DNA from: Nitrosopumilus sp.
GTDB lineage: Archaea; Thermoproteota; Nitrososphaeria; Nitrososphaerales; Nitrosopumilaceae
NCBI RefSeq assembly: GCF_025699255.1
Contig: NZ_JAILWA010000007.1
Coordinates: 1 to 64,000 of the forward strand
Length of the DNA stretch: 64,000 nucleotides
Reading direction: 5' to 3'
Both the position numbers and the translations under genes were made by a program. Below, in pieces: positions 1-64,000 of this stretch; the first letter of the stretch is position 1, and each line of letters begins with the position of its first letter. The notes under the pieces are model-generated. The model ran no database searches. It was given only the letters and a program-made list of their open reading frames with translations, and had not been told where the DNA came from.

Positions 1-89
1 GACTGCAGCTAAAAAGAAACCTGCAAAGAAAAAGACTGCAGCTAAAAAGAAACCTGCAAAGAAAAAGACTGCAGCTAAAAAGAAACCTA
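1..89 (+). repeat. 33-bp in-frame tandem repeat
   Basis: A 33-bp unit coding for 11 residues (TAAKKKPAKKK) occurs nearly three times with identical codons. Perfect codon conservation suggests recent slippage or expansion. The copy number upstream of the window is unknown. Confidence 0.85.
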
Positions 90-97
90 GGAGATAG
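2..97 (+). CDS. C-terminal end of a Lys/Ala/Pro-rich basic protein (5' truncated)
   Basis: Only the last 31 codons lie in the window, ending at TAG 95-97. They read as three near-perfect units of TAAKKKPAKKK followed by PRR. Such tails resemble eukaryotic histone H1 C-termini and bind DNA or RNA through charge. The folded N-terminal part is outside the window, so the protein cannot be named; a nucleoid or RNA-associated protein is an inference. Confidence 0.7.
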   Translation, partial: TAAKKKPAKKKTAAKKKPAKKKTAAKKKPRR

Positions 98-163
98 TTG
101 TTCTAATCAAACTAATGTTTTATTCTAATAAATTACCCTTTAACTTACTTGATTTGTTTTAAT

Positions 164-1003
164 ATGAAAAAACGTGGATTAGTTATTGCAATTATTGGTT
201 TAACATCTATTGCAATTATTTGTGGTTTGTTTTTAATGAATAATAATTCTGACACTCCTGAAATTTCTCAAACTTCTAATTCTACACAATGGACTCTGGT
301 AAAAAATTCTGGCTCTATTTTTCATGTATTTATTCCTGCCATTTCTGAAAATAATTCTAATCCTCCTTCCAACTTAAAATTTGAATTAAATCCTGAAAAT
401 AATTTGCTGTATGATGAAATTCGGTATGATTCTACCCAAAATGCGATTGTAGTGTTGCCTCTTTTCACAGCATCGGCATATTCTAATCCTGGATTTTATT
501 CATATTATACTGGAAATTGTGATGAATCTTGTTTAACTGTCCCTTTAGTTTCACACTGGAAATTTACATCAAGTGAAGCTGCAATTTTGACATTTGAGTT
601 ATTGGAATATCCTTTCACAAATGATTATTTGATATCTAAAAATCCTGAAATATTAAATCAATATGACGCTGTATTTTTATTACATAATGAGTATGTAACT
701 AAATCTGAATTTGATGCAATATTGAATCACCCTAATGTAATCTATCTTTATCCCAATGCATTATATGCAGAAGTAATTTTGAATTCTGATGATACTATCT
801 CTTTAGTTAAAGGTCATAATTACCCTTTAGATGAGATTAAAAATGGATTCGATTGGGAATTTGATAATTCTCCATTGGAATACGATACTGATTGTAATAA
901 TATAGAATTTTATGAAATTGATAATGGTTGGATGCTTAATTGCTATCCTGAAAATGGCTTTGATGTAAATCCCAAATTTTTAAAATCTTTGAAAGATTTT
1001 TGA
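164..1003 (+). CDS. Membrane-anchored or secreted orphan protein
   Basis: This 279-residue protein is of unrecognised family. ATG 164 is preferred over an in-frame TTG at 149 because it places the basic MKKRG directly before one hydrophobic segment (about residues 5-25), a type II anchor or uncleaved signal. The rest is acidic, Asn/Asp- and Tyr-rich and probably faces outward. The pair CDESC (about residue 118) and two Cys near the C-terminus could form disulfides. It stands alone, between the truncated basic-protein gene and a convergent OB-fold gene. Confidence 0.7.
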   Translation: MKKRGLVIAIIGLTSIAIICGLFLMNNNSDTPEISQTSNSTQWTLVKNSGSIFHVFIPAISENNSNPPSNLKFELNPENNLLYDEIRYDSTQNAIVVLPLFTASAYSNPGFYSYYTGNCDESCLTVPLVSHWKFTSSEAAILTFELLEYPFTNDYLISKNPEILNQYDAVFLLHNEYVTKSEFDAILNHPNVIYLYPNALYAEVILNSDDTISLVKGHNYPLDEIKNGFDWEFDNSPLEYDTDCNNIEFYEIDNGWMLNCYPENGFDVNPKFLKSLKDF

Positions 1004-1092
1004 AATAATTTTATTTTGGAATTGATTTTCATTCATTTCTGTATGTATGTCAGGAAATATAAAATAAAATAAAATGAATCTAGTTTCTATAC

Positions 1093-1422
1093 TTATTGAG
1101 GATTAACATCCATCTTACCAAATTTACCTTTGGTTAGAGATACTTCTCCTTTGAACTCATTTGTATATCCATTTGTGATAACAACTGTATCTCCTACATT
1201 TACTGCTTTGATATCGTCTGCCCACAAAGTGAGTTTCATTTGGTCATCTTCAGTTTCACCGTTAGAAATTACTGCATCGCAGACATCTACTGTACCGCCA
1301 CTTTTTAGATTGACAGTTCTAGGTTCTCCTTTGCTTTTAACAACAGCTTCAACATTAACTCCACTTCGCATTTTTTTTGCTTCGGAAATTGGTATGAATT
1401 CTGACATTGTTTTTGAAACCAT
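1093..1422 (-). CDS. Single OB-fold nucleic-acid-binding protein (RPA/SSB-like)
   Basis: This 109-residue protein is the length of one OB domain. The pattern VNVEAVVKSKGEPRTVNLKSGG, then a MKLTLWADD strand and VGDTVVITNGYTNEF, matches archaeal single-OB RPA/SOSS-B-like proteins: the MKLTLW strand and GDxVxIxN turn are typical. It likely binds single-stranded DNA or RNA. Starts at Met1 or Met6 are both possible. It is a single gene with its own upstream region shared with the tRNA-Leu promoter. Confidence 0.75.
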   Translation of the reverse strand: MVSKTMSEFIPISEAKKMRSGVNVEAVVKSKGEPRTVNLKSGGTVDVCDAVISNGETEDDQMKLTLWADDIKAVNVGDTVVITNGYTNEFKGEVSLTKGKFGKMDVNPQ

Positions 1423-1526
1423 TTTGCATGATTATAAGCTTTGTCAAATAATTGCCGTAAAATGGATCAGATTTTTAATTGTCTGAAATAGTAATCGAGA
1501 AATATCGGTCTATATTCAATCTCATT

Positions 1527-1627
1527 GCAGAGGTATCGAAGCCCGGTCAACCGAGAGGGACTCAAGATCCATCCAATAGGAAATCCCTTCTCTCAGGAGT
1601 TCGTGGGTTCAAATCCCACCCTCTGCA
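1527..1627 (+). tRNA. tRNA-Leu(CAA) with a 16-nt intron
   Basis: Acceptor GCAGAGG (1527-1533) pairs with CCTCTGC. The anticodon stem AGGGA/TCCCT encloses loop CTCAAG-A with anticodon CAA. The intron is 1567-1582, at the canonical 37/38 position. A long variable arm (TCTCAGGAGT region) makes it class II, and the T-arm is GTGGG-TTCAAAT-CCCAC. The spliced length is 85 nt. The discriminator is A1627 and CCA is not encoded. Splicing would need the archaeal endonuclease acting on a bulge-helix-bulge. Confidence 0.93.
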
Positions 1628-1671
1628 CTAAATTTTCATTAAAATGAATTATTTTTGAAAAATTCTTGTAA

Positions 1672-1809
1672 TTATGCTACAATTGTCTTTACTTTTGTAA
1701 TTGAATGATCTGAAATCTGTTTATGCATGTCTGCAAGTTGGTCGTCCTTGAAAGATAGATTGCATCTATAACACTTCCAAACCATCTCAGACATGATTGT
1801 GTTAGGCAT
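1672..1809 (-). CDS. Zinc-finger microprotein (45 aa)
   Basis: This short frame reads ...VWKCYRCNLSFKDDQLADMHKQISDHS...; C-x2-C followed by H and H eight residues later forms a C2H2-type site. Three in-frame ATGs are available (1809, 1794, 1785). A TATA element at 1816-1823 lies about 26 nt before ATG 1794, so a leaderless 40-residue product starting MSEMVWKC is the better guess. The rest of the 350-bp gap around it shows nothing else convincing. Its function is unknown; nucleic-acid binding is inferred. Confidence 0.7.
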   Translation of the reverse strand: MPNTIMSEMVWKCYRCNLSFKDDQLADMHKQISDHSITKVKTIVA

Positions 1810-1815
1810 AAATTG

Positions 1816-1823
1816 CTTATAAG
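1816..1823 (-). promoter_or_regulatory. TATA box for the zinc-finger microprotein
   Basis: CTTATAAG is centred about 26 nt upstream of the second in-frame ATG (1794), the archaeal box A distance for a leaderless transcript. Position-based prediction only. Confidence 0.5.
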
Positions 1824-1978
1824 GATATTGCATGATTGATCCAATTTCTTACAATACATGATCATTGTTTTTAAAAAAATGTAATTTTTATAATTTTTTA
1901 GATCATAATGAAATTTTTTCATGACTAAATATGGATCCAAGGGTTTAGAAGATGAAAAAGTGATATGATTTTTGAAAG

Positions 1979-2599
1979 ATGTTCGATATTTTTGAAATTT
2001 TTGGTAAATTTTCTTATTTTGGGATATTTCTTGTATTGATTGGAGTTAATGCATCTCCTATTCTTATGCCTCCAAGCTGGATTATTTTGACGTCATTTTA
2101 TCTACTTGACCCTGCTTTGAATATTATAATTCTCTCTATGGTGGGAGCAACAGGAGCTACTCTTGGCAGATTTATTCTTAAACAGATTAGTGTTATTTTT
2201 AGAAGATTTGTTGCAGAAGAACAAAAATCAAATCTTGATGTGATTGGAGATTACCTTAATCAAAAAAAATACGGTTATGTGATTGCATCTTTTCTATTTG
2301 GTGCAACACCACTTCCAAGCAATATGCTGTTTATTGCTTATGGTTTAATGCGTGCAAAAAGCTTAGGTATCTATATTGGATTTTGGTTTGGTAGAACTAT
2401 TTCGTATATTGTAATGATTTATTCTGGTAATGCCGTATTGACTCCTTTCTTGGAATTGTTTGAGGATCGTCTAACTGGAATTTTATTAATTGATGGTGCA
2501 GGAATAGGATTGATAATTCTTTTTGCCTCTATCAATTGGACCCTTTTAATTACTCAAAGAAAATTAAAATTTGTCAAACCAAAAATATGGAGATTCTAA
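1979..2599 (+). CDS. DedA/VTT-like polytopic membrane protein
   Basis: This 206-residue protein has about five hydrophobic segments. The centre GATPLPSNMLFIAYGLMRAKS followed by GFWFGRTISY resembles the re-entrant loop and Arg of the SNARE-associated/VTT (DedA) superfamily, whose members scramble or transport lipids and help maintain proton motive force. The usual N-terminal acidic motif is not obvious, so the family call is tentative. The stop codon abuts the ATG of the next gene (TAAATG), so the two are probably cotranscribed. Confidence 0.65.
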   Translation: MFDIFEIFGKFSYFGIFLVLIGVNASPILMPPSWIILTSFYLLDPALNIIILSMVGATGATLGRFILKQISVIFRRFVAEEQKSNLDVIGDYLNQKKYGYVIASFLFGATPLPSNMLFIAYGLMRAKSLGIYIGFWFGRTISYIVMIYSGNAVLTPFLELFEDRLTGILLIDGAGIGLIILFASINWTLLITQRKLKFVKPKIWRF

Positions 2600-3220
2600 A
2601 TGAATGTGATTGATTCTCTCAAAAATGAGATTAAAGAGATGATGGATAACGATCCTGCACATGATTTTGAACACATAATGAGAGTATACAAAAATGCTCA
2701 AAAACTATGCAAACAAGAAAAAGTAAACAAAAAATTAGTTCTTTGTGCTACGCTACTACATGATGTTGTCTCTTACCCTAAATCAGACAATCGTTCAAAA
2801 AATTCCTCTATTGAAAGTGCAAAAAAATCTAAAACCATATTAAAAAAATATAACTTTTCAAAAGAAGAAATTATTATAATTTCAGATGCTATTCGTGATC
2901 ATAGTTTTTCCCAAAATAAAATCCCTGTTACAATTGAGGGAAAAATACTTCAAGATGCTGATAGACTAGATGCATTAGGGGCCATAGGGATTGCAAGAGT
3001 TTTTGCTACTGGAGGTTCACTAAAACGACCACTATACAATATTGATGACCCGTTTTGTAAATCAAGAAATGTAAATGACAAAGTTTGGACCGTGGACCAT
3101 TTTTATCAAAAATTACTAAAATTGGAATCTTTGATGAATACAAAATCAGGAAAAATAGAAGCAAAAAAGAGAACTAAGGTTCTCAAAGAATTTCTAAGAC
3201 AACTTCGACAGGAAATTTAG
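2600..3220 (+). CDS. HD-domain phosphohydrolase
   Basis: This 206-residue protein carries the HD signature: H21-D22-x2-H25 (AHDFEHIMRV), H54-D55 (LLHD), a later RDHSFS His, and D in LQDADRLDALGAIGIAR. These are the metal ligands of YedJ/uncharacterised HD hydrolases, which cleave phosphoester or nucleotide substrates. The substrate is not predictable. It follows the membrane-protein gene with no gap. Confidence 0.85.
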   Translation: MNVIDSLKNEIKEMMDNDPAHDFEHIMRVYKNAQKLCKQEKVNKKLVLCATLLHDVVSYPKSDNRSKNSSIESAKKSKTILKKYNFSKEEIIIISDAIRDHSFSQNKIPVTIEGKILQDADRLDALGAIGIARVFATGGSLKRPLYNIDDPFCKSRNVNDKVWTVDHFYQKLLKLESLMNTKSGKIEAKKRTKVLKEFLRQLRQEI

Positions 3221-3230
3221 GCATACAATT

Positions 3231-3243
3231 ATTGATAATCAAT
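3231..3243. repeat. 13-bp perfect inverted repeat
   Basis: ATTGAT-A-ATCAAT sits just after the HD gene and about 55 bp before a 58-residue Cys-rich gene. It could be an operator for a dimeric HTH regulator or part of a terminator. It is short enough in this AT-rich sequence to be chance. Confidence 0.3.
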
Positions 3244-3296
3244 TAATGTGGCGATATATGTGTGAATTCTAGTGTTTGGGAAATGGGATTTAAAAA

Positions 3297-3473
3297 ATGA
3301 CTACTGAATCTGATGAATATGAAACAATAATGATTGAATCAAAAGTAAGAGAAGGGGTTTTTCATAAAGTTGTTAAAGACTTGAAAAGTGGAAAAGCTGT
3401 TTCTTGTTCCTGTAAATGTTGGAGTAAAGGCAACAAACCATGTGTTGGCATGAGAACCATTGGTTATGAATAA
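3297..3473 (+). CDS. Cys-rich microprotein (58 aa)
   Basis: ATG 3297 opens a frame of 58 residues ending VSCSCKCWSKGNKPCVGMRTIGYE. C-x-C-x-C plus a fourth Cys nine residues on could bind zinc or an Fe-S centre. The N-terminal half is acidic then basic and lacks membrane segments. No family was recognised. Codon use (AT-rich third positions) matches the neighbours. Confidence 0.6.
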   Translation: MTTESDEYETIMIESKVREGVFHKVVKDLKSGKAVSCSCKCWSKGNKPCVGMRTIGYE

Positions 3474-3522
3474 TAAATTTGTGGAATAATTTTACACACA
3501 AAATCTATCACAAAGCCAAAAT

Positions 3523-3834
3523 TTAGCCATAATCTACATATCTGTCGTATCGTGTTTCAATTTCTTTATTTTCTCCCGCCTTTATTTTCTCATATTCTTC
3601 ATTCTTTCTAAAGTTGATGTATTTTGTAATGTCTGCAAATTCTTCTTCTTCTGGGTATGATCCAAAGACCGGCTCGATTAATTTTAAATATTCTATGGTT
3701 TTTTCTCTAAATTCTTCTCTAGTCGGTTTTTTGATACCTTTCATTCTAAACCATACTGCAGTCCAACTTGCCCCTACAATATGTGGCAATAAATCAAATG
3801 CCCTTTGAATTTCAAAACGTTCATCGTTTCTCAT
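3523..3834 (-). CDS. Orphan protein cotranscribed with hemB
   Basis: This 103-residue soluble protein overlaps the end of hemB by ATGA (3831-3834), so translational coupling is likely. It is rich in Arg/Glu, starting MRNDERFEIQRAFDLLPHIV and ending in an acidic YDRYVDYG. No catalytic motif or cysteine was seen. Its place as the last gene of a precorrin-2 dehydrogenase-hemA-hemB operon suggests a role linked to tetrapyrrole metabolism; that is context only. Confidence 0.7.
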   Translation of the reverse strand: MRNDERFEIQRAFDLLPHIVGASWTAVWFRMKGIKKPTREEFREKTIEYLKLIEPVFGSYPEEEEFADITKYINFRKNEEYEKIKAGENKEIETRYDRYVDYG

Positions 3835-4811
3835 GGTTCTTGAAGGAATTTGGAAGCTGATTTTGCAAAATATGTTACTATCATATCTGCTCCTGCTCTT
3901 TTGATGGAATGTAAAATTTCTAAAGTAATGTCTTTTTCATTCACATATCCTAATTGTGATGCTGCTTTTACCAAAGCATATTCTCCAGAAACACTGTATG
4001 CCGAAACTGGTACATTGTATTTTTTTCTAGTTTCTGCAATCAAGTCCAAATATGATAATGCAGGTTTTATCATGACAATGTCTACTCCTTCTTCAATATC
4101 TGTTTCTACTTCCATCATTGCTTCTCTTGCATTTGTAAATGGAACTTGGTATGTTTTTCTATCTCCAAACTTTGGAGCACACTCTGCTGCGTCTCTAAAT
4201 GGTGAATAAAAGTTTGAACGATGTTTTGCAGAATGTGACATAATTGAAACATCTGTAAATCCTTCTTTGTCAAGTGCTTTTCTAATTGCAGCAACTTGTC
4301 CATCCATCATGGCCGAAGGTGACACTGTATCTACTCCTGCTTTTGCTTGACTAACAGCAATTTTTGCTAGAGTATCTAAACTGATATCATTATCTATTTT
4401 ATCTCCTTGAATAATGCCACAATGTCCTGTAGATGTAAATTGACATAGACAAACATCTGCCATGATTACGATTTTATCTCCAAATTCTCCCCTGATCTGT
4501 GAAATTGCTTTTTGAACAATTCCATTATCGTCAAATGCTGAACTCCCTGCTTCATCTTTTTGTGATGGAATCCCAAATATCATAATTGCAGGAATTCCTA
4601 AATCGATAATTTTTTGAACTTCACCGTTTACATCCCCTAATGGTAATCTTTCAATCTCTGCCATCGATTCCACTTTTACTCTTTCTTTCAAATCCTCTTG
4701 AACAAATACTGGACAAATGAAATCTTTTGGGGAAAGAGTAGTTTCTTGTATTAATTCTCTCATTTTACCTGACGTTCTTAGTCTACGAAGTCGTCTAGTT
4801 GGAAATGACAT
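3831..4811 (-). CDS. hemB: Delta-aminolevulinic acid dehydratase (porphobilinogen synthase)
   Basis: It condenses two 5-aminolevulinate molecules to porphobilinogen. The 326 residues are full length. The zinc-type active site is present as C121, C123 and C131 in DVCLCQFTSTGHCG, and the two Schiff-base lysines are K196 (HSAKHRSNF) and K249 (VMIKPALSY). It lies 30 bp downstream of hemA. The triple Cys argues for a zinc-dependent rather than a magnesium-only enzyme. Confidence 0.97.
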   Translation of the reverse strand: MSFPTRRLRRLRTSGKMRELIQETTLSPKDFICPVFVQEDLKERVKVESMAEIERLPLGDVNGEVQKIIDLGIPAIMIFGIPSQKDEAGSSAFDDNGIVQKAISQIRGEFGDKIVIMADVCLCQFTSTGHCGIIQGDKIDNDISLDTLAKIAVSQAKAGVDTVSPSAMMDGQVAAIRKALDKEGFTDVSIMSHSAKHRSNFYSPFRDAAECAPKFGDRKTYQVPFTNAREAMMEVETDIEEGVDIVMIKPALSYLDLIAETRKKYNVPVSAYSVSGEYALVKAASQLGYVNEKDITLEILHSIKRAGADMIVTYFAKSASKFLQEP

Positions 4812-4841
4812 GTTACAATTCCTTTTAGCTAAAATATAATC

Positions 4842-6107
4842 CTAGTCTGCCTGATTCTGTTTTTTATAGTCAAATAATTTACTGGCCAACTCTACAACAT
4901 CTGGTTTACCTTGCTCTGATGCTTTTCTTATGTTATTCATTGGAGTTGCAACTATGCTTTCAACCACTGCTTTGGTTAACTCTTCAATAATTTTGATTTT
5001 CTTTTCATCTTTTTCATCTAACATTTGAAGTGCTTTCTGTAATTCTTTTTCTCTGAGATTCTCTATGTTCTTGAATACATCTTTTACCAGTGGTTCTGCA
5101 TCTAATCTTTTCATTGAGGCTTCTAATACAGAAACCTCCTCATTAATTATATTTTCAACGGTTTTTACCTTGTTTAATCGTGCATTCATGTTCTTTTCTA
5201 CCATTTCTGCAATTTGATCTAAATTCATAAGTTTGACCCCTCCAATGGTTGCTACTTTTTCATCTACTGTTCTAGGATTTGATAAATCTAAAATCATCAT
5301 TCCTTTATCCTTATTTTTCATAGCTTCTGTGATTCTTTCATTAGTTACTAGAAAATATGGTGCAGTGGTTGCAACAAAGATTACATCATAATTATCAAAT
5401 CCTGAAAGAACTGCTTCAAATTTAATTGGATTGCCTCCCATTGTTTCACAAAATGTTTCTGATCTTCCAATTGTTCTACTTGTAACATCAAATGCATATC
5501 CACGCCTCTGCAATGATTTGGCTACTAGTGTAGATACTTCACCCGTTCCAATAAGGAGAACTTTTTTTGTTTTTAATTCATCAATATTCTCTTCTGCTAG
5601 TTTGACTGCCATGGAACCTACAGAAATTCCTCCTGCACCAATTCCACTTGAATTCCTTATTCTTGTTCCAATTCTAATTGCTTTGTCAAATAGTGTGTTA
5701 AGATGCTGTCCTGATGCTTTTACTTCTCTGGCAAAAGTAATGGAATTTTTTATTTGACCTAGGATTTGTTCCTCGCCTAATACCATGGAGTCTAACCCTG
5801 ATGTCAATTTCAACAAATGGTGTAACGCTTCTTGATTTTCTACAAATTCCACATTTTCATTAAATGCCTCTTCTTCTAGTCCTGTAATTGTGGCCCATGT
5901 TTTTTTGATTTTCTCTAAATTTTGAGTTTTAGATTTGCCAAAAAGTTCTATTCTGTTACATGTTTGAATAATGACACATTCGTCTAACCCTGAATCTTCT
6001 TTAAATTGCTCATATGCATTATCCAAATCTTTGATTGTAAATTGTTCTAAAATGTGGATTGGAGCATTACGAAAAGTTACACGTGCATTGATGATGTTTT
6101 GATTCAT
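4842..6107 (-). CDS. hemA: Glutamyl-tRNA reductase
   Basis: This is the first step of C5-pathway tetrapyrrole synthesis: NADPH reduction of glutamyl-tRNA to glutamate-1-semialdehyde. At 421 residues it carries the nucleophile C50 in IIQTCNRIEL, the SGLDSMVLGEEQILGQIK block, a Rossmann domain (VLLIGTGEVS) and the helical dimerisation tail. The start overlaps the upstream precorrin-2 dehydrogenase gene by 4 bp. HemL is not in the window. Confidence 0.97.
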   Translation of the reverse strand: MNQNIINARVTFRNAPIHILEQFTIKDLDNAYEQFKEDSGLDECVIIQTCNRIELFGKSKTQNLEKIKKTWATITGLEEEAFNENVEFVENQEALHHLLKLTSGLDSMVLGEEQILGQIKNSITFAREVKASGQHLNTLFDKAIRIGTRIRNSSGIGAGGISVGSMAVKLAEENIDELKTKKVLLIGTGEVSTLVAKSLQRRGYAFDVTSRTIGRSETFCETMGGNPIKFEAVLSGFDNYDVIFVATTAPYFLVTNERITEAMKNKDKGMMILDLSNPRTVDEKVATIGGVKLMNLDQIAEMVEKNMNARLNKVKTVENIINEEVSVLEASMKRLDAEPLVKDVFKNIENLREKELQKALQMLDEKDEKKIKIIEELTKAVVESIVATPMNNIRKASEQGKPDVVELASKLFDYKKQNQAD

Positions 6108-6757
6108 TTCCAGTTCCTCAATATTGTGATTGCTCGCTTTTCGGCTTTTTTTACCTGACCGTCTTTTATTAACTGATCAATCTCATTATCACTCATGATA
6201 TTACGCAGGCATTTTCTTCTTTCTTCTTGGGTGAGTATGGTTTCTTTGGCTATTTTTCTAGAAATTTTTTGGATTTTGATTTGAGCAATATCTTCATTTG
6301 TTATGATTTTTTTGAAAACTTTCTCCGATCTGTCTTTAATTTTTTTGGCCATTGCCGGACTCTTGCCTCCTGTAAAAATTGCAATCTGTATCATATTTTG
6401 AAAATCTATTATTGCTGGGTTTGAAAAATCGCTTTCATCTGGATTATCTGAACTGTAAACAAGGATTTTTTTCTTTTTTGCGTCTGTTATGATTTTTTGA
6501 TTTATTTTTTTATCATCTGTAGTTGTCATTATCAAATCTGGTTTAAATTCTGAAATAAATTTCGTATTTGAAATTTTTTGTTTTACAAATTTTATTTTCT
6601 TTGTTTTTACAAATTTGTTAATTTGAGAATTAATTAAATCACTGATTACTATGATGCTGCACTCTTGTTTTATTATGGAGTTGACTCTTTTTTCTGCCTC
6701 TTTTCCTCCTCCTATGATGATTACCTTTTTTCCTTGAAGATTAAAATCGACTATCAT
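6104..6757 (-). CDS. Precorrin-2 dehydrogenase / sirohydrochlorin ferrochelatase-like (Met8p/CysG N-domain)
   Basis: This 217-residue protein begins MIVDFNLQGKKVIIIGGGKEAEKR, the NAD-binding glycine motif of Met8p/SirC proteins. TTTDDKKINQKI and IQIAIFTGGKSPAMAKKI match their dimerisation domain. It oxidises precorrin-2 to sirohydrochlorin, leading to siroheme. As first gene of an operon with hemA and hemB, and divergent from an AhbA/B-type gene, it feeds the siroheme-dependent heme route. Confidence 0.9.
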   Translation of the reverse strand: MIVDFNLQGKKVIIIGGGKEAEKRVNSIIKQECSIIVISDLINSQINKFVKTKKIKFVKQKISNTKFISEFKPDLIMTTTDDKKINQKIITDAKKKKILVYSSDNPDESDFSNPAIIDFQNMIQIAIFTGGKSPAMAKKIKDRSEKVFKKIITNEDIAQIKIQKISRKIAKETILTQEERRKCLRNIMSDNEIDQLIKDGQVKKAEKRAITILRNWK

Positions 6758-6778
6758 CGATCAAAGGGTCTATAGTTT

Positions 6779-6786
6779 CTATTTAT
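6779..6786 (-). promoter_or_regulatory. TATA box for the hem operon
   Basis: On the minus strand ATAAATAG is centred about 26 nt before the ATG at 6757, as expected for a leaderless archaeal transcript. The 70-bp gap to the divergent siroheme decarboxylase gene also holds its promoter. Confidence 0.5.
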
Positions 6787-6827
6787 GTATTAAAAATTAA
6801 AGCCTGGGATTCTAGCTACATTTTTAA

Positions 6828-7877
6828 TTGAATGGCCAAGTTATTGAGTTATTGACTTCAATGGATGAATCTGATAAAGAACTTCTAAATGAAATTCAAT
6901 GGACTTTTCCACTTGTGACTAGACCTTTTGATGCCATTGCTAAAAAATTTGATACTACTCCTGAAGAAATCAAATCTAGATTAAACCAATTAAAAGAAAC
7001 TGGGGTTTTAAGACAGCTCAGTGCTATCTTTGATACAAGAAAACTTGGTTATACTAGTTCTTTAGTTGCAATGGAGATTGAAGATGATAAACTAGAATAT
7101 GTTGCAAGTCAAATCAATCGCCATCCTGGTGTTAGTCATAATTATGAACGAGATCACCAATTCAACCTTTGGTTTACTTTGGCAGTTCCTCCAGGTTCTG
7201 ATTTGAAAGAAGAATTAGAAAAATTCAATGTTCTAAAAGGAATTAAAAAAGTTAGAATGCTTCCCACTTTACAATTATTCAAAATTGGTGTAAAACTTGA
7301 CATGGTTGATGAAAAGAAACATGATGTAGCCCCAACTGAGGAGAAAAAAGAAATTAAAAATGTAAAATTTGTTCCAACTGAAGAAGATAAAGACTTTATT
7401 CGTGAATTACAAAAAGATATGGATATTATTGATGAGCCTTTTGTAAATGCAGCAAAGAATCTTGGAATTACTGAAAATGAATTATTTGCAAAAATGAAGC
7501 ATTACGAAGATATTGGTGTAATGAGGAGATTTGCAGCTATACTGAGACATAGACAAGTTGGGTTTACTGCAAATGGGATGATTGTTTGGAAAGTCCCTGA
7601 AGATAGAATTAACAAAGTTGGAGAAACTTTGGGCTCCTTCCCTCAGGTAAGTCACTGTTATGAACGACCAACATATGCTGATTGGCCATACAATGTATTT
7701 TCTATGATCCATTGTAAAACACATGAAGAGGCAAATGAAATGGCAAAAACCATTCAAGACCAAATACATGTTGACGAATACAAAATATTATTCAGCTCGC
7801 GTGAATTCAAGAAAACCCGTGTTGAATACTTTGTAGAAAATTCTTTTAGTTTAGAAGAAACTGTTCCTGCTTCTTAG
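6828..7877 (+). CDS. Fused AhbA-AhbB-type siroheme decarboxylase (tandem Lrp-like domains)
   Basis: This 349-residue protein contains two homologous units. Each has an N-terminal winged helix (about residues 14-75 and 185-245) and an Lrp/AsnC ligand-like domain with the Ahb signature: VSHNYERDHQFNLWFT (102-117) and VSHCYERPTYADWPYNVF (274-291). In the alternative heme pathway AhbA and AhbB are separate subunits that decarboxylate siroheme to didecarboxysiroheme; here both are on one chain. The start is TTG 6828 or ATG 6861. It is divergent from precorrin-2 dehydrogenase-hemA-hemB, which supports the function over a plain transcription factor. Confidence 0.85.
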   Translation: MNGQVIELLTSMDESDKELLNEIQWTFPLVTRPFDAIAKKFDTTPEEIKSRLNQLKETGVLRQLSAIFDTRKLGYTSSLVAMEIEDDKLEYVASQINRHPGVSHNYERDHQFNLWFTLAVPPGSDLKEELEKFNVLKGIKKVRMLPTLQLFKIGVKLDMVDEKKHDVAPTEEKKEIKNVKFVPTEEDKDFIRELQKDMDIIDEPFVNAAKNLGITENELFAKMKHYEDIGVMRRFAAILRHRQVGFTANGMIVWKVPEDRINKVGETLGSFPQVSHCYERPTYADWPYNVFSMIHCKTHEEANEMAKTIQDQIHVDEYKILFSSREFKKTRVEYFVENSFSLEETVPAS

Positions 7878-8212
7878 AATTCATTCTCATCATGTCCTAC
7901 CACATGGATTGTACAAAAATACTCATCATTCATGTTGCAGTAGTATAGAGAATCTTCTCCGCACTCTTTACATGGCGGTTTTTTATCCAATTCTGATAAT
8001 TTTGTATGATACACTTTACTTCTTGATGTGATGTTTGAATTTTTGTAAATTCTGGTGATGTTTGAATAATATTCTAATTCTTCAGGGTTGAGAGTTTGTT
8101 TGTTTTTAATTTTTTTAATCATGGTTTCCCATTTTTTATATTTGCCAATTTTGGCAAGTTTCATTTTTTCAATTATCTCAACAGTTTTTTCTGAATCTAT
8201 AGAATTGTTCAT
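7874..8212 (-). CDS. Orphan protein with C-terminal Cys/His cluster
   Basis: This 112-residue protein is Lys-rich and helical in its first two thirds. It ends in a metal-site-like stretch, CKECGEDSLYYC then FCTIHVVGH (C-x2-C, C, C-x2-H, H), reminiscent of B-box-like or treble-clef zinc sites. It is convergent with the siroheme decarboxylase gene (4-bp overlap of ends) and 6 bp downstream of the aldo-keto reductase gene. Family not recognised. Confidence 0.7.
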   Translation of the reverse strand: MNNSIDSEKTVEIIEKMKLAKIGKYKKWETMIKKIKNKQTLNPEELEYYSNITRIYKNSNITSRSKVYHTKLSELDKKPPCKECGEDSLYYCNMNDEYFCTIHVVGHDENEF

Positions 8213-8218
8213 CTGTGA

Positions 8219-9217
8219 TTAATTTGCTTGAGGTGTTGCTTTTAATTCGTACGAAGGCCAAGTATTGTACAATTCTTCCACCTCTTTCATATCTGAATCT
8301 GAAATATATTTTCCATCTGACATTTGGGCATAATTTACAATTTCCTCTTCACTGATCATTGTTGGAAGTACTGTTGCAAATCCTTTTTTTGTCATCATAA
8401 ATTTCATTGCAAATTCTGTAATATTTAATCCGTTTCTCTCTGCAATTGGCCTGAATTGCTCTACTTTTTCCAGTGATGCTTTGAGCCATTCTCTTTTTCT
8501 AACTGCTCTATGATCGTTATCGTCAAATTTTGTATCTGCATTTACTTTTCCTGTTAAAATCCCTGATGCTTCAGGAACTCTGACTAAAATTCCAACATCT
8601 TTTTCTACAGCTTTTTCCATTAGTTCATTTCCTGGTGTTTGTTCCAATATGTTGTAAACAGTTTGAACTGCACTAAGATTTGGTTTATCCATTGCTTCCA
8701 TACCTTCTTGCGTCCATCCAATTGCAGGACCTAGGGCCACCTGATATGTTTTGATAGTTCCCTCTTTGATGAAACTATCTAGTAAATTGAAAATAGAATC
8801 ATTTCTTACATCTTTCAATTTTGGATTATGTACACCATACATGTCAACATGATCTGTTTGCAATCTCTCTAGACTATTTCTTAATGCCATTCTTGTATAA
8901 TCTTCATCAAATCTTTGTGGAAGTTCTTTGTGTCCTATTTGTTCAACTTCACTGAAATCATAACCATACTTTGTCGAAATAACAATCTCGTCTCTCATAT
9001 CTTTGAATACTTCTCCAATTAACTTCTCGCTAAGTCCTTTACCGTACAAATCCCCTGTCTCAAAGAAATTAATTCCTACATCGTAAGCTTTCTTGAGCAT
9101 TATTTTTGCTTCATCTTCTTCAATCTTTTTGCCCCACCAATCAAGAGCAATTGCCCATGCCCCAAATCCTATCTCTGAGATTTCGATATCTGTTTTTCCC
9201 AGTTTGTTGTATTTCAA
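8219..9217 (-). CDS. Aldo/keto reductase
   Basis: This is a 332-residue TIM-barrel NADPH-dependent carbonyl reductase. It opens MKYNKLGKTDIEISEIGFGAW, typical of the family. Catalytic Tyr58 (DLYGKG), Lys83 (STKYGY) and His130 (YGVHNPK) are present. The usual catalytic Asp in the FDT motif is Glu53 (FFETGDLYG), a conservative change; D56 is close but out of register. The substrate is unknown. It may share a transcript with the small gene downstream. Confidence 0.92.
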   Translation of the reverse strand: MKYNKLGKTDIEISEIGFGAWAIALDWWGKKIEEDEAKIMLKKAYDVGINFFETGDLYGKGLSEKLIGEVFKDMRDEIVISTKYGYDFSEVEQIGHKELPQRFDEDYTRMALRNSLERLQTDHVDMYGVHNPKLKDVRNDSIFNLLDSFIKEGTIKTYQVALGPAIGWTQEGMEAMDKPNLSAVQTVYNILEQTPGNELMEKAVEKDVGILVRVPEASGILTGKVNADTKFDDNDHRAVRKREWLKASLEKVEQFRPIAERNGLNITEFAMKFMMTKKGFATVLPTMISEEEIVNYAQMSDGKYISDSDMKEVEELYNTWPSYELKATPQAN

Positions 9218-9302
9218 AACTATTTTTTGATCTGAAATTTCATCATTTATGTTTATCCAAGATTTGCACTCATGATATTTGATTTTTAAATTATCTGAAG
9301 GA

Positions 9303-9977
9303 TTATCCCAAACTGGATATCATTGGGACAATGTCTTTTTTCACACACACTATCATAGGAATGTCGTTTTTAACATATGATGATACTTGTGTCTCTCTCA
9401 AATCCATAATTAGATCTTGAAAATCTCTAATATCATCTACCTCAAATGCAAGCATGAAATCTTCATCATGAATTCCAAATGAGTATGTTGTGTTGAGAAC
9501 AACTTGTGGATATTTTTTACTCACTTCTATATGCTCATCCATTATTTCCTGACGTTTTTCTTTTGGAAGCAGGTACCATTCTCTTGTCTTAGTGAATGGA
9601 TACACTATGACATGTTTTTTTGGATCAGTTCCAGTTACAAATCCATGGGCTTTTTGTTCTTGTACATAAAGAGATGGTCTTGTACATGACAAATATGTCC
9701 TAGAAGGAATAATGTATTTTCCAAATACTGTTTTGTAAATTTTTTCTATTACTTTTTGAATTTCTTCTACAGATTTCGCTGCAAACCAAAATAAAAAGTC
9801 TGCATCGTCTCTTAATCCTAAATTGGAATATGATCTAAACATAATTCCTGAATTATTGATTACATTTTCAACTTCTTTTGCAGATTCTTCTTTTGCCAGG
9901 TCTGCCATCCATCTCCATTTAGGGTCTACTTTGAAAAATGAGAAATTAAAATAATATTGATTGTTTTCTTCTGACAT
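9303..9977 (-). CDS. Chlorite dismutase-family heme protein (HemQ/coproheme decarboxylase-like)
   Basis: The 224 residues show the dimeric alpha/beta-barrel pattern of the Cld family. Tyr126 in VIVYPFTKTREWYLLP corresponds to the radical-forming Tyr of HemQ, and His149 in IMDEHIEV to the proximal heme ligand; the loop between them is about four residues shorter than in Firmicute HemQ, and the Met two residues after the Tyr is Phe. HemQ converts coproheme to heme b with peroxide. Archaeal members have no firmly assigned role, so it may act in heme handling or peroxide defence. It sits near hemA, hemB and ahb-type genes. Confidence 0.85.
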   Translation of the reverse strand: MSEENNQYYFNFSFFKVDPKWRWMADLAKEESAKEVENVINNSGIMFRSYSNLGLRDDADFLFWFAAKSVEEIQKVIEKIYKTVFGKYIIPSRTYLSCTRPSLYVQEQKAHGFVTGTDPKKHVIVYPFTKTREWYLLPKEKRQEIMDEHIEVSKKYPQVVLNTTYSFGIHDEDFMLAFEVDDIRDFQDLIMDLRETQVSSYVKNDIPMIVCVKKDIVPMISSLG

Positions 9978-10022
9978 GTATTTTTCAATTTTGAAACCCT
10001 ATTTAAACAAAAACTAGATTTT

Positions 10023-10235
10023 CTATTGTTGAATTTCAATGATCTTCTCAGATGATTTGTGACCTGATTTAATTTGGATTAAAGATGTTGATGTTTTGAA
10101 ATGCTTGGCAATTTTTTTCATGATTTCTTTGTTTGCTTCTCCTTTGATGGGTTTTGATTTTATCCCAATCTTGATTTCATTATTTTTAATTTCTAAAAAT
10201 TCTTTAGAAAATTCTACATGAACTTTGTAAATCAA
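10023..10235 (-). CDS. DUF167 (YggU-family) protein
   Basis: This 70-residue protein has the DUF167 core IKIGIKSKPIKGEANKEIMKKIAKHF followed by IKSGHKSSEKIIEI, the conserved GEAN and SGxxSxxK blocks. The family is widespread and its function is unknown. It is 34 bp downstream of sufC and may be cotranscribed. Confidence 0.9.
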   Translation of the reverse strand: MIYKVHVEFSKEFLEIKNNEIKIGIKSKPIKGEANKEIMKKIAKHFKTSTSLIQIKSGHKSSEKIIEIQQ

Positions 10236-10268
10236 TAGTTTTTTAGAAAATTGTCTGTTTAAAATTGG

Positions 10269-11039
10269 TTAGGCTGATTGTTCTAAGGCCCATTCATAAC
10301 CTTCTGCTTCTAATTTATCTGCAAGTGCTGCATCTCCTGTTTTCAATACTTGTCCTTTTGCAAACACATGAACAAAATCTAACTTGTCTAAGAATTTCAA
10401 AATTCTCGCATAGTGAGTAATTATGATTACTGTTGCATCTTTGGTAGATACTTTACTAATTGCCTGTGCTACAGCTTGCACTGCGTCAATATCTAATCCT
10501 GAATCTGGTTCATCTAAAATGGATATTTTTGGTTTTAATACTGCCATCTGTAAAACTTCTGCTCGTTTTTTCTCTCCTCCTGAAAAGCCTTCGTTAAGAT
10601 ACCTGGAAAGAAATTCTTCTCTTAATCCTACTTTTTCTAAATTCTCTTTAAGGTATTTTTGAAATTCTCTAACTGTAATGAATACTTCTCTGTCATCTCC
10701 TTCGAGAGCTTTACTTAGAGAATTGTAAGCTGTTCTTAAGAAATGGGAAAATCCTACTCCTGAAACTTCTGTTGGGTATTGAAATCCTAAGAATAGTCCT
10801 TTTTTTGCTCTTTCATCTGCAGTTAAATCTAAAATGCTTTCACCATCTAACAAAATATCTCCTTTAGTGACTTCATATTTTGGATGTGCAAGTAATGTGT
10901 AAGCTAATGTACTTTTACCAGAACCGTTTGGTCCCATAATGGCATGTACTTCTCCTGGACCTGTTTTCAAATTGACTCCTTTTAGAATCTCTTTTCCTTC
11001 TCTTGATACATGAAGATCTTTGATTTCTAAGACTGCCAT
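10269..11039 (-). CDS. sufC: Fe-S cluster assembly ATPase SufC
   Basis: This 256-residue ABC ATPase is closest to SufC. Walker A GPNGSGKST lies at 36-44, followed by the diagnostic LFLGFQYPTEVSGVGFSHFLRTAYN, the signature FSGGEKKRAEVLQMA, Walker B ISILDEPDSGLDIDA and a switch His (ITHYARIL). With SufB/SufD it builds Fe-S clusters in the cytosol. Neither partner gene is adjacent here. Confidence 0.96.
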   Translation of the reverse strand: MAVLEIKDLHVSREGKEILKGVNLKTGPGEVHAIMGPNGSGKSTLAYTLLAHPKYEVTKGDILLDGESILDLTADERAKKGLFLGFQYPTEVSGVGFSHFLRTAYNSLSKALEGDDREVFITVREFQKYLKENLEKVGLREEFLSRYLNEGFSGGEKKRAEVLQMAVLKPKISILDEPDSGLDIDAVQAVAQAISKVSTKDATVIIITHYARILKFLDKLDFVHVFAKGQVLKTGDAALADKLEAEGYEWALEQSA

Positions 11040-11137
11040 GTTGCAATTCGCTTTGATTCTCTATATAATACCGACGAAATTTAGCTAATCCTAATCGTGA
11101 TTTTTGATAATAAAATGAAAAGAGGGGGGGGGTATGA

Positions 11138-12091
11138 TTAATTGGCCAGAGATGGTCTCAAAGTAATTTTGAGTTTGTAGCATGTTAGAATTTCTTTACA
11201 TCTGTTTCTGATAGTAACTTCTGTAACTCCTGCAATACTTGACACGTCTCTTTGCAAGACATTTTGTCCAAGTAGAACAGATGCTACATACAGATATGCT
11301 GCGGCAATTCCGTTTGGAGCCTTTCCATCCGCAATACTGCTGTCTTTGGTTTTTTCAGCAATTTCTAAGGCTAGTCTTTCAACTCTAACCTCAGTTTGTG
11401 TCATATTTGCTATCTTTGAGATGTATTTGTCCATGGTTACAACTGGTGCATGTAATTGTCCCATTTCCATCACCATGGTTCTATAGTATCTAGCTGCAAG
11501 CTTTGATTTTGATTTAACATCTTTTGCTGGACAAATTCCTCGGCAAATTTCTTCTAATGATCTTACTACGTCACATTGTTTGCATGCCATGTAAATTGTA
11601 GCTGCAGTAATGCTAACTACTGATTTTCCCTTCACATCAACATGTCCATCCAAGTTTCTGTATATCATAGATGCAGTTTCCAAAACATTTTTTGAAAGAT
11701 TTAGACCGTCACATGTTTCTCCCATTTTTGTTAAAACATTTGCCAATCGTCTCTCTCTAGGTGAGGAAACTCTTACTCTTTGTTGCCATTTTCTGAGATT
11801 GTGCATTTGATTTGCGACATCGTGGTTGATTGTTTTTCCACTAAAGTCTTTTGCACTAATTGAAATCTCAGTTGTTATTCCCAAATCATGTTGAGAATAT
11901 GTTGTTTGTCCGGTTGCTCTTGCTAGCTTCATTTTGTCTTCGAAGTTTGAGCTAATTGTTTCTGGGCCAAAATCTGCTATCTGATCATCGACTACAACGC
12001 CGCAACCAGAACAGATAATTTCACCATTCTGCATGTCATCTACTAATGTAGATTTACATTCAGGACAGTTTTGTTTTTCTAGTACGTTCAA
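11138..12091 (-). CDS. tfb: Transcription initiation factor B (TFB)
   Basis: This 317-residue archaeal TFIIB recruits RNA polymerase to TBP-bound promoters. The zinc ribbon uses C9, C12, C27 and C30. A linker (B-reader region) and two cyclin repeats (about 110-205 and 210-305) follow, with the HTH segment VLQRDVSSIAGVTEVTIRNRCKEI near the C-terminus. It overlaps gar1 by 4 bp. Thaumarchaeota usually carry several TFBs, so it may not be the housekeeping copy. A run of nine G lies just past its stop codon. Confidence 0.96.
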   Translation of the reverse strand: MNVLEKQNCPECKSTLVDDMQNGEIICSGCGVVVDDQIADFGPETISSNFEDKMKLARATGQTTYSQHDLGITTEISISAKDFSGKTINHDVANQMHNLRKWQQRVRVSSPRERRLANVLTKMGETCDGLNLSKNVLETASMIYRNLDGHVDVKGKSVVSITAATIYMACKQCDVVRSLEEICRGICPAKDVKSKSKLAARYYRTMVMEMGQLHAPVVTMDKYISKIANMTQTEVRVERLALEIAEKTKDSSIADGKAPNGIAAAYLYVASVLLGQNVLQRDVSSIAGVTEVTIRNRCKEILTCYKLKITLRPSLAN

Positions 12092-12357
12092 TTTTTTCTT
12101 CTCCTAAATTTTTTTGATTTGTTAGCAGGAGATTCTTGAGATGCGAAAACATTTTTGCCAATGTATTTTTTGATATTGTTTGTTAATGGCGTTGCTGATG
12201 CATATGGTCTACTTACTGGACCTATCAGTTCATTTACTTTTGCAACTCTAGTTCCTCTTTCGTCACAGAGTATTTGTCCTTCAACTAATTCTGTTGATAG
12301 TTGAATGATTACCCTACCACTACCGGCTAGGTGCATTATTTCGCCTACCTCCTGCAA
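12088..12357 (-). CDS. gar1: H/ACA RNP subunit Gar1
   Basis: This 89-residue Gar1 core matches the family: VGEIMHLAGSGRVII, ERGTRVAKVNELIGPVSRPYASA and KYIGKNVFA, with a basic tail KSKKFRRRKN. It helps Cbf5 release RNA targets during guide-directed pseudouridylation. The annotated start is TTG; a GGAGGT lies 10 nt before an internal ATG at 12336, but starting there would remove the first conserved strand. TFB follows with a 4-bp overlap. Confidence 0.88.
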   Translation of the reverse strand: MQEVGEIMHLAGSGRVIIQLSTELVEGQILCDERGTRVAKVNELIGPVSRPYASATPLTNNIKKYIGKNVFASQESPANKSKKFRRRKN

Positions 12358-12431
12358 TTAGAATTACTAATCATCGTATTCTTTTCATAGACTTCTGTCA
12401 ACTTTACTTTAGCTAAGAGCTAGAATTGATT

Positions 12432-12731
12432 TTATTTTGACTGTTTGGATCTTTTTGCCACAAGCTTCTCTGAAATCTTGTTAAGAATTTTTGTCTTGGA
12501 GGATCCTTTTGGTACAATAACATATCCTGACCTAACAAATGGTCTTTTTGGAAATCTTACTTTATCATCTGATTCTGTTATTTCTAATCCACTAGCTTTC
12601 GTTGCATCCATCAATTCTTTTAATGAAGGGTCAAAAACACATTTTTCTAATCCAACTCTGCGACCTTTAGATTTTTTTAAATTCTTGTTGAAATAATCCA
12701 ACCAGATTACGACATGCTCGTAATCTTTCAT
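12432..12731 (-). CDS. srp19: Signal recognition particle protein SRP19
   Basis: This 99-residue protein contains the SRP19 motifs VVIWLDYFNKNLKKSKGRRV and RFPKRPFVRSGYVIVP. It binds the helix 6/8 tips of 7S RNA and primes SRP54 binding. It starts 1 bp after the stop of rps8e, so the two are cotranscribed; SRP54 is encoded elsewhere in the window at 20371. Confidence 0.95.
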   Translation of the reverse strand: MKDYEHVVIWLDYFNKNLKKSKGRRVGLEKCVFDPSLKELMDATKASGLEITESDDKVRFPKRPFVRSGYVIVPKGSSKTKILNKISEKLVAKRSKQSK

Positions 12732-12732
12732 T

Positions 12733-13116
12733 TTATTCCTTTAGTAAAATTGCGTTGACGATTCCGTTTTGTCCTGGTTTTGAAACAACTCTGCATTTGC
12801 CTTCTGCTGTTTCTAGAATTGCACCTTTTGTAATGATGCCACGTCTTTTGTAATCGTTGTTTGTATCATTCTCTAAAACTTTGAGAATTTTTGATTTCTT
12901 CACTTTAGCTTCGCCTGTTGCTAAATTAACAAAATCAATTGACTTTAATGCTGTTTTTTTATTATCTCCACGAACTCTTCTTGTAACTGTAACTTGTGCA
13001 GCATTAATTGGTTCATTGGGATATCTATCAGTTTCATATTTTCTTCTAATTCTTAATGGAACTCTTCTACCACCAGTGATTTTACTTGTTGCTAAATTCT
13101 CTACGGATTTTCTCAC
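12733..13116 (-). CDS. rps8e: Small ribosomal subunit protein S8e
   Basis: This 127-residue protein starts with GTG. It carries the S8e signature KITGGRRVPLRIRRKYETDRYPNEP and the C-terminal ITKGAILETAEGKCRVVSKPGQNGIVNAILL. It leads a short operon with srp19 and possibly gar1-tfb. A TATA box 27 nt upstream of the GTG implies a leaderless mRNA. Confidence 0.95.
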   Translation of the reverse strand: MRKSVENLATSKITGGRRVPLRIRRKYETDRYPNEPINAAQVTVTRRVRGDNKKTALKSIDFVNLATGEAKVKKSKILKVLENDTNNDYKRRGIITKGAILETAEGKCRVVSKPGQNGIVNAILLKE

Positions 13117-13138
13117 GAAATGATCTCTGAACTACTCT

Positions 13139-13146
13139 AATTTATA
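13139..13146 (-). promoter_or_regulatory. TATA box of rps8e
   Basis: TATAAATT on the minus strand is centred about 27 nt before the GTG start codon of rps8e. The spacing equals the TATA-to-start distance of archaeal promoters, so transcription likely begins at or next to the start codon. Confidence 0.6.
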
Positions 13147-13184
13147 CAAAACGCAAAAAACTAGCCATAAAGTAAAAAATCTAC

Positions 13185-13757
13185 TTAGTTTACTTCTGTG
13201 GTCATTTGAGGAGTTGCTGTTTGTCTGTTGGCTGTTTTTCTTACTTTGGAGAATAATCTTTGTTTTAGATCTTCAACATCTCCTTGAATACCAAAATATT
13301 TCTGAAACTTTTCAGTTGTAGTGTAAATTTTTAATCGCCCTACATTTTGATGTGTGATGTAGTCTAGTTGTCTTAATTCTTTGAGATGTGCATAAACTCC
13401 AGATCCTCTTGTTTCAACAAGTTGTTTTGAAGAAATAGGTTGCATGTATGCAATATATGATAATGTCTTTAGTGTTGCGTTTGGAAGAACAGGTTTTGAT
13501 GCATATCTTTTAACTGTTGCACTATATTCTGGTTTTAATTGCATAACATATGATCCATCTGGAAGAATAACTATTTCTAATGCTTTGAATGCTGACTTGG
13601 TTTTTTTCATTATGTTTTGAAGTAATTCTGTTGTTTTTGTTCTGGATTCTGTGCCTGAAGCCCTTATGATGTCTTCTATTCTTAATGGTCTTCCAGCTGA
13701 ATATAGGGCAGCTTCTATTCTTGCTGTTGCTTCATCCATATTTTCAATTTTTGCCAT
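13185..13757 (-). CDS. scpB: Segregation and condensation protein B
   Basis: This 190-residue protein has two winged-helix units typical of ScpB: ARIEAALYSAGRPLRIEDIIRASG at 10-33 and TLKTLSYIAYMQPISSKQLVETRGSGVYAHLKEL at about 95-128. With ScpA it forms the kleisin complex of SMC condensin. It starts 11 bp after the stop of scpA, so the pair is an operon. ScpAB in archaea is largely a Thaumarchaeota/Euryarchaeota feature. Confidence 0.92.
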   Translation of the reverse strand: MAKIENMDEATARIEAALYSAGRPLRIEDIIRASGTESRTKTTELLQNIMKKTKSAFKALEIVILPDGSYVMQLKPEYSATVKRYASKPVLPNATLKTLSYIAYMQPISSKQLVETRGSGVYAHLKELRQLDYITHQNVGRLKIYTTTEKFQKYFGIQGDVEDLKQRLFSKVRKTANRQTATPQMTTEVN

Positions 13758-13768
13758 TATTCATTTCC

Positions 13769-14446
13769 TCAATTTGTTAATTCTTCTTTCATGATGATAA
13801 TTTTGATATCGTCTTCTACTTGCTCAAGATCTACCTTTTGATCTCTTGCCAAGAACAATGCTGCAAAGAAACATCTGATTGAATCCACTTGGTCAAGGTC
13901 TGCAATAATATCTTGTAACAATCCAAATCCCGTAGGTGTTAATTTTTTCATTATCAAATCCTCGTATTTTCCTATGATGCTCTCCAGAGAAATAAAATAT
14001 TCTTGAAAGTCTGGTGCAACAATTGGTTCAATCTCTAATTGTTTATTTCTTCTTGATTGTGGGTTTGCAATAGTTCCTATGAGATTTTGTAGCAGTCCCA
14101 AAAGATCATCCAAAGATACTGGATATGTTGATTCGTGTCTGTAAGGAATGTCGATTAATTCAATATCGACATCTGTTCTTTGATGCATTGGTTTTTTCTC
14201 CATAGCTGCTTTTTGTAAAGCAAAAATACTTTCTACTTTCATTCTGTAAATTAATGATGATGATAATGCAGCCATCCCAGCTACTTTGAGATCTTTCTTA
14301 CCTGTTTTTTCAAGAATCTTAATTAACAAATTTAGAATTTGGATTAGGTCAATCTCCCAAACATCTTTTTTTACAACTGATGCTGGACTAAATAGAATAT
14401 TCACTGGTTCCTGAGAAATACTATTGGGAGTTTGCGCTTCACTCAC
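13769..14446 (-). CDS. scpA: Segregation and condensation protein A
   Basis: This 225-residue kleisin has the ScpA N-terminal pattern VWEIDLIQILNLLIKILEKTGKKDLKVAGMAALSSSLIYRMKVE and a C-terminal winged-helix-like segment (FGLLQDIIADLDQVDSIRCFFAALFLARDQKVDLEQ). It bridges SMC heads in chromosome organisation. Directly upstream of scpB. SMC is not in the window. Confidence 0.9.
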   Translation of the reverse strand: MSEAQTPNSISQEPVNILFSPASVVKKDVWEIDLIQILNLLIKILEKTGKKDLKVAGMAALSSSLIYRMKVESIFALQKAAMEKKPMHQRTDVDIELIDIPYRHESTYPVSLDDLLGLLQNLIGTIANPQSRRNKQLEIEPIVAPDFQEYFISLESIIGKYEDLIMKKLTPTGFGLLQDIIADLDQVDSIRCFFAALFLARDQKVDLEQVEDDIKIIIMKEELTN

Positions 14447-14540
14447 ATAATTTCTCTTTGATTATTCAATAATATCTAAGGGCTCTATTTTTTTCTCACA
14501 TCCAGTCAACTCTTATATTGTTAGTAAAGAAAACTGATCT

Positions 14541-15593
14541 ATGAAATCTGCTCGAATTCCAGCCCCAAATGAACCTCTAACTATATCTGAATCTGAAAAT
14601 CCAAAACCTCAAGGAACTCAGGTTTTGTTAAAGGTAAAGTCTGAGGGTGTCTGCCATAGCGATTTACATTTGTGGGAGGGTGGATATGATCTTGGTGATG
14701 GCCAATTTTTGAAAGTTACTGATAGAGGAGTAAAATATCCTGTTACTCCTGGACATGAAATTGTAGGAACTATCGAAGAAATTGGAGAAAATGTCTCTAA
14801 TGTTTCTGTAGGTGATGATGTTCTAGTTTTCCCTTGGATGGGTTGTGGAGAATGTCCTGCATGTAAAGTAGGAAATGAAAATTTGTGTGATACTCCTAAA
14901 TCAATGGGTCTTTTCCAAAATGGTGGATATGCTGACTATACTTTAATTCCTGATTCTAAATATTTGGCAAAACTTGATGGTGTAGATCCTGACGCTGCTA
15001 CATCCCTTGCTTGTTCAGGATTAACTGCATATACTGCAATCAAAAAAGCAAATCAAAACTCTCCTGAGTTTATAGTAATTGTTGGAGCTGGTGGATTAGG
15101 ATTGATGGGAGTTCAAATTGCTAGTGAAATTACTGATGCAAAAATCATCTGCGTAGATTTAGATGATGCAAAATTAGAAACTGCAAAAGAAATGGGTGCT
15201 CATTTTACTGTAAACTCTAAAGATCCTGAAACTGTTCAAAAAATTCTTTCAATATGTAATGATAAGGGAGCTGACAGTGTAGTTGATTTTGTAAATGCTC
15301 CTCCAACAGTAAAAACCGGTTTGGCTGTTTTAAGAAAACGAGGAAATCTTGTGTTAGTGGGATTATTTGGTGGTTCTATTGAATTATCTCTTGTAACCAT
15401 TCCTCTAAAGTCGATTGTTATACAAGGTGCATATACTGGAAATTACAATGATATGGTAGAACTTCTTGCTCTTGCAAGAAAAGGCTCAATCAATCCTGTA
15501 ATTTCTAAAAGGTATTCTCTTGATGAGGCAAATACTGCTTTGGAGGATCTTAAAGCACGAAAAATTATTGGTCGTGCTGTAATCAATCCTTGA
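14541..15593 (+). CDS. Zinc-dependent alcohol dehydrogenase (MDR family)
   Basis: This 350-residue NAD(P)-dependent dehydrogenase has catalytic zinc ligands C38 (GVCHSDLH) and H72-E73 (GHEIVG), and structural zinc ligands C102, C105, C108 and C116 (GCGECPACKVGNENLC). The coenzyme motif is VIVGAGGLGLMGVQ near residue 178. The substrate is uncertain: in ammonia-oxidising archaea such enzymes could serve the 3-hydroxypropionate/4-hydroxybutyrate cycle or general redox. It is a single gene. Confidence 0.93.
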   Translation: MKSARIPAPNEPLTISESENPKPQGTQVLLKVKSEGVCHSDLHLWEGGYDLGDGQFLKVTDRGVKYPVTPGHEIVGTIEEIGENVSNVSVGDDVLVFPWMGCGECPACKVGNENLCDTPKSMGLFQNGGYADYTLIPDSKYLAKLDGVDPDAATSLACSGLTAYTAIKKANQNSPEFIVIVGAGGLGLMGVQIASEITDAKIICVDLDDAKLETAKEMGAHFTVNSKDPETVQKILSICNDKGADSVVDFVNAPPTVKTGLAVLRKRGNLVLVGLFGGSIELSLVTIPLKSIVIQGAYTGNYNDMVELLALARKGSINPVISKRYSLDEANTALEDLKARKIIGRAVINP

Positions 15594-15644
15594 TTCTATA
15601 TTCTACTACAAAATTTTATAACATTAAAAAATTCACTATCGATA

Positions 15645-16394
15645 TTGGATACTAAAACAAGCTGTGAAGTTGCTTTAACTCATTTAAAAAATAAACAATT
15701 CATCACTGCTCATAATTTGTTCCTTAACCAAGCAGAATCACTAAAAAAAACTGAATTTTTAAAATCTGCATTATTGTATATGCTTGCAGGCGAATGTAAA
15801 CAAAGACAAGGAAAAGACTCTGAAAATGAAATCAAAGAAGCAAGTGATTTATTCTTAAAATATTCTAATGGAAAAAATTCAACAAATGTAAAAGGTGCTT
15901 TACTCTGTGCTTCAAAATGTCTTTTGAGTTTAGGTGAATTTGACAAAGCAAAAGATGCATATCAAAAAGCTAAAACAATTATTCAAACATCTGTTCAAGT
16001 GACAAGACCTGTTGTAATTATTGATGATAGTAAAGCAATTGCCATGAAATTAAAAACATATGTGCAAAAACTAGGTTATTCGGATATTAGTATTTTCGAA
16101 AATGGAAAAGATGGTGTTAAGGGTTGTAAGAAAATATTTTCTGAAAACAAAGAACCTGTTGTTCTTTTAGATATGGGATTGCCTGATCTTGAAGGTGATG
16201 TAGTTGCAACAAAATTGTTGAAAGAAAAGATTAGCTTACAAATCATCGTTATTACTGCAGATGAAAAAACAACTTCTCGTGTTAACAAAACGATTAGTAC
16301 TGGAGTCTCTGCTTTTATTCAAAAACCGTTTACTCTTGATGAGCTAAAAAAAGCAATAGATATTGCAGAATCAGAATATTCTTTATTACAATAA
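15645..16394 (+). CDS. TPR-like domain fused to a response-regulator receiver
   Basis: This 249-residue protein starts at TTG 15645. Residues 1-115 are alpha-helical and TPR/SNAP-like (ALTHLKNKQFITAHNLFLNQAESL, GEFDKAKDAYQKAKTI). Residues 122-245 form a receiver with acidic pair IIDDSK, phospho-acceptor Asp in LLDMGLPD, the conserved Thr in VITADE and Lys in IQKPF. There is no output domain, so signalling probably works through protein contacts. No histidine kinase is nearby. Its stop overlaps the end of the convergent Lrp gene. Confidence 0.88.
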   Translation: MDTKTSCEVALTHLKNKQFITAHNLFLNQAESLKKTEFLKSALLYMLAGECKQRQGKDSENEIKEASDLFLKYSNGKNSTNVKGALLCASKCLLSLGEFDKAKDAYQKAKTIIQTSVQVTRPVVIIDDSKAIAMKLKTYVQKLGYSDISIFENGKDGVKGCKKIFSENKEPVVLLDMGLPDLEGDVVATKLLKEKISLQIIVITADEKTTSRVNKTISTGVSAFIQKPFTLDELKKAIDIAESEYSLLQ

Positions 16395-16886
16395 CAATAA
16401 TGACATATTCAATATGTTGACATCTTTAATGTCAATTTCATTTATTCTGTAGTCGATTAACTCATCTGAAAATTTTTCTACTATTTTTTGTGAAGTGTTT
16501 GTTTTTTCAGAATTTACTTGTAATAACACTAACATATTCCACTCTCCTTCCATATTTGACACTAGAAGATAATTATCCAATTTTGTAATGAAATCTTTAA
16601 TCGAATCTTTTACTGCTTCAAGAGATTTGGAAGGTTTTAACTTCATTAAGACTGCTTGATATTCGTTAATTCCTGACACGTCTGTAAGAACTGCTTTGTA
16701 TCCTTTTATGATGCCACTTTTTTCTAAACGTTCGATTCTTTTTCTAATCGTTCTATCTGAAACATCATGTCCTGATTTTTTTAATTCAGATGCAATTTCT
16801 TTTGATGGCGTTCTTGCATTATTATTAAGAATCTCAATAATCTTTTGATCAACTTTGTCTAGATTTGACCATGCATCTTCGCTCAT
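16386..16886 (-). CDS. Lrp/AsnC-family transcriptional regulator
   Basis: This 166-residue protein has a winged HTH at about 8-62 (VDQKIIEILNNNARTPSKEIA, VSDRTIRKRIERLEKSGIIKGYKAVL) and a RAM-type ligand domain. It likely acts as a dimer or octamer at promoters in response to amino acids or related ligands. Target unknown. Ends converge with the TPR-receiver gene (9-bp overlap). Confidence 0.92.
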   Translation of the reverse strand: MSEDAWSNLDKVDQKIIEILNNNARTPSKEIASELKKSGHDVSDRTIRKRIERLEKSGIIKGYKAVLTDVSGINEYQAVLMKLKPSKSLEAVKDSIKDFITKLDNYLLVSNMEGEWNMLVLLQVNSEKTNTSQKIVEKFSDELIDYRINEIDIKDVNILNMSLLLL

Positions 16887-16953
16887 GTTTTTTTAAAGTT
16901 GTAATGCCTTTTGAATTTTTGTATGGGTGTATGCTAATTCCTATTTGTGGGAT

Positions 16954-17529
16954 TTATTCCTCTAGAATCCACCCTGATTCCATTTCTTCCTGATCTTCTT
17001 TTTCTCCGATATTTGTAGCATATCTCCAAATGAAACCTGTGTCTGGAATCATTTTTTCTTTAATTTTTAAAAGTGATTCTATTTCTAAATTTAGATTACT
17101 ATCTGCATCATTATTTTCTTTACAGAATTTACATTTTTGATCAAGTGATATTGGATTTATTTCAATCAGCGGGTATGCTGAACATGCAAGAGGCCTTTCA
17201 TTGTAAATTCTACACGGAAATCCTCCATGTGGTGATTTTTCTGTACCTTCTATATTCAAGAATGGACAAGTGTTGCCATTTTTTTCTGAACCCATTAACT
17301 GATATGCTAAAATTTTTGTAGGCTGCATATCTTTTTTGTGTGAAATTCCTATTCTTGGTAAGATTTTGATTTTAATCTTATTTTTTGTTGCCAGTCTTTC
17401 GATTCTTTCTTTTTCTTCAGGAAGAATTAGTACACCTATTTTACCAAATTTTTTGCTAGGATAATATTCTCTTTCAATACAGCATTGAGAGCATTCTTCA
17501 ATACATCGAAATTCCATGTAGTTTTTCAT
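16954..17529 (-). CDS. YkgJ-family cysteine cluster protein
   Basis: This 191-residue protein has the zinc/iron-chelating YkgJ cluster: ECSQCCIE at the N-terminus, then TCPFL, FPCRIYNERPLACSAYPL and KCKFCKEN. Spacing matches family members, whose function is unknown though an Fe-S or zinc centre is expected. Divergent from aIF1A. Confidence 0.85.
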   Translation of the reverse strand: MKNYMEFRCIEECSQCCIEREYYPSKKFGKIGVLILPEEKERIERLATKNKIKIKILPRIGISHKKDMQPTKILAYQLMGSEKNGNTCPFLNIEGTEKSPHGGFPCRIYNERPLACSAYPLIEINPISLDQKCKFCKENNDADSNLNLEIESLLKIKEKMIPDTGFIWRYATNIGEKEDQEEMESGWILEE

Positions 17530-17616
17530 ATGACTGGTTAAAAATCTCTTATGAATTCGCCGTATTTTGTTTCAAAAAACCCTACCAGTTATATGCTCAT
17601 TATGATAACATGCTAT

Positions 17617-17928
17617 ATGGGAAAGCGTCAAGTAAAAAACGAAAGTGCTCTTAAAGAAATTAGATTGCCTGAAGAAGGTGAATTATTTGGCCGCGTCTTG
17701 AAAATGATGGGTGGAGAAAATGTCATGATAAAGTGTGATGATAATGTTACCCGACGTGGAAGAATTAGAGGGAAACTAAAGAGACGAGTTTGGATCCGAG
17801 ATAATGATATTGTAATTATTGCACCTTGGGATTTCAACGATAATGAACGTGGTGATATTGTTTGGAGATTTACCCTTCCTCAAGTTGAATGGCTTAAAGC
17901 AAATAACCATATCCCAAAAGATTTCTAA
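17617..17928 (+). CDS. eif1A: Translation initiation factor 1A
   Basis: The 103-residue aIF1A is taken from ATG 17617 (MGKRQVKNESALKEIRLPEEGELFGRVLKM), which fits the family start; the open frame extends 22 codons further upstream without homology. The S1-like OB-fold has MIKCDDNVTRRGRIRGKLKRRVWIRDNDIVII. It binds the 30S A site during initiation. Confidence 0.95.
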   Translation: MGKRQVKNESALKEIRLPEEGELFGRVLKMMGGENVMIKCDDNVTRRGRIRGKLKRRVWIRDNDIVIIAPWDFNDNERGDIVWRFTLPQVEWLKANNHIPKDF

Positions 17929-17998
17929 TTTTTAGTCTTTGACTAAATTCTCTTTTGATGCTTTAGTTAATATAGTCAGTTAATTGTTTGAGAATCAA

Positions 17999-18190
17999 AT
18001 GGAACAAGGCACCGTAAAGTGGTTTAACCGTACTAAGGGCTTTGGTTTTATCGAAAGAGAAGGTGGAGACGATCTATTTGTTCACAAATCAGATGTTGAC
18101 GGATTCATTAACGAAGGCGATAAAGTCGAGTTTGTAGTAGGCGAAGGTCAAAAAGGACCAGCTGCACAACAAGTCAAAAAAACAGCATAG
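17999..18190 (+). CDS. Cold-shock-domain protein (CspA-like)
   Basis: The 63-residue CSD protein starts at ATG 17999 ([19 protein letters not shown]). RNP1 KGFGFIE and RNP2 DLFVHKS are intact. It likely melts RNA structure at low temperature. Csp proteins are bacterial-type and uncommon in most archaea but regular in marine Thaumarchaeota. The upstream in-frame ATG at 17984 adds only MFENQ. Confidence 0.95.
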
Positions 18191-18281
18191 GCAATTAGTT
18201 TTTTAATTTAAGATTTCATCTTTGTTTTCTTAAACAGTCTATCTTTTTATTATTTTTAAAATATTTTTCAAAAAATTGTGG

Positions 18282-18405
18282 TCCCGCGGGGCGGAATTGA
18301 ACCACCGACAACCCGGTTTCTGTATGCCTGATATGCTGTTATTCGGTCAGCCATCTAAAGCCAACAACTACAGCCGGAAGCTCTACCAGGCTGAGCTACC
18401 ACGGG
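18282..18405 (-). tRNA. tRNA-Tyr(GUA) with a 50-nt intron
   Basis: On the minus strand acceptor CCCGTGG (18405-18399) pairs with CCGCGGG, giving the C1-G72 identity pair of archaeal tRNA-Tyr. The anticodon stem TCCGG/CCGGG encloses CTGTAG-A, anticodon GTA. The intron is 18318-18367 at position 37/38. T-arm GGTGG-TTCAATT-CCGCC; discriminator A18282. CCA is encoded next (18281-18279), unlike the other two tRNAs in the window. Mature length 74 nt before CCA. Confidence 0.93.
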
Positions 18406-18514
18406 ACAAAAAAACGATGAACTCTGCTATTAAAAAACTATCGTAGATGAAATTATCTAATTGATCGTTATGATCTCTAAAGCATAAATACTCTGAACAA
18501 TTGTTGATGGTATT

Positions 18515-19126
18515 ATGTCTAAACTAGCATTGTCTTATTCTGGGTATGTATGTGCTCCATATTTGCATAATCATGAATCCGTTGAACTTAAGGAATTATG
18601 GACAAATTCAAAAAATATTGAAAAATTATTCTTTGTCACTGGAACCTTTTCTAATGAAAGTAAGCCATATTTTTCGGATGCCACTAATCATTATCTTTTA
18701 GCCAAATTCAAAGACAGCGAACAAATCTCAAAGGATCTTAGTAAACATAATCAAGAAAAAACATCATTTGTATTCAACATTAAAGACGATCTATTTCAAA
18801 GAGAAGTTGAAGGTGAAACAAATTTTGTTTCTGTTTATTATTTAGAATATGGAGATGATGGTGATGATTTGCATGAAATAGCAAATCTTTTACTAAAAAG
18901 AGACAAAATCGAAATAGCTGGTCTAGGAAATATGAACACATTTTGTTTAAACACTTCAAAATTTACATTTCCTTATTCTGAAAATATTGTGGTAATAGAA
19001 GTTGCAAGTGAGAAAAGCCATCAAAGTGTAAAAAAATATTGTGATCAAACAAGACGAGATATTACTCGAAAAGGAATGATTATGACCAATTTGATGAGTC
19101 TTTCTATACTTGATCAACTAAAGTAG
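18515..19126 (+). CDS. Orphan soluble protein
   Basis: This 203-residue protein has no recognised family. It starts MSKLALSYSGYVCAPYLHNHE, has mixed alpha/beta predicted character, an acidic loop (EYGDDGDDLHE) and a basic helix (QTRRDITRKG) near the end. No signal or membrane segment. It lies between tRNA-Tyr and the aIF5A gene on the same strand, 34 bp before the latter. Confidence 0.75.
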   Translation: MSKLALSYSGYVCAPYLHNHESVELKELWTNSKNIEKLFFVTGTFSNESKPYFSDATNHYLLAKFKDSEQISKDLSKHNQEKTSFVFNIKDDLFQREVEGETNFVSVYYLEYGDDGDDLHEIANLLLKRDKIEIAGLGNMNTFCLNTSKFTFPYSENIVVIEVASEKSHQSVKKYCDQTRRDITRKGMIMTNLMSLSILDQLK

Positions 19127-19160
19127 AAAAGTTAAATATTCGACGAAAAACTGTTTTTGC

Positions 19161-19571
19161 ATGAGTAAACCATCTGATCTTGGTTCATTGAAAATCGGTT
19201 CATACATTCTATTGCCTCATTCTGATCAACCTAGTGGCGAACCATGTAGAATAGTCGAATATGATACTTCAAAACCAGGAAAACACGGTGCAGCAAAAGC
19301 AAGAATTGTTGGAGAGGGGATTTTTGATGGACAAAAAAGACCTCATGTTGGCCCCGTCAGTATGCAAATCCATGTTCCAATGATTAACAAAAAAGTTGGG
19401 CAAATTATCTCAATAAATGGTGATACTGTCCAAGTTATGGATTCAGAAACATTTGAGACCATTGATATTTCTTTGATTGATGAAGAGGTTCAAGGGAAAT
19501 TAGAAAATGGTCAAAATGTAGAATACTGGGTTGTAATGGATAAAACTAAAATCATGCGCATTAAAAACTAA
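19161..19571 (+). CDS. eif5A: Translation factor aIF5A
   Basis: This 136-residue protein has an SH3-like N-domain with the hypusination loop TSKPGKHGAAKAR (modified Lys41) and a C-terminal OB-fold. It relieves ribosome stalls at poly-proline and other motifs. ATG 19161 fits the family. A candidate C/D sRNA begins 4 bp after the stop and may be processed from the same transcript. Confidence 0.96.
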   Translation: MSKPSDLGSLKIGSYILLPHSDQPSGEPCRIVEYDTSKPGKHGAAKARIVGEGIFDGQKRPHVGPVSMQIHVPMINKKVGQIISINGDTVQVMDSETFETIDISLIDEEVQGKLENGQNVEYWVVMDKTKIMRIKN

Positions 19572-19574
19572 TGC

Positions 19575-19640
19575 GGATGCTGATGATGAGCGGAAAAGCC
19601 GTCTGATTTTGTGATGAGGATTATGAGTAATGAAGCGTCC
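19575..19640 (+). ncRNA. Candidate C/D-box sRNA
   Basis: Terminal stem GGATGC (19575-19580) pairs with GCGTCC (19635-19640). Box C lies in TGATGATGA (19581-19589). Box D' CTGA is at 19603-19606 after a 13-nt guide, box C' GTGATGA at 19611-19617, and a variant box D ATGA at 19630-19633 after a 12-nt guide. Spacing fits archaeal 2'-O-methylation guides. The non-canonical box D lowers confidence. rRNA or tRNA targets were not identified. Confidence 0.5.
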
Positions 19641-19643
19641 TTT

Positions 19644-19683
19644 TTCAACAAACTTAAAAAATTTGTTGAATTGAATCTTTTTT
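19644..19683 (+). terminator. Hairpin plus U-run downstream of the sRNA
   Basis: TTCAACAAA (19644-19652) and TTTGTTGAA (19662-19670) form a perfect 9-bp stem with a 9-nt loop, followed by a T7 run near 19677. It would end an aIF5A-sRNA transcript just before dph6. Archaeal termination relies mainly on U-tracts, so the hairpin may instead protect the 3' end. Confidence 0.5.
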
Positions 19684-19688
19684 AGATT

Positions 19689-20378
19689 ATGAAATTAGCT
19701 TCTCTTTTTTCAGGTGGTAAAGATAGTATGTATGCAACATATGTTGCACAAAATCAAGGACATGAAATTAAATGTCTATTGAGCATATTTCCAAAGTCTG
19801 ATGAAAGTCATTTACTTCATCATCCAAACATTACTTGGACAAAACTTCAATCACAATCTATGCAAATTCCACAACTAACAACTGTTTCAAATGATGATCA
19901 AACTGATAATGAATTATCTTTGTTAGCAAATCTATTGCAAAATGCAATAGATGAATTTCATATAGAAGGATTAGTTCATGGAGGAATTAAAAGTAATTTC
20001 CAAAAAGAGAAATTTGAAAAAATTTGTTCCAAATTAAATCTAAAGGTATTAGCTCCTTTATGGGATGCTGAACCTGTAACATACATGAATAAATTAATTG
20101 ATTCTAAATTTGATTTTATTATGACTACTGTATCTTCTGATGGCTTAGATGATTCTTGGCTAGGTAAAATTATATCAAAATCTGATGTTGTTATGCTGAA
20201 ATCACTATCTGAGAAATTTGGTTTTAATTTAAATTTTGAAGGTGGAGAGGCAGAAACTTTTGTAATTAATTGTCCTCTATTTTCACACTCGATCAAAATC
20301 AATCAATCTCAAAAAAATTGGGATAATTATAGAGGAAGGTTTGAAATAGTGGATGCGGAGTTGAACAACCATGCTTGA
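19689..20378 (+). CDS. dph6: Diphthine-ammonia ligase (Dph6)
   Basis: This 229-residue N-type ATP pyrophosphatase has PP-loop SGGKDSMYA at 8-16, the GLVHGGIKSNFQKEK block and the family C-terminus LNFEGGEAETFVINCPLF. It amidates diphthine on elongation factor 2, the last step of diphthamide synthesis. It overlaps SRP54 by 8 bp. Confidence 0.93.
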   Translation: MKLASLFSGGKDSMYATYVAQNQGHEIKCLLSIFPKSDESHLLHHPNITWTKLQSQSMQIPQLTTVSNDDQTDNELSLLANLLQNAIDEFHIEGLVHGGIKSNFQKEKFEKICSKLNLKVLAPLWDAEPVTYMNKLIDSKFDFIMTTVSSDGLDDSWLGKIISKSDVVMLKSLSEKFGFNLNFEGGEAETFVINCPLFSHSIKINQSQKNWDNYRGRFEIVDAELNNHA

Positions 20379-21696
20379 AGGCCTAAAGAATAGTTTGGGG
20401 GATGCAATTAAGAAAATTGTAAAATCCTCTGGAATAGATGAGGAATTAATCAAAGAACTTTCAAAAGATGTTCAAAGGGCATTATTGCAATCTGATGTTA
20501 ACGTACGTCTCGTACTTGAAATTACTAAACATTTGGAGGAGCGTGCTCTGAATGAGACTCCTCCCCCAGGGCTTTCTAGAAAAGATCACATTGTAAAAAT
20601 CTTGTATGATGAATTATCCAAACTACTTGGCAATGAATCTGAATTTGATTTTAAGCCTGGTAAACAAAATAAAATTATTTTACTTGGAATTCAAGGTAGT
20701 GGTAAAACTACTGTGGCATCTAAACTTGCCAAATTTTTAACTCGACAGGGATACAAAGTGGGAGTAATTGGTGCTGATACCTACAGACCTGGGGCACTAG
20801 TTCAATTGAAAACCATGTGTGAAAAATCCAATGTTGAGGTTTATGGTGAAGAAAACAACAAAGATTCTCCAAATATTGTAAAGAATGGTTTAAAACATTT
20901 TGCTGGTCAGCCTTTGGATATCATCTTAATTGATACTGCTGGTCGTCATAAAGAAGAACAAGATCTACTTGCAGAAATGGATAGAATAAACAAAGTTGCA
21001 GACCCCGATCTTGCTTTGTTGGTAATTGATGGTACAATTGGACAACAATGTTTCAATCAAGCAGAAGCGTTTCATAAAACTATTCCAGTAGGTGGTGTAA
21101 TAATTACAAAATTAGATAGTTCTGCAAAGGGAGGAGGTGCATTGGCTGCATCAGCAGCTACAGGAGCTCAAATAATGTACATAGGAACTGGAGAACGAAT
21201 TGATGATTTAGAAAAATTTTCTCCTACTAGATTTGTTGGACGATTACTTGGAATGGGCGACATTCAAGCTGTTTTGGATTTAGCTAAAAGATTAGAAAAT
21301 GAAGGTGATGATGTTCGAATGAAAAGAATTTCTAGTGGGAAAATGAATATGGATGATTTCTTTTATCAATTAGAAGAGGTGACCAAAGTTGGTTCTTTGC
21401 AAGGTTTGCTTGACAGTATGCCTGGTTTGTCTGGAATGGTAAAAGGTGATCAAGTTGATCAAATGGAAGGTAGAGTATCCAAATGGAGATATATTATTCA
21501 AAGTATGACCAAAGCAGAAAAAGCTGATCCTGATTTACTTAACTCCTCACGAATTAAAAGAATTTCAAGAGGCTCTGGTTGGCCCGAAGGTGAAGTCAAA
21601 GAATTGATCAAAAATTATAAAAATTCTAAAAATATGATGAAAGCTTCAAAAGGTCGCCAAATGCAAGGAACTCTTAGAAAATTAGGATTAGGATAA
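20371..21696 (+). CDS. srp54: Signal recognition particle GTPase SRP54
   Basis: This 441-residue protein has an N-domain, a G-domain with GIQGSGKTT (106-114), DTYRPGA, DTAGRH and TKLDSSAKGGGAL, and a Met-rich M-domain (from about 300) that binds 7S RNA and signal sequences. It delivers nascent membrane and secreted proteins, such as the S-layer protein encoded here, to SecYEG. Overlaps dph6. Confidence 0.97.
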   Translation: MLEGLKNSLGDAIKKIVKSSGIDEELIKELSKDVQRALLQSDVNVRLVLEITKHLEERALNETPPPGLSRKDHIVKILYDELSKLLGNESEFDFKPGKQNKIILLGIQGSGKTTVASKLAKFLTRQGYKVGVIGADTYRPGALVQLKTMCEKSNVEVYGEENNKDSPNIVKNGLKHFAGQPLDIILIDTAGRHKEEQDLLAEMDRINKVADPDLALLVIDGTIGQQCFNQAEAFHKTIPVGGVIITKLDSSAKGGGALAASAATGAQIMYIGTGERIDDLEKFSPTRFVGRLLGMGDIQAVLDLAKRLENEGDDVRMKRISSGKMNMDDFFYQLEEVTKVGSLQGLLDSMPGLSGMVKGDQVDQMEGRVSKWRYIIQSMTKAEKADPDLLNSSRIKRISRGSGWPEGEVKELIKNYKNSKNMMKASKGRQMQGTLRKLGLG

Positions 21697-21716
21697 TTTT
21701 ATCCCTTTTCTCAAAC

Positions 21717-22862
21717 ATGTCTAATTATCAGGAAATTGTTCCTACGGCAAATAAAATTTTAAAAAAATATGATTTATGTGATCATTGTTTAGGTAGATTG
21801 TTTTCCAAACAATTACATCTTTCATCCAATAAAATGTTAGGAAAAAAACTAAAGAAGAATTTTAATTCGTTACAAAAATGTTACATTTGTAAAAACCTCT
21901 TTGAAAATCTAAATCATTTTCTAAAACTAATGCTAAATGTTTCTTCATCTTATTCTTTTACAACTTTTAGTGTGGGTGCTATCATCAAACCTTCTATTGT
22001 AGATAGAGATGATTCAGTTCGTTCCCAATTCAAACTCAAAGGAATTGATAGCATAAAAACAGACATTACAAAAGAACTTGGTAAATTATTTGTAAAAAAA
22101 ACAAAAAAAGCAATAGATCATGTAGACCCTGAAATTACCTTTACTGTTAATTTGAAAGACGAAACATGTGACCTGCGTTCAAAATCTATCACTCTATCTG
22201 GAAGATATATGAAAACAAAACGAGGTTTTCCACAAAAACAAAAATCTTGTGATAACTGTTCAGGAAAAGGTTGCAGGGTATGTCATTTTCATGGAATTGC
22301 TGAATTTGAGAGCGTTGAGGGTACCATATCTCAATTTATTTTCAAAAAATTTGGTGGAACCACCGCTAAATTCACTTGGATTGGAGGTGAGGATAAATCA
22401 AGTTTAGTACTTGGAAAAGGAAGACCTTTTTTTGTAAAAATACAAAATCCCTCTAAACGAAAAACAAGCCTTCCGGATACTAAAATCAATTCAATAAACC
22501 TGTCAAAAATGAAATTGGTTAATGAATCTCCTAAACAATCACTAAAATTTATCTCTGTTATACGTAGCAAAATTTTTTCAGAAATGCCTGTTGATTCAAA
22601 TCTTCTTAAAAAATTAAAAGTTCTCACTAAGAATCCTGTGGTTGTTTATGACAAATCAGGGAAACGTTTAGAGAAAAATATTCTTCAAATAAAATACAAA
22701 AAAATCTCGTCAAATACCTTTACTTTGATTATTGAAGTTGAAGGAGGTTTTCCAATCAAACGATTTGTTATTGGTGATGATGTTAATCCTGGAGTTTCTA
22801 AAATTCTTGAAACTACTTGTATGTGTAAGGAATTTGATTTTCTAGATATTCAAGTACAATGA
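21717..22862 (+). CDS. pus10: tRNA pseudouridine synthase Pus10
   Basis: This 381-residue protein has the zinc-binding start CDHCLGRLF...CYICKNLF, a THUMP-like region, a second Cys cluster CDNCSGKGCRVCHFHG before SVEGTI, and the catalytic segment WIGGEDKSSLVLGKGRPFFVKI. Pus10 makes pseudouridine 54/55 in tRNA T-loops. The catalytic Asp of the usual GRED motif is kept, but the Arg is Gly and the following DVR is SSL, so the active site is divergent. Confidence 0.88.
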   Translation: MSNYQEIVPTANKILKKYDLCDHCLGRLFSKQLHLSSNKMLGKKLKKNFNSLQKCYICKNLFENLNHFLKLMLNVSSSYSFTTFSVGAIIKPSIVDRDDSVRSQFKLKGIDSIKTDITKELGKLFVKKTKKAIDHVDPEITFTVNLKDETCDLRSKSITLSGRYMKTKRGFPQKQKSCDNCSGKGCRVCHFHGIAEFESVEGTISQFIFKKFGGTTAKFTWIGGEDKSSLVLGKGRPFFVKIQNPSKRKTSLPDTKINSINLSKMKLVNESPKQSLKFISVIRSKIFSEMPVDSNLLKKLKVLTKNPVVVYDKSGKRLEKNILQIKYKKISSNTFTLIIEVEGGFPIKRFVIGDDVNPGVSKILETTCMCKEFDFLDIQVQ

Positions 22863-22897
22863 TAACAATTAACTAGCACTAAATCTTATGAATATTC

Positions 22898-22990
22898 ATG
22901 CCAATGAGAAAAAAAGGTAAACACATGAGACACGCTGATCAAAGAGCTGATACACGCAAAAAAAAGAAAGCTGGTAAACCTCGTTCCTGA
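22898..22990 (+). CDS. Very basic microprotein (30 aa)
   Basis: ATG 22898 to TGA 22990 encodes MPMRKKGKHMRHADQRADTR followed by a KKKKAGKPRS tail. Ten Lys and five Arg suggest RNA or ribosome binding. It sits between pus10 and the HEFLH protein gene on the same strand with a plausible operon position. At this length coding status rests only on composition and placement. Confidence 0.45.
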   Translation: MPMRKKGKHMRHADQRADTRKKKKAGKPRS

Positions 22991-23029
22991 TCTAACCAAC
23001 ATTTTTACATTTAGAATTATCGAGGGATT

Positions 23030-23740
23030 ATGTTGGATCCATTAATTCGTTTTAAAGACGCACATGCTAAAGGTATCATTCCTGATGATGTCTTTGAGTT
23101 AACAATGAAACGATTTCCAATAACTATAGCTGGAATCAACAGAATTGAAAAAGCATCTGGCATACAATATCCTATTGCTTATGTTGAACCCTCTCTTGTA
23201 TTGTCTTCACCTAATCCTAATTCATATGAATTTGGGATTTTATTTGCTAGGACTATTCCTATATTGTTTGAAGAAAAATTTCAGGTAGTTATCCAAATAT
23301 CTGCTCCTTTAGTTGCATATGGTCTAAAAGGAACCATTCATGCAATTTTGGCTCATGAGTTTTTACATTTTTTAGATTTGATGAGAAAAATATCTAAAAT
23401 GGAACTCCTATCAGATGAACTTTCAGGAAATTTGTTTGAAAATGTTTACAGCGATGAAACCCGGTTGTTTGAACCTCGTGTTGTGTTTAAAGACCGTACT
23501 TTGTTGAATCATATTACAAAGAAATTTCCAGCTGGTTTTCGTGATTTTAAACTTGAGGATAAAGTGATGAAATTTTGGGCAGACAGAAATCTTCCAAAAT
23601 CAAACATATCTCTAGATACAAACACCGTAAAATTATCTGCAGAATCTCTTTCAAAAATAAAACTTGATCCTACCTTTATTGCTAAATTAGAACAACTAGA
23701 AGAAAAAAGTTCAAAAATTCATAAAAGAAAACTATACTGA
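23030..23740 (+). CDS. Metalloprotease-like orphan with HEFLH motif
   Basis: This 236-residue protein has IHAILAHEFLHFLDLM (HExxH at 109-113), the zincin zinc-binding and catalytic motif. A possible third ligand is in the acidic SDELSGNLFE about 15 residues later. No signal peptide was seen, so a cytosolic role is likely. It is not assigned to a named peptidase family, and a non-proteolytic metal site is possible. Same strand as pus10. Confidence 0.7.
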   Translation: MLDPLIRFKDAHAKGIIPDDVFELTMKRFPITIAGINRIEKASGIQYPIAYVEPSLVLSSPNPNSYEFGILFARTIPILFEEKFQVVIQISAPLVAYGLKGTIHAILAHEFLHFLDLMRKISKMELLSDELSGNLFENVYSDETRLFEPRVVFKDRTLLNHITKKFPAGFRDFKLEDKVMKFWADRNLPKSNISLDTNTVKLSAESLSKIKLDPTFIAKLEQLEEKSSKIHKRKLY

Positions 23741-23806
23741 CAATTCAGATTTAGAATTCATACAATTGGATGAAACTTTTCTCAAAACTGATTTTAAAAC
23801 AACTAA

Positions 23807-23980
23807 TTACTGAATGAATTCAGTTAAACCGCATTTTCCACAAGTATGTCTGTCTTTATGTTGAGACATGTATACTCCTTTTCCACATCTAGAACAATTT
23901 TTTTTGATTCTTGAGACTTTGTCTCCATCTATCTTGAAGTATTGGTAAACGTTAGGACTAGAACCTTTTTTGCCTGCCAT
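23807..23980 (-). CDS. rps27ae: Small ribosomal subunit protein S27ae
   Basis: This 57-residue zinc-ribbon protein reads MAGKKGSSPNVYQYFKIDGD, then NCSRCGKGVYMSQHKDRHTCGKCG, the four-Cys ribbon of S27ae without the ubiquitin fusion found in eukaryotes. Its ATG overlaps the stop of rps24e by one base (TAATG), so the two are coupled. Confidence 0.95.
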   Translation of the reverse strand: MAGKKGSSPNVYQYFKIDGDKVSRIKKNCSRCGKGVYMSQHKDRHTCGKCGLTEFIQ

Positions 23981-24399
23981 TATTCAGATTTCTCCTCTTT
24001 ATTTTCTTCTGCAGGTGCGTCTTCAGATTTTGCCTCAACAGCTTCTGCAGGTGCGTCTTCAGATTTTGCCTCCTCTTTAGATTCATTTGCTGCTGCATCA
24101 GCTTCTGCAATTTTTGCTTTAGATTTTTCTATCCTTGAAAATATTGTAGGATTAACATGTTTTTTTGCTAATCCTTCATCATCGTAGACATAGAATGTTC
24201 CAGTAATAAGGGATTTACCTACATGAGTTCTTAGTCTCATGGGAATTACAAATTTACCGTCAAGTTTGAATTCTTTTGTAACCATGTCTGCGGCTTCTAG
24301 GCTTTTTAGCTTGCCTCCCAAACCTGCAAAATTACAAGTCAGCTCTCTTCTAGACAGAAAGCTGTTGTCGACGTCTGTAACTGTCTCTATTATGGACAT
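23980..24399 (-). CDS. rps24e: Small ribosomal subunit protein S24e with acidic tail
   Basis: The 139 residues start with the S24e fold (VDNSFLSRRELTCNFAGL, KFVIPMRLRTHVGKSLITGTFYVYDDE). About 40 extra residues at the C-terminus are acidic and repetitive, with two EAKSEDAPAE-type units encoded by a 36-bp tandem repeat. The tail is unusual for a ribosomal protein and probably disordered. Coupled to rps27ae. Confidence 0.9.
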   Translation of the reverse strand: MSIIETVTDVDNSFLSRRELTCNFAGLGGKLKSLEAADMVTKEFKLDGKFVIPMRLRTHVGKSLITGTFYVYDDEGLAKKHVNPTIFSRIEKSKAKIAEADAAANESKEEAKSEDAPAEAVEAKSEDAPAEENKEEKSE

Positions 24400-24481
24400 G
24401 TATCCAAAATCTCTGGATATTTCATATAAACCTTGATTGCAATTCCAGAAGAAATTTATGAAATTCCTTTAAAATTATGGT

Positions 24482-25045
24482 ATGGAGCGATATTTACTTC
24501 ATTTTAAAAATGAGAAATATTTGCCTCAAAACTGTAGAGAACTTGCTCATAAAGCAAGAGATCTTGCATCTGATATGAAAAATGTTTCAGTCAGATTGGC
24601 TAGGGTTGCAACCAAATTTATTGAATTTGATGTTGCCGCAGAAAAAGAAGATCTTGATGCTTTAGTTGAAAAACTGACTCCAATTGGAGAAATTGATAAT
24701 GTTAGACATGTTTTCGAAGAACATATTGAAAAAGAAAAAGGAATTCAAGATGGCATATTTTTCTTTAACAATGAAAGGTTTTGGGAATGTCACGAAGCAT
24801 TTGAAGGAGTCTGGAATCAATGTTATGGAAGAGAAAAAGAACTAGTTCAAGGAATTATTTTAGTTGCAGTTGCATTTGCACATGAGCAAGAAAATGAAGA
24901 AAATATTGGTATTGGGATGTTGAGCAGAGCTTTAGAAAAATTAGGAACTTCTCCTTCAGAATACCATTCCATTGATGTTGATAGAATTAGGAAAAAAGCA
25001 ATTGAAATGCAGATGGCAAAAAAGTTAACTAGATTTGAGATTTAA
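24482..25045 (+). CDS. DUF309-domain protein
   Basis: This 187-residue protein has an N-terminal domain of about 85 residues and a C-terminal helical DUF309 domain with the signature FFNNERFWECHEAFEGVW and GIILVAVAFAHEQ. The function of DUF309 is unknown. The gene is convergent with the phosphoglycerate mutase gene and overlaps its 3' end by 17 bp. Confidence 0.85.
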   Translation: MERYLLHFKNEKYLPQNCRELAHKARDLASDMKNVSVRLARVATKFIEFDVAAEKEDLDALVEKLTPIGEIDNVRHVFEEHIEKEKGIQDGIFFFNNERFWECHEAFEGVWNQCYGREKELVQGIILVAVAFAHEQENEENIGIGMLSRALEKLGTSPSEYHSIDVDRIRKKAIEMQMAKKLTRFEI

Positions 25046-26315
25046 TTAATTCTAAAGATTTTGAAACTACTTCTGCACCTTGCAGTAATCCGATGCTTCC
25101 TTTCTTTGCTTGTTCTTCAGTCATCCGTGTGGTTCCATCATTTTTAATGAAATCTCCTGAAACTAATACTGGTACAGGATCATCACTATGTCCTTTGTTT
25201 ATACATGGAGTTGAATGATCTGCAGAGATTACAATTGCTACTTTGCTAGAATCAATATTTTCAACTAGCGTTTTGAAAAATCTTTGATCAATTTCTTCAA
25301 TGTTCTTCATTTTTCCAATTGCATCTCCGTCATGACCAAATTCATCTGGACCTTTTAGATGAACATAAATTGAATTTTGTGTATCCATTGCTTTTGCAGC
25401 TACTCTTGCTTTCTCTTCATAATCTGTCAATCCTCCAGCTTCGAATGCTTTCATTTTAAGAACTTCTGAGATTCCAAGCTCTACTGGCATATCTACTATA
25501 CATGAAAAGTTCATTCCATATTTTTGATTAATTGGAATTACATCTGGATATTTGTTACCTGCATCTCTAAGCAGAATACAACTTAATGCTTTTTTATTTT
25601 CATTTTGTCTTTTTTTGTTTATCTGACTTTCTTTCATTATCTTAATTGATTTTTCTGAAAACTCATTTACCAGATTTGCAGTAAATTTTGCCTCTTCTGT
25701 ATCTTCTAAAGGTAAGCATTTCTCAATTTTTAGAAAATCTCCAACTGCTTTTGCAACACCCATTCCTCCAATGTTACTATATGCAGGATCTGTATTGGTA
25801 ATTCTTGATGATAATTTTTGAGATTCTTTTCTAATTCTTACTGTAACTCTGTGCCCTATTGTTGGAGCTACCACTACTGATACATCTGGAGATGATAATT
25901 CAATCTTGTTTTCAATTTCTTTTGCAACTCCATCTGCATCCTCTTTTTCAATATGTCTTCCTGCTCTTCTGTCGACAATTATTTCGTCATCATTTAATGT
26001 TGAATAATTTCCTCTTAGGGCTAAATCTCCATCTTTGAAATCAATTCCCACTCCGATAGCTTCGATTACTCCTCTACCGGCATAGTCTGCATGTTTGAAT
26101 TTGTATCCTAACATGTTGAAAACTGCAATATCTGATTCTGGAGCGATTCCTTTGCCTACTGAAATTACTTCTCCTATGGCTCCATTACTAGCAATTTTAT
26201 CTAATGTGGGAGTATTTGCAGCCTCTAATGGCGTTTTTCCGTCCAAATCCGGATGTGGTAGATCTCCGACTCCATCTAAAAGAACATAGATCATATGAAC
26301 ATCAGAATTATCCAA
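25029..26315 (-). CDS. apgM: 2,3-bisphosphoglycerate-independent phosphoglycerate mutase (archaeal type)
   Basis: This 428-residue alkaline-phosphatase-superfamily enzyme interconverts 3- and 2-phosphoglycerate. It has the ApgM opening LDGVGDLPHPDLDGKTPLEAANTPTLD, the catalytic-Ser region APESDIAVFNMLGY, and metal ligands in HLKGPDEFGHDGD and ISADHSTPC. It serves gluconeogenesis in an autotroph. Confidence 0.95.
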   Translation of the reverse strand: MDNSDVHMIYVLLDGVGDLPHPDLDGKTPLEAANTPTLDKIASNGAIGEVISVGKGIAPESDIAVFNMLGYKFKHADYAGRGVIEAIGVGIDFKDGDLALRGNYSTLNDDEIIVDRRAGRHIEKEDADGVAKEIENKIELSSPDVSVVVAPTIGHRVTVRIRKESQKLSSRITNTDPAYSNIGGMGVAKAVGDFLKIEKCLPLEDTEEAKFTANLVNEFSEKSIKIMKESQINKKRQNENKKALSCILLRDAGNKYPDVIPINQKYGMNFSCIVDMPVELGISEVLKMKAFEAGGLTDYEEKARVAAKAMDTQNSIYVHLKGPDEFGHDGDAIGKMKNIEEIDQRFFKTLVENIDSSKVAIVISADHSTPCINKGHSDDPVPVLVSGDFIKNDGTTRMTEEQAKKGSIGLLQGAEVVSKSLELIKSQI

Positions 26316-26543
26316 AATATTCCCTGATTGTTCAGGATCTAATTCTCTGTTTTAAATCTTGCAATAATTATTGCGATCAAAATTAAAAATCTCTTTAGTT
26401 GTTTTTTCTTTCGCTAGAGGAATTTGATGAAAATAGTATTTTCTTACTTTTCTTTAATTTTTTTCTGAAAAATATTTTTTAAAATTGGATTCTGATAGAT
26501 CTTAGTAAACGTTTTAACAGACATTTTACTTTCACTAACCATT

Positions 26544-27560
26544 ATGGGGGATATGCGCAAAGATTATGTTTCTGAGCGTTTCATGATTGTCTCAAAGAAA
26601 GATGACAAAGTAGTTGATCCAAAAAAATCCCCTTATGCACCTGGCAATGAATCTATGACTAATCCTTCTGTTTTATCTTTAGTTGCAAAAGATGGTATGT
26701 TACAACGTCTTCAAGATAATGAAGACGAATATGTAAAAGATTGGGCAATCAGAGTTTTTGAAAGTAAAAATCCTATAGTTTCTATTGAAACTGAAAATTC
26801 ATACAGTGACAAACCATTTTACAGTGAACCTGCATATGGATATCATTACATTGTAGTTGCATCTCCTAACGAAAAAGATTCTTTTGCAACAATTGATACT
26901 GAACAGTGGTCAAATGTCCTTGTTGTTGTACAGGATAGACTAAGATGGCTATATACACAAAAGGGCGTGACATATGTTTCAATTTATGGTGATCATGGAG
27001 ATTTGGCAGGTAATGCAAATCCTCACCCACATCTGAATCTCCTAACATTTTCTACAATTCCTCCAGTAATTGAAACTGAAGCTGAAGCCTCTCACAAGAT
27101 TTTAAATGAAAAAGGTGTTTGTCCAATGTGTCAGACTGTGAATGAGGAAATAAGCGGTCCTAGACAAGTCCTTCAAACTGAAGGATTTATTGCATTTTGT
27201 CCGTGGTCTCCGTCATATCCTTATGAATTTTGGATATCTCCAAAAAAACATACTACTAGTTTTTCTAAAATCACTCAAAAAGAAATCAATGATTTGTCTC
27301 TAATATTACGTGCCACTTTGGGTGGCTTATCAAAAACTGTGAAAAATGTTTCATATAATCTGGTTTTTCATTTGTCTCCAGAAAAGAAAAACAGCCGACA
27401 AATTCATTGGCATATTGAAATTTATCCTATCACTAAATCTTGGTCTGGGTTGGAGAGAGGCTATGGGATATTCTTGAATGACATATCTCCTGAACAAGCT
27501 GCTGAAAAGCTTGGAGCTGCTTGTAGGAAAGAATTGGCCAACTTAGTTGGTATTGTGTAG
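26544..27560 (+). CDS. GalT-like HIT-superfamily nucleotidyltransferase
   Basis: This 338-residue protein resembles galactose-1-phosphate uridylyltransferase: GNANPHPHLNLLTF in place of the usual HPHxQ, CPMCQ (possible zinc Cys), the second-half HLSPEKKNSRQIHWHIEIYP. The Gln after the catalytic His pair is Asn here, which may change activity; related proteins include ADP-glucose phosphorylases. A start at the in-frame ATG 26553 is also possible. Confidence 0.8.
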   Translation: MGDMRKDYVSERFMIVSKKDDKVVDPKKSPYAPGNESMTNPSVLSLVAKDGMLQRLQDNEDEYVKDWAIRVFESKNPIVSIETENSYSDKPFYSEPAYGYHYIVVASPNEKDSFATIDTEQWSNVLVVVQDRLRWLYTQKGVTYVSIYGDHGDLAGNANPHPHLNLLTFSTIPPVIETEAEASHKILNEKGVCPMCQTVNEEISGPRQVLQTEGFIAFCPWSPSYPYEFWISPKKHTTSFSKITQKEINDLSLILRATLGGLSKTVKNVSYNLVFHLSPEKKNSRQIHWHIEIYPITKSWSGLERGYGIFLNDISPEQAAEKLGAACRKELANLVGIV

Positions 27561-27601
27561 TTTTCTGAATGGTTTATTTATCGACTAGAATTTGTTAGAA
27601 T

Positions 27602-28042
27602 ATGGCAATAGAGAAATGGTTAGCTATAACCAGTGTTGGTTTGTTTGCTATGTTTGCCGGAGAAATGATTTCCATTTACAATTTTATGACTGATGTTCCT
27701 GAAGCAATAGAATTTTCCATAAAATTTGATGCTGATCCTAAAATTTTCCAATTCATATCTATAGGTGTTGCTCCAGCTGGAATACTAGCTGCTGTTCCTT
27801 TTATTATGACTAGACGTTATGGTTCTAAATCTATTGGGGGATTGATAATTGCAGGAGGGGTAATCATGTTGATAGGAATGATCGTCTGCTATTCTCTAAT
27901 TGAGAAAGTTGACGATGTTTATCTTACAGATGTTGTACAAAATGTACCACTATTGTTTATTGCATTGTCTATTCCTGTTATTGTTGTTGGTGCATACTTG
28001 ACAAAAGAAAAAAAGAAACGACCAAAAAAAGAATTTTTTTAG
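27602..28042 (+). CDS. Four-helix membrane orphan
   Basis: This 146-residue protein has four predicted membrane segments (about 8-26, 53-70, 79-100, 116-135) and a basic cytosolic tail KEKKKRPKKEFF. No family was recognised. It follows the GalT-like gene by 41 bp and converges with a GNAT gene (4-bp overlap). Confidence 0.75.
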   Translation: MAIEKWLAITSVGLFAMFAGEMISIYNFMTDVPEAIEFSIKFDADPKIFQFISIGVAPAGILAAVPFIMTRRYGSKSIGGLIIAGGVIMLIGMIVCYSLIEKVDDVYLTDVVQNVPLLFIALSIPVIVVGAYLTKEKKKRPKKEFF

Positions 28043-28476
28043 TTATGATCTAATCTTAATTCCTTAGCGACTTGTTTGAATCCTAATTTTTCATAAAATG
28101 GTTTTACATCCTCTGTACAATCTAAAATGGTTTTGTAACAGCCTCGTTTTTTTGATATTTCTAGAAGGTATTTCATAATTTTTTCTCCTATTTTTTGGCC
28201 TTGAAATTCTTTATCCACTACAACATCTTCAATATGTCCAACCAAACCTCCATTGTGGATGAATTTTGATTCTATGATGAGCGTTGTAGAACCTACTATT
28301 TTCCCATCTATTTCGGCAACTGCTATGATGTGATCTGGGTTTGAATTGATTTTTTCAAAAATCTCTTCTGCTTTTGATTTTTCAATATTGCTTGCTGGTT
28401 TTAATGAATCCAATGATTTTAGAAATCCTTTCCATAGATCTTCTTTTTTTAATTCTCTGATTATTGGTTCATTCAT
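28039..28476 (-). CDS. GNAT-family N-acetyltransferase
   Basis: The 145 residues show the GNAT core: VVDKEFQGQKIGEKIMKYLLEISKKRG (acetyl-CoA motif A) and FYEKLGFKQV. The motif arrangement resembles glucosamine-6-phosphate N-acetyltransferases. It lies 8 bp downstream of a sugar nucleotidyltransferase gene, so a role in amino-sugar activation is plausible but unproven. Confidence 0.85.
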   Translation of the reverse strand: MNEPIIRELKKEDLWKGFLKSLDSLKPASNIEKSKAEEIFEKINSNPDHIIAVAEIDGKIVGSTTLIIESKFIHNGGLVGHIEDVVVDKEFQGQKIGEKIMKYLLEISKKRGCYKTILDCTEDVKPFYEKLGFKQVAKELRLDHN

Positions 28477-28484
28477 TTTGTTTC

Positions 28485-29186
28485 TTAGTTGTTTCCTCGT
28501 TTTTTTGTGTATTCTTGAAATGCTTTTTGATATGATTCCTTGTTTCCAATGTCCATAAATCCATTTTTAGTAACGAAACTACTGACTAATTTTTTCTTTA
28601 TCATGGCTTTTTTTATTACATCATCCATTCCATATGATTTATTTTTTGGAATAAGACTGAACACTTTTGGTTCCATAACATAACAACCCATGTTTACATT
28701 TGCTTTTATCTCTGGTTTTTCATTCCATTTTATTACTTTGCCTGTTTTTGAAACATCAATTACTCCATACTCTAAATTAGTTTTGTACTCGTTTAAACTC
28801 ATAGTAACAAATGCTTTTTTTGCTTTATGCTGTTTTATCATATTTCTAAGACTAAAATCAAATATTGAATCTCCGTACATACAAACAAAAGTATCTTCAA
28901 TGAACTCTTCTGCTGTTTTTAGTTGACCTGCCGTAGCCAGCGGTTTGTTTGAAATTGCATATTCTATGTTTACTCCAAATTTTCCCCCATCTCCAAAATA
29001 ATCTTCTATTGTTTTTCTAAGATAACTTACACACAAAACAATTGATTTAACTCCATTTTTTTTATTCCAATCTATCAAATGTTCTAGAATTGGTTTTTTT
29101 CCTAATAGTAGCATTGGTTTGGGTGTTTTTTTTGTCAGTGGGAGTAATCTTGTACCTAATCCTCCTGCCAAAATTACTGACTTCAC
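28485..29186 (-). CDS. Sugar-1-phosphate nucleotidyltransferase
   Basis: This 233-residue NTP-transferase begins MKSVILAGGLGTRLLPLTKK (nucleotide-binding GGxGTRL) and has TPKPMLLLGKKPILEHLI and CMYGDSIFDF (metal-binding Asp). It makes an NDP-sugar for glycans, such as those on the S-layer or lipids. Sugar and nucleotide specificity cannot be read. Next to the GNAT gene. Confidence 0.9.
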   Translation of the reverse strand: MKSVILAGGLGTRLLPLTKKTPKPMLLLGKKPILEHLIDWNKKNGVKSIVLCVSYLRKTIEDYFGDGGKFGVNIEYAISNKPLATAGQLKTAEEFIEDTFVCMYGDSIFDFSLRNMIKQHKAKKAFVTMSLNEYKTNLEYGVIDVSKTGKVIKWNEKPEIKANVNMGCYVMEPKVFSLIPKNKSYGMDDVIKKAMIKKKLVSSFVTKNGFMDIGNKESYQKAFQEYTKKRGNN

Positions 29187-29241
29187 AAATCCTATTTGAA
29201 ATATGACTATTTATGTTCAAGGTTAATTTCAAAATAAAATT

Positions 29242-30543
29242 CTAGTCTGAAATTTTTACTAGTTTCTTAATCACTTTTTTTGGTGATTCTCCAAACAGAA
29301 TAATCATAGGCTCTTTTCCAAACCCACCTTTATGAAAAATTATGTCTGGTGGCATGTTTGATTTTTTAATTGCATTTTTTATTCCCCATTTCACTGTTGA
29401 TCCTTTATTTTTTACATTCTTTGGTTCTTGTGTCCTATCATAGCTAGATACTGAAAATTTTGCTTTTTTGATTTTAGCAATTGTTGAATTTTTATATTTT
29501 AAATTTATTGCAGAATAAATTTTTGGAAATTTTTTATTTACTTCTAACAGTGCTGTTGCAACATGCTTTGAACCTCCATATGTCAAATCCCCTGCAACTA
29601 TGACCTCCTTTCCTGCTTTTACAATTCTTCCTGATAATCCTAGTATGTCTTTTGTAGATTTTGGTTTTAGTTTTGAATATACAAAATTTGTTTGGCATTC
29701 TGGAATATTCTTGTAGATGTTTTTGATCTTAACAAATTCGTTGATTGATTGTGATAATTCCGAGTTTATCTTGTCTTTACTCTTGTTTTCTGTAATTTTG
29801 ATTCCTTTTCCCACTTGTTTTGCATTTTTAATTGAATTAAATGTAAATTCTTTAGCTAATTTTACTGCTTCTCGAATTGTTTTTCCACTTACAATATAAA
29901 ACAAAATTGCAGATGAATAATTACATCCACTTCCATGATTTGTTAGTGAAATTTTATTTCCTGAAATTTGATATTCTGTGTTTTTCTCTAAAACAAAATC
30001 TGCTATCTTGTTGTTTTTTTCTTCAATACCTGTAATTACAACATTTTTTGCCCCCATTTTTTGAATATTTTTTGCAATTTTTTTTATTGTATTTTTTGAA
30101 TTTATTTTGGTTTTTGTTAGTATTTCTGCCTCAAATTTGTTTGGGGTGATAATTGTTGCAAGTGGGATTATGTATTTTTGAAAATCTTTGATTGCTTCTT
30201 TTTCAATAAGCAATCCTCCTGTAGTTGATTTTATTACTGGATCTACTACGATTGGAATTTTTATGTTTTTTAGCTGCTGATATATTATTTTGATAATTTC
30301 AGAATTGAAAACCATGCCAATTTTTATTCCTTCAATTTTGAAATCCGATAAAATAGATTCCATTTGATTTTTTAAAATTTTTTTTGAAACTGGTTCAATC
30401 ATTCCAAAACTAGATGTGTTTTGTCCTGTGATTGCAGTGATTACTGTTACCCCGTATACTCCAAATTCTGAAAATGATTTTACATCACTTTGAATTCCTG
30501 CTCCTGATGAAGGATCTGACCCTCCAATGGAAAGTAAATTCAT
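29242..30543 (-). CDS. thiDN: Bifunctional HMP(-P) kinase / thiamine-phosphate synthase (ThiD-ThiN)
   Basis: The 433 residues start at ATG 30543 (MNLLSIGGSDPSSGAGIQSD); an upstream frame extension lacks homology. Residues 1 to about 250 are ThiD, phosphorylating hydroxymethylpyrimidine, with GIKIGMVFN, VVDPVIKSTTGG and LTNHGSGCNYSSA. Residues from about 265 are ThiN (GLSGRIVKAGKEVIVAGDLTYGGSKHVA, KGGFGKEPM), the archaeal replacement for ThiE. It pairs functionally with ThiC at 31285. Confidence 0.95.
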   Translation of the reverse strand: MNLLSIGGSDPSSGAGIQSDVKSFSEFGVYGVTVITAITGQNTSSFGMIEPVSKKILKNQMESILSDFKIEGIKIGMVFNSEIIKIIYQQLKNIKIPIVVDPVIKSTTGGLLIEKEAIKDFQKYIIPLATIITPNKFEAEILTKTKINSKNTIKKIAKNIQKMGAKNVVITGIEEKNNKIADFVLEKNTEYQISGNKISLTNHGSGCNYSSAILFYIVSGKTIREAVKLAKEFTFNSIKNAKQVGKGIKITENKSKDKINSELSQSINEFVKIKNIYKNIPECQTNFVYSKLKPKSTKDILGLSGRIVKAGKEVIVAGDLTYGGSKHVATALLEVNKKFPKIYSAINLKYKNSTIAKIKKAKFSVSSYDRTQEPKNVKNKGSTVKWGIKNAIKKSNMPPDIIFHKGGFGKEPMIILFGESPKKVIKKLVKISD

Positions 30544-30635
30544 TGAATTTTCATATTTTTTAGTACTAATCTGTATTTCTCTTAAACAGAATATTTGTAA
30601 TATCAATTTTATACTTGGATTGATACATTTTATTT

Positions 30636-30827
30636 ATGACAAAAATTCCTTTGATAGATGATTCTCCTCCTGAAATATTACAATGTACAACTTGCTTATT
30701 GCCCATGCAATATCAAACAATTAAAGATGAGAAATTTCTCTGGCAGTGTTTTAAGTGTGGAAAACAATATCTTATTTCCAAAAATATGGATGATGATATT
30801 GAAGAAAGTTGGAGTCCTCCTCGATAG
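30636..30827 (+). CDS. Zinc-ribbon microprotein (63 aa)
   Basis: The protein has C-x2-C (LQCTTCLLPMQY) and C-x2-C (WQCFKCGKQYLIS) about 20 residues apart, a classic zinc ribbon, and an acidic C-terminus. Function unknown; transcription or RNA-linked roles are common for such ribbons. Six bp before the coiled-coil gene, so the two form an operon. Confidence 0.75.
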   Translation: MTKIPLIDDSPPEILQCTTCLLPMQYQTIKDEKFLWQCFKCGKQYLISKNMDDDIEESWSPPR

Positions 30828-30833
30828 ACTGCC

Positions 30834-31052
30834 ATGTCCGAATTAGATTCTTTAAAATCTGAAAATCAAAAACTACGAAATTACATTTCTCTGATTTCAG
30901 CTGAAATTGAATTGTCACAAAGAATTTCTGAAATCCGACAAAATTTTACAAATTCTGAAGATTCTAAACGATTAATCGTGCCTATTTTAGATAGAATTTC
31001 TAAAATAACCTCTGAAAAAGCTATCTTGGAAAACGAACTAAATCTTGATTAG
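30834..31052 (+). CDS. Short coiled-coil protein (72 aa)
   Basis: It reads MSELDSLKSENQKLRNYISL and continues with heptad-like Leu/Ile spacing through residue 70, predicting one long coiled coil or hairpin. No cysteine, no signal. It follows the zinc-ribbon microprotein by 6 bp, so the two may form a small complex; that is inference. Confidence 0.65.
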   Translation: MSELDSLKSENQKLRNYISLISAEIELSQRISEIRQNFTNSEDSKRLIVPILDRISKITSEKAILENELNLD

Positions 31053-31055
31053 TGC

Positions 31056-31154
31056 TTATGCTGATGTTTGAGCAACACAATCATTAGAACAAAATTCGTC
31101 TTTCATACTGTAAAATTCCCTTCCACAATGTCTACACTCTCTGATTGTTCTCAT
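31056..31154 (-). CDS. Zinc-finger microprotein (32 aa)
   Basis: The frame MRTIRECRHCGREFYSMKDE continues FCSNDCVAQTSA. C-x2-C and C-x3-C about 13 residues apart fit a compact zinc finger. It is antisense-adjacent to the coiled-coil gene and divergent from thiC. Coding is supported by Cys placement rather than length. Confidence 0.6.
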   Translation of the reverse strand: MRTIRECRHCGREFYSMKDEFCSNDCVAQTSA

Positions 31155-31284
31155 ATGATCTATACTGCTTTATTGCATAAAAGGTCGATCATTTTTGTTA
31201 ATATAATCTCTAGAAATATTATTGCGATCTGCTTTTTTCTGTTTTTCGTGATTGTTTAAATCAGGCAAAAACATAGAATATGCT

Positions 31285-32613
31285 ATGGCAACTCAAATGA
31301 CTTCAGCTAGACGAGGAGTAGCTACTGAAGAAATGAAACAAGTGGCAAAAGATGAAGATGTTTCATTAGAATGGTTAATCCCAAAAATAGCTAAAGGGTC
31401 TATCATTATTCCAAGTAATAACGTTCGACCTCAGAAAATCCATAATGTTGGTATTGGAAAAGGTCTAAAAACTAAAGTTAATGTCAATATTGGAACTTCC
31501 ACATTAAATGTCAACATTGATGAAGAAGTCGAAAAAGCAAAAGTTGCAATAAAATATCATGCAGATACTATCATGGATCTAAGTGATGGTGGCGATGTAA
31601 AAAAAATTCGTCAAACTTTGTTGGATGTTGCTCCAATCACTTTTGGAACTGTTCCAATCTATGAAGCTTATAACTATGGAGTTGAAGTTCACAAGAATCC
31701 TTTGAATTTAACTGAAGATGATTATCTGAAAGCATTTGAAAATAATGCTAAAGATGGCGTTGATTATACTACAATTCATTGCGGGATTACAAAAGATATT
31801 GCAAAAAGAATTCTTAAAGTTCAAAGATATGGAGGTGTAGTAAGTAAAGGTGGAACAATAACTGCTGCATGGATGTTAAAACATGATAAAGAAAACCCCT
31901 ATGTGACTCATTATGATTACATGATGGAAATTGCCAAAAAATATGATGTTACATTTAGCCTTGGTGATGCCTTAAGACCAGGCTCGATATTGGATTCTCA
32001 TGATGAATTACAAGTTCAAGAGATGATCAACATTTCTAGATTGACCAAACGTGCACATGAGCAGGATGTTCAGGTGATGGTTGAAGGTCCAGGACATGTT
32101 CCATTAAATGAAGTTGCAGCAAATGTGAGGTTGGCAAAATCTCTAATTGGTGATGTTCCGTATTATGTTTTAGGTCCCCTTGTAACTGATGTTGCATCTG
32201 GTCATGATCATATTGCAAGTGCTATTGGTGCAGCAGTTTCTGCTAGTGAAGGTGTTGATCTTTTATGTTATCTAACTCCTTCAGAACATTTGGCATTGCC
32301 AAATGCTGAAGAAGTAAAAGCAGGATTAATCGCATATAGAATTGCAGCTCATGCTGGTGATCTTGTAAAAATTCGTGACAAGGTAATAAAATGGGACATG
32401 GAAATGACTGAAGCTAGACGTACTTTAGATTGGGAAAAACAACTTGCATTATCAATTGACCCTGAAGAAGCTGCAAAAATTCATAGCAGAACAGGCCAAC
32501 ACCCTGGAAACAATGTCCCATGTACAATGTGTGGTGGTGCTTGTGTCTATATGATGTTGCCACAACAGAAAAAGTATGATAAAGAAAATGAAAATCTACA
32601 ACAAATTGAATAA
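31285..32613 (+). CDS. thiC: Phosphomethylpyrimidine synthase ThiC
   Basis: This radical SAM enzyme converts AIR to HMP-P for thiamine. ATG 31285 (MATQMTSARRG) is chosen over an upstream TTG; 442 residues. TTIHCGI, SLGDALRPGSI, VEGPGHVPLNE and LGPLVTDVASGHDHI are family blocks. The C-terminal cluster motif is CTMCGGAC (C-x2-C-x3-C), one residue shorter than the C-x2-C-x4-C of E. coli ThiC. No TPP riboswitch was recognised in the 130 bp upstream. Confidence 0.96.
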   Translation: MATQMTSARRGVATEEMKQVAKDEDVSLEWLIPKIAKGSIIIPSNNVRPQKIHNVGIGKGLKTKVNVNIGTSTLNVNIDEEVEKAKVAIKYHADTIMDLSDGGDVKKIRQTLLDVAPITFGTVPIYEAYNYGVEVHKNPLNLTEDDYLKAFENNAKDGVDYTTIHCGITKDIAKRILKVQRYGGVVSKGGTITAAWMLKHDKENPYVTHYDYMMEIAKKYDVTFSLGDALRPGSILDSHDELQVQEMINISRLTKRAHEQDVQVMVEGPGHVPLNEVAANVRLAKSLIGDVPYYVLGPLVTDVASGHDHIASAIGAAVSASEGVDLLCYLTPSEHLALPNAEEVKAGLIAYRIAAHAGDLVKIRDKVIKWDMEMTEARRTLDWEKQLALSIDPEEAAKIHSRTGQHPGNNVPCTMCGGACVYMMLPQQKKYDKENENLQQIE

Positions 32614-33000
32614 TACTTTTTGAAGACTGGGAACTGTTTCAAAATTTTCTAATTCTTCTATTTCTATCCATTTAAAATCTGAGTTTTCCCAATTTAGTTT
32701 GATTTCTGGCTTGCTTGATTCAAATAAAAATGGGAATATTTCCCATTCATGATTTTTATATTGTGGTGAGTTTACTTTCATTTCTTCAGTCGCTTTGATC
32801 AAAGTAATTTTATCTTCTGAAATTCCTACTTCTTCAAAAATCTCTATTTTTGCTCTTGATAGGGGTTCTTCATTATTTTCAATAATGCCACTAATTCCAG
32901 CCCATAATCCTTTCATGGATTTTACTTTATCACTTCGTTTCAGAATTAATAATTTGTCATTATCTCTAATGAATGATGTAACAATTTTTGTTGAGCGCAT
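32596..33000 (-). CDS. NUDIX hydrolase
   Basis: The 134 residues carry a Nudix box starting G-x5-E at GIIENNE and ending IEIFEEVGI, with the catalytic EExG retained but the usual Arg of REUxEE replaced by Ile. Substrates are nucleoside diphosphate derivatives; which one is unknown. Tail overlaps thiC by 18 bp. It lies 5 bp after tyrA and may be part of the aro transcript. Confidence 0.85.
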   Translation of the reverse strand: MRSTKIVTSFIRDNDKLLILKRSDKVKSMKGLWAGISGIIENNEEPLSRAKIEIFEEVGISEDKITLIKATEEMKVNSPQYKNHEWEIFPFLFESSKPEIKLNWENSDFKWIEIEELENFETVPSLQKVLFNLL

Positions 33001-33005
33001 GTCTG

Positions 33006-33857
33006 CTATTTTTCAACTGCTTTTACCATTTTTGTGAGTTTTTTATATGATTCATTGATGTCTGTATGCTTGGCTAATCTCTCTTGACACTCTTTGATAT
33101 AATTCACAACTTCCTCTGTCTTTGATTCTTGAACAGATGTGAGTAATCGTCCGATGTCCTTCCATAATTCTTCTGCAACTCTACGAATTTCTGGGTTTGC
33201 TATGATAGTTTCAATTAGTTCAGGTGATTCTGTCATGATGCTTTCTGCTAGAGTTTTTTGAACTCTAAATGTTGTACCTGACATTTTTTCAGTTAAATTC
33301 ATTTTTTCATCTTTTGAAATAATGTTTGCAAATACTAGATTCATTAAATGGGTTAATCCTAAAATTACTGCAATTTTTTTATCGTGTTCAACTGCATCAA
33401 TTGTAACAAAATTTGCTCCTTCAAATAATGTTTTTGCAACTGTTAATTCTTTTTTAGCATCTTTTATTGGGACTGAAATAATGTTTTGACCTTTGATCGT
33501 TTTAACTCCTGGACCAAACATTGGATGAATACAAATAGGATTAATTTTTGCAGGCATTTTAGATAATGATGAGACTACTTTTGATTTCTCAGATGATATT
33601 TCGATGAGATATGTTCCTCTCTTCATCTCTTTTGCAATTAGTCTAATTATTTCAGGTGTTCTTCTTGTAGGGGTACACAAAACAACATAATCTGCACTCA
33701 AAATTCCTCCAACCAATGATTCTGCAATCTTTAGCCCTTTTGTTGAAATTTTATTTTCTGAATCATACCCTGTAACTTCAAAACCTGAATCTGCAAAAAA
33801 CTTTGTAAACCATTGACCCATTTGACCTCCTGCACCTACTACTGTGACTTTCTTCAT
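33006..33857 (-). CDS. tyrA: Prephenate/arogenate dehydrogenase
   Basis: This 283-residue protein has Rossmann motif VTVVGAGGQMGQWFTKFFADSG, ADYVVLCTPTRRTPEII, and the catalytic-His region ICIHPMFGPGVK. It oxidatively decarboxylates prephenate or arogenate towards tyrosine. Overlaps the upstream chorismate mutase-aminotransferase gene by 4 bp. Confidence 0.93.
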   Translation of the reverse strand: MKKVTVVGAGGQMGQWFTKFFADSGFEVTGYDSENKISTKGLKIAESLVGGILSADYVVLCTPTRRTPEIIRLIAKEMKRGTYLIEISSEKSKVVSSLSKMPAKINPICIHPMFGPGVKTIKGQNIISVPIKDAKKELTVAKTLFEGANFVTIDAVEHDKKIAVILGLTHLMNLVFANIISKDEKMNLTEKMSGTTFRVQKTLAESIMTESPELIETIIANPEIRRVAEELWKDIGRLLTSVQESKTEEVVNYIKECQERLAKHTDINESYKKLTKMVKAVEK

Positions 33858-35224
33858 TTGCTATCACTCATTATCTTACTTAGTATATTCATTCCCTCAA
33901 CCAACGTCTTCTCATCTTGACATGCTGAGAGTCTGATAAAATTCTTATAATTTCCAAAGCCTTCTCCTGGGGCTACTGCTAAACCTTTCTCTAACGTGCT
34001 ATTTGCAAATTGTACTCCGTCAAAACCTTCTTGATTGATTCTTGCAAAAATGTACATTGCGCCATCTGGAACTACAAATTCTAAACCTATTTCACTTGCT
34101 TTTTGTGCCAACACATCTAGTCTGTTTTGTACTGTATTAGTATTATTGGATGTGTCTGCTTCTAGGGCTTTCATGGCTATGTATTGCATTGGTTCTGATA
34201 CGTTTGTTAAACATAATGCCTCCAATTTTGCCATTTTTTCAATGATTTTTGGATCTGCAATCGCATATCCTACACGAAATCCTGTCATTGCATGTGATTT
34301 TGAAAATGATTGGGTTACGATGCTTTTTTCATAATTGTAAGAAAGAACACTCTTCCAATTGACTTTTGCATATTGTGAATAAATTTCGTCACTTAACACA
34401 TAGAGATCATTCTTTTTAGCAAGTTCAATTATGTTATCTTGTAATTTTTCATCCAGAATTTTTCCCGTAGGATTATTTGGATAATTTAACACAATCATTT
34501 TAGTATTTGAATTAATTGTGTTTTTGATTTGTTCTAATGATGGATTCCATTTGTCTTCAAATGTTGTGTTGATTGTTCTGACTTTGATTCCTGAATTTAA
34601 TGCACAATCTTTGTAGGCAGGCCATGCAGGCTCTATCACTATCATTTCGTCTCCTGGATTCAACAGTGTTGTTATTGCAGTAAAAATTGAAAATCTTGCA
34701 CCCGGGCTTACGATTATGTTATCTGATTTTATATCTACATTGAATTTTTTAGATGCGTACTTTGCTAAAGCTTCTCTGAATATTGGCATCCCTTTTGCTT
34801 GACCATATTTTAGAAATCCTTTATCGTATACTTCTTCTAATGCATCTTTCACAATTTTTGGTGGTAAAAAATCTGGTTCTCCAACTTCCATATGGATAAT
34901 TTTTTTCCCTGTTGCTTCAAGTGTTTTTGCTTTTAAGAAAATTGAAAGATGTGTTTGTTTGTTTGTAGATTGAACTTTTACTGATTCATTTAATAGAAAA
35001 TTCAAAAATTTTGTGGCAATTGTTTCTTCTAATCCTATGCTATCGCATAATGAAATAACTTTTCCACGTAAACTGTCTTCTCTTGCTTCATCAGTAACTC
35101 CTTTTCCAATATTTTTTTTAACTTCTCCAATTTCTTTTGCTATGTCTGTTCTAGTTTTTAACAACTCTATCATTTTTAGAGTTACTTCATCCATTCTATT
35201 TCGTAGGTCGTTGATGTCAGACAT
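33854..35224 (-). CDS. Chorismate mutase-aminotransferase fusion
   Basis: The 456 residues start at ATG 35224 (MSDINDLRNRMDEVTLKMIEL), avoiding overlap with aroC. Residues 1-88 are an AroQ-class chorismate mutase; residues from about 95 are a fold-type I aminotransferase with NYPNNPTGK, DEIYSQY and the PLP lysine in QSFSKSHAMTGFRVGYA. The fusion couples chorismate-to-prephenate conversion with transamination, so prephenate or aromatic 2-oxo-acids are the likely substrates. Together with TyrA it covers the branch to Tyr and Phe. Confidence 0.9.
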   Translation of the reverse strand: MSDINDLRNRMDEVTLKMIELLKTRTDIAKEIGEVKKNIGKGVTDEAREDSLRGKVISLCDSIGLEETIATKFLNFLLNESVKVQSTNKQTHLSIFLKAKTLEATGKKIIHMEVGEPDFLPPKIVKDALEEVYDKGFLKYGQAKGMPIFREALAKYASKKFNVDIKSDNIIVSPGARFSIFTAITTLLNPGDEMIVIEPAWPAYKDCALNSGIKVRTINTTFEDKWNPSLEQIKNTINSNTKMIVLNYPNNPTGKILDEKLQDNIIELAKKNDLYVLSDEIYSQYAKVNWKSVLSYNYEKSIVTQSFSKSHAMTGFRVGYAIADPKIIEKMAKLEALCLTNVSEPMQYIAMKALEADTSNNTNTVQNRLDVLAQKASEIGLEFVVPDGAMYIFARINQEGFDGVQFANSTLEKGLAVAPGEGFGNYKNFIRLSACQDEKTLVEGMNILSKIMSDSK

Positions 35225-35228
35225 TTTC

Positions 35229-36326
35229 TTACAATGTTGGCTTGATTGCTCCAGAAAGAAGCGCATGGTCTGCTATAGTTAATGCTACAAGTGAATCTAC
35301 TACTGGTGGAGCTCTTGGCACAACACACGGATCATGCCTTCCTTTGACTTGAAGAACTGTTTCTTTTTTTGTCTTAATGTCTACTGTTTTTTGTTTTTGT
35401 GCGATAGATGATGCTGGCTTGAATGCAATTCTCATAGTAATTGGCATTCCGTTTGATATTCCTCCTAAAATCCCCCCAGATCTGTTTGTTTTTGTGACTA
35501 TTTTTCCTCTTTTGATTGTATACAGGTCATTATTTTCTGAACCAAATAATTCTGAACCTGCAAATCCTGAACCAAATTCAATTCCTTTTACAGATGGAAT
35601 TGAAAAGATAGCTTTACTCAAATCTGATTCTAATGAACTAAAAATTGGTTCTCCTAATCCTACTGGAACATTTGTTGTGATTGATTCAATAATGCCTCCA
35701 AGTGAATCTCCTTTTTTTCTAGCATCTAAAATATTTTCTCGCATAATTTTTGCCGTTTTATTTTCAGGACATCTCACTTCATTTTTATAAATTGAATTAA
35801 TCATTTTTTCATTAAATTCTCTTTCCATCTTTGTTTTTCCTATTTGTGAAGTGAATGAATTTGTTTCAATACCTAATGTCACTTTGAGTAATTTTCTTGC
35901 AATTGCTCCTCCCATTACATGCGTTGCAGTTAGTCTCCCTGAAAATCTGCCTCCTCCTCTATGATCATTGAAGTGATTATATTTTGTCATTGCTGGATAA
36001 TCTGAATGACCTGGTCTTAGTTTAGTTTTCAAATTTTCATAATCTTTTGATTTTTGATCACTGTTCCAAATCACCATGGTGATTGGAGCTCCTGTGGTGT
36101 GCCCTCTGAACACTCCTGAAATTATTTCAACTATGTCTCCTTCTTTTCTTTGAGTAGAAATTACATTTTGACCTGGTTTTCTTAGGTCCAACATTTTTTG
36201 AATTTCTTTTTCATCAATTTCTAATCCTGCTGGGCATCCATCTAAAACAGCACCAATAGATTTTCCATGACTTTCACCAAAACTTGTTAAAACAAGACGC
36301 TGACCAATAGAACTTCCCGGCAACAT
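35229..36326 (-). CDS. aroC: Chorismate synthase
   Basis: This 365-residue FMN-dependent lyase opens MLPGSSIGQRLVLTSFGESHGK and contains RPGHSDYPAMTKYNHFNDHRGGGRFSGRLTA and GRHDPCVVPRAPPVV. It converts EPSP to chorismate. A TATA box about 25 nt upstream gives it its own leaderless promoter, separate from aroA across the structured RNA. Confidence 0.97.
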   Translation of the reverse strand: MLPGSSIGQRLVLTSFGESHGKSIGAVLDGCPAGLEIDEKEIQKMLDLRKPGQNVISTQRKEGDIVEIISGVFRGHTTGAPITMVIWNSDQKSKDYENLKTKLRPGHSDYPAMTKYNHFNDHRGGGRFSGRLTATHVMGGAIARKLLKVTLGIETNSFTSQIGKTKMEREFNEKMINSIYKNEVRCPENKTAKIMRENILDARKKGDSLGGIIESITTNVPVGLGEPIFSSLESDLSKAIFSIPSVKGIEFGSGFAGSELFGSENNDLYTIKRGKIVTKTNRSGGILGGISNGMPITMRIAFKPASSIAQKQKTVDIKTKKETVLQVKGRHDPCVVPRAPPVVDSLVALTIADHALLSGAIKPTL

Positions 36327-36347
36327 ACTATCAAAGCTAAACGATGC

Positions 36348-36353
36348 TTATAA
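36348..36353 (-). promoter_or_regulatory. TATA box of aroC
   Basis: TTATAA in the minus-strand context GGAATTATAAGC is centred about 25 nt before the aroC ATG. This fits a leaderless transcript and indicates that the distal aro genes can be transcribed independently of aroA. Confidence 0.5.
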
Positions 36354-36526
36354 TTCCTCATTCTGAAATTTTTGAAATCTTGATTGATGTTTTTCTAATC
36401 TTATTTGTACCTGTTTAAAAATTATATAATTATTGAATAAATGATGAAATAATTATAATATATTCTTAAATATCATAATTACATACATAATACATGCAAA
36501 AACGTGTAAATTATACCGAATAATTT

Positions 36527-36615
36527 GCGCGGCCCTGCGAAAAAGACATGTTATCTACGCTAAAGCGTTGTGGGTGAGGAGAATGCTTTTCACTCTATAC
36601 AGGGTCGCGCCTTTT
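36527..36615 (+). ncRNA. Candidate structured RNA inside the aro cluster
   Basis: GCGCGGCCCTG (36527-36537) pairs with CAGGGTCGCGC (36600-36610) over 11 bp with one G-U. Inside are hairpin ACGC-TAAA-GCGT (36557-36568) and an 8-bp hairpin 36574-36593 with loop AATG. The 3' end runs into C-TTTT. The GC-rich segment stands out in AT-rich flanks, with a TATA-like TAAATTATA at 36507-36515. No tRNA, 5S, C/D or H/ACA pattern fits. The rest of the aroC-aroA gap is AT-rich promoter-like sequence. Confidence 0.6.
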
Positions 36616-36645
36616 ACTCTTTAGGCAATTTTTTCAAAATAATTT

Positions 36646-37914
36646 TTATTGGATTTCAATGTCTGCGCCCATACGCTTCATCTCTTCTACAAAATTTGGA
36701 TATGAAACTTGAACTGATTCTGGATCTGTAACTGAACAATTTCCTACATGCATTCCTGCAATACAAAATGCCATGAACAATCTATGGTCTTCTTCAGAAT
36801 TTAATTCTGCACCAGAAATATTTTTGGATGTTTCTAAAATCATTCCGTCTTCTTTTTCTTGAATCTTAATTCCTATCTTGGATAGTTCTCTTGATATAAT
36901 TGCAATTCTATCTGTTTCTTTTAATCTGGCATGTTTTACATTAAAAATTTCTATGGGCTTGGATGATTTTAATGCTAAAATTGCAAGAGGTGGGAGAAGA
37001 TCTGGAGAATTACTCAAATCAAACTTTCCTCCATTTAGTTTTTCAGGTGTTTTAATTTTAATTTGATTATCATCCATCATTATTTGTACGCCTAGTTGTT
37101 CTAAAATATCAATAAAGACTTCATCTCCTTGAGGTAAATTCCCAATATTTCCCTTGATTGTGATGTCTTCTCCGTTTAATACATTAGCAGAAAGTAAAAG
37201 TGCAAGACTGGAAAAATCGATTGGAATTGTAAACGTACATTCTTTATAGATTTGTGGGGAAATATTGTATCTTTTGTATGGGATAAGTGTTTGAACAGTT
37301 ACTCCAAACTTTCTCATTGTTGATATTGTTGCATCCAAATATGGTTTTGATACCAAATTTCCTTCAATAGTTAAGTTGATTCCTTTTTCAGTTAACGGTG
37401 CACTAATGAGCAATGCTGAAATAAACTGACTGGAAAAATTTCCAGGAATTTTTACTTCTCCTCCTGCAATTTTCCCTTTGATTTTGATTGGTGGTTTTCC
37501 ATCTGTTGAACTGCATTGTGCTCCAATGCTGGTTAATGCATCTAAAAGCGGCTGCATTGGCCTTTTTTGTAAACTTTCATCTCCCGTCAATGTAATTTCT
37601 TCTGAAAATAAACTGGCAATTCCTGAGGCTATCCTCATAGTGGTTCCTGAATTCTCTGTATTGATTTCAGGCACTTTTGTGCCTATTTTTATTGGATTTT
37701 TGACAATAATTGATGAATTTTCAATTTCTATTTCTGCTCCAAATTTCTTACATGTGTCAATCGTTGCTTTAGTGTCTGCTGAGAGTAGTATGTTATCCAC
37801 TTTACTCATTTTCCCTGCAAGTGATGCAAGAAAAATTGCTCTATGCGTATAGCTCTTGTTTGGAGGACAAACTATCTGTCCTGAAATTATAGATTTTCCA
37901 ACTTTACACTTCAT
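36646..37914 (-). CDS. aroA: 3-phosphoshikimate 1-carboxyvinyltransferase (EPSP synthase)
   Basis: The 422 residues start at ATG 37914 (MKCKVGKSIISGQIVCPPNKSYTHRAI). Family blocks include NSGTTMRIASG, LTGDESLQKRPMQPLLDAL, RLKETDRI and EDHRLFMAF. It joins PEP to shikimate-3-phosphate. It overlaps the shikimate kinase gene by 11 bp. Confidence 0.96.
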   Translation of the reverse strand: MKCKVGKSIISGQIVCPPNKSYTHRAIFLASLAGKMSKVDNILLSADTKATIDTCKKFGAEIEIENSSIIVKNPIKIGTKVPEINTENSGTTMRIASGIASLFSEEITLTGDESLQKRPMQPLLDALTSIGAQCSSTDGKPPIKIKGKIAGGEVKIPGNFSSQFISALLISAPLTEKGINLTIEGNLVSKPYLDATISTMRKFGVTVQTLIPYKRYNISPQIYKECTFTIPIDFSSLALLLSANVLNGEDITIKGNIGNLPQGDEVFIDILEQLGVQIMMDDNQIKIKTPEKLNGGKFDLSNSPDLLPPLAILALKSSKPIEIFNVKHARLKETDRIAIISRELSKIGIKIQEKEDGMILETSKNISGAELNSEEDHRLFMAFCIAGMHVGNCSVTDPESVQVSYPNFVEEMKRMGADIEIQ

Positions 37915-38758
37915 GAACTTCTGCCTTTTTGTTATTAATTTTTGAAACAATAATGTGTCCTTCTAGTGCTGAAAACACTTTTTTCATTGCAGACTCATTT
38001 TCTTTTTTTGTAACTGCTGCTATTGATGGTCCATTGCCAGAAACTGATGCCCCCAGTGCTCCTTTCTCAATTAATTCTGTGATTATTTTTGGCTCTGAAT
38101 TTAAAATTGAAGCTGTTGCTAATCCGTTAATTATCATTGCTTCCCAGTAATTTGCTTTTCTTGCTAATTCCCATGCATTCTCAAATATTGATGAAAGCAT
38201 TTTTAATTTTTTTAGATTACCTCGCTTTCTGTTTTTTGGAATAAAAATCACTGCAATTAGATTAGATGGTCCTTTTTCAAATTGAATTCTCTTTTTCTTT
38301 GCATTATCTGTAACATTGAATCCTCCATAATAACAAGAACATGCATCATCATATGCTCCTGTGATGCTGACCTTGGATTCAATTGATGCATCTACTCCTG
38401 CTAGTAAAATTTGTTGATCAGTCATCTTTGGTTTGAAAATTTTTGCACATGCCATGGCTATTGCTGATGAAATTGCACTTGAACTTTTTAATCCATAACC
38501 TGTTGGGATTTCTGAGTCAAGTGTGATTGATATTTTATTTTGTTCTAAATCTTTTTTTGAAACAATCTTCTCAATTGTTTTGTTTATTAATCTGGAGCTG
38601 AGGCTCTTGTTTTCTGACTGAATTGAAATTCCCTTACCTGGGGTTGTCTCTATCGTGGCTTCTACTTTTAGTTCTATGCCTAATGTTGCTCCTTTTTGGT
38701 TTGCAATCGCATTTACTAATGAGACTGCTCCATGGACGGTAGCTTTTGCTTTTGCCAT
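37904..38758 (-). CDS. aroK: Shikimate kinase, archaeal GHMP type
   Basis: This GHMP-superfamily kinase of about 284 residues starts MAKAKATVHGAVSLVNAIAN. The ATP motif is PTGYGLKSSSAISSA and the third motif SVSGNGPSIAAV. It is unrelated to bacterial P-loop AroK. ATG 38758 overlaps the aroE stop (TGATG). Confidence 0.95.
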   Translation of the reverse strand: MAKAKATVHGAVSLVNAIANQKGATLGIELKVEATIETTPGKGISIQSENKSLSSRLINKTIEKIVSKKDLEQNKISITLDSEIPTGYGLKSSSAISSAIAMACAKIFKPKMTDQQILLAGVDASIESKVSITGAYDDACSCYYGGFNVTDNAKKKRIQFEKGPSNLIAVIFIPKNRKRGNLKKLKMLSSIFENAWELARKANYWEAMIINGLATASILNSEPKIITELIEKGALGASVSGNGPSIAAVTKKENESAMKKVFSALEGHIIVSKINNKKAEVHEV

Positions 38759-39579
38759 CAAAATCCTCCTAACAGTGCTTTTTTCATGGCATTATAAGGT
38801 GCTTCGATATTATGCCATATCTCAAATGCTCTTACTGCTTGGCCAAGAAGCATTTCATATCCGTAAATGACGATTGCATTTTTCTCTTTAGCTTTTTTGA
38901 TAAAATCAGTATTCATTGGCATATACACAATATCGTAAACGACTGTTTTTTCATCAATCCCTTCTAATGAAATTACACTTTGTTCATTTTTGAGTCCAAC
39001 TGATGTGGCATTAACTATGATGTCGTAATTTTTTGCAGTATCTTTGACATCATCAATTCGTATTGCATTGGCATCTAGTCCAAGTTTTTTTGCAAATTCT
39101 GAAAGATTGTTAGCTTTTTCTAGTGTTCTGTTTGCAATGGTAATGCTTTTTGCTTTTGCTTTTGCAAATCCTGCAACTATAGCTCTAGCTGCACCCCCCG
39201 CACCTATGAGAAGAACTTTGGTTCCTGTAATGTTTAATTCTTTTTTCTTAAATGGCTCTAAGAACCCGTCCATATCTGTATTGTATCCTTTAAGAATTCC
39301 ATCTTTGTTTGAAACAGTATTGACTGCACCAATCAAACTGCATGACTCATCTGTTTTATCTAAATATTTCATCATCTCTATTTTGTGTGGAATGGTGATG
39401 TTAAATCCGTCTATCTTGATTTTCTTTAACCCTTCTATTCCTTCTTCTAGTTCTCCTTTTGGAATTCTATATGCAATATATGATGAATCTAAATCCAATT
39501 CTCTAAATGCTGCACTATGGATGTTGGGGGATAAAGAATGATTAATAGGATCTCCGATTACTGCAAATGTTTTCCCCAT
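38758..39579 (-). CDS. aroE: Shikimate dehydrogenase
   Basis: This 273-residue NADPH enzyme reduces 3-dehydroshikimate. It has VIGDPINHSLSPNIHSAAF, NITIPHKIEMM (catalytic Lys), NTDMDGF (Asp), and GAGGAARAIVAGF. Coupled to aroK downstream. Confidence 0.96.
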   Translation of the reverse strand: MGKTFAVIGDPINHSLSPNIHSAAFRELDLDSSYIAYRIPKGELEEGIEGLKKIKIDGFNITIPHKIEMMKYLDKTDESCSLIGAVNTVSNKDGILKGYNTDMDGFLEPFKKKELNITGTKVLLIGAGGAARAIVAGFAKAKAKSITIANRTLEKANNLSEFAKKLGLDANAIRIDDVKDTAKNYDIIVNATSVGLKNEQSVISLEGIDEKTVVYDIVYMPMNTDFIKKAKEKNAIVIYGYEMLLGQAVRAFEIWHNIEAPYNAMKKALLGGF

Positions 39580-39630
39580 CTTAATTTCTGAAGTTATATG
39601 ATTGATTTAAACTCTCAACTTTGAAGTTGA

Positions 39631-40302
39631 TTATTTTTTTAATTTGATAATTTTTTTGACTTCGTCTACACTAAATTGGCCTGGTGCAATTGCTTTACCT
39701 AGCGATACATAGGTGTAAGGACTTCCCAAATACAGGCACAAAATCCTTGAAATTCTTCCATAATCTCCCATGGCAAATGAAATCAAGTTGTTTTTTCCTT
39801 TTTTACTATACAACTCTAGCATTCTAGTAGAATCATCAGTTGATTTTGCAGTACTGACAATTTTTACATTTGATGAGAATTTTTCCATCTGACTTACTTT
39901 CTTTTTTAGTTCCAAAGTACTAGGTGTTTTCTTAAAGTCATGCCATGACACTAGTAATTTTGTCTTGGTTGATTTCAAATATTTTGTCAAATCCAAATTT
40001 TTCTTCAATGTGTTGAATTCTACATCCAATAGAAATGGATTATACTCTGCAATTAATTTCAAAACTGCGATTCTCTCTTTCTCATTTCCTGGGAATCTTC
40101 CTCCCTCTGTCTTTGGTCTTAATGTACATACAATTCTGTTGAGATCTTTCTTTATCATTTCTAGAGTTTCAGGAATTTTCTCTATTTTGAGAAAATCAAA
40201 TCTCACTTCAACATAATCTGATTTAGAAAGTGCAATTTTTAAAATTTTTTTCATCTTTGCTGGTGTATTTTCTGCAATTGATACACATGTTTTGTATTTC
40301 AT
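39631..40302 (-). CDS. aroD: 3-dehydroquinate dehydratase, type I
   Basis: This 223-residue class I aldolase-like enzyme has EVRFDFL, RTVCTLR-like IVCTLRPKTEGG, LLVSWHDFKKTPS, the Schiff-base Lys in NVKIVSTAKS and LISFAMGDYGRISR. It dehydrates 3-dehydroquinate. Overlaps aroB' by ATGA. Confidence 0.95.
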   Translation of the reverse strand: MKYKTCVSIAENTPAKMKKILKIALSKSDYVEVRFDFLKIEKIPETLEMIKKDLNRIVCTLRPKTEGGRFPGNEKERIAVLKLIAEYNPFLLDVEFNTLKKNLDLTKYLKSTKTKLLVSWHDFKKTPSTLELKKKVSQMEKFSSNVKIVSTAKSTDDSTRMLELYSKKGKNNLISFAMGDYGRISRILCLYLGSPYTYVSLGKAIAPGQFSVDEVKKIIKLKK

Positions 40303-41357
40303 TTTTCTAAAATATATTCATCAGAAACTTCCATTCCGAAATGTCTTCCCGTTGCAGGCTTTGAATGTACCATGACCGTATCTCCTTTTTTAAGATGGGT
40401 TACTGAAACAAGTTGTCCGTTAGATTTTACAAACCTAATTGTCTCTGCATCTTGTGCAATTATTCCTCCTGTCTCTCCTCCCACTGTGGCTTTGATCATT
40501 AACATTGGTCTTCTTTCAATTTTTGATCTTCCCACTGTTGCTCTTCTTGCTTTTCCTTTTGAATTGAGGATTAATACTTCAGATCCTGTTTCTACTTCTG
40601 AAAGATAATTTGTTGTTCCATCTGGGGATAACGTATAACAATGAACAGCTCCGGCATTTACTCTAAATGGCCTTGGTGATGTAAAGGAGGAACCTACGGA
40701 TTCATTATGTACTAAAAACAAAAAGTTTGATCTACTTCCTATCAACATCCCTTCTCCTTTGTGAAGCATAGATGCGGTATCGACACATACACGTTCTCCG
40801 TCTCCTACTTCTTTAATTTCTATAATCTTGGCTGGCTTCATATCGAAACTCTTTGTTCCCAGGTATATCATGACCTCTCTTACTTCGTTGATTGAAGATG
40901 TGCTAAAGATTACTCCGTCTACTCCTACCTCTAAAATTGAAAACATCTTTCTGACTTCTTCAGGTGTTCTTGCAATGGCAAAGATTTTGGTATGAATTTT
41001 GTGTAATTTGGCAATGATATTTTCAAGTGGGATGATTTTCCAGTCTTTTACTTCAACGATGACAAAATCTAGTCCTTTTTTTGCTATGTTGAGGACATTC
41101 TCAATGTCTGAGTTTGAGAGAATCTGGAATTTTCTGCCAACTTTTTTTCCTTTAGGTTTTGCTCCTTCTTTGTCTAGTACCACATAATTTGCTGCATTTG
41201 AAGGAAATACTGTTTGAAGTTTTGTTTTTTTCTTACCTAGTTTTTTAGGATCGAGATACACCATCTTAATTCCCTCTTCTTCTAATTGTGGAAGAAATTT
41301 GGCCAATTGTGTCTGAGACACTTTGGGTGAAATTATTAATTCTCTTGTTTTACTCAA
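40299..41357 (-). CDS. aroB': 3-dehydroquinate synthase, archaeal type II
   Basis: This 352-residue protein is the archaeal enzyme that deaminates and cyclises ADH to 3-dehydroquinate (MJ1249 type). Diagnostic blocks: CVDTASMLHKGEGMLIGS, LFLVHNESVGSSFTSPRPF, RVNAGAVHCYTLSPDG, and LKKGDTVMVHSKPATGRHFG. It overlaps the ADH synthase gene by 8 bp. Confidence 0.96.
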   Translation of the reverse strand: MSKTRELIISPKVSQTQLAKFLPQLEEEGIKMVYLDPKKLGKKKTKLQTVFPSNAANYVVLDKEGAKPKGKKVGRKFQILSNSDIENVLNIAKKGLDFVIVEVKDWKIIPLENIIAKLHKIHTKIFAIARTPEEVRKMFSILEVGVDGVIFSTSSINEVREVMIYLGTKSFDMKPAKIIEIKEVGDGERVCVDTASMLHKGEGMLIGSRSNFLFLVHNESVGSSFTSPRPFRVNAGAVHCYTLSPDGTTNYLSEVETGSEVLILNSKGKARRATVGRSKIERRPMLMIKATVGGETGGIIAQDAETIRFVKSNGQLVSVTHLKKGDTVMVHSKPATGRHFGMEVSDEYILEK

Positions 41358-42132
41358 TTTTTTTCAGTGCTTCCTTTGCTGTTCCTTTTCTGAAAATTAT
41401 TTCAGCTAATGCTTCTACCATTTTTTCAGGTGTTTTATGTGCAAAGATGTTTCTACCATATGTGACTCCTTTAGCTCCTGCTGCTATCGCATCTTCTGTC
41501 ATCTGAAGAATATCTAAATCTGTTTTTGCTTTAGGTCCACCTGCAATGACAATTGGAACTGGTGTACTCTTTACAATTTTTGAAAATGAATCGATATCTC
41601 CAGTGTATAATGTCTTTACAATATCTGCACCACATTCTGCACCAATTCTTGCAACATGAGCTACAATTTCTGGGTCATGTGGGTTTTTGATATTTTCTCC
41701 TCTTGGATACATCATTGCTAAAAGTGGCATTCCCCATCTATGGCATTGATCTGCAGTCATTCCTAGTTGCTCTAACATTTCTGGTTCTTCTTTGCCTCCG
41801 ATGTTGATGTGTAATGAAACTCCGTCTGCTCCTAATGCTACTGCTTCTTTTACAGTTCCAGTAAGCATCTTTCGATTTGGTGCTAATGATAATGATGTAC
41901 TACTTGAAAAATGAACTAAAATTCCTACTTTGGTTGGTTTTGGTAATGATTTGATAATTCCTTTGTTGATAATTACACTTGTGAGACCGTGTCCCTCACA
42001 TTTGTAAATTGTATTTGCTGGATTTTCAAGGCCTTCAATAGGTCCGTTTGAAATTCCGTGATCCATTGGAATGCATAACATTCTCCCTTTTCTTAGAATT
42101 CGATTAAGTCTAATCTGATTTCCTGATACCAT
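41350..42132 (-). CDS. 2-amino-3,7-dideoxy-D-threo-hept-6-ulosonate synthase
   Basis: This 260-residue class I aldolase (MJ0400/AroA' type) reads GKRMLCI-like GRMLCIPMDHGISNGPIEGL, LHINIGGKEEPEML, MYPRGENIKNPHDPE, DIVKTLYTGD (Schiff-base Lys) and VIAGGPKAKTD. It makes the first dedicated shikimate precursor in archaea lacking DAHP synthase. It is the first gene of the aro cluster. Confidence 0.94.
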   Translation of the reverse strand: MVSGNQIRLNRILRKGRMLCIPMDHGISNGPIEGLENPANTIYKCEGHGLTSVIINKGIIKSLPKPTKVGILVHFSSSTSLSLAPNRKMLTGTVKEAVALGADGVSLHINIGGKEEPEMLEQLGMTADQCHRWGMPLLAMMYPRGENIKNPHDPEIVAHVARIGAECGADIVKTLYTGDIDSFSKIVKSTPVPIVIAGGPKAKTDLDILQMTEDAIAAGAKGVTYGRNIFAHKTPEKMVEALAEIIFRKGTAKEALKKIE

Positions 42133-42287
42133 GATTTGATCTGATTTTTGCGCCCTACTTAAAAATAACGTGAATCATTAAACTATGCTTTCTCAAAAAT
42201 TGCGCATGAATCATGCCTTTTGTTTAATTCTTTTCCGTTCCTTTTTCTATCAAGAATTAAATAGAAATTCTAAAGGATGAAGATCAC

Positions 42288-43406
42288 TTGAGTCAGACAA
42301 CTGAGCAGATACAAAAAAGTGACGTCAAAGATATTTTGGAAAATTCTCTTAATGGACAAAGACCTGGTCCGGAAGATATTTTGAGATTGCTAGAATCTGA
42401 AGATGTTCATTTGATGGGCCTTGCTGCCGGTCATCTCACAAGAAAGCAATTTGGAAAAAAGGCATCTTTTGTTAATAATATTATTTTGAATTATACCAAT
42501 GTTTGTATCACTGATTGTAAATTTTGTGCATTTTATAGATCTCCTGGTGCTGAAGATTCTTACACTCTAACTCTTGATGAAATTGAAGCTAGAGTGAAAA
42601 CTTCGTGGGAGATGTTTAAGATTCGTCAGGTTTTGATTCAGGGTGGACACAATCCAAATTTGAAAATTGAATATTATGAAGATGCGTTTAGGATGATTAG
42701 AGACAAATTCCCATCTGTTGGGGTTCATGGATTATCTACATCTGAAATTGATATGATTGCAAGAGTCGAAAAATCATCAACCAAAGAAATTCTTTCTCGA
42801 TTAAAAGATGCTGGTTTACAATCAATCCCTGGGGCTGGTGCTGAAATTCTGACTGATTCTGTAAAAGAAATCATTAGTCCAAAGAAAATTTCTAGTGATG
42901 ATTGGATTAGGATTATGGATGAAGCACATTCAATTGGAATTCCTGGTTCTGCAACAATGATGTATGGTCATGTAGAAAACAAAAATGATATTGTTGAGCA
43001 CTTTTCTAAAATTGTAAAACTACAAGAAAAAACTAAAGGCTTTATGGCATTTATCCCTTGGAATTTTGAACCAAATAATACTTTGATGCATGAAGAGGGT
43101 ATTGTAGAGTATGGCACTGGTGGAATTCAACTTTTGAAAATGATTGCAATCTCTAGACTTGTATTTGATGGTTTAATCCCACACATTCAATCTTCTTGGC
43201 TAACTAATGGTGTTGGCATGGCTCAACTTGCATTGCAGTATGGTGCTGATGACTTTGGCGGTACCTTGATTGGAGAAGAAGTTGTTTCTTGTACTGGAGC
43301 CCGTTCAACTGAACTCACTGATAAAATTATCATGGATGCAATTCATCAGATTGGATATCAAGTAGAAGAACGTGATAATTTCTATAATCCTATCTCAATA
43401 TCATAG
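42288..43406 (+). CDS. mqnC: Dehypoxanthine futalosine cyclase (MqnC), radical SAM
   Basis: The 372 residues start at TTG 42288, 10 nt after GGATGA. The radical SAM site is NVCITDCKFCAFYR, with the MqnC-typical FCAFYR. QVLIQGGHNPNLKIEYYED, IPGAGAEIL, ATMMYGHVE and GFMAFIPWNFEPNNT distinguish it from CofH and MqnE. It cyclises dehypoxanthine futalosine in menaquinone synthesis. Convergent with a ubiD gene (6-bp overlap). Confidence 0.9.
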   Translation: MSQTTEQIQKSDVKDILENSLNGQRPGPEDILRLLESEDVHLMGLAAGHLTRKQFGKKASFVNNIILNYTNVCITDCKFCAFYRSPGAEDSYTLTLDEIEARVKTSWEMFKIRQVLIQGGHNPNLKIEYYEDAFRMIRDKFPSVGVHGLSTSEIDMIARVEKSSTKEILSRLKDAGLQSIPGAGAEILTDSVKEIISPKKISSDDWIRIMDEAHSIGIPGSATMMYGHVENKNDIVEHFSKIVKLQEKTKGFMAFIPWNFEPNNTLMHEEGIVEYGTGGIQLLKMIAISRLVFDGLIPHIQSSWLTNGVGMAQLALQYGADDFGGTLIGEEVVSCTGARSTELTDKIIMDAIHQIGYQVEERDNFYNPISIS

Positions 43407-44843
43407 ACCGTAACTAGACCATTTGGAATCTACTAGGTTCTTTGTATTCTCATCGACTTTGACTTGTTGTTGTATCTCTCTATTGTATCCCTCTTCTTTT
43501 GTTTTCTGAGTTGCATCGATTCCCATTTTTGATCCCAAATTAACTAGCGGTGATGCTGGATCTAAAGTATCTGTGGGTGTATTGTCAATAATTATTGTAT
43601 CTCTTGCAGCATCTGCTCTTGTTGTAATTGCCCAAATTACATCATTGATGTCATGAACATTGATATCTTCATCTACTACCACAAACATTTTGGTTAGTGA
43701 TAATTGTCCCATTCCCCAGAGACCCATCATGACTTTTTTGGCTTGACCTGGATATCTTTTCTTGATTGAAATAATTGCAAATCCTTGGAACCATCCTGCC
43801 GCTGGCATGCTAAAGTCCACTACCTCTGGATGGAACATTTGAATTAATGGTAAAAATGAACGTTCTATTACTTTGCCAATGTATGCATCTTCAAGAATTG
43901 GTTTTCCAACTACTGTTGTAACGTAAATTGGATTTTTCCTTCTCATGATTCCTGTTAATGTGAATGTTGGATATGGTTCAACTGGAGTATAGTATCCTGT
44001 ATGGTCTCCAAACGGTCCTTCGTCTCTAATGTCTGCAGGATCTACATATCCTTCTAAAACAATTTCTGCATTTGCTGGAACATCCAAATCTATTGTTTTG
44101 CACTTTACTGTTTTGATTCCTTCTTTTCTTGTAATTCCTGCAAACAAGTATTTGTCTAATCCTTCTGGTACTGGTGCAATTGATGAAAATATTGTGGCAG
44201 GCTCTCCTCCAATAATTATTGCAGTAGGAATTTTTTCTCCTTTTTCTTTTGAAATGTCTCCGTGATGTGCACCCCTCTTGTGTTTTTGCCAGTGCATTAA
44301 TGCATGAGTTTTATCAACTATCTGCATCCTATATGTTCCAAGATTTCTAACTCCTGTCTCTGGATGTTTGGTGGCAACCAATCCTAGTGTAATGAACTTG
44401 CCTGCATCCTCGGGCCATGATTTTATAATTGGTATTTCATCAAATGATGCATCAGTGGATGTGATTTCAGTTACTGGTCCACTTGTTTCTGCTTTTGGAA
44501 ATGATGCAGTCATTTTGGAAAGTTCTGGAAGTTTTTTTATTTTGTTTAGCAACCCTGATGGCACATCCATCTTTGTCATGTCTGCAATCCTTTGACCTAT
44601 TTCTGTAAAATCTGTCATTTCTAATCCAATCTCTAATCTTTTCATAGATCCAAATGCATTTCCTAAAATTGGCATGTCATATCCTTTGACATTTTCAAAA
44701 AGAATTGCTGGACCATTAGAGTACATCTCTCTTCTCATGATTTCGGCAACTTCTAAATCCGAATCCACTTCTGTCTTTACTCTTTTTAATTCCCTGTGTT
44801 TTTCAAGTTCTGAAATGAAATCTCTGATGTCTTCTATTCCCAC
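43401..44843 (-). CDS. ubiD: UbiD-family decarboxylase
   Basis: This 480-residue protein has UbiD blocks GTYRMQIVDKTHALMHWQKHKRGAHH, GEPATIFSSIAPVPEGLDKYLFAG, DEGPFGDHTGYYTPVEPYP and PTDTLDPASP. UbiD enzymes use prenylated FMN to decarboxylate aromatic acids. Next to mqnC, it may be the MqnL-type decarboxylase of the futalosine route. UbiX is not in the window. Confidence 0.92.
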   Translation of the reverse strand: MGIEDIRDFISELEKHRELKRVKTEVDSDLEVAEIMRREMYSNGPAILFENVKGYDMPILGNAFGSMKRLEIGLEMTDFTEIGQRIADMTKMDVPSGLLNKIKKLPELSKMTASFPKAETSGPVTEITSTDASFDEIPIIKSWPEDAGKFITLGLVATKHPETGVRNLGTYRMQIVDKTHALMHWQKHKRGAHHGDISKEKGEKIPTAIIIGGEPATIFSSIAPVPEGLDKYLFAGITRKEGIKTVKCKTIDLDVPANAEIVLEGYVDPADIRDEGPFGDHTGYYTPVEPYPTFTLTGIMRRKNPIYVTTVVGKPILEDAYIGKVIERSFLPLIQMFHPEVVDFSMPAAGWFQGFAIISIKKRYPGQAKKVMMGLWGMGQLSLTKMFVVVDEDINVHDINDVIWAITTRADAARDTIIIDNTPTDTLDPASPLVNLGSKMGIDATQKTKEEGYNREIQQQVKVDENTKNLVDSKWSSYGL

Positions 44844-44884
44844 GATGATTCACTAGTCAGATCAAGTATAAGCTTAACTCGTTT

Positions 44885-45298
44885 TTACATTGGTGGAAGT
44901 TCTGTTTTTTTATCATGTCCGCCAGAGCCGAATTTGCAGTAAAAACATAATTCTGATTCCATGTATTTCAGTTGCTCAACCTGAATAGCTCCGAGTTTCA
45001 ATGCAATTTTTGTCAAGATTTTGTATTTTAATGGCATTGCTGGAATTACTTCATCCATGTATACTCTGTAATGATCGGGACAGAACTTTAGGGTGACTTT
45101 TGATGGCTCTTTGCCTTTTTCATTTACTTGTTTTGTAAAGTTGATCTGCTCTCGTATGTATTCATGTTTTGGACATGGACAATTCTTGCCTCCTGGATGC
45201 TTGTAGGCGGGCGTATTCTTCCAATCAAAATCTGGAAATTCTTTTTCAAAGTCATCCATGTCATCATTTATGCAATTTAGCATATAAAACTTGATCAA
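44885..45298 (-). CDS. Orphan Cys-containing protein
   Basis: This 137-residue protein has CPCPKHEYIREQINF, KFCPDHYRVYMDE and ELCFYCKFG, six Cys and several His, suggesting a metal site. An N-terminal stretch is acidic (DDMDDFEKEFPDFDW). Start at Met1, Met6 or MDDF is possible. Family not recognised. Upstream of and on the same strand as ubiD. Confidence 0.7.
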   Translation of the reverse strand: MIKFYMLNCINDDMDDFEKEFPDFDWKNTPAYKHPGGKNCPCPKHEYIREQINFTKQVNEKGKEPSKVTLKFCPDHYRVYMDEVIPAMPLKYKILTKIALKLGAIQVEQLKYMESELCFYCKFGSGGHDKKTELPPM

Positions 45299-45355
45299 AA
45301 TTAGTTGGCGTAATCAACCCAAATGTACATAAACCCCGGATTGACCACCAAAATT

Positions 45356-46009
45356 ATGGCAGCTGCTAAAAAGCAAACTAAAGCAGATCTTGAAAACAAG
45401 ATTGCCGAATTAGAAGCAAAGCTAAACAAACTTTCTACTCAGCTAGAATCAAAACCAGCTGAAGCAAAGCCAGCAGAGACTAAACCTGCTGAGGTTAAAC
45501 CAGCTGAAACAAAACCAGCTCCAGCAAAACCTGCTGAGAGACCTGCAGCAACTACCAAACCAAAAGGTGTACTACCTAAAGGTATGGAAGAAAAACCAGC
45601 AGAGACTCCAAAACCAGCAGAAACAACTGCACAACCTCCAGCAACTGTTCAAGATGCATTAGAGAATGCATACATGACTGCTCCAATGACTGATTTCCAT
45701 CAGTACAGAGCTAAAGTCACAGGTTATTCTCCATCTCCAAACAGATACTATGTTAGAAGAACTGCTCCTGTAGGAAAAGTTCCAACTACAAATTGGAATG
45801 ATCAAAAAGTAAAGGTAACTGGATACACAGCATGTTCAAACCAATACTATGCTACAAAAGCAAGAATGGCATACCATCCAGCTGACAAAACATTTGGAAG
45901 TTTTAGTGGAATCAATATGTCTGTTGAAGGCGTTGATGCACCAGCACAACAAACTCCAACACCAGAACCACCAAAGCCTAAAAGAGGCACACTACCAAAA
46001 GGTTTCTAA
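45356..46009 (+). CDS. LPKG-motif coiled-coil/linker protein, copy A
   Basis: The 217 residues start at ATG 45356, aligned with the paralogue. Residues 8-32 form a coiled coil (ADLENKIAELEAKLNKLSTQLE). Residues 33-66 are a PAE/PAK-rich linker. GVLPKGM is at 71-77. A globular core (98-190) has two KVTGYxxxxNxYY units (120-132 and 153-165). The C-terminus is RGTLPKGF. No signal peptide, so cytosolic. Residues 32-208 are encoded by DNA identical to copy B. Function unknown. Confidence 0.8.
   Translation: MAAAKKQTKADLENKIAELEAKLNKLSTQLESKPAEAKPAETKPAEVKPAETKPAPAKPAERPAATTKPKGVLPKGMEEKPAETPKPAETTAQPPATVQDALENAYMTAPMTDFHQYRAKVTGYSPSPNRYYVRRTAPVGKVPTTNWNDQKVKVTGYTACSNQYYATKARMAYHPADKTFGSFSGINMSVEGVDAPAQQTPTPEPPKPKRGTLPKGF
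45451..45979 (+). repeat. 529-bp direct repeat, copy A
   Basis: Read base by base, this stretch is identical to 46485-47013 (offset 1034). It begins in the linker after the coiled coil and ends before the C-terminal LPKG motif. Sequences on both sides are homologous but diverged, so a conversion tract fits better than a simple recent tandem duplication. Confidence 0.93.
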
Positions 46010-46077
46010 TTCAACAACATCCTTTATTTTCTATTTTTAATAGTAATATTCTTCTTTGATCATATTCTATATCACAT

Positions 46078-46269
46078 ATGGCTCCAAAAATTCCATGTCC
46101 TAATTGCAAACAAAACGAATGGCTTGAAAATAATGAACTAAGTTATCTGCCAACTGTTATCAAAATGGATGACGGAACTTATGCTGCAGATACAAACAAC
46201 GGAATTCATGTTAGATTATGGAGATGCAATAACTGTCTATTTGTAATGCAATTTTGGGAACCTGATTAA
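46078..46269 (+). CDS. Zinc-ribbon microprotein between the LPKG paralogues
   Basis: This 63-residue protein has IPCPNCKQNEW and WRCNNCLFVMQFWEPD (two C-x2-C knuckles about 40 residues apart). It resembles small archaeal zinc ribbons. It sits between copies A and B on the same strand, so the three may act together; that is inference. Confidence 0.8.
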   Translation: MAPKIPCPNCKQNEWLENNELSYLPTVIKMDDGTYAADTNNGIHVRLWRCNNCLFVMQFWEPD

Positions 46270-46380
46270 ATAAAAACTGATGAAATTTTTACAACATATC
46301 CTTGTTTTTCACTAAATTTTTTGATTAATTTTTTCTTATGATCAAAATGTAAATAAACAATGCAATCTTTACTGAAAGGA

Positions 46381-47316
46381 ATGGCAGGAAAAACAAAAGC
46401 AAGTACGAAAAAGGATCTAGAAGCCAAAATAGCAGCGCTAGAGGAAAAATTAACTAAATTATCAACACAGCTTGAAGCCAAGCCAAAACCAGCTGAAGCA
46501 AAGCCAGCAGAGACTAAACCTGCTGAGGTTAAACCAGCTGAAACAAAACCAGCTCCAGCAAAACCTGCTGAGAGACCTGCAGCAACTACCAAACCAAAAG
46601 GTGTACTACCTAAAGGTATGGAAGAAAAACCAGCAGAGACTCCAAAACCAGCAGAAACAACTGCACAACCTCCAGCAACTGTTCAAGATGCATTAGAGAA
46701 TGCATACATGACTGCTCCAATGACTGATTTCCATCAGTACAGAGCTAAAGTCACAGGTTATTCTCCATCTCCAAACAGATACTATGTTAGAAGAACTGCT
46801 CCTGTAGGAAAAGTTCCAACTACAAATTGGAATGATCAAAAAGTAAAGGTAACTGGATACACAGCATGTTCAAACCAATACTATGCTACAAAAGCAAGAA
46901 TGGCATACCATCCAGCTGACAAAACATTTGGAAGTTTTAGTGGAATCAATATGTCTGTTGAAGGCGTTGATGCACCAGCACAACAAACTCCAACACCAGA
47001 ACCACCAAAGCCTGCAAAGGGGACTCTTCCAAAAGGTATGGGGCAAACACAGCAAGCTCCTCCTCAACAACAATCAACATATGTTGCAGATGATGGAAAA
47101 TCTAGAGAAGAAAAATTAGCAGAATATGAAGCTGATTACTTGCAAAGATTAGAACAACAAAGAATTGATGAAGAAAAAGAATTCCAACAACTCTTAGAAG
47201 CTGAAGCTAAAGCTAGATCAACAGCTAGTAGAGGTACTTTGCCAAAAGGTTTTGAACCAAAACCCGAACCAGAAGCCCCAAAAGCATCTAGAGGCACACT
47301 ACCAAAAGGTTTCTGA
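46381..47316 (+). CDS. LPKG-motif coiled-coil/linker protein, copy B (extended)
   Basis: The 311 residues (start ATG 46381 by alignment with copy A; ATG 46360 also open) share the coiled coil, PAE/PAK linker and KVTGY core. Copy B then adds about 95 residues: GTLPKGM, a Gln/Pro spacer, a charged helix (REEKLAEYEADYLQRLEQQRID), then RGTLPKGFEPK and a terminal RGTLPKGF. It thus has four LPKG[MF] motifs against two in A. The 529-bp identity with copy A ends sharply on both sides. Confidence 0.8.
   Translation: MAGKTKASTKKDLEAKIAALEEKLTKLSTQLEAKPKPAEAKPAETKPAEVKPAETKPAPAKPAERPAATTKPKGVLPKGMEEKPAETPKPAETTAQPPATVQDALENAYMTAPMTDFHQYRAKVTGYSPSPNRYYVRRTAPVGKVPTTNWNDQKVKVTGYTACSNQYYATKARMAYHPADKTFGSFSGINMSVEGVDAPAQQTPTPEPPKPAKGTLPKGMGQTQQAPPQQQSTYVADDGKSREEKLAEYEADYLQRLEQQRIDEEKEFQQLLEAEAKARSTASRGTLPKGFEPKPEPEAPKASRGTLPKGF
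46485..47013 (+). repeat. 529-bp direct repeat, copy B
   Basis: Identical partner of 45451-45979. Recombination between the two would delete about 1 kb including the zinc-ribbon gene and fuse the paralogues in frame. Confidence 0.93.
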
Positions 47317-47337
47317 TCTTCAACCTTTTTACTTATT

Positions 47338-47802
47338 TTATTTTAAATTTAGAAAATCTTCTAGCACTTCTTTAGAGTGTCCTGCAGGTTTTACTTTGGG
47401 ATATATTTTGAAAATTTTTCCTTTTTCATTTACAAGAAATGTACTTCTCATAACTCCCATGTATTCTCTACCCATGAATTTTTTCTTACCCCAAACACCA
47501 AAGAGATTTGAAACTTCTTTGTCTACATCTGCTAATAACGGATATTTGATTTTCATTTTATCGCAGAATTTTTTATGAGAATCTACATCGTCTGGGCTGA
47601 TGCCGATAATTTCAATTCCTTCTTTTTGGAATTTTTTATAATCTTTTGAAAATTCATCTGCCTCTGTTGTACAACCTGGAGTGAAATCTTTTGGGTAAAA
47701 GTAAATGGCATGTTTTTTGCCTTTAAAATCACTAGACTTTACTTTGTTGCCATTTGCATCATTTACTGCAAATTTTGGAACAGAATCTCCTTCAGAAATC
47801 AT
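47338..47802 (-). CDS. PrxQ/BCP peroxiredoxin
   Basis: This 154-residue thioredoxin-fold peroxidase has the peroxidatic Cys44 in DFTPGCTTEADEF and Arg in VMRSTFLV. The common PrxQ resolving Cys at +5 is Asp49; Cys80 (HKKFCDKM), 36 residues later, matches the alternative position of Xylella-type PrxQ. It detoxifies peroxides. Convergent with LPKG copy B. Confidence 0.93.
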   Translation of the reverse strand: MISEGDSVPKFAVNDANGNKVKSSDFKGKKHAIYFYPKDFTPGCTTEADEFSKDYKKFQKEGIEIIGISPDDVDSHKKFCDKMKIKYPLLADVDKEVSNLFGVWGKKKFMGREYMGVMRSTFLVNEKGKIFKIYPKVKPAGHSKEVLEDFLNLK

Positions 47803-47904
47803 GTATTCTCAAATGAATTGATCTATAATTAATTACTTTATGACTGTATTAGATCACATTCACAGTCCGAATCTTTTATATGGAAATTGGCGGGGCTTTT
47901 GCTC

Positions 47905-48618
47905 ATGGTTAGTCCTAGAAATTGGCTTGCAGAAGCAATTTCCACATTTGCATTGGTCTTCTTTGGACCTTTATCGGTAATTCTTTCTGCATCTGTTTTT
48001 GGAGATGGACTATCTATTGAAGCAATTATTATGATATCTTTGGGCCACGGTGCAGCTATCGCATTTATGGTCTATGCATTTGGACACGTGTCTGGTGCTC
48101 ACATCAACCCTGCAGTTACAATTCCTATGATGATTACGAAGAAAATTGGAATTGCAGACGGTATTGGATACATTGTATTTCAAATAATTGGGGCAATAAT
48201 TGCAACCGGTACTCTAGTTGCACTGTTCCCTGAAGTTGGAAAAGATGTTTTCTGGGGTGCACATGGAGGACCAAGTGATTTGCTTGGAGGAAGCATGATG
48301 TCTGGATTGATAGTTGAAATCATTTTGACTTTCTTCTTGGTAACTGTAATCTTTATGACTGCAGTTCACAAAAAAGCCCCAAAGAGCGTTTACGGTGCAG
48401 TAATTGGTGGAATGATCTTCTTATTGCACTTGGTAGGTGTTCCATTAACTGGAGCTTCAATGAATCCTGCAAGATCTTTCTCTCCTACACTATTTGCAGG
48501 TGACGCAGGACTGTGGGAAGTACAATGGCTGTACTGGGTAGGCCCAATCGTTGGTGGTATCATTGCTGGCTTGATAATGAATTACATCTATGTCAACAAA
48601 GCAGAACAAGAAGCATAA
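47905..48618 (+). CDS. Aquaporin (MIP family)
   Basis: The 237 residues start at ATG 47905 (MVSPRNWLAEAISTFALVFF); an in-frame TTG lies 18 bp upstream. Six membrane segments and two NPA loops (GAHINPAVT, GASMNPARSF) are visible. The Arg after the second NPA is kept. It conducts water or small neutral solutes, possibly ammonia or glycerol, but selectivity is unknown. Confidence 0.95.
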   Translation: MVSPRNWLAEAISTFALVFFGPLSVILSASVFGDGLSIEAIIMISLGHGAAIAFMVYAFGHVSGAHINPAVTIPMMITKKIGIADGIGYIVFQIIGAIIATGTLVALFPEVGKDVFWGAHGGPSDLLGGSMMSGLIVEIILTFFLVTVIFMTAVHKKAPKSVYGAVIGGMIFLLHLVGVPLTGASMNPARSFSPTLFAGDAGLWEVQWLYWVGPIVGGIIAGLIMNYIYVNKAEQEA

Positions 48619-48657
48619 TCCTAACATTTTTAAAAATTTGAACTTTAATTTTTACAT

Positions 48658-49089
48658 ATGACTTCTGCTGAAGATATTTCCAAAATGTTTTACAGTGAAT
48701 CTGAAAAACTTGTTTCTCTATTTGACACTGCTGATTCAAAAACTGATGTGAATATTCATGAGATTGTCGAGACATATTATCAAGTCATGAATGTCTCGTC
48801 TATGGCATCTATGCTTAAACAACAGGCTACTGAATCTGAGGAATTAACAAAAACAATTCAGCAAACTGAAAAACTAATTTCTTCAAGGTTTGATTCTACA
48901 ATCCATCCAAAAATTATGGAAAAACTATCTCTGTCTATTCAAGAACTGACAAAGACTCTGCAATCAGGCTCTGGTGAGAAATCAAAAGAGCAAACAGAAT
49001 CAGATGCTAAACTCTTCGAAGAACTACGTCAGAATATGAGTACTAGAGAGTTTGTCCAACAATATGAAAATGGTCTTTCTCATGATTGA
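48658..49089 (+). CDS. Orphan helical protein upstream of a methyltransferase
   Basis: This 143-residue acidic, helix-rich protein (Ser/Thr/Gln/Glu repeats, ESEELTKTIQQTEKLIS) has no cysteine, signal or known motif. Its last codons overlap the next gene by 8 bp, so the two are translationally coupled. Confidence 0.75.
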   Translation: MTSAEDISKMFYSESEKLVSLFDTADSKTDVNIHEIVETYYQVMNVSSMASMLKQQATESEELTKTIQQTEKLISSRFDSTIHPKIMEKLSLSIQELTKTLQSGSGEKSKEQTESDAKLFEELRQNMSTREFVQQYENGLSHD

Positions 49090-49903
49090 GGATATTGCAA
49101 AAAATTTAGTTGAATTAAAAAAAGAATTTGTTAAAGTATATGACGGTAAAAGTCAGATACAGGAGGTAATTCCAAAATCAAAATCTGATTTGTTCCCCAT
49201 TGAGAAATCTCATTTAGAACTGCTACATCAATTTGCATCAAAGAATCCTATCTATTACAATTCATATGAAAAACAAGTTGGTTCAGTTGATTGTATTGTC
49301 TATGAGGGTGACATTAACAAATATTGGCTAAACAGCATACAGCACGGTTCAAGCAAAGCTCCTTTTTCTCCTACTTGGATGATGTCTGCCTATCTTGGTT
49401 CATTACTTGCAAAGAATTTGGGCTATTTGCAAGTGGTTGACATTGGTTCTGGCGATGGTCGTATTGCTTTTTGTGCAAAAATTTTAGGATTAGAATCCTT
49501 TAGCATTGAAATTGATAATATGCTTGTTGATTTGCAAAAACAATTGACCTTTATTTTGGATTTTAATCCATATTGCTCTGATGCAACTATATTTGATTAT
49601 TCTTCATTGAATTTATCAAAATCCATATTTTTCATTGGAGGGCTTGCACAGATGGGTGGTGTCTCGTTGGTATCTGGAATCTTAAAAATAATTGATTCGA
49701 TCCCTAATCTGAAAAAAAATACTGGATGGGTATTTGCTGGAACTTTGTCTCAAAAATATGCTCCTGATCCTAAAAATGAGGCAGGTTGGGGCACATTGAT
49801 AGAAAAAAGCAATCTAAAATCAATTCAAACTATTTCGTTACCTACCGCTTGGACTTTTCATGAACCTGATGAAACATCCTATATTTTTGCAGAACCTCAC
49901 TAA
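49082..49903 (+). CDS. Class I SAM-dependent methyltransferase
   Basis: The 273 residues from ATG 49082 (MIEDIAKNLVELKKEFVKVYDG) include motif I VVDIGSGDGRIAFCAKILG followed by SFSIEID, typical of SAM binding and reminiscent of DOT1-like or ribosomal-protein methyltransferases. No substrate motif could be identified. Coupled to the helical orphan upstream. Confidence 0.8.
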   Translation: MIEDIAKNLVELKKEFVKVYDGKSQIQEVIPKSKSDLFPIEKSHLELLHQFASKNPIYYNSYEKQVGSVDCIVYEGDINKYWLNSIQHGSSKAPFSPTWMMSAYLGSLLAKNLGYLQVVDIGSGDGRIAFCAKILGLESFSIEIDNMLVDLQKQLTFILDFNPYCSDATIFDYSSLNLSKSIFFIGGLAQMGGVSLVSGILKIIDSIPNLKKNTGWVFAGTLSQKYAPDPKNEAGWGTLIEKSNLKSIQTISLPTAWTFHEPDETSYIFAEPH

Positions 49904-49941
49904 TAGCAATCCAAATTAAGCGTAACTTTCCCAAACTTTTC

Positions 49942-50016
49942 GGACTCGTTGCATAGCTTGGATAGTGCGAACGCTTGCGGAGCGTTAGGTCGTCGGTTCG
50001 AATCCGATCGGGTCCG
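49942..50016 (+). tRNA. tRNA-Arg(GCG)
   Basis: Acceptor GGACTCG (49942-49948) pairs with CGGGTCC. D-arm GCAT...GTGC, anticodon stem AACGC/GCGTT with loop TTGCGGA (anticodon GCG), variable AGGTC, T-arm GTCGG-TTCGAAT-CCGAT. Discriminator G50016. No intron and no encoded CCA; a T-run follows. Confidence 0.94.
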
Positions 50017-50077
50017 TTTTTATCTTTAACTTGTTACTAAAAATTCAAATTAAAAATTAAAAAGAAAAATAAAAAAA

Positions 50078-50455
50078 TTATGTTCTTTTTGGGATCATTG
50101 ACGGTAAAACTTCTACGATGTGTCTATTCAACGATGCAAATTCATTAGAGTTTGCATTAATGGTACTCAGTGTTTCTTTTGTAGCATTAATCGATGCAAT
50201 TGCAATCTTGTTTTGAACATCTATAGATGATTTTAATTCTCTTTCAATATCGTTAACAATTTTTATTGTAGCTTCTGACAATCTTGCATTATTTCCTATC
50301 TTTGATGCAAATCCTTTCTGAATATCAATAGATGAACATGCAATATTTTTACATGTTTCAATATATTCTTGAAACAGATTAGTTATAGATTGATGATATT
50401 GAGGAACAGTTTTTTCGACATACGTATAGATGCTGTCTGTATATCCTTTCCACAT
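50078..50455 (-). CDS. Helical orphan (phasin-like length and pattern)
   Basis: This 125-residue protein is almost all helix, opening MWKGYTDSIYTYVEKTVPQY and ending VEVLPSMIPKRT. Size and amphipathic pattern recall phasins of polyhydroxyalkanoate granules, but there is no PHA gene in the window, so the comparison is weak. Directly follows a small gene on the same strand. Confidence 0.65.
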   Translation of the reverse strand: MWKGYTDSIYTYVEKTVPQYHQSITNLFQEYIETCKNIACSSIDIQKGFASKIGNNARLSEATIKIVNDIERELKSSIDVQNKIAIASINATKETLSTINANSNEFASLNRHIVEVLPSMIPKRT

Positions 50456-50489
50456 TCCATAGAAATCACCTTTATTTTCTAAAATTGGT

Positions 50490-50681
50490 TTATCCAGTTA
50501 CAGTACACCTCCTCTCAGGTTGGGCTAAGTGTAATGTTGGATAATCTAAAATCATCCATGAAAGTCCCATTATGTCTTCAGCATTATTTTCTACTCTGAA
50601 TAATGAAGCGTTTTTGGCATCATTCATTTTCAGAGATGCTCTGGATGTACTTTCCTTTGCAATTTGTATGATTTGACTCAT
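50490..50681 (-). CDS. Small orphan protein (63 aa)
   Basis: It reads MSQIIQIAKESTSRASLKMN and later LSWMILDYPTLHLAQPERRC. No motif was recognised. It lies 34 bp upstream of the helical orphan on the same strand, which supports a small operon. Coding is plausible, not certain. Confidence 0.5.
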   Translation of the reverse strand: MSQIIQIAKESTSRASLKMNDAKNASLFRVENNAEDIMGLSWMILDYPTLHLAQPERRCTVTG

Positions 50682-50818
50682 GAAATGTTCTATGGTTTAG
50701 AACCTATTAAGCCAGAGGATTTTTGAATATAATGATGGTATAAACAATCAGTTGATTTCATTCAGAACTAAATCAAAACAAAATATCTTTAAGAATTTCT
50801 TTCACTTATGCATACTCC

Positions 50819-50885
50819 GTGCGACATAGACATAGCATGTCATAGTGATGCCCTCGTATCCAGACAGCACAGTCTTATGACGCAC
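50819..50885 (+). ncRNA. Candidate structured RNA upstream of the S-layer gene
   Basis: GTGCG-A-CATA (50819-50828) pairs with TATG-A-CGCAC (50876-50885) around one A-A mismatch. Inside are GACAT-AGC-ATGTC and AGAC-AGCACA-GTCT hairpins. A TTTAAG element near 50789-50794 is about 27 nt upstream of the first base, the archaeal promoter distance. It could be an independent sRNA; the S-layer gene has its own TATA further on. The remaining 50682-50818 sequence is AT-rich without features. Confidence 0.45.
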
Positions 50886-50930
50886 TAGATATTTTAATTT
50901 GATTCCTCCATCTAAAATTGTTTAAATCTT

Positions 50931-50938
50931 ATTTTTCC
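50931..50938 (+). promoter_or_regulatory. Putative TATA box of the S-layer gene
   Basis: TTTAAATC lies about 55 nt before the ATG, predicting a transcript with a roughly 30-nt leader. No clear Shine-Dalgarno precedes the ATG. Prediction only. Confidence 0.4.
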
Positions 50939-50989
50939 ATCACAATGCTTTCATACTATGAAAATAATTGATTTTATTCGATAAACGTT

Positions 50990-53900
50990 ATGATTTTAAA
51001 CAAAACTATTTCTGCAATTGTTTTGACTACTCTCATTCTTACTGGAAGCATGTCTTTGGGAAGTTTTTCAAATGTTGAAGCCCAAACTTCTAATCTTTTT
51101 GTTTCTGCAGACAATTCCTTGTTTGACAATCGAATGTCAGGTCCTCAAGTAATAGAAGTGGTAATTCGTGATCAAAATATCAGTAATACTGGTGAAGGAA
51201 AGGGAGAACCTGACGTTACGGTTAACGGAAAAGATTTGCGTATGGTTCAGGCAACTGATGGAAATTGGTATGGATATTTCTCTGATAGAAAGCAAGCTCA
51301 AATAGCTGATAGTACAGTTGGCTTAACTGGAAAAGGACTTGATTTTGGTACATTTTGTTCTAGAAATACTTCGATTTTAGGAGTCTCCGTTTCTGACACT
51401 GAGGGAATTTCTATTCCTATCAACGGTGTGTCTGTAGGTGGAGAAAATGGCAAAAATCCTCCCAATCAAATCATTCAAGACTGCTCATTAACTTTGCCTT
51501 ATTCAAAAAAATCGATTAATGTTGTAAGGCAAGCAAAAGAAATGAATCCTGGTAATACTAAGGTCAATCTTGGACAGATAGGAGTTGCATCAAAGGATCT
51601 TTGGCCATTCATACAACTGTATGATTTTTCAAAAGGTGGTAATGTAATAGTACAATACAACAAAGGCGGAGGTGCTCAAAAAACAACTCTGACATTTGAT
51701 TCTGTAGAAAAATCCATTAAGCATGAACTTGATAGAGCATCGTATCCTAGATCTTCTGATGTTAATTTAAAAATTACAGACCTCACACTAAACATTGATC
51801 CTACATCTGTAGATTCTTGGTCTTTTGGAACCTCTCCCACAAATCCATCTACATACTATCTTCTATATCGTGAGTCAGGACAATCTCATTCTGATGGAAC
51901 TTTAGGTGCTGTAAATCTTGTACCTCACCTTGCTTCAATGATGTTCAAAGATAACGGTATTCTTAAGATCAATCCAAGTTCTCAAGGACAAACAAATGTG
52001 CTTACAATCAAAGACAATAGTCATTCAGAAACTAATGGTGATGGAGAAAAAAATATTTCATTAGTATCTTCTGGTGCAGGTACAATCGGAGCTGGAAAAC
52101 AACCCGTCACCATCACTGAAACTTCTCCAAACAGCGGTATTTTTACTACGTATGATCCAAATAATAATTCAGTACTGATTACTACTCAAGATGCTCAAAG
52201 AGGGACTTCTACATCTATAGAATATAACAAAAAACCCTTAACTCTTTTAATTGGATTTGGAAAGGCTAGTTTGTCTCTTGATGAGACCCTAAAAGGAACT
52301 GAATGGAACTCTGGCGAAGAAATGCCTGTTATTCTGATTGATCCTGATGCAAATAAAAATAATTTAGAAAAAGAAGACCTTGATCTTTTCAATCCTTCTT
52401 ACAAAGCAATTCCTGCATTGAGTACTGGAAATCCATATACTTTAGGAGAAAGTGGTACAGAAACAAATAGTAAAATCTCTGCATCCTTTTTAGATGGATT
52501 TACCTTAAATCCAACCACTTCTGAACAATTTACCCTTACAGGCGCAGTTTTGGGCACTACTTCTTCAGTAGTAGTTGAAAAATTCAGTGACAGGGCAAGA
52601 GTAGATCCTCTCAGCAATGTTGATTCTGATGCTTTGGTAATTGATCTTAAAACAAATCTCAACAAACTTTATTCTTCTATTAACAACCCCTTTGATTCTA
52701 CAACAAATTTTAGAGGTGTGAATATGTTTAACTTTGACATACGCTCTATTAACAACACTATTTCTAATGTTGACATTTATCTGCTAGTCGGAAAATCTTC
52801 TTCTCCTATTCTTGACTCTTCTGGAAATCCAACATCTGATATTACTGCAATCAAAATTGCATCTGATTCTTCTTTACAAAATCTAATCAATCTTAGTTCA
52901 ACCCAACAAATTACAAATCCTCAACTATTACATTCTAATTTATTTTCAAATTCATTTTCTGGAAATGAACAAATCGGTTTGATGTTTGTATATCCAAAAA
53001 TTCAAAATATTGGAACAGAGACAAGACCTATTGTATCTGACTTTTTCTCATATGGTTTGATTAAAGATGGACAGCTAAAAAGTGAAAGAATTGCAAATCA
53101 AATTGTTCGTATGGAGTTAGAAGAACTTGCAGCAAATACTGGAAAGTTCAGAGGAAGTCTTGAATTTATCATGTTAAACCAATTGAACGTTTTTGATTCA
53201 AAAACATTTGAGAAAATAATTCCTATAGATGATGAACCTGTCTTTCTAATGATTGATGAATTAAAAGGAAACGATGCACCAAGAATAAACTACAATGATT
53301 TGGGTTCAGATGGAGTATTTACTGCTGTTTCAGACCAACAAGATATCTTATCGCACATGGGTATTGTTGTACTTTCTGTAAAGACATTCAAACCTGGAGA
53401 TACAGTTGGTGTTACTTTGTCTGACAAAGATCTTAACACCAATTCAGATTTAGTTGAAATTTACACTGTAGTTGATCCTTCAAAATATCCTAATGATCCA
53501 GCTGTAGATACTGTAGGTCTTCCAAATCTAGGACTTACTAGTAGTAATCAACCGTATGGACGACTATTGGAAGTTACATTTGATGATGAAACTTGGATAA
53601 AATCATCTGTTTCTAAGAATGGAAAGTCCTGCTCATCAATATCTGGTACTGATGGATTGGCCTCGACTGGTTTTACTTTAGTTGAAACTGGAAGCAAAAC
53701 TGGGGAGTTTAAAGGTGATTTTAAAATCCCATCCCAATATTGTTCAAGAAACAGTGGCGGTACAATCAAAACTACTACTGGTGTAGACATTGGAGCAAGA
53801 TACTATGACTTTAGAGGACAATCAAGTCAGGCTGCAATTACTAGTACTAGTGCTGCTGTAGGTGCAACAAGTGGAAGTGTTCAACTTGACCGCACAAGTT

Positions 53901-56104
53901 ATCCTGTTCCTGTAGGTTCTGTTTCTGACTTTTTTACTTCTGGAAAATCTACTGCATCTAGACCCAACAATTTATCGATTTTTCCATATCATTTGACTGC
54001 AATCACCAAAAATGGAGATGTAAATGCAATAGACTCTGGTGAAGAAATAGGACCTAAAGATACTGTAATTTATGTTCGTATCAGTGATAATGATTTTAAC
54101 CTGTCTGTCAATGGAGAAGATACTATTTCCCAAAACATATCTGGAACAACTAACGGTCCAGTTAAAGTATTTGTTACAAGAGGAAGCTCAACATTACTTT
54201 TAGCTACAGCTGGTGGTGAAGAGGCAAAAGCAGGAGTGATAACAACGGGAAAGAATACAAAAAGTGGAATTACTAGGGAGCTTGGTCCTATTGCAGAAAC
54301 TTCTCCTAGTTCTGGGGTTTTCCAATTTAGTTTGCCCATAAGATATGTTGATGGTCCTTCTTCAACTAAATGTCCGATAACTCCTGATTCAGGATTTACA
54401 AAATTAGACAAAACAAAATCTGGTGTACTGTCAAGATTTGATGTATCTCCGTCCACAGGAAATTATTGTATCTTACAAGGTGATATTATCACTGTGGAAT
54501 ATTCTGATCAAACAGATGCATCTGGTTCTCCACGAGCTGTAACTGGCTCTGCTGCATTTGATCTTCGAATTGGTTCATTACAATCTGATACTCAATCTTA
54601 CATTATAGGACGTGATGCATTAATTACTTTGATTGATCCTGATCTAAACTTTGATTCTAAAAAAGCAGAGACGCATTCACTTGATTTGCTAGAATGGAAC
54701 TCAAATAATATCAAGACCACTATGGGTAAGATGGGCGGTTCTATTACAAATAATGGACAAATATTCAACTCACAACCATTTGGATTACGTGAAACTGGTG
54801 ATTCTACTGGAATTTTCCAAACCACTATCGAAATTCCATCTGAAATTAATGGCAAATCTCTTGACAGGGGAGATCAAATCAAAATAACCTATACTGATTG
54901 GGGAACATCCGGTTCTGATTTTGTGGGTAAAAATGATCAAAAAGCAGAATTGAAATTCTTTACATCTAATTTCCAATCCTTGATTTCTTTAGATAAGAAA
55001 GTGTATACATGGACAGACAAAGTCTATGTTACAATTACTGCCCCTGATCATAATTTTGATAAAAATAAGATTGATGAAATAGGTTCAAAATCTACAAATG
55101 AAATAAAAATTTCTACTAGAGCCAACAAACTCTCACAATACAAACTTGCAGAAACTGGTGGTGATACAGGAATTTTTACTGGAGAAGTAATTCTAACCGG
55201 ATTCAAACATGATGCTGATGGAAATTCTAGAACTGGGAATATTGATGGAATCGATACCAATCCTAGAACTCAACCAAAGAGTGGCGGTGGTCCTACAAAC
55301 GGTTTCTTGGAAACTAAAAATGATGATGGTCTAACTATATCCTTTCAATTTACTGATAAAGAAACCTCTACTGCATCTGCATTGATTAGATGGAATATTG
55401 GAGATATTGAATGGGTTCAAGGTGCATCATCAGCTAATGGGAATGGCATTATTCGTGTAATTGATCCTGACATGAACCTTAATCCTGAAACTGTAAACAC
55501 ATTCGTCATAGATGCTTGGTCTGATTCAGATTTGGGTGGTATTGACTTGACTGTAACTGAAACAGGACCTGCAACTGGAATATTTGAGGGACAAATTACA
55601 TTTTCTTCAAAAGATCAATCATCTGGTCATAAATTACGAGTAAGTGAAGGAGACTATGTAACTGCAAAATATGAAGACAATACTTTGCCTAAACCTTATT
55701 CCAGAAATGATGAATTAAAAATTACCTCTAGTACTACTGTGGGACCAATTATTCCACCCATGGAACGTGCACCTGTGTATAATCCTCGAATTGTTGATTC
55801 CTTTGGAAACGATGTTAGTTTGATAAAGGTGGATAACCAAATCCAAATATCTGCAAGTATTCTGAATAATAATGTGGGAACTCAACCCTTTACTTATCTG
55901 GTTCAAATTCAGGATTCTTCAGATTCTGTAAATTCATTATCTTGGATTTCTGGTACTATGTCAAAAGGACAATTACTGTCTCCTTCTGTTTCTTGGATTC
56001 CTGATACTCCTGGTAGTTATACTGCAACAATTTTTGTATGGTCTAGTTTAGATAATCCATTACCTCTCAGTCCTACTGTTAATTTTGAGATTATTGTTTC
56101 CTGA
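50990..56104 (+). CDS. slaA: S-layer protein (giant secreted surface protein)
   Basis: The 1704 residues begin with a Sec signal (MILNKTISAIVLTTLILTGS, cleavage probably after VEA|QT). Size and beta-rich multi-domain build match the Nitrosopumilus S-layer protein. Six acidic motifs of the form (I/S)D-x-D-x-N recur (about residues 450, 811, 1031, 1215, 1351, 1491), and seven TG-x-F-type motifs (ETGxxTGIFxG) at about 381, 717, 904, 1107, 1271, 1393 and 1527, marking repeated Ig-like units with probable calcium sites. No C-terminal anchor is visible. It would coat the cell; several Cys pairs may form disulfides. Confidence 0.9.
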   Translation: MILNKTISAIVLTTLILTGSMSLGSFSNVEAQTSNLFVSADNSLFDNRMSGPQVIEVVIRDQNISNTGEGKGEPDVTVNGKDLRMVQATDGNWYGYFSDRKQAQIADSTVGLTGKGLDFGTFCSRNTSILGVSVSDTEGISIPINGVSVGGENGKNPPNQIIQDCSLTLPYSKKSINVVRQAKEMNPGNTKVNLGQIGVASKDLWPFIQLYDFSKGGNVIVQYNKGGGAQKTTLTFDSVEKSIKHELDRASYPRSSDVNLKITDLTLNIDPTSVDSWSFGTSPTNPSTYYLLYRESGQSHSDGTLGAVNLVPHLASMMFKDNGILKINPSSQGQTNVLTIKDNSHSETNGDGEKNISLVSSGAGTIGAGKQPVTITETSPNSGIFTTYDPNNNSVLITTQDAQRGTSTSIEYNKKPLTLLIGFGKASLSLDETLKGTEWNSGEEMPVILIDPDANKNNLEKEDLDLFNPSYKAIPALSTGNPYTLGESGTETNSKISASFLDGFTLNPTTSEQFTLTGAVLGTTSSVVVEKFSDRARVDPLSNVDSDALVIDLKTNLNKLYSSINNPFDSTTNFRGVNMFNFDIRSINNTISNVDIYLLVGKSSSPILDSSGNPTSDITAIKIASDSSLQNLINLSSTQQITNPQLLHSNLFSNSFSGNEQIGLMFVYPKIQNIGTETRPIVSDFFSYGLIKDGQLKSERIANQIVRMELEELAANTGKFRGSLEFIMLNQLNVFDSKTFEKIIPIDDEPVFLMIDELKGNDAPRINYNDLGSDGVFTAVSDQQDILSHMGIVVLSVKTFKPGDTVGVTLSDKDLNTNSDLVEIYTVVDPSKYPNDPAVDTVGLPNLGLTSSNQPYGRLLEVTFDDETWIKSSVSKNGKSCSSISGTDGLASTGFTLVETGSKTGEFKGDFKIPSQYCSRNSGGTIKTTTGVDIGARYYDFRGQSSQAAITSTSAAVGATSGSVQLDRTSYPVPVGSVSDFFTSGKSTASRPNNLSIFPYHLTAITKNGDVNAIDSGEEIGPKDTVIYVRISDNDFNLSVNGEDTISQNISGTTNGPVKVFVTRGSSTLLLATAGGEEAKAGVITTGKNTKSGITRELGPIAETSPSSGVFQFSLPIRYVDGPSSTKCPITPDSGFTKLDKTKSGVLSRFDVSPSTGNYCILQGDIITVEYSDQTDASGSPRAVTGSAAFDLRIGSLQSDTQSYIIGRDALITLIDPDLNFDSKKAETHSLDLLEWNSNNIKTTMGKMGGSITNNGQIFNSQPFGLRETGDSTGIFQTTIEIPSEINGKSLDRGDQIKITYTDWGTSGSDFVGKNDQKAELKFFTSNFQSLISLDKKVYTWTDKVYVTITAPDHNFDKNKIDEIGSKSTNEIKISTRANKLSQYKLAETGGDTGIFTGEVILTGFKHDADGNSRTGNIDGIDTNPRTQPKSGGGPTNGFLETKNDDGLTISFQFTDKETSTASALIRWNIGDIEWVQGASSANGNGIIRVIDPDMNLNPETVNTFVIDAWSDSDLGGIDLTVTETGPATGIFEGQITFSSKDQSSGHKLRVSEGDYVTAKYEDNTLPKPYSRNDELKITSSTTVGPIIPPMERAPVYNPRIVDSFGNDVSLIKVDNQIQISASILNNNVGTQPFTYLVQIQDSSDSVNSLSWISGTMSKGQLLSPSVSWIPDTPGSYTATIFVWSSLDNPLPLSPTVNFEIIVS

Positions 56105-56139
56105 TCTTTTAAGTAGAACTAAATATAATATGAATTGAG

Positions 56140-57195
56140 ATGAAAAACAAAACATCTTTTATTGCAATTTTTAGTATTTCTATATTATTACTTGCTGTTG
56201 TAGGTACATTGGATTTAATTCCATTAGCTGATGCATTAAAAGGTCAAGGTGTACCTTCATCACAATATGGTTCTGCAACAAAAGGAATAGTTTGTGGTGA
56301 TAGATTATGTTCAGAAGTAGAACCTGAAGAAAAGAAAGTAGAAAAAAAGGAACAAGTTAAAACTGAAGAAAAGAAAGTAGAAAAAAAGGAACAAGTTAAA
56401 ACTGAAAAGAAAGAATCTGAAAAAAAGAAATTAGATGATAAGGCCGCTTCTGAAAAAGCAAGATATGATGAAATATCTTTGCCTCCGAGAACAATTAAAA
56501 CTGGAACTATTACTTCTGTACAAGATCCTGGTCAAGGACACGAGGGTCATCAACTAGCAATTGTTTTACCTCCTTCTGAGAAAGTATATCGTGGAACATT
56601 TGCATTTGCTGCCTCTGAAAATGTTCAATTAGTGGCACTTCATGGTCCATTGAAACAAGGTGAGGATAAAGGACAAGCAATCTGGTCTCCTGATGGTAAA
56701 ACAAAATATGCTTTGACTTTTGTTCCATTAGATGCCTCTGCAGGTACTTGGTCTTTTGCTGGGAATGCTTTAGCACTACATACTATGAATGAAGAACCAT
56801 TTACTGCTTCATACTCTATTGCATATCGAGAACGAACTCTATCTGATACTGTAAAAAGTGAAACTATTACTTCTGTACAAGATCCTGGTCAAGGACACGA
56901 GGGTCATCAACTAGCAATTATTTTGCCTCCTAGGCCTTATGCTTATTTTGGAACTTTGGGCTTTTCTGCCTCTGAAGATGTTCAATTAGTTGCATTACAT
57001 GGACCTTTGCAGCCTGGTCAAGGAGCACATGGACAAGCAATCTGGTCTCCTGATGGTAAAACAAAATATGCTTTAACTTTTGTTGACAAAGAAACTTCTG
57101 CTGGAACTTGGCAATTTACTGGAAATGCTGTTGCACTTCATACCATGAAGGATACTCCTTTCACTGTAAGTTATTCAGTAGCTACTGGACAATAA
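56140..57195 (+). CDS. Secreted tandem-domain protein beside the S-layer gene
   Basis: The 351 residues have a signal peptide (cleavage near LADA), a CGDRLCSE pair, and a Lys/Glu spacer with two EEKKVEKKEQVKT units. Two homologous ~115-residue domains follow (about 124-235 and 243-350), each with TSVQDPGQGHEGHQLAI, GxLxFxASExVQLVALHGPL, GQAIWSPDGKTKYALTFV and GTWxFxGNAxALHTM. Many conserved His could bind metal. No family was recognised; 35 bp after the S-layer stop, so cotranscription is possible. Confidence 0.82.
   Translation: MKNKTSFIAIFSISILLLAVVGTLDLIPLADALKGQGVPSSQYGSATKGIVCGDRLCSEVEPEEKKVEKKEQVKTEEKKVEKKEQVKTEKKESEKKKLDDKAASEKARYDEISLPPRTIKTGTITSVQDPGQGHEGHQLAIVLPPSEKVYRGTFAFAASENVQLVALHGPLKQGEDKGQAIWSPDGKTKYALTFVPLDASAGTWSFAGNALALHTMNEEPFTASYSIAYRERTLSDTVKSETITSVQDPGQGHEGHQLAIILPPRPYAYFGTLGFSASEDVQLVALHGPLQPGQGAHGQAIWSPDGKTKYALTFVDKETSAGTWQFTGNAVALHTMKDTPFTVSYSVATGQ
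56505..57074 (+). repeat. Intragenic duplicated domain with identical DNA blocks
   Basis: The two domains share a 58-bp identical block (56505-56562 and 56862-56919) and a 44-bp identical block (56671-56714 and 57031-57074), while the intervening DNA has diverged. Local conversion or strong constraint is implied. Confidence 0.85.
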
Positions 57196-57236
57196 ATTCA
57201 TCTTAATTTTGTTTAAACTTTCAATTTGTTGAATAA

Positions 57237-57356
57237 CTATGGATTTAACTCTGTTTCAGAACATTTTTCACATAATACTGGTTTATCTGTAGCATAAACT
57301 AACTTTGCTTCTTTTTCTGTTATTCCACATCTAAAACATTCTGAGACTCTTACCAT
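57237..57356 (-). CDS. Zinc-ribbon microprotein (39 aa)
   Basis: The frame MVRVSECFRCGITEKEAKLV continues YATDKPVLCEKCSETELNP. Two C-x2-C knuckles 20 residues apart make a compact zinc ribbon. It occupies the 282-bp gap between the tandem-domain gene and the next plus-strand gene, on the opposite strand. Confidence 0.65.
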   Translation of the reverse strand: MVRVSECFRCGITEKEAKLVYATDKPVLCEKCSETELNP

Positions 57357-57477
57357 GATTACTATATGATTTTTCTAATATTTTAATTGTCTATGACTAG
57401 ATTGATCTATTTGTGTATATTGATGTTGAAAGTTTAGATTGAGAAATCTTTTAGTAATTTATCTATTCTAAATTAGC

Positions 57478-57684
57478 GTGTATTGCAATAATTCTTGTCA
57501 AAAATTCAAAGTTACAAGTTTTAGTGGTAAAGGCAGATATGTAGAAGGACAAAAACGATGTCCTCAATGTGAGGTTTTTATTTTGTGGGATGGTTTGTGG
57601 TGTCCTTGTTGTGGACGATTACTTCGAACAAAACCTCGTGCAAAAAAACTAAAGAGAAAATTAGCCTTGAATAAAAATAGATAG
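57478..57684 (+). CDS. Cys-rich zinc-ribbon protein (68 aa)
   Basis: Starting at GTG 57478, it reads MYCNNSCQKFKV, then GQKRCPQCEVFILWDGLWCPCCGRLLRTKPR and a basic tail. The first Cys pair plus CPQC and CPCC would bind one or two zinc ions. The WDGLWCPCCG block recurs in small thaumarchaeal proteins of unknown role. Confidence 0.8.
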   Translation: MYCNNSCQKFKVTSFSGKGRYVEGQKRCPQCEVFILWDGLWCPCCGRLLRTKPRAKKLKRKLALNKNR

Positions 57685-57749
57685 AATTTTTGAATTGGTG
57701 TAAAGTATTAATTTTGTAAGCGTATAACGGAATTGTGGTTTTTAAAGTC

Positions 57750-57965
57750 ATGTACAAATTTGAGAATGATGACGTTTCATATACTTGCTATATGACACAT
57801 ATGCAATATACCAACTTTCAAAAATTACCTACTGTCAAAGAACTAGTTATTCTAAAAAGAAATCAAACTGAAATGAAAGAATATGAAGATGAAATGCAAC
57901 GTTCAATTGATCAGGCATTCAAAAATAGTACATCTCACATCAAAAAACTTTCTGAGGAAATCTAA
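57750..57965 (+). CDS. Small orphan protein (71-76 aa)
   Basis: Taken from ATG 57750 (MYKFENDDVSYTCYMTHMQY); a GTG 15 bp upstream is also open. It has a short beta-like N-part and a helical, charged C-part (MKEYEDEMQRSIDQAF). Family unknown. Located between the Cys-rich zinc ribbon and a wHTH gene, same strand. Confidence 0.6.
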   Translation: MYKFENDDVSYTCYMTHMQYTNFQKLPTVKELVILKRNQTEMKEYEDEMQRSIDQAFKNSTSHIKKLSEEI

Positions 57966-58030
57966 CGCTGATTAATCCTGTCATGTACTTGTCTTAATAG
58001 GCATAAATAGTCAAGATACTTTGATGCTGT

Positions 58031-59338
58031 ATGGGACTCTCTTCTGCAAATCTCTTGGGTTTGAAGGTATTTGCACCTGATTCCATTACAAATAGGAAAT
58101 TAGAATTTTTTGAATTTTTTAAATATGAAACTAAGATGTTTAGAGATGAGACAATTTTATCTAAAGAAGATCTATCCAATGCGATTTCTAAAAGTTCTAA
58201 AATTAAGAATGTGTCTAAGATAAAAAAATCTGAATTAACAAAACAATTTGAAGAATTCTTGAAAGACTTGGATAGAACATTATTTATCAAAAACTCTGAA
58301 GACGAAATCTCTGAAATTAAATGGGAACGAATTGATAGTTTTTGTAGTTTATTGAGATTGATTGAAAGAAGTGATGAAAGAAAAATTAGATGGGCATTAT
58401 ATCATTTATTTGCTTCAAACAACCTGAAAATTTCTGTCAAAAAAATTTCTGAACTGTTGAAATCTTTTAAAATTAAAAATATTGAAAAAATTATTACAAA
58501 AATTTTAAAATCTGAAACTCTGTCTGGACTGGATGCAAATTTTGATAAAAAATTTTTTATAATTAACCATGAAAAAAATTCCAAAGTTGTATCCCATTAT
58601 TTAGCTGATGCAATAGACGAACCATCGAGGCGTTCACCAGGCGAATTAGAAAAAGAAATTCTAGAGTTGATAGATGAGGGCTCCTATTCTAATCAAGAAA
58701 TTTCCACTGCTTTGCTTGTTGATGAAGGACTTGTTTCACGAACTATTGGTAAACTACGTGATCAAGATGAAATTATCCTTTCAAGTTTTGGCCAACGGGG
58801 TGCTAGATATTTTACAACAAATTGTGAAAACTGTCCATTTGGAACCACTAAATCCTCGTGTAGGAAAGAGGCAATATCGTATATTGCTGAAGCGTTTATG
58901 AATGATTTTGGATTGGATCTTTCTGCAAATGATTTTGACTCTGTTGAGACAAACCAAGCTCTTCTGAAAATTAAAAGAATTGTTATGATGGCACGAAAAG
59001 AAAAGAATACCAAACTTGAGAAAAATCTGAGTGAAAATCTGACTGTCTTACTTTCTAAGGTTGTAGATAAATTCACAGAAATTGAAATTCCTGAAAAACA
59101 AGTAACCCTTCCTGAAATTAAGATAAATGTGCCTGCAGACATGTCAAAATTACCTCTTTTGTATCAGTTAGGGTTACAAAAAGGAGCCCAAGGGGGAATT
59201 CATCTAATGGATGAGATGCTTCACTTAGTTTCAAAATCCATTGACAAAACTGATAGGCTCAAAATCAAAAAACAGGCTCTTAGTCAGACAAATAAATTTC
59301 TAAAGAATATTGGGCTTGATCAAAAAAATTCGACTTGA
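58031..59338 (+). CDS. Large winged-helix protein with Cys cluster
   Basis: This 435-residue protein has a Lys-rich helical N-part, a winged HTH at about 204-262 (ELEKEILELIDEGSYSNQEIS, DEGLVSRTIGKLRDQDEII), immediately followed by a C265-x2-C268-x8-C277 cluster, and a helical C-part. A DNA-binding regulator with a metal or redox site is inferred. No named family. It precedes the ADVISP paralogue pair. Confidence 0.75.
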   Translation: MGLSSANLLGLKVFAPDSITNRKLEFFEFFKYETKMFRDETILSKEDLSNAISKSSKIKNVSKIKKSELTKQFEEFLKDLDRTLFIKNSEDEISEIKWERIDSFCSLLRLIERSDERKIRWALYHLFASNNLKISVKKISELLKSFKIKNIEKIITKILKSETLSGLDANFDKKFFIINHEKNSKVVSHYLADAIDEPSRRSPGELEKEILELIDEGSYSNQEISTALLVDEGLVSRTIGKLRDQDEIILSSFGQRGARYFTTNCENCPFGTTKSSCRKEAISYIAEAFMNDFGLDLSANDFDSVETNQALLKIKRIVMMARKEKNTKLEKNLSENLTVLLSKVVDKFTEIEIPEKQVTLPEIKINVPADMSKLPLLYQLGLQKGAQGGIHLMDEMLHLVSKSIDKTDRLKIKKQALSQTNKFLKNIGLDQKNST

Positions 59339-59401
59339 TTTGATTCAGAGTTAAAACAATTAACTGGAATGTTTTTTAATGATAAAAAAATGATGTTCAT
59401 T

Positions 59402-60715
59402 ATGAAATCCATTTCTGTATTTGCAATAATTTTGGGTATTGTATTGATTTCAGGAACATTGCCTTCTCAATCATTTGCAGATGTGATTAGCCCAAGACAG
59501 CAAATGAAATTAGATTTTACAAATGATCAAATTATCTGTGCAGAAGGATTGGTGAAAGTTACTAAAAACACTTCTGACAAAGTATCTTGTGTAAAACCAT
59601 CCACTGCTGAAAAATTAGCTGATAATGGTTGGGCAAAACCTCTCTCTGAGAAAAAATTAGAAGAAATTCAATCTAAGAAATTAAAGAAAGGCGAAGTTGC
59701 AGGAACTATCACAAAAATCGCAACTTTGAAACAACTCTCTGAAAAAACTACTGGTGCAAAATCTAGTACTAATGCATATTCATATATCTTTGAAGCCTGT
59801 GGTACTACAAAATTAGTTAAAGCTCCAGAAATTTTTGTTACATCTGATAGTGAGACAAAAAGTGTAAAGTTAGCTAGTCCTTTAAAACCTAGCTCTTGTT
59901 ATACTAGTTCTGTAAATATTAAAGCTGCAGATCCAAATTCTATCTCTGCTGTTCTATTGAATAAAGGAGGAATTTCAGAAAAAGTTTCCACTCTTGAATC
60001 CCAAATTGCAGATTTAAAAACCAAAATTTCTGATGCTAAAGCAAAACTTCCAAAATCTAACAGTGATTCTCCTGACTCTGAAAATATTACTAATATTGTA
60101 TCTATGAAAAAAGACCTGAAAGAACTTCAGGATCAACTTAGAAGATATTTGATGGTTTTGTATGTGCCTCCAAACACCAAAGTATCAAAACTTGACTTGC
60201 CAAAATCAATTACAGGACAGCCTCTAGAAGGTATGAGTACTAATCTTATCTCTGTAACTGAAAGTGTCGCTCCTACTGGTTCAAGCAATGCGGATCTTAA
60301 AAGATTCAATGTGGTTTTTGAAGCATGTGCAGGCACTCAATCAATTAGATTGCCTGTGATCACAGTTACTTCGGATACTGAATCAGTTGATGTCAAATTG
60401 ATTAATAGAATTATTCCTGAATCTTGCCAAGTAGGTATTACAAGAATTAATGCTTTGGATTCTGAATCTATCATGCCTACAATTAGTGGTAATTCTGGAG
60501 TCTCGAAACAAATCAAATCTTTAGAAACTCAAATATCTGAAATGGAAGCAGCACTTGCTGATAAAAGAAGCAACTTGGGTGATTTAATCTCTAAAAAACT
60601 TGATTCTTCCACAGAACCTATTGCTTTAAAATTAACTCAAGAAATTAGTGATTTACGAAATGACATCTTAGAAAATAGAGTCAAACTAAATGCACTACTG
60701 CTTAAGGCTTCATGA
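59402..60715 (+). CDS. Secreted ADVISP-type protein 1 with coiled coils
   Basis: The 437 residues from ATG 59402 (MKSISVFAIILGIVLISGTL) have a signal cleaved before or at ADVISPRQQMKLDFT. Two similar halves each contain a beta region with Cys pairs (EACGTTKLVKAPEIFVTSDSE; EACAGTQSIRLPVITVTSDTE) and a coiled coil (ESQIADLKTKISDAKAKL; KSLETQISEMEAALADK). Probably extracellular or surface-bound. Paralogue of the next gene. Function unknown. Confidence 0.8.
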   Translation: MKSISVFAIILGIVLISGTLPSQSFADVISPRQQMKLDFTNDQIICAEGLVKVTKNTSDKVSCVKPSTAEKLADNGWAKPLSEKKLEEIQSKKLKKGEVAGTITKIATLKQLSEKTTGAKSSTNAYSYIFEACGTTKLVKAPEIFVTSDSETKSVKLASPLKPSSCYTSSVNIKAADPNSISAVLLNKGGISEKVSTLESQIADLKTKISDAKAKLPKSNSDSPDSENITNIVSMKKDLKELQDQLRRYLMVLYVPPNTKVSKLDLPKSITGQPLEGMSTNLISVTESVAPTGSSNADLKRFNVVFEACAGTQSIRLPVITVTSDTESVDVKLINRIIPESCQVGITRINALDSESIMPTISGNSGVSKQIKSLETQISEMEAALADKRSNLGDLISKKLDSSTEPIALKLTQEISDLRNDILENRVKLNALLLKAS

Positions 60716-60760
60716 AATTACTAATCTTTGGATTCTGAATTTGTGATGAGGTGTTTTACT

Positions 60761-62095
60761 ATGATTAAATTAATCCCTGTATCTTTTTTTATATTTGTAC
60801 TACTTACATCTACAGTAACTACATCCAATGTATTTGCAGATGTAATTTCTCCTAAGGATCAAATGGATCTGAATTTTACCGCTAAGGAAGTAATTTGTAA
60901 AGAAAATCTTGTAAAAATTTTACGTGTTTCAAATGGAGATGCGATATGTGTAACTTTTGGTATTGTGGATTTCTTAGTTGAGAGGGGTTTTGCTGTTGAA
61001 CCTGTATCAAATATTCCATCTGAAAATAATGTAAACTCTTCAAAACCTGTTGGAACTTTAACTCATATGGCAACTACTAAACAATTCAAAAATCCTGGTC
61101 AAGTAGAAACATTTCCAAAAATAAACACCTTCAATTATGTTTTCAAAGTTTGTGCCATAGATGAAAAAATCAAGTCCCCTGAGATTATCATTACTTCTGA
61201 CGCTGAAACAAAATCTGTTAAATTACGTGATGTTCAAACAACTTCTTGCTATACTACTGCTGCACTAGTCAAAGCAACTGATCCTGATAGTATATCTGCT
61301 AGATTGCTTAATCATGGGGGAATTACTGATGCTATTACCGAACTTGAAAATAAAATTGCAACTCTAAAATCTGAAATTACTGTACAGCGTGAAAAATTAT
61401 TGTCAATTAATGACGAATCTCCAAGTACTGATAGAGCAAAAAAAGTCTCTGCAATTCATCAAAAAATCTCTGATGTTAGAACTGAATTAAAAAGTGTCAA
61501 ATATGAACTTCAAAAGTACTTATTATTTTTAAATTTGAATTCTTCTAGTCATATTTCCCCTGTTGTTAAAGGCAAATCCATTACTGGTATGTCTATTGAA
61601 AATGTTGTTTCTGAAATAGTTTCTGTAAATGAAGCCCTAATTCAACCTGAAGATCGACCAGAAAATTCAATGGCGTATAATGTGGTTTTTGAAATATGCA
61701 CATCTGACACCCCACTAAGAATCCCTATTGTAGAATTGATTTCTGATGTGTCACAAAAAACAATCATGATGGCTGAAAAGATAGTTTCAAATTCTTGTCA
61801 AGTTTCAACTGGAAAAATCATTGCGATTAATTCAAATTCTATTTCAATTAGCTTAGTTGGTCAGACACAATCTTCTGATAATGTTGTGAAATTAGAAAAC
61901 AAAATAAATTTGTTGAAAGATGAAATGAAAATAGAACAAGATAAACTCAATGTGGCTTTAACGTCTAGTTCAATTACTAAAGAAGAACGTGAGAATGTTA
62001 TCTCAGAATCTACTTTGAAAATTCATGAATTACGTAAAGATTTGCTGACTACTAAGACCGAATTACATAAAATCCTCTTACAGGTGTATAGTTAG
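60761..62095 (+). CDS. Secreted ADVISP-type protein 2 with coiled coils
   Basis: The 444 residues from ATG 60761 (MIKLIPVSFFIFVLLTSTVT) share the mature start ADVISPKDQMDLNFT and the same plan as protein 1: Cys-pair beta regions (KVCAIDEKIKSPEIIITSDAE; EICTSDTPLRIPIVELISD) alternating with coiled coils. It is diverged, so the duplication is old. Upstream in-frame starts (TTG 60728, ATG 60746) are possible. Confidence 0.8.
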   Translation: MIKLIPVSFFIFVLLTSTVTTSNVFADVISPKDQMDLNFTAKEVICKENLVKILRVSNGDAICVTFGIVDFLVERGFAVEPVSNIPSENNVNSSKPVGTLTHMATTKQFKNPGQVETFPKINTFNYVFKVCAIDEKIKSPEIIITSDAETKSVKLRDVQTTSCYTTAALVKATDPDSISARLLNHGGITDAITELENKIATLKSEITVQREKLLSINDESPSTDRAKKVSAIHQKISDVRTELKSVKYELQKYLLFLNLNSSSHISPVVKGKSITGMSIENVVSEIVSVNEALIQPEDRPENSMAYNVVFEICTSDTPLRIPIVELISDVSQKTIMMAEKIVSNSCQVSTGKIIAINSNSISISLVGQTQSSDNVVKLENKINLLKDEMKIEQDKLNVALTSSSITKEERENVISESTLKIHELRKDLLTTKTELHKILLQVYS

Positions 62096-62210
62096 GCATC
62101 ATTAATCTAAAAACGATAAATGTCATTAATGTAATAAATTTCCATGTTGCCTGTTACCATAATAATTCTTAAAATCGAGTCCATTTTTCAAAAAGAATTT
62201 CAGATTTGAC

Positions 62211-63134
62211 ATGAAATATTTTTTAATTCTTGTTTTTGTATTGGTACTTTTTGTAGACTATGCATTTGCGCAAAGCATTGTTGAAAACCAACTAGGTAGT
62301 TTCATAGGTAATTTTACCGATACTGAAAATCATATTATTTCTATGATTGATTTTGATCTTATTGGAGATAGATTAGGTATTGAGATATCCTTTATTGATC
62401 TAATTTTTTATTCCTCTGGAATGGTTGTATATGGTATCTTCATTTGGAATTTTTACAGATTTCTTGCAAGACGAGAAATGATACCTTTGCCTCTAACAAA
62501 ATATCAAACTGATGGTAAGAAAATTACTTCCATTGCTAGCTATGTTATCAAGTATGTGATAGTTTTCCCATTTGTAGTTCTAGTGTGGTTTATTGTTTAT
62601 TCTACATTTTTATTTTTCATGGCTCCTGATTTGCCACGTGATATTGTTTTTCTAGTTGTAATTTCTCTTGTGGTTACTGTTAGAATATCTGCATATTACA
62701 AAGAGGATCTTGCAAAAGATTTTGCTAAATTAATCCCCTTTGCACTTTTAGGTATTTTCCTTACAAGTAATATCTTCTTTACCACCGAACAACTAATTGA
62801 TAGATTAGATGATTTTATTCCATTTATAGGAAAAATTATTGGATTTATTGTATATGCTATTTTAGTTGAAGCAATATTGCGCATATTATTTCTCATCAAA
62901 AGAAAAATCCTTCCAGTTGCAGAAGAAAAACTCGAAGAGCAAATTGAAAAACAAATAGATGAGAAAATTAACGTCCATGTTGAAAAAATCGAGAAAAAAC
63001 ACGAAAATCTTGAAAAGAAATTAGACAAAGAGACTGATGAAATTGAAAAGAAAATTAAAAAAGAAACTGGTGACATTGAAAAGAAAATTCAAAAAGATAA
63101 TAGTGATTCAAATAATGAATCAAAACGTGAATAA
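62211..63134 (+). CDS. Membrane protein with long C-terminal coiled coil
   Basis: This 307-residue protein has a signal-like start (MKYFLILVFVLVLFVDYAFA|QS), about five membrane segments between 60 and 228, then a charged coiled coil of about 70 residues made of EK-rich heptads (EEQIEKQIDEKINVHVEKI, KKETGDIEKKIQKD). It vaguely resembles small channel-type proteins but no family was assigned. It lies 2 bp before the CDF gene. Confidence 0.75.
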   Translation: MKYFLILVFVLVLFVDYAFAQSIVENQLGSFIGNFTDTENHIISMIDFDLIGDRLGIEISFIDLIFYSSGMVVYGIFIWNFYRFLARREMIPLPLTKYQTDGKKITSIASYVIKYVIVFPFVVLVWFIVYSTFLFFMAPDLPRDIVFLVVISLVVTVRISAYYKEDLAKDFAKLIPFALLGIFLTSNIFFTTEQLIDRLDDFIPFIGKIIGFIVYAILVEAILRILFLIKRKILPVAEEKLEEQIEKQIDEKINVHVEKIEKKHENLEKKLDKETDEIEKKIKKETGDIEKKIQKDNSDSNNESKRE

Positions 63135-63136
63135 CC

Positions 63137-64000
63137 GTGGCCACTGGTTCAACTAAAGCAGTATATGCTGCACTTTTTGGCAATCTTGGAATTGCTGTTA
63201 CAAAATTCATTGCTGCAGCTTTGACTGGAAGTGCTTCTATGTGGGCTGAATCGTATCACTCTGCATCTGATACAGTAAATCAAATTCTTTTGCTTTTGGG
63301 AATCAAAATAAGTAAAAAATCTGCTACTAGTTTACATCAATTTGGTTTTGGCAAGTCTCAATATTTTTGGTCCTTTATTGTAGCTACTATGATCTTTGGG
63401 ATATCTGGAATCTTGTCTTTGCAACATGGTTTTTCTTCCTTACTTGGTGACTCGCACCATTTTGAAAATCCTGTAATTAATTATATTGTTCTTGCAATTG
63501 CATTGGCGTTTGAAGGCAATGCATTAAGAATTGCGTTAAATCAGTTTAAAACACCAATTACTTCACGTGGTGAAAAAATCAGACTTTCTTCATTGTACAA
63601 TGAATTTAAAAACAGTAAAGACACTTCCCTTCTGACTGTAATAGTTGAAGATACTGCTGCGTTACTTGGTATTGGAATAGCTATTGTGGGAATATTTCTT
63701 ACTGATATCACTGGAAATACTGTTTATGATGCAGTAAGTTCCATTTTGATTGGAATTCTTTTGATGTCTTTTGCTTTTTTCTTGGCCAAAGAAAATCGTG
63801 GTCTTTTGTTAGGTGAGGCTATTTCAGACAAACAGAATAAAGAAATCATTAATGCAGTTTCTGCAATATCTGAAGTAGATCATGTAGTCACAATGAAAAC
63901 CATGCATCTTGGACCTACCTCTGTCTTGGTTGGAATTGAAGTAAATCTGATTGATGGTCTAGATACTGATGAAATTGAAACAATTACTGACGAAATAGAA
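63137..64000 (+). CDS. Cation diffusion facilitator (3' truncated)
   Basis: GTG 63137 opens 288 codons running off the window. Membrane helices and metal-site motifs of CDF exporters are visible: H41-x3-D45 in ESYHSASDTVNQ and E171-D172 in VIVEDTAALLGI, the SLC30A9-like variant rather than the usual HD. The C-terminal cytoplasmic domain begins (VVTMKTMHLGPTSVLVGIEV). It exports divalent metals such as zinc or manganese. Likely cotranscribed with the preceding membrane protein. Confidence 0.88.
   Translation, partial: MATGSTKAVYAALFGNLGIAVTKFIAAALTGSASMWAESYHSASDTVNQILLLLGIKISKKSATSLHQFGFGKSQYFWSFIVATMIFGISGILSLQHGFSSLLGDSHHFENPVINYIVLAIALAFEGNALRIALNQFKTPITSRGEKIRLSSLYNEFKNSKDTSLLTVIVEDTAALLGIGIAIVGIFLTDITGNTVYDAVSSILIGILLMSFAFFLAKENRGLLLGEAISDKQNKEIINAVSAISEVDHVVTMKTMHLGPTSVLVGIEVNLIDGLDTDEIETITDEIE

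Follow-up and report, generated by a model that had tools for sequence, protein, structure and literature searches.

Two neighbouring genes of a Nitrosopumilus species, here called A and B, are identical base for base over a long central stretch, while the sequences on either side of that stretch are homologous and diverged. The locus raises the question of how two paralogues can be so alike in the middle and so different at their ends. The original prediction was that gene conversion had homogenised the cores of the two genes, and that selection acts to keep the cores alike. We analysed the locus in the window, that is, the whole stretch of 64,000 nucleotides under study, and in the genomes of its relatives. 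Concerted evolution, mosaic tract ends, the age of the duplication and hybrid genes, as described below, were all established by sequence comparison.

Two paralogues and their identical tract

The ORFs of the window at this locus lie in the order left flank ORF, gene A, zinc-ribbon ORF, gene B and peroxiredoxin (Table 1). Gene A is made up of a coil, a Pro/Ala/Lys linker, the core and a GTLPKGF end, and gene B of a coil, a linker, the core and an extra helical tail with LPKGF repeats. Gene A ends no more than 30 nt past the identical tract; gene B runs on with its own tail, which adds ~95 aa that are absent in gene A. The zinc-ribbon ORF had not been mentioned earlier. It gave weak matches only in a Pfam search, and the locus lacks it in some other genera (g10 and g15). 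In one relative (locus L042 of genome G093), ~1.6 kb of extra DNA was seen between A and the zinc-ribbon ORF, with the identity of the cores intact (522 nt exact). Elsewhere in the window, positions 50990-56104 contain a large ORF of 1704 aa. Its N-terminus resembles a signal sequence, repeated stretches lie close by, and it perhaps encodes a surface protein.

Table 1. Features of the A/B locus, in positions of the window.
Feature	Position	Strand	Basis or remark
Left flank, syntenic 137-aa ORF, unknown family	44885..45298	-	Synteny
A-type upstream element AAATGTACATAAAC	45321..45334	+	Ends ~21 nt before ATG of A
Gene A, 217 aa	45356..46009	+	ORF; start MAAAKKQTK set by conservation
Copy 1 of 530-nt identical tract (linker and core, gene A)	45450..45979	+	Exact match
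Conserved core of A, ~87 aa, two VTGY half-repeats	45680..45940	+	Profile match, alignment
Zinc-ribbon-like ORF, 63 aa, four cysteines in two CxxC pairs	46078..46269	+	Between A and B
B-type upstream element AAATGTAAATAAAC	46345..46358	+	Ends ~22 nt before ATG of B
Gene B, 311 aa	46381..47316	+	ORF; start MAGKTKAS set by conservation
Copy 2 of 530-nt identical tract (gene B)	46484..47013	+	Exact match
Conserved core of B	46714..46974	+	Profile match, alignment
B-specific tail, not homogenised with A	47014..47316	+	ORF reading, comparison across genomes
Right flank, syntenic peroxiredoxin (thioredoxin-dependent thiol peroxidase)	47338..47802	-	NCBIfam NF006960 above cut-off; synteny

The identity of 529 bp that had been claimed for 45451-45979 and 46485-47013 was borne out, and the exact tract proved to be one base longer (530 nt, 45450-45979 = 46484-47013). 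No third match to the tract was found in the 1.65 Mb assembly, which contains it in two places only. Alignment of A with B gave 50 mismatches in 654 columns, with 40 of them falling within the first 94 columns and 10 beyond the tract; under a random spread of these 50 mismatches, the probability of a clean run of 530 columns would be less than ~1e-38. The coils of A and B upstream of the tract differ at 37 of 90 nt (41%), and the alignment confirmed homology together with divergence on both sides of the tract, in the coil before it and in the C-terminal part that follows. GC-biased conversion was considered and rejected, as GC3 in the tract is 0.16 and does not rise relative to its neighbours.

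Each gene is preceded by an upstream element of its own type. The sequence AAATGTAMATAAAC has two occurrences only in the 1.65 Mb genome, at 45321-45334 and 46345-46358. The A-type motif, CCCAAATGTA[AC]ATAAACC, and the B-type motif, A[TA]CAAAATGTAAATAAACA, start ~34-36 nt before the start codon and are conserved into other genera, and both the position of the element and its copy-specific flanks are kept in most relatives. We infer that these elements are probably unusual core promoters. Taken together, the copy-specific promoters, the B tail and synteny show an old duplication and not repeated fresh ones, and the comparison places this duplication before several genera of the family.

Cores and coils across related genomes

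The two-gene arrangement recurs in family-level relatives (Nitrosopumilaceae-type archaea), within the genus as well as in several genera outside it. Comparisons within the genus were made on the 22 genomes that have both cores. The longest exact A-B tract in these genomes ranged from 110 to 610 nt; the cores grouped by genome, and the N-terminal coils and promoters grouped mostly by copy. A and B labels were fully intermixed in the core tree (20 changes; identical A/B rows formed 12 sets), and core trees would mislead on orthology. The coil tree separated A from B with 4 changes, and none of 500 shuffles gave a number as low. Mean pS of the core was 0.03 within a genome, with a value of zero in 12 of the 22, and 0.41 between genomes; the median pS of the coil within a genome was ~0.67.

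Differences between species were also shared by the two copies. Among the 16 genomes with cores of equal length, 97% of between-species core differences were mirrored in the other copy. All 8 of the 8 core differences were mirrored in the closest pair (G094/G056), so conversion continued after the split of this pair. The differences left between A and B were clustered, mostly toward the edges of the tract, and the limits of the tract varied between lineages; this is, as read from the alignments, the kind of mosaic that conversion tracts should leave. Within one clade, five genomes have cores whose 3' end has stayed copy-specific. The coils too were more or less alike within four genomes (G033, G071, G085 and G092), showing that conversion sometimes extends into the coil.

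In most pairs from other genera, the longest exact A-B match was 378-579 nt. It was 70-92 nt in the outer lineages G162, G163 and G126, where homogenisation is weak. Homogenisation is thus not universal, and is weak in some outer lineages. The check proposed with the original prediction, namely whether the two copies in a genome are closer to each other than to their orthologues, gave a positive answer for the A and B cores of the 22 genomes, and other genera behaved likewise. With cores grouping by genome and coils mostly by copy, the predicted gene conversion and concerted evolution of the core are strongly supported. The locus shows the features that define long-lasting concerted evolution of the mtrA/tuf type: paralogues are more alike than orthologues, synonymous sites included, the duplication predates the speciations as judged from the unconverted, copy-specific parts, and the mosaic boundaries vary with lineage.

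Hybrid genes, encoded proteins and alternative explanations

Several genomes (for example G091, G018, G014, G045 and G050) carry a single hybrid gene, in which promoter and coil are of A type, the tail is of B type and one core lies between them. The exact promoter motif is absent from the hybrid genome G005. In those hybrids that were tested, A sequence gives way to B sequence within the repeated stretch or adjoining it. Searches of whole genomes did not find the zinc-ribbon gene in the hybrid-gene genomes of the genus; its absence from whole genomes suggests that collapse by an assembler alone is no explanation for the hybrids, with the caution that small contigs may drop from MAGs. The single-core state was scattered over the tree built from both flank genes, with 13 changes when other kinds of loss are counted too, and on this tree the hybrid genome G018 is sister to G003, a two-copy genome in a single contig. 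Other losses were also seen. The A coil is fused directly to the B tail in the single-contig genome G010 (locus L038), and the core was found nowhere in that genome. B lacks the core and A keeps it in G036 (locus L040), with the joint at KPKGTLPKGF repeats; A is without the core in G037, in which the core is kept in one copy only. The hybrid genes represent the other outcome of recombination between A and B.

The proteins themselves gave few clues to function. Neither A nor B matched a Pfam or NCBIfam family above the cut-off, neither had a strong PHROG match, and a search of a phage collection gave no match. Matches to an HK97 capsid (E 0.005) and to other PHROG and NCBIfam entries were weak, lay mostly in the coil and linker, and were set aside. 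A search of PDB sequences with the core profile returned short stretches only, none convincing; the best, to a CFA/I fimbrial fusion (E 8e-6 across ~27 residues, none of the stretches passing individually), was judged to be due to chance. Fold prediction gave a pLDDT of 47 for the core (70 aligned relatives) and 52 for full-length B (29 relatives), where helices were confident at residues 10-32 and 242-281 only, and no confident fold was obtained for either. Ala, Pro and Lys are abundant in both proteins, which have a short coiled coil at the N-terminus, LPKG[FM] repeats and a core that is rich in Tyr and has two VTGY half-repeats. Our best guess, from composition and low-confidence models, is that they may be scaffold or linker proteins, mostly disordered and linked through coiled coils, in which the core carries a conserved contact motif.

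The identity of the cores could be an artefact of assembly, in which a repeat was collapsed or smoothed by consensus, since the window's genome is in 20 contigs and repeats of 530 nt are often mishandled by short-read assemblers. However, two homogenised copies are present in ten single-contig genomes (including G001, G004, G007, G008, G027, G092, G093 and G094), and the shared core sequence differs from species to species. Moreover, in ~20 drafts a contig terminates within the repeat, as a true repeat would give, and these are breaks and not invented copies. An artefact is therefore scarcely credible, though consensus could hide a few real core SNPs in the window's own assembly; as a practical warning, MAGs assembled from short reads are broken at the locus in this group. 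Recent tandem duplications that arose separately in each lineage, with ends that then diverged fast, would agree with A and B being neighbours in direct orientation. They are highly improbable given that the A- and B-type promoters, the coils and the B tail are shared, in unchanged order, between genomes and between genera, that the zinc-ribbon gene is usually shared between A and B in this genus, and that silent sites of the coils are near saturation within one genome in which the core is identical. Repeats around a core that differs between species, together with frequent recombination, might also suggest a programmed cassette in which cores are exchanged so that a surface protein varies. 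We give this next to no weight, as the genome has no silent archive of cores but two matching places only, the locus has no inverted repeats, the core is under purifying selection and not diversified, and a signal peptide is not evident in the sequence. Recurrent gene conversion, giving rise to the concerted evolution of the A and B cores, is what the compared sequences argue for, those of the single-contig genomes among them.

Conversion could in turn be the tool of selection for identical cores, acting through the dosage of A and B or their assembly with each other to maintain homogeneity, as proposed for the Mtr complex. Purifying selection on the core (median dN/dS ~0.23) and the persistence of conversion across genera are in keeping with this, and for mtrA a role of this kind of selection has been put forward (PMC4632066). 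However, homogenisation is as complete at silent sites as at the amino-acid level, and conversion alone is thus enough to explain the identity. Single-core loci have also arisen several times, G036 and G037 have the core in one copy only and the single-contig G010 has none, losses that argue against a need for two matched cores. The part of the original prediction that invoked selection to keep the cores alike was thus left unsupported, and we consider such selection unlikely. More doubtful still is a scheme in which A and B are co-expressed subunits of a disordered scaffold that meet via the core, selection having favoured conversion to match their contact surfaces.

Proposed mechanism and comparison with known systems

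We assign a probability of about 0.93 to an old duplication in which each copy has kept its promoter, coil and 3' end, the linker and core being overwritten by conversion, and crossover or deletion giving the hybrid. A and B come from a single duplication that took place before several genera of the family arose, and promoter, N-terminal coil and 3' end have stayed each copy's own. The linker-core region would be overwritten repeatedly through intragenomic homologous recombination between direct repeats ~1 kb apart, presumably by the host's RadA-type machinery. Gene conversion would be the non-crossover outcome of this recombination; in the crossover or deletion outcome, the intervening segment would be lost, leaving the hybrid with the A promoter and coil, a core and the B tail. 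The ends of the tract are probably set by failing homology and by selection for distinct coils, promoters and tails.

In an archaeal group that is abundant worldwide, and for which the papers retrieved describe no ectopic gene conversion, the locus offers a clean natural test system for this process. Both outcomes, conversion and deletion, are seen at one locus over dozens of species, making the rate and the tract limits measurable; a crude equilibrium estimate of the rate of conversion relative to that of mutation is roughly 65-200 fold. In the non-subscription literature, no title or abstract on concerted evolution or gene conversion in Nitrosopumilus or other Thaumarchaeota dealt with this locus, and putative N. 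maritimus locus tags likewise led to no papers.

Efficient archaeal gene conversion by homologous recombination is described for Haloferax volcanii, where it is intermolecular and takes place between chromosome copies of a polyploid (PMC11276520), whereas A and B are two loci ~1 kb apart. A survey lists 26 prokaryotic genes with long-lasting recurrent concerted evolution, tuf among them (PMC6053082). As in that set, A and B paralogues are closer within species than orthologues are, at silent and non-silent sites and in many species; the archaeal rows in the part of the survey considered here are all Euryarchaeota, whereas A and B come from a different archaeal group and are proteins of unknown function (PMC6053082). 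The closest precedent is mtrA-1/mtrA-2 of methanogens, neighbouring paralogues of Methanococcales and Methanomicrobiales with domain-limited, long-lasting gene conversion (PMC4632066). Both cases involve neighbouring archaeal paralogues from an old duplication, with one domain homogenised and another copy-specific. Unlike mtrA-1/mtrA-2, A and B belong to a different, uncharacterised family in ammonia-oxidising archaea, conversion spares their promoters and both their 5' and their 3' ends, and collapse to a hybrid gene can be seen to have recurred. The A/B locus is thus a clear new case of a known phenomenon, long-lasting gene conversion.
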